Source: an uncultured Oribacterium sp. (lineage in GTDB: Bacteria; Bacillota; Clostridia; Lachnospirales; Lachnospiraceae). From it: a stretch of DNA of 14,210 nt. Of this stretch, positions 1-14,210 are shown one piece after another; the first letter of the stretch is position 1; every line of letters begins with the position of its first letter. Where the stretch lies: assembly GCA_934279105.1 (NCBI GenBank), contig CAKQWR010000036.1:1-14210 (forward strand). The letters are read 5' to 3'. Made by a program: the position numbers and the translations under genes. The notes beneath the pieces are model-generated. The model ran no database searches, was not told the origin of the DNA, and saw nothing but the letters and a program-made list of their open reading frames with translations.

Positions 1-618
1 GGCGAGAAGGCGGATATCGACAGCCGTGTCGCTGAGATCAAGAAGCAGATCGAGACCACAACTTCTGATTTCGACCGCGAGAAGCTCCAGGAGAGACTGG
101 CAAAGCTCGCTGGTGGTGTCGCTGTCATCAAGGTCGGTGCAGCCACTGAGACTGAAATGAAGGAAGCAAAGCTTCGTATGGAAGATGCCCTGAACGCAAC
201 TCGTGCCGCAGTGGAAGAGGGCGTCATCGCAGGTGGCGGATCCGCTTATATCCACGCACAGGATGCGGTCAAGAAGGTCGTTGAGTCTCTGGAAGGTGAC
301 GAGAAGACCGGTGCAAAAATCGTTTACAAGGCACTGGAAGCTCCACTGTTCACCATCGCTTCAAACGCAGGCCTTGAGGGTGCTGTGATCGTGAACAACG
401 TACAGAACACCGAGGTTGGTCATGGCTTCGATGCACTTCACGAGGAGTATGTCGACATGCTCGAGACCGGTATTCTGGATCCTGCAAAGGTAACCAGAAC
501 CGCTCTTCAGAACGCAGCTTCTGTTGCTTCTACACTTCTTACAACCGAGAGCGTTGTCGCAGACATTAAGGAGCCGGCTCCAGCGATGCCAGCACAGCCA
601 CAGGGCGGAATGTACTAA
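1..618 (+). CDS. groL: Chaperonin GroEL (60 kDa), C-terminal part, cut by window start
   Basis: This is the last 205 codons of GroEL, the cytosolic ATP-driven folding chamber that works with GroES. The frame is open from base 1, so the gene starts upstream of the window; a full family member is about 540 residues, so roughly the last 38% is seen. Recognisable family sequence includes [20 protein letters not shown], then [15 protein letters not shown] (the second part of the ATP-binding equatorial domain) and [31 protein letters not shown] near the end. The C-terminal tail is short and ends QPQGGMY, a reduced version of the Gly-Met-rich tail seen in many GroELs. The stop is followed after about 20 bases by a terminator, so groEL ends its transcription unit. 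groES would be expected upstream but lies outside the window. I am very sure of the family. Confidence 0.97.
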
Positions 619-640
619 TCAAATAAAAAGAGTTATAATA

Positions 641-673
641 AAGGTCCGGACTGCATTTGCGGCCCGGACTTTT
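641..673 (+). terminator. Intrinsic terminator after groEL
   Basis: A 9-bp stem pairs AAGGTCCGG (641-649) with CCGGACTTT (664-672), with one G-U pair, around a 14-base loop. It ends in a short run of four T. It sits 22 bases after the groEL stop, where a terminator is expected. The T run is short, so some read-through into the next gene is possible. Confidence 0.75.
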
Positions 674-794
674 GTGGATAATGATGACAGTCTGACGGGA
701 ACATCGGACGAAGAATGTATGCGAACAGATAGGTTGCGCGAGAAGATGTTTGACTGGCAGAGACATTGACCGACAGAACAGGAGGAGACAACAG

Positions 795-1286
795 ATGGAT
801 GATTATATCGAGCACATGACGAAGGGAAAGCAGCCAGCGTACTGGACGGTTCTTCTCGTGGTGGCAGGGGCACTTTCCGTGCTGTCGCTCCTGTTTGCGT
901 TTTATAATGTTTTCGGCATTCTGCTGTTCATCGTGATAAGTCTCGGTACCTATGTGGTCTGGCTTTTTTCGAAGGTGGAGTATGAGTACACCTATGTCGG
1001 TGGCGGCTTTACGATGGACCAGATTCTCAATAAGACCCGTCGCCGTCAGATCGTAGATACCAATGCATCGGAGCTGATTGTACTGGCTCCACAGAATTCG
1101 GATGCAGTGAAGTCAGAGCTTCATGGTGCGAAAGTGATCGATTGTGCGGGTGACTGTCCACAGGATCGAAAGTATGGTTATATCTATAACCGTGCAGGAC
1201 AGAAGACCTGCATGTATATCGAAGTAACCGATACATTTCTTCGGGAAGCACGCAGATGCACCCCGCAGAAGGTAAAACAGTGGTGA
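795..1286 (+). CDS. Small two-helix membrane protein, DUF6106-like, function unknown
   Basis: A 163-residue protein of unknown function. The ATG at 795 is chosen because GGAGGAG (781-787) lies 7 bases before it; a TTG at 750 in the same frame lacks such a site. After a short polar N-terminus there are two hydrophobic segments at about residues 17-36 and 39-59, separated only by a few residues (FAFYNVF), so a helical hairpin with both ends in the cytoplasm is likely. The remaining ~100 residues are soluble and basic, with YEYTYVGGGFTMDQI, a KTRRRQIV patch, and SELIVLAP. From memory this pattern resembles DUF6106 proteins of Lachnospiraceae; I could not check it. The gene stands alone between two terminators, so its neighbours groEL and guaB say little about its role. 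Confidence 0.85.
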   Translation: MDDYIEHMTKGKQPAYWTVLLVVAGALSVLSLLFAFYNVFGILLFIVISLGTYVVWLFSKVEYEYTYVGGGFTMDQILNKTRRRQIVDTNASELIVLAPQNSDAVKSELHGAKVIDCAGDCPQDRKYGYIYNRAGQKTCMYIEVTDTFLREARRCTPQKVKQW

Positions 1287-1311
1287 AATAGTGTCGATTT
1301 AGAGTGAAAGA

Positions 1312-1336
1312 CGGGTTGAAATTCAACCCGCCTTTT
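1312..1336 (+). terminator. Intrinsic terminator after the DUF6106-like gene
   Basis: CGGGTTGAA (1312-1320) pairs perfectly with TTCAACCCG (1322-1330), followed by CC and four T. It lies 25 bases after the stop of the membrane protein gene. The loop must open a few of the inner A-T pairs. The -35 box of the guaB promoter lies inside this hairpin. Confidence 0.75.
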
Positions 1337-1344
1337 GTTATACT
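1316..1344 (+). promoter_or_regulatory. Candidate guaB promoter (-35 TTGAAA, 17 bp, -10 TATACT)
   Basis: TTGAAA at 1316-1321 and TATACT at 1339-1344 are separated by exactly 17 bases. They match the housekeeping sigma consensus at 5 of 6 positions each. Transcription would start near 1351 and give a guaB leader of about 37 bases, too short for a riboswitch. The -35 box overlaps the terminator stem of the gene upstream. Confidence 0.6.
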
Positions 1345-1387
1345 CGTTTAAATTTTGAAATGTAGCGATTTGAAAGGAGATTCTTCT

Positions 1388-2854
1388 ATGGCCAAGATTA
1401 TCGGTGATGGTATTACGTTTGATGATGTACTGCTGGTTCCGCAGTATTCTGAGGTTGTTCCGAACGAAATCGACGTTTCCACCTATCTTACGAAGTCAAT
1501 TCATCTTAACATTCCGTTCCTTTCTGCAGGTATGGATACTGTTACAGAGCATCAGATGGCGATTGCCATGGCACGTTGCGGTGGTATCGGTATCATCCAT
1601 AAGAATATGTCGATCGAGCAGCAGGCTGAAGAAGTTGACATGGTTAAGCGTTCCGAGAACGGCGTTATCACCGATCCGTTCTTCTTGAGTGCAGAGCACA
1701 CCCTGAAGGATGCAAATGATCTCATGGCGAAGTTCCGTATCTCCGGCGTGCCGATCACCGAGGGCAGAAAGCTCATCGGTATCATCACAAACCGTGACCT
1801 CGTTTTCGAGGAGGATTACACGAAGAAGATCAAGGAGTGCATGACGAGTGAGAACCTCGTAACGGCGAAGGAAGGCACCACTCTCGAAGAGGCGAAGCAG
1901 ATCCTGGCACGTGCGAAGGTAGAGAAGCTTCCGATCATTGATGATGATGGAAACCTGAAGGGACTCATCACCATCAAGGATATCGAGAAGCAGATGAAGT
2001 ATCCGAACGCTGCGAAGGACTCTCAGGGCAGACTTCTCTGCGGTGCTGCACTCGGTATTACAGCAAACGTTGTCGATCGTGCACAGGAACTGATCAACGC
2101 ACATGTTGACGTCGTCGTTCTCGACTCTGCACATGGCCATAGTGCAAACGTTCTGAAGTGCGTAAGCATGCTGAAGGATAAGTTCCCGGATCTCCAGATC
2201 ATCGCTGGTAACGTAGCAACCGGTGAAGCAACCGAGGCTCTCATCAAGGCCGGCGCGGATTGCGTAAAGATCGGTATCGGACCTGGTTCCATCTGTACCA
2301 CTCGTGTCGTAGCTGGTATCGGTGTTCCACAGGTATCCGCTGTTATGAATGCGTTTGAGGTAGCAGATAAGTATGGTATCCCAATCATCGCCGATGGTGG
2401 TATTCAGTACTCCGGTGATGTTGTGAAGGCCATCGCTGCCGGTGGCAGCACAGTTATGATGGGTTCTGTATTCGCGGGCTGCGACGAGGCACCGGGCGAG
2501 TTCGAGCTCTACCAGGGCCGTAAGTACAAGGTATACCGTGGCATGGGATCTCTCGGCGCGATGAAGCAGAAGAATGGTTCTGCAGATCGTTATTTCCAGT
2601 CCAATGCGAAGAAGCTCGTACCAGAGGGTGTCGAGGGTCGTGTTGCATATAAGGGCCGCGTAGAAGATACCATCTTCCAGTTTGTCGGTGGCCTCCGTGC
2701 AGGTATGGGCTACTGTGGTGCGAAGGATATCACAACGCTTCAGCATAACAGCCAGTTCGTGAAGATCTCCAGCGCTTCTCTCAAGGAGTCACACCCGCAT
2801 GATATTCATATCACGAAGGAAGCACCGAACTACTCCGTAGAGAACAACGACTAA
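1388..2854 (+). CDS. guaB: Inosine-5'-monophosphate dehydrogenase
   Basis: IMP dehydrogenase oxidises IMP to XMP with NAD+, the first step from IMP to GMP, in the cytosol as a tetramer or octamer. The protein is 488 residues, the normal bacterial length. The ATG at 1388 follows AAGGAGA (1374-1380) by 7 bases; an upstream in-frame TTG at 1355 has no such site and lies beside the predicted transcription start. The N-terminus [20 protein letters not shown] is typical. Two CBS domains occupy about residues 93-205. The catalytic loop GPGSICTTR places the nucleophile at Cys303. GMGSLGAM and the flap [14 protein letters not shown] follow at the usual distance. The gene has its own promoter and is followed by a hairpin repeat and then a terminator. 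The stop codon's last base is also the first base of that repeat. guaA is not adjacent. Confidence 0.98.
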
Positions 2855-2929
2855 GAGTTTGTATCAGCAGACTCTGGAACGACCTCCGGCAGAGCTGTGC
2901 TCTGTTCCCCGTAGGGGCTAAAGTAGGGC
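2854..2929 (+). repeat. Multi-hairpin intergenic repeat, copy 1 (no H4 module)
   Basis: Copy 1 of an element found three times in full here. H1 pairs AGAGTTTGT (2854-2862) with GCAGACTCT (2867-2875) around ATCA. H2 pairs GGCAGAGC (2888-2895) with GCTCTGTT (2899-2906). H3 is CCCC-GTA-GGGG (2907-2917). Compared with the copies at 9685 and 14104, several stem bases differ, but each change leaves a G-U or Watson-Crick pair. After H3 it reads GCTAAAGTAGGGC, which equals the two ends of the H4 module of the 14104 copy joined with the middle missing. The element is on the sense strand of guaB, directly after its stop. Confidence 0.85.
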
Positions 2930-2956
2930 TGGTTCCGTTATGTTACAAAGTACTTG

Positions 2957-2987
2957 AAAGGTCAGGCTTTTATGGCCTGGCCTTTTT
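2957..2987 (+). terminator. Intrinsic terminator after guaB
   Basis: AAAGGTCAGGC (2957-2967) pairs with GCCTGGCCTTT (2975-2985) with one U-G pair, followed by a T-rich run. It lies only 24 bases before the nadE start, so it also separates nadE from guaB. An in-frame TTG upstream of this hairpin (2954) would put the terminator inside a longer nadE and is therefore not taken as the start. Confidence 0.8.
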
Positions 2988-3010
2988 CCTTTATTCCGAA
3001 AGAGTGTACT

Positions 3011-5038
3011 ATGATTGAAGGATTCCTGCGTGTGGCTGTGTCCACACCGAAAATCAAAGTTGCTGATGTGCGATATAATACAGATGCTGTTCTTCGCGAT
3101 ATCGAAGAGGCAGATCATCAGGGTGTCGCACTGCTTGTGTTTCCCGAGCTGGTGCTGACCGCATATACCTGTGGAGATTTATTCCATCAGACCATTCTGA
3201 TCGAGAAAGCCGCTGCAGCGCTGGATGAAATTGCAGAGGCGACGCGTCGTGTGAACCTGGTGGCGGTCGTCGGCGTTCCGTATATGGTTGACCACAAGCT
3301 CTATAACTGTGCGGCGGTGCTGCACGCGGGATACATCATTGCGCTGATTCCGAAGAAAAATCTGCCGAACTACAGTGAGTTTTATGAGCGCCGCTGGTTT
3401 ACGCCGGGACAGGCACATGCAGTGAAGCTCGCACACCGCTCTGTGACCACAGGGGAGACGTACGAGATTCCGTTTGGTATGAATATTCTCGTAGAAGCAG
3501 CGGATCGTCCGGACTTCCGCCTCGCATGTGAGATCTGCGAGGATGTCTGGGTACCGAATCCACCATCTACCCGTCATGCGCTTGTTGGTGCTACTGTAAT
3601 TGCAAATACCTCTGCTTCCGATGAAACGGTTGGGAAAGACAGTTATCGTCGTGAGCTCATCTGCTCGACCAGTGCACGTCTCGTTTCGGTATACTGTTAT
3701 GCCAATGCTGGTGAGGGGGAGTCTACCACGGACCTCGTTTTCGGTGGACAGGATATCATCGCTGAAAATGGCTCCATCGTAAAGGAAGGCAAGCGTTTTG
3801 ATACCGGACTCTACATTGCGGACGTCGATCTCCAGCGCATCATGCAGGAGCGCGCACGTATGACGACCTTTCCGGACATCGATGATGAGTTGCGGGCTGC
3901 GTATACGGTGGTCAAGTTCAGCTTCGCACAGTCGGCGAGATGCGGTGAAGAAACCGGGACATTGGCAGAACAGCTGACGGCAGATGCGGCAGATCTTCGT
4001 CGTTACATTGATCCGAAGCCTTTCGTACCTGGAAATGTAGCGGAGAGAAATGCGCGCTGTGATGAAATCTTTACGATTCAGGCACTCGGACTGAAGAAGC
4101 GTCTGGAGCATACCGGATGCCAGGCAGCCGTGATCGGTATCTCCGGAGGGTTGGATTCGACGCTCGCGCTTCTGGTAACCGCGCGTGCCTTCGATATGCT
4201 GGGCATCCCGCGCGAGAAGATCATTTCCGTAACCATGCCGGCCTTCGGTACGACGGACCGTACCTATAACAACGCCGTTACGCTGACGAATCGTCTACAT
4301 GCGACACTTCGCGAAATCAACATCAAGGCGTCTGTGCTGCAGCATTTCGAGGATATCGGGCATGATCCGGAGGACCATTCCGTGGTCTATGAAAATGCGC
4401 AGGCACGTGAACGAACGCAGATTCTCATGGACATCGCGAATCAGACGAACGGGCTTGTCATCGGTACAGGTGATCTCAGTGAGCTCGCGCTTGGCTGGGC
4501 GACCTACAATGCCGATCATATGTCCATGTACGGGGTCAATGCAGGCGTTCCGAAAACACTGGTGCGTTACCTGGTAAAATATGTCGCCGATACATCGGAG
4601 GATGCAGATCTTGCGCACTGTCTTAATGATATCTTCGACACGCCGGTCAGTCCGGAGCTCCTTCCGCCGACCGGGGACGGTCAGATCAGCCAGAAGACGG
4701 AGAATCTCGTAGGCCCGTATGAGCTTCATGACTTCTTTCTGTATCAGATCCTGCGTTATGGTTTCCGTCCGCGGAAGGTCTATGCGCTGGCGCTTCACGC
4801 CTTCACGAAGGAGAATCAGGAGATGGCCGGAATTACGCATGCGGACATCTATGACGAAGCGACGATTCTGAAGTGGCTCCGCAAGTTCTACTGGCGCTTC
4901 TTCTCACAGCAGTTTAAGCGCTCCTGTCTTCCGGATGGCCCGAAGGTCGGTTCGATTGCGGTTTCTCCACGTGGCGACCTCCGTATGCCGAGTGATGCAG
5001 CCGCACAGCTCTGGATCGACGAACTGAAGGAACTTTAA
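3011..5038 (+). CDS. nadE: Glutamine-dependent NAD+ synthetase (two-domain)
   Basis: It makes NAD+ from deamido-NAD+, ATP and glutamine, the last step of NAD synthesis, in the cytosol. The 675-residue protein has the two-domain form. The N-terminal nitrilase-fold glutaminase (about 5-285) shows the Glu-Lys-Cys triad: Glu46 in VFPELVLTAYTCGDL, Lys115 in IPKKNLPNYSEFYERRWF and Cys176 in CEICEDVWVP. The C-terminal synthetase domain carries the ATP pyrophosphatase P-loop SGGLDS at 378-383, then GTGDLSELALGW and HMSMYGVNAGVPKTLVRYL. The ATG at 3011 gives MIEGFLRVAV, the expected start of this family. Its ribosome binding site (AAAGAG) is weaker than most here. I see no clear promoter in the 24 bases between the guaB terminator and the start. 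A strong terminator follows. With intact glutaminase residues it should use glutamine rather than ammonia alone. Confidence 0.97.
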   Translation: MIEGFLRVAVSTPKIKVADVRYNTDAVLRDIEEADHQGVALLVFPELVLTAYTCGDLFHQTILIEKAAAALDEIAEATRRVNLVAVVGVPYMVDHKLYNCAAVLHAGYIIALIPKKNLPNYSEFYERRWFTPGQAHAVKLAHRSVTTGETYEIPFGMNILVEAADRPDFRLACEICEDVWVPNPPSTRHALVGATVIANTSASDETVGKDSYRRELICSTSARLVSVYCYANAGEGESTTDLVFGGQDIIAENGSIVKEGKRFDTGLYIADVDLQRIMQERARMTTFPDIDDELRAAYTVVKFSFAQSARCGEETGTLAEQLTADAADLRRYIDPKPFVPGNVAERNARCDEIFTIQALGLKKRLEHTGCQAAVIGISGGLDSTLALLVTARAFDMLGIPREKIISVTMPAFGTTDRTYNNAVTLTNRLHATLREINIKASVLQHFEDIGHDPEDHSVVYENAQARERTQILMDIANQTNGLVIGTGDLSELALGWATYNADHMSMYGVNAGVPKTLVRYLVKYVADTSEDADLAHCLNDIFDTPVSPELLPPTGDGQISQKTENLVGPYELHDFFLYQILRYGFRPRKVYALALHAFTKENQEMAGITHADIYDEATILKWLRKFYWRFFSQQFKRSCLPDGPKVGSIAVSPRGDLRMPSDAAAQLWIDELKEL

Positions 5039-5057
5039 ATTCAGAGATGAAGATGGT

Positions 5058-5112
5058 GTGACCATCGTGCAACCGGAGGAACACCGGGAAACACGGTGGT
5101 CACGATTTTTTT
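5058..5112 (+). terminator. Intrinsic terminator after nadE
   Basis: GTGACCATCGTG (5058-5069) pairs over 12 bp, with one U-G pair, with CACGGTGGTCAC (5092-5103). The loop contains a further small CCGG/CCGG stem. Seven T follow at 5106-5112. This is one of the strongest terminators in the window. Confidence 0.9.
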
Positions 5113-5138
5113 GATGAAGAAAAGGTGTGTACTATAAC
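5111..5138 (+). promoter_or_regulatory. Candidate promoter for the RNA methyltransferase gene
   Basis: TTGATG (5111-5116) and TATAAC (5133-5138) are 16 bases apart; the -35 box begins within the T run of the nadE terminator. It would start a leader of about 120 bases before the methyltransferase gene. That leader (to 5263) is AT-rich and holds no other gene or clear structure that I can see. A second, weaker possibility is TTGAAA at 5182. Confidence 0.45.
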
Positions 5139-5263
5139 CCGGCGTTTTCACTGAGGTATTTCAATTGTTTTAACGAATGACTTGAAATCCATGGATAAAC
5201 GAGCACTATTAATAATGCACACCCTTCGATTTTTTAGCGTGTTCATGTATTTTGGAGGAACTT

Positions 5264-6091
5264 TTGGAACGAATTACATCTACTGGAAATAAATTAATCA
5301 GAGAGGTGCGAGACCTGGAGAAAAAGGCGCGGACACGCCGTGAAAGCGGTCTGTTCATCGCAGAGGGCGAGCGTTTATGCAGCGAGATTCCGGTATCGTA
5401 TATCGAACGGCTCTTTGTGGCCGAAGACTACAGCGGTCGTATGCCGGCATTTCGGAAGGATGCATCCGGTCTGAACGAAGGCCACTCAGAAGCCGGGATG
5501 AAGGCAATCAACACAGCTGCTCCGAAAATTTTTGAAGTACCGCGTGAACTGATGGAGCATATGTCCGATACGAAAAACAGTCAGGGTATCCTGGCAGTGG
5601 TGCGGCAGAAAGAATACACTACGCTTAAGGGCGATTTTTTTCTGATCCTCGACACCCTGCAGGACCCGGGAAACATGGGTACCATTTTCCGAACCGCAGA
5701 GGCGGCCGGCGTGGATGGTATCCTGATGAATCGTGACTGTGTGGACGTGTACTCCCCGAAGGTCGTTCGTGCGACGATGGGGGCGATGTTCCGTATGCCA
5801 TTTATGGTCACGGATGACCTGCCGGCAGAAATCAAACGAATGAAATCGCAGGGCGTACAGATATATGCTGCGCATCTCAAGGGAACAAAAAACCACTGGG
5901 AGTTTGATTACCATCAGCCGACCGCCTTTATGATCGGTAACGAGGGCAACGGCCTTCAGGATGAAATCGCTGCACTGGCAGACACGTATCTCCGTATCCC
6001 GATGATGGGACAGACGGAGTCGCTCAACGCAGGCGTCGCCGCATCCGTGCTGATGTACGAAACGTTACGTCAAAGAGTGTGTCATGCTTAG
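5264..6091 (+). CDS. TrmH/SpoU-family RNA 2'-O-methyltransferase
   Basis: It should transfer a methyl group from S-adenosylmethionine to a ribose 2'-OH in rRNA or tRNA. The start is taken as TTG 5264, because GGAGG (5254-5258) lies 5 bases before it; another TTG at 5252 overlaps that site. This gives 275 residues. Residues 8-40 (NKLIREVRDLEKKARTRRES) match the N-terminal substrate-binding region of the RlmB-like group. The three SpoU motifs of the trefoil-knot SPOUT fold are all visible: LDTLQDPGNMGTIFRTAEAAG (about 129-149), FMIGNEGNGL (222-231) and RIPMMGQTESLNAGVAASVL (244-263). The general type resembles Bacillus YsgA and RlmB, but the exact target nucleotide cannot be read from sequence. 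In many Firmicutes a YsgA-like gene precedes pheST; here it precedes argF instead. Confidence 0.93.
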   Translation: MERITSTGNKLIREVRDLEKKARTRRESGLFIAEGERLCSEIPVSYIERLFVAEDYSGRMPAFRKDASGLNEGHSEAGMKAINTAAPKIFEVPRELMEHMSDTKNSQGILAVVRQKEYTTLKGDFFLILDTLQDPGNMGTIFRTAEAAGVDGILMNRDCVDVYSPKVVRATMGAMFRMPFMVTDDLPAEIKRMKSQGVQIYAAHLKGTKNHWEFDYHQPTAFMIGNEGNGLQDEIAALADTYLRIPMMGQTESLNAGVAASVLMYETLRQRVCHA

Positions 6092-6104
6092 TTAAACGCC
6101 TGCT

Positions 6105-6233
6105 TTGAAAGGAGAAACATATCGGAGCTATGAGTCTTCAGCTCCGACGATAAAGAAAAGATGGCATCCTATGCGACGTGGCATGAGGCTATGGCGCGGT
6201 ATGCCTGATTATTAAGAAAGGGAGAGGAATCAG
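6105..6233 (+). promoter_or_regulatory. argF leader with hairpin and arginine-rich short ORF
   Basis: The 142 bases between the methyltransferase and argF hold several suggestive items. TTGAAA (6105-6110) and TATGAG (6129-6134) form a weak possible promoter with an 18-base spacer. TCGGAGCT (6122-6129) pairs perfectly with AGCTCCGA (6142-6149). A 14-codon ORF at 6171-6215 reads MRRGMRLWRGMPDY, with four arginines, and ends 18 bases before the argF ATG. A shorter ORF at 6130 reads MSLQLRR. None has an ideal ribosome binding site, and no terminator or known arginine-responsive element is recognised, so regulation is a hypothesis. Confidence 0.3.
6171..6215 (+). other. Possible arginine-rich leader peptide ORF (14 codons)
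   Basis: ATG at 6171 runs for 14 codons to TAA at 6213-6215: MRRGMRLWRGMPDY. Arginine codons are CGA, CGT, AGG and CGC, two of them right after the start. Its only upstream purine stretch is AAAGAAAAGA, 9 bases from the ATG. The position just before an arginine-biosynthesis gene is what makes it worth recording; the same composition could arise by chance. Confidence 0.25.
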
Positions 6234-7259
6234 ATGATTGATTTAACTGGACGCGACTTTTTGAAATTACTAGATTATACACCGGAGGAAATCAATTATC
6301 TCCTCGATGTTGCAGCTCGTCTGAAGGCGGAGAAGAAGGCCGGTGCGCAGCCGGGACAGAGTCTCCATAAGACAAGTTTTGCGGGCAAAAACATTGCCCT
6401 TATTTTTGAAAAGAATTCGACGAGAACGCGGTGCTCTTTTGAGGTAGCAGCGGCGGATCTCGGGATGGGCTCGACTTACCTCGATCCGACCAGTTCGCAG
6501 ATTGGAAACAAGGAATCGATTGCAGATACGGCACGTGTATTGAGCCGTATGTATGATGGTATCGAGTACCGTGGCTTCGGTCAGGATATTGTGGAGGAGC
6601 TTGCGAAATATAGTGATGTTCCGGTATGGAACGGCCTCACAAACGAGTTCCATCCGACACAGATGCTCGCCGATATGCTGACGATTCGTGAGCATCGCGG
6701 TGACCTGAAGGGTCAGAAACTGGTGTATATGGGTGATGCGCGTTACAACATGGCGGATTCATACATGGTTGTCTGTGCGAAGCTCGGCATGCATTTCGTC
6801 GCTTGTGCGCCGAAGGATTACTGGCCGAATCAGGATCTGATTGCGACCTGTCAGGCGGTAGCTGCTGAGACGGGTGCGACACTCAGCTTTACCGAGAATG
6901 TAGCAGAGGCATGCAAGGATGCGGACGTGATCTGCACCGATGTGTGGGTATCGATGGGCGAACCGGATGCGGTATGGGAGAAGCGTATTCATGATCTGAA
7001 GCCATATCAGGTGAATGCGGATGCGTTCAGTTATGCGAAGGAGGATGCAATCTTCCTGCATTGCCTGCCGGCCTTCCATGACACAAACACGAAGATCGGT
7101 AAGAAAATCTACGAAAAGTATGGCCTCACCGAGATGGAAGTAAGCAATGAAATTTTCGAAGGCCCGCACAGCGTCGTCTTCGACGAAGCTGAGAACCGTA
7201 TGCACACCATCAAGGCGGTCGTATATACAACCCTTGGTGGAGTTTGCATCAGCAGATAA
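6234..7259 (+). CDS. argF: Ornithine carbamoyltransferase
   Basis: It joins ornithine and carbamoyl phosphate to give citrulline in arginine biosynthesis (the same reaction runs in reverse in the arginine deiminase pathway). It acts in the cytosol, usually as a trimer. The ATG at 6234 follows a GGGAGAGG purine run. The 341-residue protein has the carbamoyl-phosphate loop STRTR at 62-66, [23 protein letters not shown] and the ornithine-site motif HCLP at 276-279. The C-terminus is unusual. After [17 protein letters not shown], where family members normally stop, it adds VCISR, encoded by a sequence identical to the first hairpin of the window's intergenic repeat. No other arg genes or arcA/arcC are adjacent, so a biosynthetic versus catabolic role is not settled by context. 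The following gene starts 12 bases on and is probably co-transcribed. Confidence 0.97.
7239..7256 (+). repeat. Fragment of the multi-hairpin repeat (H1 only), inside the argF 3' end
   Basis: The 16 bases GGAGTTTGCATCAGCA match the H1 5' arm, loop and first part of the 3' arm of the copy at 9685. The next two bases (GA) match the copy at 2854. The rest of the element is missing: the sequence then runs into the argF stop at 7257-7259. It encodes the last residues of argF. Confidence 0.7.
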
Positions 7260-7271
7260 TATAGGAGTTTT

Positions 7272-7574
7272 ATGTCAAGAATGAATACAGTCAGTCGACA
7301 GCAGTCCCGTGCACTTGACATGGTGCACATCATCATCGGCATCGTGATCCTCGTAATGGCCGTTCTGGCCTTTCTTGATCCGACCGAGAATATGGTGCTG
7401 TTTCCGCTGATTTTTTTTGCTGCAGCCATTCTGAAGGTCGTGGGTGGAATCCACACGATCCTGAATGCGAAGCGTGCGCATGAACGTACCAGTACACAGG
7501 GCGTAATTCAGCTGACGCTGGGGATTTTAATTGCTATACTCGGTGTAGTATCTGCAATCAGTGTCTGGAATTAA
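7272..7574 (+). CDS. Small three-helix membrane protein, function unknown
   Basis: A 100-residue hydrophobic protein. The ATG at 7272 follows AGGAG (7263-7267) by 4 bases. After a short polar start it has three predicted membrane helices, at about residues 17-37, 42-62 and 77-98, with a charged loop NAKRAHERTSTQG between the second and third. The layout and glycine-rich helices recall the DUF308/HdeD-like group of small integral membrane proteins, but I do not recognise a specific family and no function can be assigned. It begins 12 bases after argF and is likely on the same transcript. Its 3' part contains the probable promoter of rpoD. Confidence 0.8.
   Translation: MSRMNTVSRQQSRALDMVHIIIGIVILVMAVLAFLDPTENMVLFPLIFFAAAILKVVGGIHTILNAKRAHERTSTQGVIQLTLGILIAILGVVSAISVWN
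7512..7540 (+). promoter_or_regulatory. Candidate rpoD promoter inside the upstream gene
   Basis: CTGACG (7512-7517) and TATACT (7535-7540) are 17 bases apart. A TG one base before the -10 box gives an extended -10. Transcription would start near 7547, still inside the small membrane protein gene, leaving a leader of about 90 bases for rpoD. The leader contains a 7-bp hairpin, GATGGTG/CGCCATC (7592-7610), without a T run. Confidence 0.55.
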
Positions 7575-7636
7575 ATATGGTAACTCGAGGATGGTGCACT
7601 GCGCCATCGTCACGGAATGAATAACAGGAGGGTAGT

Positions 7637-8884
7637 ATGGCTAGAAAGAAAGCATCTGAAGAAAAAGCCACCAAAAAAAATAAGGTGAGTGAAAAGCCGG
7701 AAATCAGCAGAGAGGAACTCGTGAAGCGTATCGAGGCACTGTGCAAGAAGGCGAAGGATAACAAAAACACGATCAGTCAGGCCGATATCAATGATTCATT
7801 CCGTGATTTTGCAATCACAGAAGACCAGATGGACAGCATCAATCGTCTGATCGAGAACCGAAACATCGATATCGAACCGATCGAAGATGAGGCGGAGCTC
7901 GAAGATCTGGAGAATGGTGAACTTGCGGAACTCGATGATGACGATGTCCCGGAAGTCGAGGGTGTCGATGATGAGATCGGACCAAGCGAAGAGGAGTACA
8001 AGGAGGCGGAAGCAGAAAATGTAGATCTGGATGCAGTCGACCTTCTGGAAGGCATCGGTACCGAAGATCCGGTCCGCATGTATCTGAAGGAAATCGGTAC
8101 GGTTCCACTGCTGTCTGCGGAAGAAGAGTATCGTCTTGCGGTTCGTAAGTCCCAGGGAGATGAGGTTGCAAAACAGCGTCTCATCGAGGCGAACCTTCGT
8201 CTCGTTGTTTCGATTGCGAAGCGTTATACCGGTCGAGGCATGAGCTTCCTCGATCTCGTACAGGAGGGAAACCTCGGCCTGATCAAGGGTGTTGAGAAGT
8301 TTGATCCGGAGAAGGGCTTCAAGCTGTCTACCTATGCAACATGGTGGATTCGCCAGTCCGTGACTCGTGCACTCGCAGATCAGGCTAGAACCATCCGTGT
8401 CCCTGTGCATATGGTTGAGACCATCAACAAGATGTCGAAAATGCAGCGAAAGCTGACACTGGAACTGGGCTATGAGCCTTCCGTTAAGGAACTGGCGGAG
8501 CACCTCGACATGTCAGAGGAAAAGGTACAGGAAATTATGCAGATCGCACGTGAGCCGGCATCGCTGGAAACACCAATCGGTGAAGAGGACGATTCCAACC
8601 TGGGCGATTTCGTTGCGGACGCGAATGTCGTTTCTCCGGAAGGCAACGTTGAGTCCGTCATGCTGCGCGAGCACATCGATACCCTGCTTGGAGATCTGAA
8701 GGAGCGTGAACGTCAGGTCATCGTTCTTCGTTTCGGTCTCGAGGATGGACACCCGAGAACGCTCGAGGAAGTCGGCAAGGAATTTAATGTCACACGTGAG
8801 CGTATTCGTCAGATCGAAGCGAAGGCACTCCGTAAGCTTCGAAATCCGGTGCGCTCGAAGAGAATCCGGGATTTCCTTCAGTAA
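7637..8884 (+). CDS. rpoD: RNA polymerase primary sigma factor (RpoD/SigA)
   Basis: The housekeeping sigma factor directs RNA polymerase to -10/-35 promoters such as those noted in this window. The ATG at 7637 follows AGGAGGG. The protein is 415 residues. A basic N-terminus and short region 1.1 are followed by a very acidic linker at about 80-128. Region 1.2 starts at [13 protein letters not shown] (142). Region 2 (183-253) contains [20 protein letters not shown] and the -10-recognising [20 protein letters not shown]. Region 3 begins [15 protein letters not shown]. Region 4 (353-412) contains [20 protein letters not shown], the -35 helix-turn-helix. Region 1.1 is small, as in other Firmicutes. 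The usual partner dnaG is not upstream here, so the common dnaG-rpoD operon is broken or rearranged. Confidence 0.97.
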
Positions 8885-8974
8885 TAGAGGAGCGAGCCTC
8901 TATGATGGAAGTAGCTCGACCGTGGTCAGGCGAGCCTGGAGTATAGGATACATCAATAGAGGATATTCATAAAC

Positions 8975-9676
8975 GTGAATCAGGAAACAGAAGCACCGGT
9001 GTATATTAAGCCGGAACCCAATACGAAAAATTACCAGCGCCTGATGGAGCAGGAAATCAGTCAATGGCAGGAGAAAAAGCCGGGGCGTCGTCCGCGGCTT
9101 CTTCTGCATAGCTGCTGTGCGCCGTGCTCCAGTGCCGTGCTGGATGAACTGTGTGCATATTTCGATATTACGCTGTTTTATTACAATCCGAATATTTCGA
9201 CCGAGGCAGAATTTACGCATCGCGTTGATGAACTGAAGCGCTTCTGCCACGAAATGGGCATCGATGTGGAGCGGCAGGATAGTGAAGGCCATGTGCTTGG
9301 TGCCGTCGATATCGTAGTGCCGCCATATGATCATCATGAGTTTCTCGCCATCGCGCGTGGCCATGAACGGGATCCGGAACGCGGTGAGCGCTGCCATCGC
9401 TGTTATCGACAGCGACTCGAGCGTACAGCGGAATATATGGAAGAGATACAGACGTATGATTATTTCTGTACGACCCTTACGCTTTCACCCCTGAAGTCTT
9501 CGGAGGTGCTCAATGTCATCGGCGAGGAAATCGGGAAGGCGCATGGACTTTCGTTTCTGCCATCCGATTTCAAAAAGCGCGGTGGCTACCAGAAGTCCAT
9601 TGAGCTCTCGAAGAAATATGACTTATACCGCCAGAACTTCTGCGGCTGTGAGTATTCTCGCGCATCCCGAATATAA
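8975..9676 (+). CDS. queH: Epoxyqueuosine reductase QueH
   Basis: QueH carries out the last step of queuosine tRNA modification, reducing epoxyqueuosine to queuosine. It is the non-homologous replacement for the cobalamin-dependent QueG. The 233-residue protein matches the former DUF208 family: HSCCAPCSS gives the adjacent cysteines Cys47-Cys48 plus Cys51, GERCHRCYRQRL gives Cys140 and Cys143, and FCTTLTLSPLKS, LPSDFKKRGGYQKSIELSKKY and a terminal CGC follow. By homology the CC and CxxC cysteines hold the 4Fe-4S cluster. The start is GTG 8975, with AGAGGA at 8958-8963; this spacing is somewhat long. Other queuosine genes are not adjacent. The 90 bases after rpoD hold a perfect TAGAGG/CCTCTA hairpin at 8885-8902 but no clear promoter, so read-through from rpoD is likely. 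Confidence 0.94.
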   Translation: MNQETEAPVYIKPEPNTKNYQRLMEQEISQWQEKKPGRRPRLLLHSCCAPCSSAVLDELCAYFDITLFYYNPNISTEAEFTHRVDELKRFCHEMGIDVERQDSEGHVLGAVDIVVPPYDHHEFLAIARGHERDPERGERCHRCYRQRLERTAEYMEEIQTYDYFCTTLTLSPLKSSEVLNVIGEEIGKAHGLSFLPSDFKKRGGYQKSIELSKKYDLYRQNFCGCEYSRASRI

Positions 9677-9684
9677 GCTGTGTA

Positions 9685-9818
9685 GGAGTTTGCATCAGCA
9701 AACTCCGGAACGATATCCAGCAGAGCTAAGCTCTGCTCCCGAAGGGCTGAACGCGAGCCATACCAGCTCGAGTTCAGGGCTGGGCTAACGTCGGGCAACC
9801 ACGGACCGACTTTAGGGC
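9685..9818 (+). repeat. Multi-hairpin intergenic repeat, copy 2 (two H4 modules)
   Basis: This copy starts 8 bases after the queH stop. H1 is a perfect 9-bp stem, GGAGTTTGC/GCAAACTCC with loop ATCA (9685-9706). H2 pairs AGCAGAGC with GCTCTGCT (9719-9737). H3 is CCC-GAA-GGG (9738-9746). It then has two H4-type hairpins in tandem. H4A pairs CTGAACGCGAGC (9747-9758) with GCTCGAGTTCAG (9766-9777), with one mismatch. H4B pairs CTAACGTCGG (9785-9794) with CCGACTTTAG (9806-9815), with one mismatch. The two H4 modules differ in stem sequence but keep pairing. The element ends just before the HPr promoter. Confidence 0.85.
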
Positions 9819-9823
9819 GGCAG

Positions 9824-9852
9824 TTGACTTCAAACTTTTGAAGACTTATTAT
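9824..9852 (+). promoter_or_regulatory. HPr gene promoter (TTGACT, 17 bp, TATTAT)
   Basis: TTGACT (9824-9829) and TATTAT (9847-9852) are exactly 17 bases apart, the best promoter match in the window. Transcription would begin near 9859, so the HPr start must be downstream at 9886 rather than at an in-frame TTG at 9838 inside the promoter. Confidence 0.7.
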
Positions 9853-9885
9853 TTAATCAATAAAAACGATGAAAAGGAGTGTGGT

Positions 9886-10182
9886 ATGGTTACAGGTGAA
9901 GTAGACGTTATCAACGAGTCTGGTCTTCATTTAAGACCGGCAGGTGTTCTGACACAGACTTGTATCAAGTTTAAGAGTAATATCTATCTCTATAACGGAG
10001 AGCGAAAAATCGTCGCGAAGTCTGTTCTGAATGTGATGGCTGCCGGCGTAAAGCAGGGCGCTCATCTTCGTGTCGAGTGCGACGGACCGGATGAAGAAGA
10101 AGCGCTTAAGACCGTGATCGAGGCCATCGCTACCGGACTCGGTGAGGGTACAAAGTACAGCAGTAAAGATCGTTTATTTTAA
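9886..10182 (+). CDS. ptsH: HPr-family phosphocarrier protein
   Basis: HPr carries phosphate from enzyme I to sugar-specific EIIA proteins of the phosphotransferase system. In Firmicutes it also serves carbon catabolite control when Ser46 is phosphorylated by HPr kinase. The 98-residue protein starts at ATG 9886, 6 bases after AAGGAG (9874-9879). His15 lies in GLHLRPA with Arg17, and Ser46 lies in AKSVLNVMAAGVKQG; both phosphorylation sites are present. Two differences from the textbook pattern are leucine rather than alanine after His15, and LNVMAAG where many HPr have MGVMSLG. There is also a C-terminal extension of roughly ten residues beyond the usual ~87. Crh proteins lack His15, so this is not Crh. 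Enzyme I is not adjacent. A strong terminator follows directly. Confidence 0.92.
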   Translation: MVTGEVDVINESGLHLRPAGVLTQTCIKFKSNIYLYNGERKIVAKSVLNVMAAGVKQGAHLRVECDGPDEEEALKTVIEAIATGLGEGTKYSSKDRLF

Positions 10183-10183
10183 G

Positions 10184-10221
10184 AACAAGAAAAACTCGGC
10201 TTTCGCCGAGTTTTTCTTGTT
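10184..10221. terminator. Bidirectional terminator between convergent HPr and Mrp genes
   Basis: AACAAGAAAAACTCGGC (10184-10200) pairs perfectly over 17 bp with GCCGAGTTTTTCTTGTT (10205-10221) around the loop TTTC. The A-rich and T-rich flanks make it work in both directions. It starts one base after the HPr stop and ends 14 bases before the stop of the minus-strand gene. Confidence 0.95.
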
Positions 10222-10235
10222 ATATAAGCTTTTAT

Positions 10236-11102
10236 TTACTTGTTGAAATCGATGACAGCCTGAACAGCATCCTTGATTTCCGGAAGATCGATGCCCTCGA
10301 CAGCGCCTGCGTCCATATAAGCGGCGTTCTTCGGATCCATCGGAAGCTTCGCAAGAACCTTGAGGCCGTGCTGTGCTGCGACTTCATCCACATGACTCTC
10401 GCCGAAGACCTGGATCTTCTCGTCACAGTGCGGGCAAACGAGATAGGACATATTTTCTACGAGACCGATGACCGGAACATTCATCTTATCCGCCATGTTT
10501 ACGGCCTTCGTAACGATCATGGAAACGAGATCCTGCGGAGAGGTAACGATGACGATACCATCGATCGGGAGGGACTGGAAAACGGTAAGCGGAACATCGC
10601 CGGTTCCTGGTGGCATGTCGACGAACATGTAGTCTACATCCTTCCACTGAACCTCAGACCAGAACTGCTTCACCGCCTGTGCGATGAGGGAACCACGCCA
10701 GATGATCGGGTCGGTTTCGTTCTCAAGCAGAAGATTGGAGGAGATGATCTCGATACCATCGGCACTTCTGTCCGGGATCATAAGCTTGCCATCCGGTGTA
10801 ACACCGACACCATCGTTGGAAAGGCCGAAGGCCTTCGGGATGGACGGACCGGTGATATCTGCATCGAGAATTGCAGTCTTGAAGCCGGCCTTATGCGTGC
10901 CACAAGCGAGAAGAGAAGTGATGGTAGACTTACCGACACCACCCTTACCGGAAACGACACCGATGACCTTTTTTACGCTGCAGCCATCAGCAAGCTTCGC
11001 ACGGAAATCTTCCGGATTTGCATGACGAGATGCGCAGTCGGAACCGCAGGAACCGCAGTTGCCGTTGCAGCTGGAAGGATTCTGATTTTCTAATTCTGCC
11101 AT
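10236..11102 (-). CDS. mrp: Mrp/NBP35-type Fe-S cluster carrier ATPase
   Basis: A cytosolic P-loop ATPase of the Mrp/NBP35/ApbC family, which binds and delivers Fe-S clusters to target proteins. It is 288 residues; the ATG follows AAAGGAG by 9 bases on the minus strand. The N-terminus has a cysteine cluster (Cys12, 16, 19, 23) like that of NBP35-type proteins. The deviant Walker A motif SGKGGVGKST is at 51-60, followed by DADITGPSIPKAFGL and VDMPPGTGDVPLTVFQSLP. The family-specific CPHC (Cys223, Cys226), which bridges a cluster at the dimer interface, lies in YLVCPHCDEKIQVFG. It has no upstream MIP18-like domain. It is a single-gene unit, as far as can be seen, between the bidirectional terminator and the LysR terminator. 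leuC nearby encodes a 4Fe-4S enzyme, but a functional link is speculation. Confidence 0.95.
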   Translation of the reverse strand: MAELENQNPSSCNGNCGSCGSDCASRHANPEDFRAKLADGCSVKKVIGVVSGKGGVGKSTITSLLACGTHKAGFKTAILDADITGPSIPKAFGLSNDGVGVTPDGKLMIPDRSADGIEIISSNLLLENETDPIIWRGSLIAQAVKQFWSEVQWKDVDYMFVDMPPGTGDVPLTVFQSLPIDGIVIVTSPQDLVSMIVTKAVNMADKMNVPVIGLVENMSYLVCPHCDEKIQVFGESHVDEVAAQHGLKVLAKLPMDPKNAAYMDAGAVEGIDLPEIKDAVQAVIDFNK

Positions 11103-11254
11103 ATAGATAAACTCCTTTCGGGATTTGAAAATACGTTCGAGTGTAATTGTTCATGGATTTCCATGAGCGCGCTGTCTGCAAAAGCAGAGAAGCGTTTACG
11201 AAGTCCGCGCCCGGGCGGCTTCATTGCACCCAACTTTACTACCATACCACAGAA
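11103..11254. other. Upstream region of the Mrp gene
   Basis: About 150 bases between the Mrp start and the LysR terminator. It contains the ribosome binding site CTCCTTT (plus-strand reading), a perfect inverted repeat TCATGGA-TT-TCCATGA near 11151-11166, a CTGC-AAAA-GCAG hairpin just after it, and a GC-rich CCGCGCCCGGGCGG stretch. The Mrp promoter should be here, but I see no convincing -35/-10 pair and no gene. Confidence 0.4.
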
Positions 11255-11285
11255 AAAGGCCTCCGTCCATCAGACGAAGGCCTTT
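11255..11285 (-). terminator. Intrinsic terminator after the LysR gene
   Basis: AAAGGCCTCCGTC (11255-11267) and GACGAAGGCCTTT (11273-11285) form a 13-bp stem with one mismatch and a 5-base loop. Read on the minus strand it ends in a run of five T, so it terminates the LysR transcript 75 bases after its stop. Confidence 0.85.
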
Positions 11286-11360
11286 GATTGTTTTTAACTA
11301 TATTCAAAAAGCTGAAATTCTGACACAACCCTCTCGAGCACTTGACTATGTGCTGCGAAA

Positions 11361-12245
11361 TTAATCCAGGATGCTGAGGAAGGCGTCGAGGGACTTTCCG
11401 GTGTTGCCTGCGTTGTAAACATAGCCGACACTGCGGGATGGTACCGGGAACTGGGTCGGGATTTCAACCAGTGTACCCTCATCGAGCTCCTTCTGAACCA
11501 GCTCACGAATGACACAGCCGATGCCGATGCCGATCTTGGCGAAGTCCACGAGAAGATCCATCGTGGTGACTTCGAGAATCTGTGCCGGCTCGATGCCCAT
11601 GGTCTTAAAATAATCGTCGATGTGTCGACGGGTCATGTTGTTCTGATCGAGCAGCATGATGTTTCCTTCCTGGAACGGATCGCAGTCTTCACCATACATC
11701 GCCTTGAGATTTTCAACGTACTGAGGAGTAGCGACGAAAACATCATGAATCTGCTTCGGATGAACGAAACGAAGCTCCGGACGACGTGTACGAGGCTCAG
11801 CGGTGAGGCCGATATCAAGCTTCTTCTGCTCGAGAAGCTGCAGCGTCTGTGCCGTCGACTGTGTGATGATCGATACACGAATATTCGGATACTTCTGCAT
11901 GAAAGTCTGGAGATATGGCAGAAGGATATAGCGGCAGAGCGTCGTGGATACACCAATCTGGATGTGACCGATGTTGAAATCCTTCATGCGCTTTAATTCG
12001 GTCTCCGCATTGTTGATGTTATCAAACGCATCCTTAATATAGCGGTAGAGAACCGTTCCTTCTTCTGTCAGCGTAACACCACGCGAGTTACGGTGAAAAA
12101 GCTTGGTGTCGAGTCCATCTTCCAGCTTTACGATGGACTTGGAAATAGCGGGCTGCGAAATATAGAGTTTCTTTGCCGCCTTTGAAATGTTACCGCATGT
12201 GGCAACCTCGTAGAAAATTTTGTAACCTGACAGATTCTGATCCAT
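11361..12245 (-). CDS. LysR-type transcriptional regulator, likely regulator of leuC
   Basis: A 294-residue LysR-family DNA-binding regulator. The ATG at 12245 follows AGGGGG on the minus strand. The N-terminal winged helix-turn-helix is clear: YKIFYEVATCGNISKAAKKL, then YISQPAISKSIVKLED, then LFHRNSRGVTLTEEG (residues 8-63). A linker helix and the periplasmic-binding-protein-like effector domain (about 93-294) follow, starting IGHIQIGVSTTLCRYILLPY. The ligand cannot be read from sequence. It is transcribed away from leuC across a shared intergenic region, the classic arrangement in which a LysR protein controls the divergent gene and itself. By that context, leucine or a pathway intermediate such as isopropylmalate is a plausible effector; this is inference. 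Confidence 0.93.
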   Translation of the reverse strand: MDQNLSGYKIFYEVATCGNISKAAKKLYISQPAISKSIVKLEDGLDTKLFHRNSRGVTLTEEGTVLYRYIKDAFDNINNAETELKRMKDFNIGHIQIGVSTTLCRYILLPYLQTFMQKYPNIRVSIITQSTAQTLQLLEQKKLDIGLTAEPRTRRPELRFVHPKQIHDVFVATPQYVENLKAMYGEDCDPFQEGNIMLLDQNNMTRRHIDDYFKTMGIEPAQILEVTTMDLLVDFAKIGIGIGCVIRELVQKELDEGTLVEIPTQFPVPSRSVGYVYNAGNTGKSLDAFLSILD

Positions 12246-12381
12246 GATTTCCCCCTAATATACAGCTGTTTCGAAATGAACGTAACTGAATGTGTACATG
12301 CCATCCGGCTGAGTGAATGCTTCCGATGGCGTTCCTGTCGCCTGTTCAACAGTTTAAAGAGATGAATTGCTCGGCATATTT
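12246..12381 (-). other. LysR gene 5' leader with a hairpin
   Basis: If the LysR promoter proposed at 12382-12411 is right, the mRNA has a leader of about 130 bases. It contains one good hairpin, GCCATCCGG (12300-12308) against CCGATGGC (12323-12330) with one bulged base. I see no gene and no known riboswitch. Confidence 0.35.
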
Positions 12382-12411
12382 AATATAACATAATGTTGAA
12401 CTATAACACAA
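12382..12411 (-). promoter_or_regulatory. Possible LysR gene promoter overlapping the operator array
   Basis: On the minus strand TTGTGT (12411-12406) and TATATT (12387-12382) are 18 bases apart. The -10 box matches 5 of 6 positions but the -35 only 3. It overlaps the ATAAC repeats, so binding of a regulator here could repress the LysR gene. In AT-rich DNA such a match is weak evidence. Confidence 0.3.
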
Positions 12412-12439
12412 GATTATTTATAACATGTTTTGGCATAAC
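12384..12439. promoter_or_regulatory. Candidate LysR operator array between lysR-type gene and leuC
   Basis: TATAACA occurs at 12384, 12402 and 12419, with a fourth ATAAC at 12435, giving spacings of 18, 17 and 15 or 16 bases. Overlapping them are two dyads, AACAT-A-ATGTT (12387-12397) and AACATGTT (12422-12429), and an inverted repeat TATAA-N11-TTATA (12402-12422). Relative to the leuC start proposed near 12468 they span about -84 to -30, the usual zone for LysR-type regulator binding. The motifs are AT-rich, so chance cannot be excluded. Confidence 0.4.
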
Positions 12440-12452
12440 CTTTAGCGTTTTT

Positions 12453-12461
12453 TGGTACAAT
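12453..12461 (+). promoter_or_regulatory. Candidate leuC promoter, extended -10
   Basis: TGGTACAAT at 12453-12461 is an extended -10 box (TG, one base, TACAAT). There is no good -35 at 17 bases; TTGGCA at 12430-12435 is 20 bases away. A poor -35 is common at promoters that need an activator, which fits a LysR-type regulator bound just upstream. Confidence 0.4.
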
Positions 12462-12838
12462 TTGTAAAAAAATCGGTATACAGGAATAGGTACGTGCATC
12501 CGTCTCGCATGCCGATGCAGACATCGGACGGTGTACGTTTCGGCGCTGGATGATAGAAGCGAGAGGGAATGTGCATCGCTGGCAGAAGCATTGGCGAGAT
12601 AGAACCATGTGCTGAGATAATCGTTAATTATGATAATCATCAAAAACATATATTATATTTATAATACACGAGATGATATATTGTTACGAGATCATAAGCA
12701 TGCGTATGTTCTGTGGGTCTGTATTTTGTGAGAAATGGTGATTTTCGGGGCATGGCTTCGTGGAAATAACGGTATGAATAGACAGGGCATGCGAGGAAGC
12801 AGGCGCATGTATGAATATTGCGAATATAGGAGTGTACT
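12462..12838 (+). other. Long leuC 5' leader without a recognised gene
   Basis: About 370 bases between the proposed promoter and leuC. It holds a CCGATG-CAGA-CATCGG hairpin (12512-12527), an AT-rich block at 12615-12685 with the repeat GATAATC twice and a perfect TATTATA-TT-TATAATA dyad (12651-12666), and a near-palindrome CATAAGCATGCGTATG (12693-12708). A 31-codon ORF at 12569-12664 ends with two TTA leucine codons but has poor ribosome-site spacing. I see no T-box sequence, no terminator hairpin and no known riboswitch. A second promoter (TTGTTA 12681, TATGTT 12705) is possible but weak. Confidence 0.35.
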
Positions 12839-14104
12839 ATGGGAATGACGATGAGCCAGAAGATTCTGGCAAAGCATGCAGGACTTGAATCTGTGACCGC
12901 TGGTCAGCTGATCATGGCGGAACTGGATCTGGTTCATGGAAATGATATTACTTCGCCTGTAGCGATTCGTGAGATGAAGAAGCTCGATCAGAAAGAGGTC
13001 TTCGATAAGGAGAAGGTTGTGCTGGTCATGGATCACTTCGTTCCGAATAAGGATATTACGAGTGCGAAGTGCACACAGATGTGCCGGAATTTCGCACATG
13101 AGCAGGGACTTAAGAATTACTTCGATGTCGGAACCATGGGCATCGAGCATGCGCTGATCCCGGAGCAGGGACTGATCGTAGCCGGTGAGCTGAGCGTCGG
13201 TGCCGATTCCCATACCTGTACCTATGGCGCACTGGGCGCATTTTCGACCGGTATCGGTTCGACCGATATGGCAGCGGCGATGGCAACCGGAAAGCTCTGG
13301 TTTAAGGTGCCGACGGCTATCAAGGTGAATCTGGTCGGGAAGAAGCAGAAGTGGGTGTCCGGTAAGGATGTCATCCTTCATCTAATCGGAGAAATCGGTG
13401 TGGATGGTGCACGCTACCAGTCCATCGAATTTACCGGTCCGGGTGTGGCAGAGCTCAGCATGGATGACCGTTTCACCATCTGCAACATGGCGATTGAAGC
13501 CGGTGGTAAGAATGGTATTTTCCCGGTTGATGAAAAGACCATCGAATACATGGAGGCGCATTCGAAGAAGCCGTACACAGTGTACGAGGCAGATGAAGAT
13601 GCAGAGTATACACGCGAAATCACCATGGATCTTTCTACACTGAAGTCAACGATCTCATTTCCACATCTTCCGGAAAATACACATGAGCTTGGAAGCTTCG
13701 AGGATATCACGATCGATCAGTGTGTCATCGGCTCCTGCACAAATGGACGTATACAGGATATGCGTGAGGCCGCAGAAATTCTGCGTGGTCGAAAGGTGGC
13801 ACCGGATGTGCGCTGTATCGTGATTCCTGGCACGCAGGAAATCTATATGCAGATGCTGAAAGAGGGTCTCGTGATGGTATTTATCGAGGCAGGTGCAGTG
13901 GTATCGACCCCGACCTGCGGACCATGTCTCGGCGGCTATATGGGCATTCTGGCACCGCATGAGCGCTGCGTTTCGACCACAAACCGTAATTTCGTCGGTC
14001 GTATGGGTGACACCACCTCCGAAATCTACCTGGCATCACCGGCTGTCGCTGCTGCCTCCGCTGTCACCGGCAAGATTTCCGGACCAGAAGAATTAGGAAT
14101 GTAG
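12839..14104 (+). CDS. leuC: 3-isopropylmalate dehydratase, large subunit
   Basis: With the small subunit LeuD it isomerises 2-isopropylmalate to 3-isopropylmalate in leucine biosynthesis. It is an aconitase-family enzyme with a 4Fe-4S cluster in the cytosol. The ATG at 12839 follows ATAGGAG by 6 bases. The 421-residue length and sequence fit the shorter LeuC type shared by archaea, Thermotoga and Clostridia, which is close to homoaconitase large subunits. Cluster ligands are Cys300 in GSCTNGR and Cys360 and Cys363 in PTCGPCLGG. Active-site sequences [23 protein letters not shown] and [23 protein letters not shown] are all present. leuD, normally directly downstream, must lie beyond the window, and the hairpin repeat separates the two. 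The stop TAG overlaps the first base of that repeat. Homoaconitase cannot be fully excluded by sequence alone. Confidence 0.95.
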
Positions 14105-14201
14105 GAGTTTGCATCGGCAAACTCCGGAATGATATCCAGCAGAGCTAAGCTCTGCTCCCCGCAGGGGCTAAAGTCAGGCGCCCACAGCCTGACTTTAGGG
14201 C
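14104..14201 (+). repeat. Multi-hairpin intergenic repeat, copy 3 (one H4 module)
   Basis: H1 is a perfect 9-bp stem GGAGTTTGC/GCAAACTCC with loop ATCG (14104-14125). H2 pairs AGCAGAGC with GCTCTGCT (14138-14156). H3 is CCCC-GCA-GGGG (14157-14167). H4 is a perfect 12-bp stem, CTAAAGTCAGGC (14168-14179) with GCCTGACTTTAG (14187-14198). There is no T run after H4, so it is not a standard terminator. The last nine bases of the window, AATGTAGGA, repeat the bases at 14098-14106 where this copy begins. Confidence 0.9.
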
Positions 14202-14210
14202 AATGTAGGA

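Follow-up and report, generated by a model that had tools for sequence, protein, structure and literature searches.

Hairpin-bearing repeats lie at or close behind the ends of guaB, queH and leuC in the window, the whole 14,210-nt stretch of DNA that we analyzed, and raise the question of whether they are kept as signals in the transcript or as palindromes in the DNA. The initial annotation had suggested selection at the RNA level, since stem changes in one copy kept their pairs through G-U. On balance, the probable explanation in our analysis is a non-autonomous, REP/MITE-like miniature mobile element that is kept as a DNA palindrome.

Copies in the window and anatomy of the unit

All three full copies and a fragment were located where the initial annotation had placed them, on the same strand as guaB, queH and leuC. 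The bit scores given with the features below are those of a covariance model (CM).

2854..2929, + strand: copy 1, after guaB (CM match, 45.8 bits)
2854-2875, + strand: copy 1, H1
2876-2887, + strand: copy 1, linker
2888-2906, + strand: copy 1, H2
2907-2917, + strand: copy 1, H3
2918-2929, + strand: copy 1, H4, 5' part only, decayed
7239..7254, + strand: remnant, part of H1, now within the last argF codons (from comparison with the relative G001)
9678..9684, + strand: copy 2, 5' tag, reading CTGTGTA (family consensus GAGYGNA)
9685..9818, + strand: copy 2, in the queH/HPr gene gap (CM match, 85.4 bits)
9685-9706, + strand: copy 2, H1
9707-9718, + strand: copy 2, linker
9719-9737, + strand: copy 2, H2
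9738-9746, + strand: copy 2, H3
9747-9777, + strand: copy 2, H4
9717-9718 with 9778-9779, + strand: copy 2, closing 2-bp helix
9782-9818, + strand: copy 2, second H4-type hairpin
14097..14201, + strand: copy 3, at the leuC stop (CM match, 84.6 bits)
14097-14103, + strand: copy 3, tag
14104-14125, + strand: copy 3, H1
14126-14137, + strand: copy 3, linker
14138-14156, + strand: copy 3, H2
14157-14167, + strand: copy 3, H3
14168-14198, + strand: copy 3, H4
14199-14201, + strand: copy 3, end GGC
14202..14210, + strand: AATGTAGGA, resembling how a unit begins, truncated at the end of the window (suggested by the sequence)

The stretch at 14202-14210 possibly begins a second unit in tandem, or else repeats the left flank. 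Copy 1 has lost the 3' arm of its last hairpin, and copy 2 ends at its 3' side in two consecutive H4-type hairpins. A repeat finder returned a 78-nt family with three copies (2852, 9683, 14102) and one of 37 nt made up of the last hairpin (9744, 9782, 14165), the remaining direct-repeat families shown for the window being 31 nt or shorter. When folding was compared with that of shuffled sequences, copies 2 and 3 reached z scores of -5.4 and -6.9 with 0 of 200 shuffles as good, and copy 1 was not far better than shuffles (z of -1.2; 21 of 200 as good). H1 shares one base with the stop codon in two cases, as had been claimed: the guaB TAA at 2852-2854 and the leuC TAG at 14102-14104. The queH stop TAA lies at 9674-9676, and H1 of copy 2 begins 8 nt behind it. 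The pair-keeping G-U changes described for copy 1 are real in H1 and H2, but the statement that every change keeps a pair fails in the last hairpin.

Based on the aligned copies and 121 CM matches in 77 sources, the unit is built, in order, of a stop-bearing tag, H1, a conserved linker, H2-H3-H4 and often a conserved tail, over a length of roughly 100-135 nt. The tag has the consensus GAGYGNAG and offers stop codons in several frames. An example of H1 is GGAGTTTGC-ATCA-GCAAACTCC, and the linker reads GGAACGATATGG or close forms. H2, H3 and H4 stand edge to edge, with hardly any linker between them, and are closed by a covarying 2-bp helix; according to this predicted fold, one strand of the unit can form a four-way junction. 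The closing helix occurs as GG/CC, CC/GG, GA/TC, AC/GT and GT/AC, with broken forms such as GC/AC too, and is paired in 92.1% of cells. In many relatives the tail is GCGGAGCGC-AGCGGGTACGGCC, also written near GCGGAGCGC-AGCGGGTACGGCCAAGTA; with up to 4 changes allowed it was found at 30 distinct places among the fetched loci, of which at least one (L177) is a chance match. Tandem units also occur, and in the type seen in the window and G001 a second H4-like hairpin may replace the tail. By eye we found no terminal inverted repeats: the 5' GAGYG... and the 3' ...GGCCAAGTA are not reverse complements.

Distribution, filled and empty sites, and neighbouring genes

A 28-nt pattern searched in 84,980 species genomes hit one contig, JAUNWX010000011.1 of a Lachnospiraceae MAG (G001). 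This genome is closely related to the window: on two of its contigs, genes of the window recur in matching order at 71-92% identity. It gave 8 BLAST matches at E < 0.01; among 61 genomes (G001 and 60 relatives), 11 matched by BLAST. The CM, built from 21 copies and searched over 245 genomes at E <= 0.01, matched in 18: G001-G012, G014-G017 and, weakly, G041 (32.8 bits) and G204 (25.6 bits), the last two being set aside as chance because they lack the tag. The carriers are 16 of the first 17 genomes around G001, each with at least 2-14 matches, these numbers being lower bounds as 16 candidates per genome were scored under stricter filters. With the two weak matches discounted, the other 228 genomes searched gave no CM match, and a 389-kb sample of G006 away from the matches held no copy. 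The dispersed repeat family suggested by the three copies is real, with further copies across these relatives.

In agreement with the annotation's failure to recognize a known REP, BOX, RUP or ERIC element, Rfam gave no match at gathering score, its sub-threshold matches having E of 0.5 or more. A viral origin was considered and rejected: two viral-contig matches to an H1 pattern lie in the same unrelated sequence, with the rest of the element absent, two further patterns had no viral-contig match, and copy 3 had no match in phages and plasmids.

Comparison of the window with G001 revealed both filled and empty sites. The guaB site is filled in both, with the fuller copy in G001. At argF, a full copy lies 15 nt behind the stop in G001, and at that very site the window has the remnant at 7239-7254. 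The leuC and queH sites are filled in the window and lack the element in G001, where leuC ends as GGAATG-TAA-ACGAAAGG; the right border of the leuC comparison is cut by the window end. Conversely, the HPr/mrp and mrp/LysR sites are filled in G001 and lack the element in the window. In G001 the insert at mrp/LysR interrupts a strong hairpin, intact in the window (z about -5, both strands), which is terminator-like by eye and was not called by the terminator scan. At this site, the sole filled/empty pair with both borders, no target duplication is evident in G001. Among other genomes, G016 and G012 keep remnants at argS, and in G004, G009 and G013 neither argS nor fabG has an element within 150 nt behind its stop. 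Since the window and G001 differ in which sites are filled, the family appears either to move, now or until recently, or to be lost at a fast rate.

Placement was assessed on genes called by codon score after training on these loci; this superseded the count of a length-only caller (++ 33, -+ 18, +- 15, -- 8, others 12). The strands of the 5' and 3' neighbours in 86 clusters were ++ 46, +? 11, -- 10, -+ 6, +- 5, ?+ 4, ?? 2 and -? 2. After 12 rRNA/tRNA clusters and two doubtful matches were left out and orthologous sites were grouped by eye, 43 distinct coding-context sites were counted. At 21 of the 43, H1 begins 0-12 nt behind a sense stop, against an expectation of 2.4% from the gaps in 389 kb of G006 (p = 8e-23); the others comprise 7 further sense sites, 9 antisense to both neighbours, 3 divergent and 3 undetermined. 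Altogether, 28 of the 43 lie on the sense strand, and sense outnumbers antisense 23:9 between tandem genes (p = 0.02) and 28:9 overall (p = 0.003). Placement is thus non-random with respect to both gene ends and strand, as the first reading of the window implied. The tag can supply the stop codon of the host gene: fabG ends in Ala-TAG in all 8 genomes having the insert, and argS ends in TGA, TAG or TAA. The same site is kept in up to 8 genomes (fabG, hicB-like gene).

Outside coding contexts, rRNA operons carry copies too, and the element is sense to the adjoining rRNA or tRNA gene in 6 of 6 such loci (16 scanned), two of which (L136 and L137) are near-identical places in one genome:

G017: about 40 nt before 16S, sense
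G016, two contigs: about 145 and 265 nt before 16S, sense
G009: about 185 nt before 16S, sense
G015: about 25 nt after 23S, sense
G007: against the 3' end of a tRNA, sense

That replication strand causes the sense bias was considered and rejected. The GC skew of G006 reverses close to 450 kb and 1.57 Mb; by regional skew, the nine copies antisense to both neighbours split into five with the leading strand (G006 at 971 kb and 2030 kb, C11 of G001 and two in C24 of G007) and four against it (C23 and C53 of G001, G006 at 113 kb and C11 of G008), which yields no rule.

Stem pairing at the level of RNA or DNA

Strong covariation is usually read as proof of a functional RNA, and it is strong here. 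In the model alignment, 93.4% of 3302 cells pair, compared with 60.9% with shuffled partners and 26-51% in slid controls, and the covariation score is 0.676 against 0.174 for shuffles, so the stems are indeed kept paired, although the alignment was fitted to the covariance model and leans toward it. Two-sided change, seen in all 32 pairs, says little because shuffles give a mean of 28.8.

An RNA selected on its sense strand is expected to show G-U far above A-C. Among the 62 best matches, the 59 rows that are distinct hold 1770 Watson-Crick cells, 21 G-U and 16 A-C, together with 59 G-A cells, which form an internal loop that recurs in H4, and 12 others; all 114 distinct rows hold 3019, 64, 50 and 169 other. 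As controls from the same genomes, RNase P of 15 of them, counted on an RNAalifold structure, gave 1183 Watson-Crick, 156 G-U, 6 A-C and 14 other, and 15 distinct tRNAs gave 300, 18 and 0, their finder itself preferring standard pairs. The G-U:A-C ratio of the element differs from both controls (Fisher p = 5e-4 for tRNA and 3e-9 for RNase P). The argument for selection at the RNA level therefore fails, because G-U is about as rare as A-C in the element, unlike in either RNA control. One strand does matter nonetheless, because the conserved G-A mismatches of H4 are strand-specific.

The two arms also change together. When orthologous sites are compared, H2 and H4 hold 104 double Watson-Crick changes, with single changes numbering 3 for G-U and 4 for A-C; a further 23 single and 20 double changes are of other kinds, and 169 of 488 helix comparisons share under half their pairs. 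H1 adds 157 double changes, to which we give no weight because they come partly from length changes. In RNase P, doubles outnumber singles as well: 1202 double Watson-Crick against 468 single changes (331 G-U, 70 A-C, 67 other) over all 15 genomes. They do not do so in seven close genomes, where 12 doubles stand against 20 singles and 1854 cells are unchanged. Arm co-change is for this reason weaker evidence than the G-U:A-C ratio, and our confidence in the DNA-element reading was slightly lowered by this control. What distinguishes the element is the missing excess of G-U over A-C together with fast stem change; its pairing has the look of a DNA palindrome, or of arm copying, and not of a conventional RNA signal.

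For a miniature mobile element speak the paired and covarying stems, the near equality of G-U and A-C, the co-change of arms, the filled and empty sites and the placement at stops. Its copies would spread as folded single-stranded DNA handled by a putative enzyme, and its palindromes would be kept perfect for this single-stranded spread and/or via arm-to-arm copying in replication. The element would survive where it is least harmful, namely at stop codons (with the tag as the stop), in operon gaps, and in the leaders and spacers of rRNA; at such places it is presumably transcribed, and changed mRNA decay may be a by-product. Against it count the failure to find a mobiliser among the Y1 searches, the single empty/filled pair with both borders, copy numbers that look low for a REP and are lower bounds, and a sense bias that could equally come from RNA function. 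In one version of such movement, to which we give little credence, the folded strand, a four-way junction plus hairpin, would be moved by a putative enzyme and land co-directionally where R-loops leave the sense strand exposed, either in the wake of the last ribosome or on rRNA/tRNA transcripts, which are not translated. If so, transcription and translation themselves would pick the target.

The sense bias and the location at stops would also be expected of a cis-acting RNA whose structure behind the stop blocks 3'-5' exonucleases, sets operon gene ratios or keeps Rho away, and which serves rRNA leaders likewise. The sense orientation at all six rRNA/tRNA-adjoining loci, the strong folding of copies 2 and 3 and the retention of the fabG and hicB-like sites in up to 8 genomes fit it too. 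We consider it unlikely, though worth keeping in view, given the G-U count barely above A-C, the nine distinct antisense sites, the filled/empty differences between close relatives and the often quite different H2 and H4 of orthologous copies. RNA effects on host genes are plausible and are not needed for the data.

Still less likely, in our view, is that the repeats are neutral palindromes, with little function and no current mobility, whose pairing is kept mainly through template switching between hairpin arms as the DNA replicates. Such switching is proposed for RNA genes in the accessible part of PMC8794818, which predicts a pair asymmetry of more G-C and U-A; in favour of this reading, one-sided intermediates are few in H2 and H4 and mismatches are strand-symmetric. 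The predicted asymmetry was not consistent, as it holds in H4 and is reversed in H2. In addition, the closing helix covaries over some 60 nt and across genomes, which would be hard to achieve by local arm copying, the linker and tag are conserved, and presence varies between close relatives.

Beyond this family, the result is a caution that strong covariation may be strand-symmetric and hence DNA-level, for which the G-U:A-C ratio is a cheap test, and how the miniature element spreads can be tested directly at its empty and filled sites.

Comparison with known repeat families

Y1 transposases (PF01797) matched in 10 of 20 genomes searched; PF01797 was not found in 8 of the 16 carriers (G003, G004, G006, G008, G010, G011, G016, G017), whose draft state may hide genes. 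Of the 56 matches, 30 Y1 loci were inspected over as much as about 1.5 kb on each side and held no element, and this search of the Y1 family revealed no mobilising enzyme. Our literature search, with most subscription papers outside its reach, returned no description of this repeat family. Nor did it find any REP-like family described for this bacterial group (Lachnospiraceae for one member), which now gains one, with a more elaborate fold than REPs have.

REPs, in the available portions of PMC3733652, PMC2817692 and PMC6006769, are 20-40 bp palindromes of high copy number, mostly in Proteobacteria and many tied to a RAYT, which lie near the upstream gene's 3' end and whose termini often give its stop codon. 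By these descriptions, the element resembles a GTAG-REP in being palindromic, dispersed and near gene 3' ends, in carrying a short hairpin beside a short tag and in having an end that can supply a stop codon. It differs in its length of about 100-135 nt, its four or more hairpins, its closed junction and its few copies. Its conserved 5' letters are AG at 2-3, G at 5 and AG at 7-8, so the tag is not fixed as GTAG. Membership in a GTAG-REP/RAYT system is thus very unlikely: H1, a short hairpin, follows a tag that can give the host stop codon at gene 3' ends, and GTAG or GTGG occurs within the first 12 nt of 46 of 112 distinct copies, but GT[AG]G is absent from the other 66 (a few being cut at the 5' end), half of the carriers gave no Y1 transposase, no RAYT link was found, and the unit exceeds REP length.

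MITEs, according to the accessible text of PMC3733652, have terminal inverted repeats of 15-30 bp, whereas none were seen by eye in the element. It shares with the transcribed ERIC, NEMIS, RUP and EFAR (PMC3733652 and PMC2229807, as far as their available text goes) the character of small non-coding, gene-adjoining repeats that fold once transcribed. YPAL, or RU-2, of Yersinia is described in the accessible part of PMC2229807 as about 168 bp long and lacking a terminal TA motif, with inverted repeats inside the element and with sites known both empty and filled; its targets lie at or near dyad symmetry and are duplicated over 3-26 bp, and it is expressed along with genes upstream. Set beside that description, the element is alike in its internal inverted repeats, lack of a terminal TA, empty and filled sites and presumed expression with upstream genes. 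One insertion, inside the strong hairpin at mrp/LysR, would fit a dyad-symmetric target; unlike the 3-26 bp of YPAL, no target duplication is evident at this one clean site. In behaviour, the family appears to be most like REPs and YPAL.

Window sites and their counterparts in a close relative

7239-7259: terminus of the argF ORF (...GGVCISR), which reads through a remnant of the element, a piece of H1
10184-10221: inverted repeat whose 17-bp arms match perfectly around a loop of 4 nt, in the gap between the HPr gene and mrp

The argF product of G001, a Lachnospiraceae MAG closely related to the window, terminates in ...GGK, in contrast to the window's ...GGVCISR. The gap between the HPr gene and mrp in G001 contains a copy of the element and another hairpin.

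Genomic settings of copies in other carriers

At the fabG site of the carrier genome G008 (locus L098, 2535-3232), four covariance-model matches form a tandem run, each of them 170-174 nt long as against the usual ~100 nt, with the additional sequence located within H2. In another carrier, G017, the same copy lies at or close to the ends of five contigs (loci L127, L128, L129, L133 and L140), and the sequence upstream of it is the same in all five. In L129 this copy is located shortly upstream of the 16S rRNA, and it seems to be present in several rRNA operons of G017. At loci from four genomes (L123, L116, L132 and L113), a copy sits between two divergent genes, which we take to encode a sugar-kinase-like protein and a LacI-like protein, and a palindrome like TGTAAGCGTTTACA is found directly ahead of the copy.

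A recurrent motif flanking H1

By eye, a GAGCG(A)TA-like motif was seen 5' of H1, again 3' of H1 and, loosely, in the tail (e.g., L081, 2350-2573), and may represent a repeated signal for binding or cleavage.
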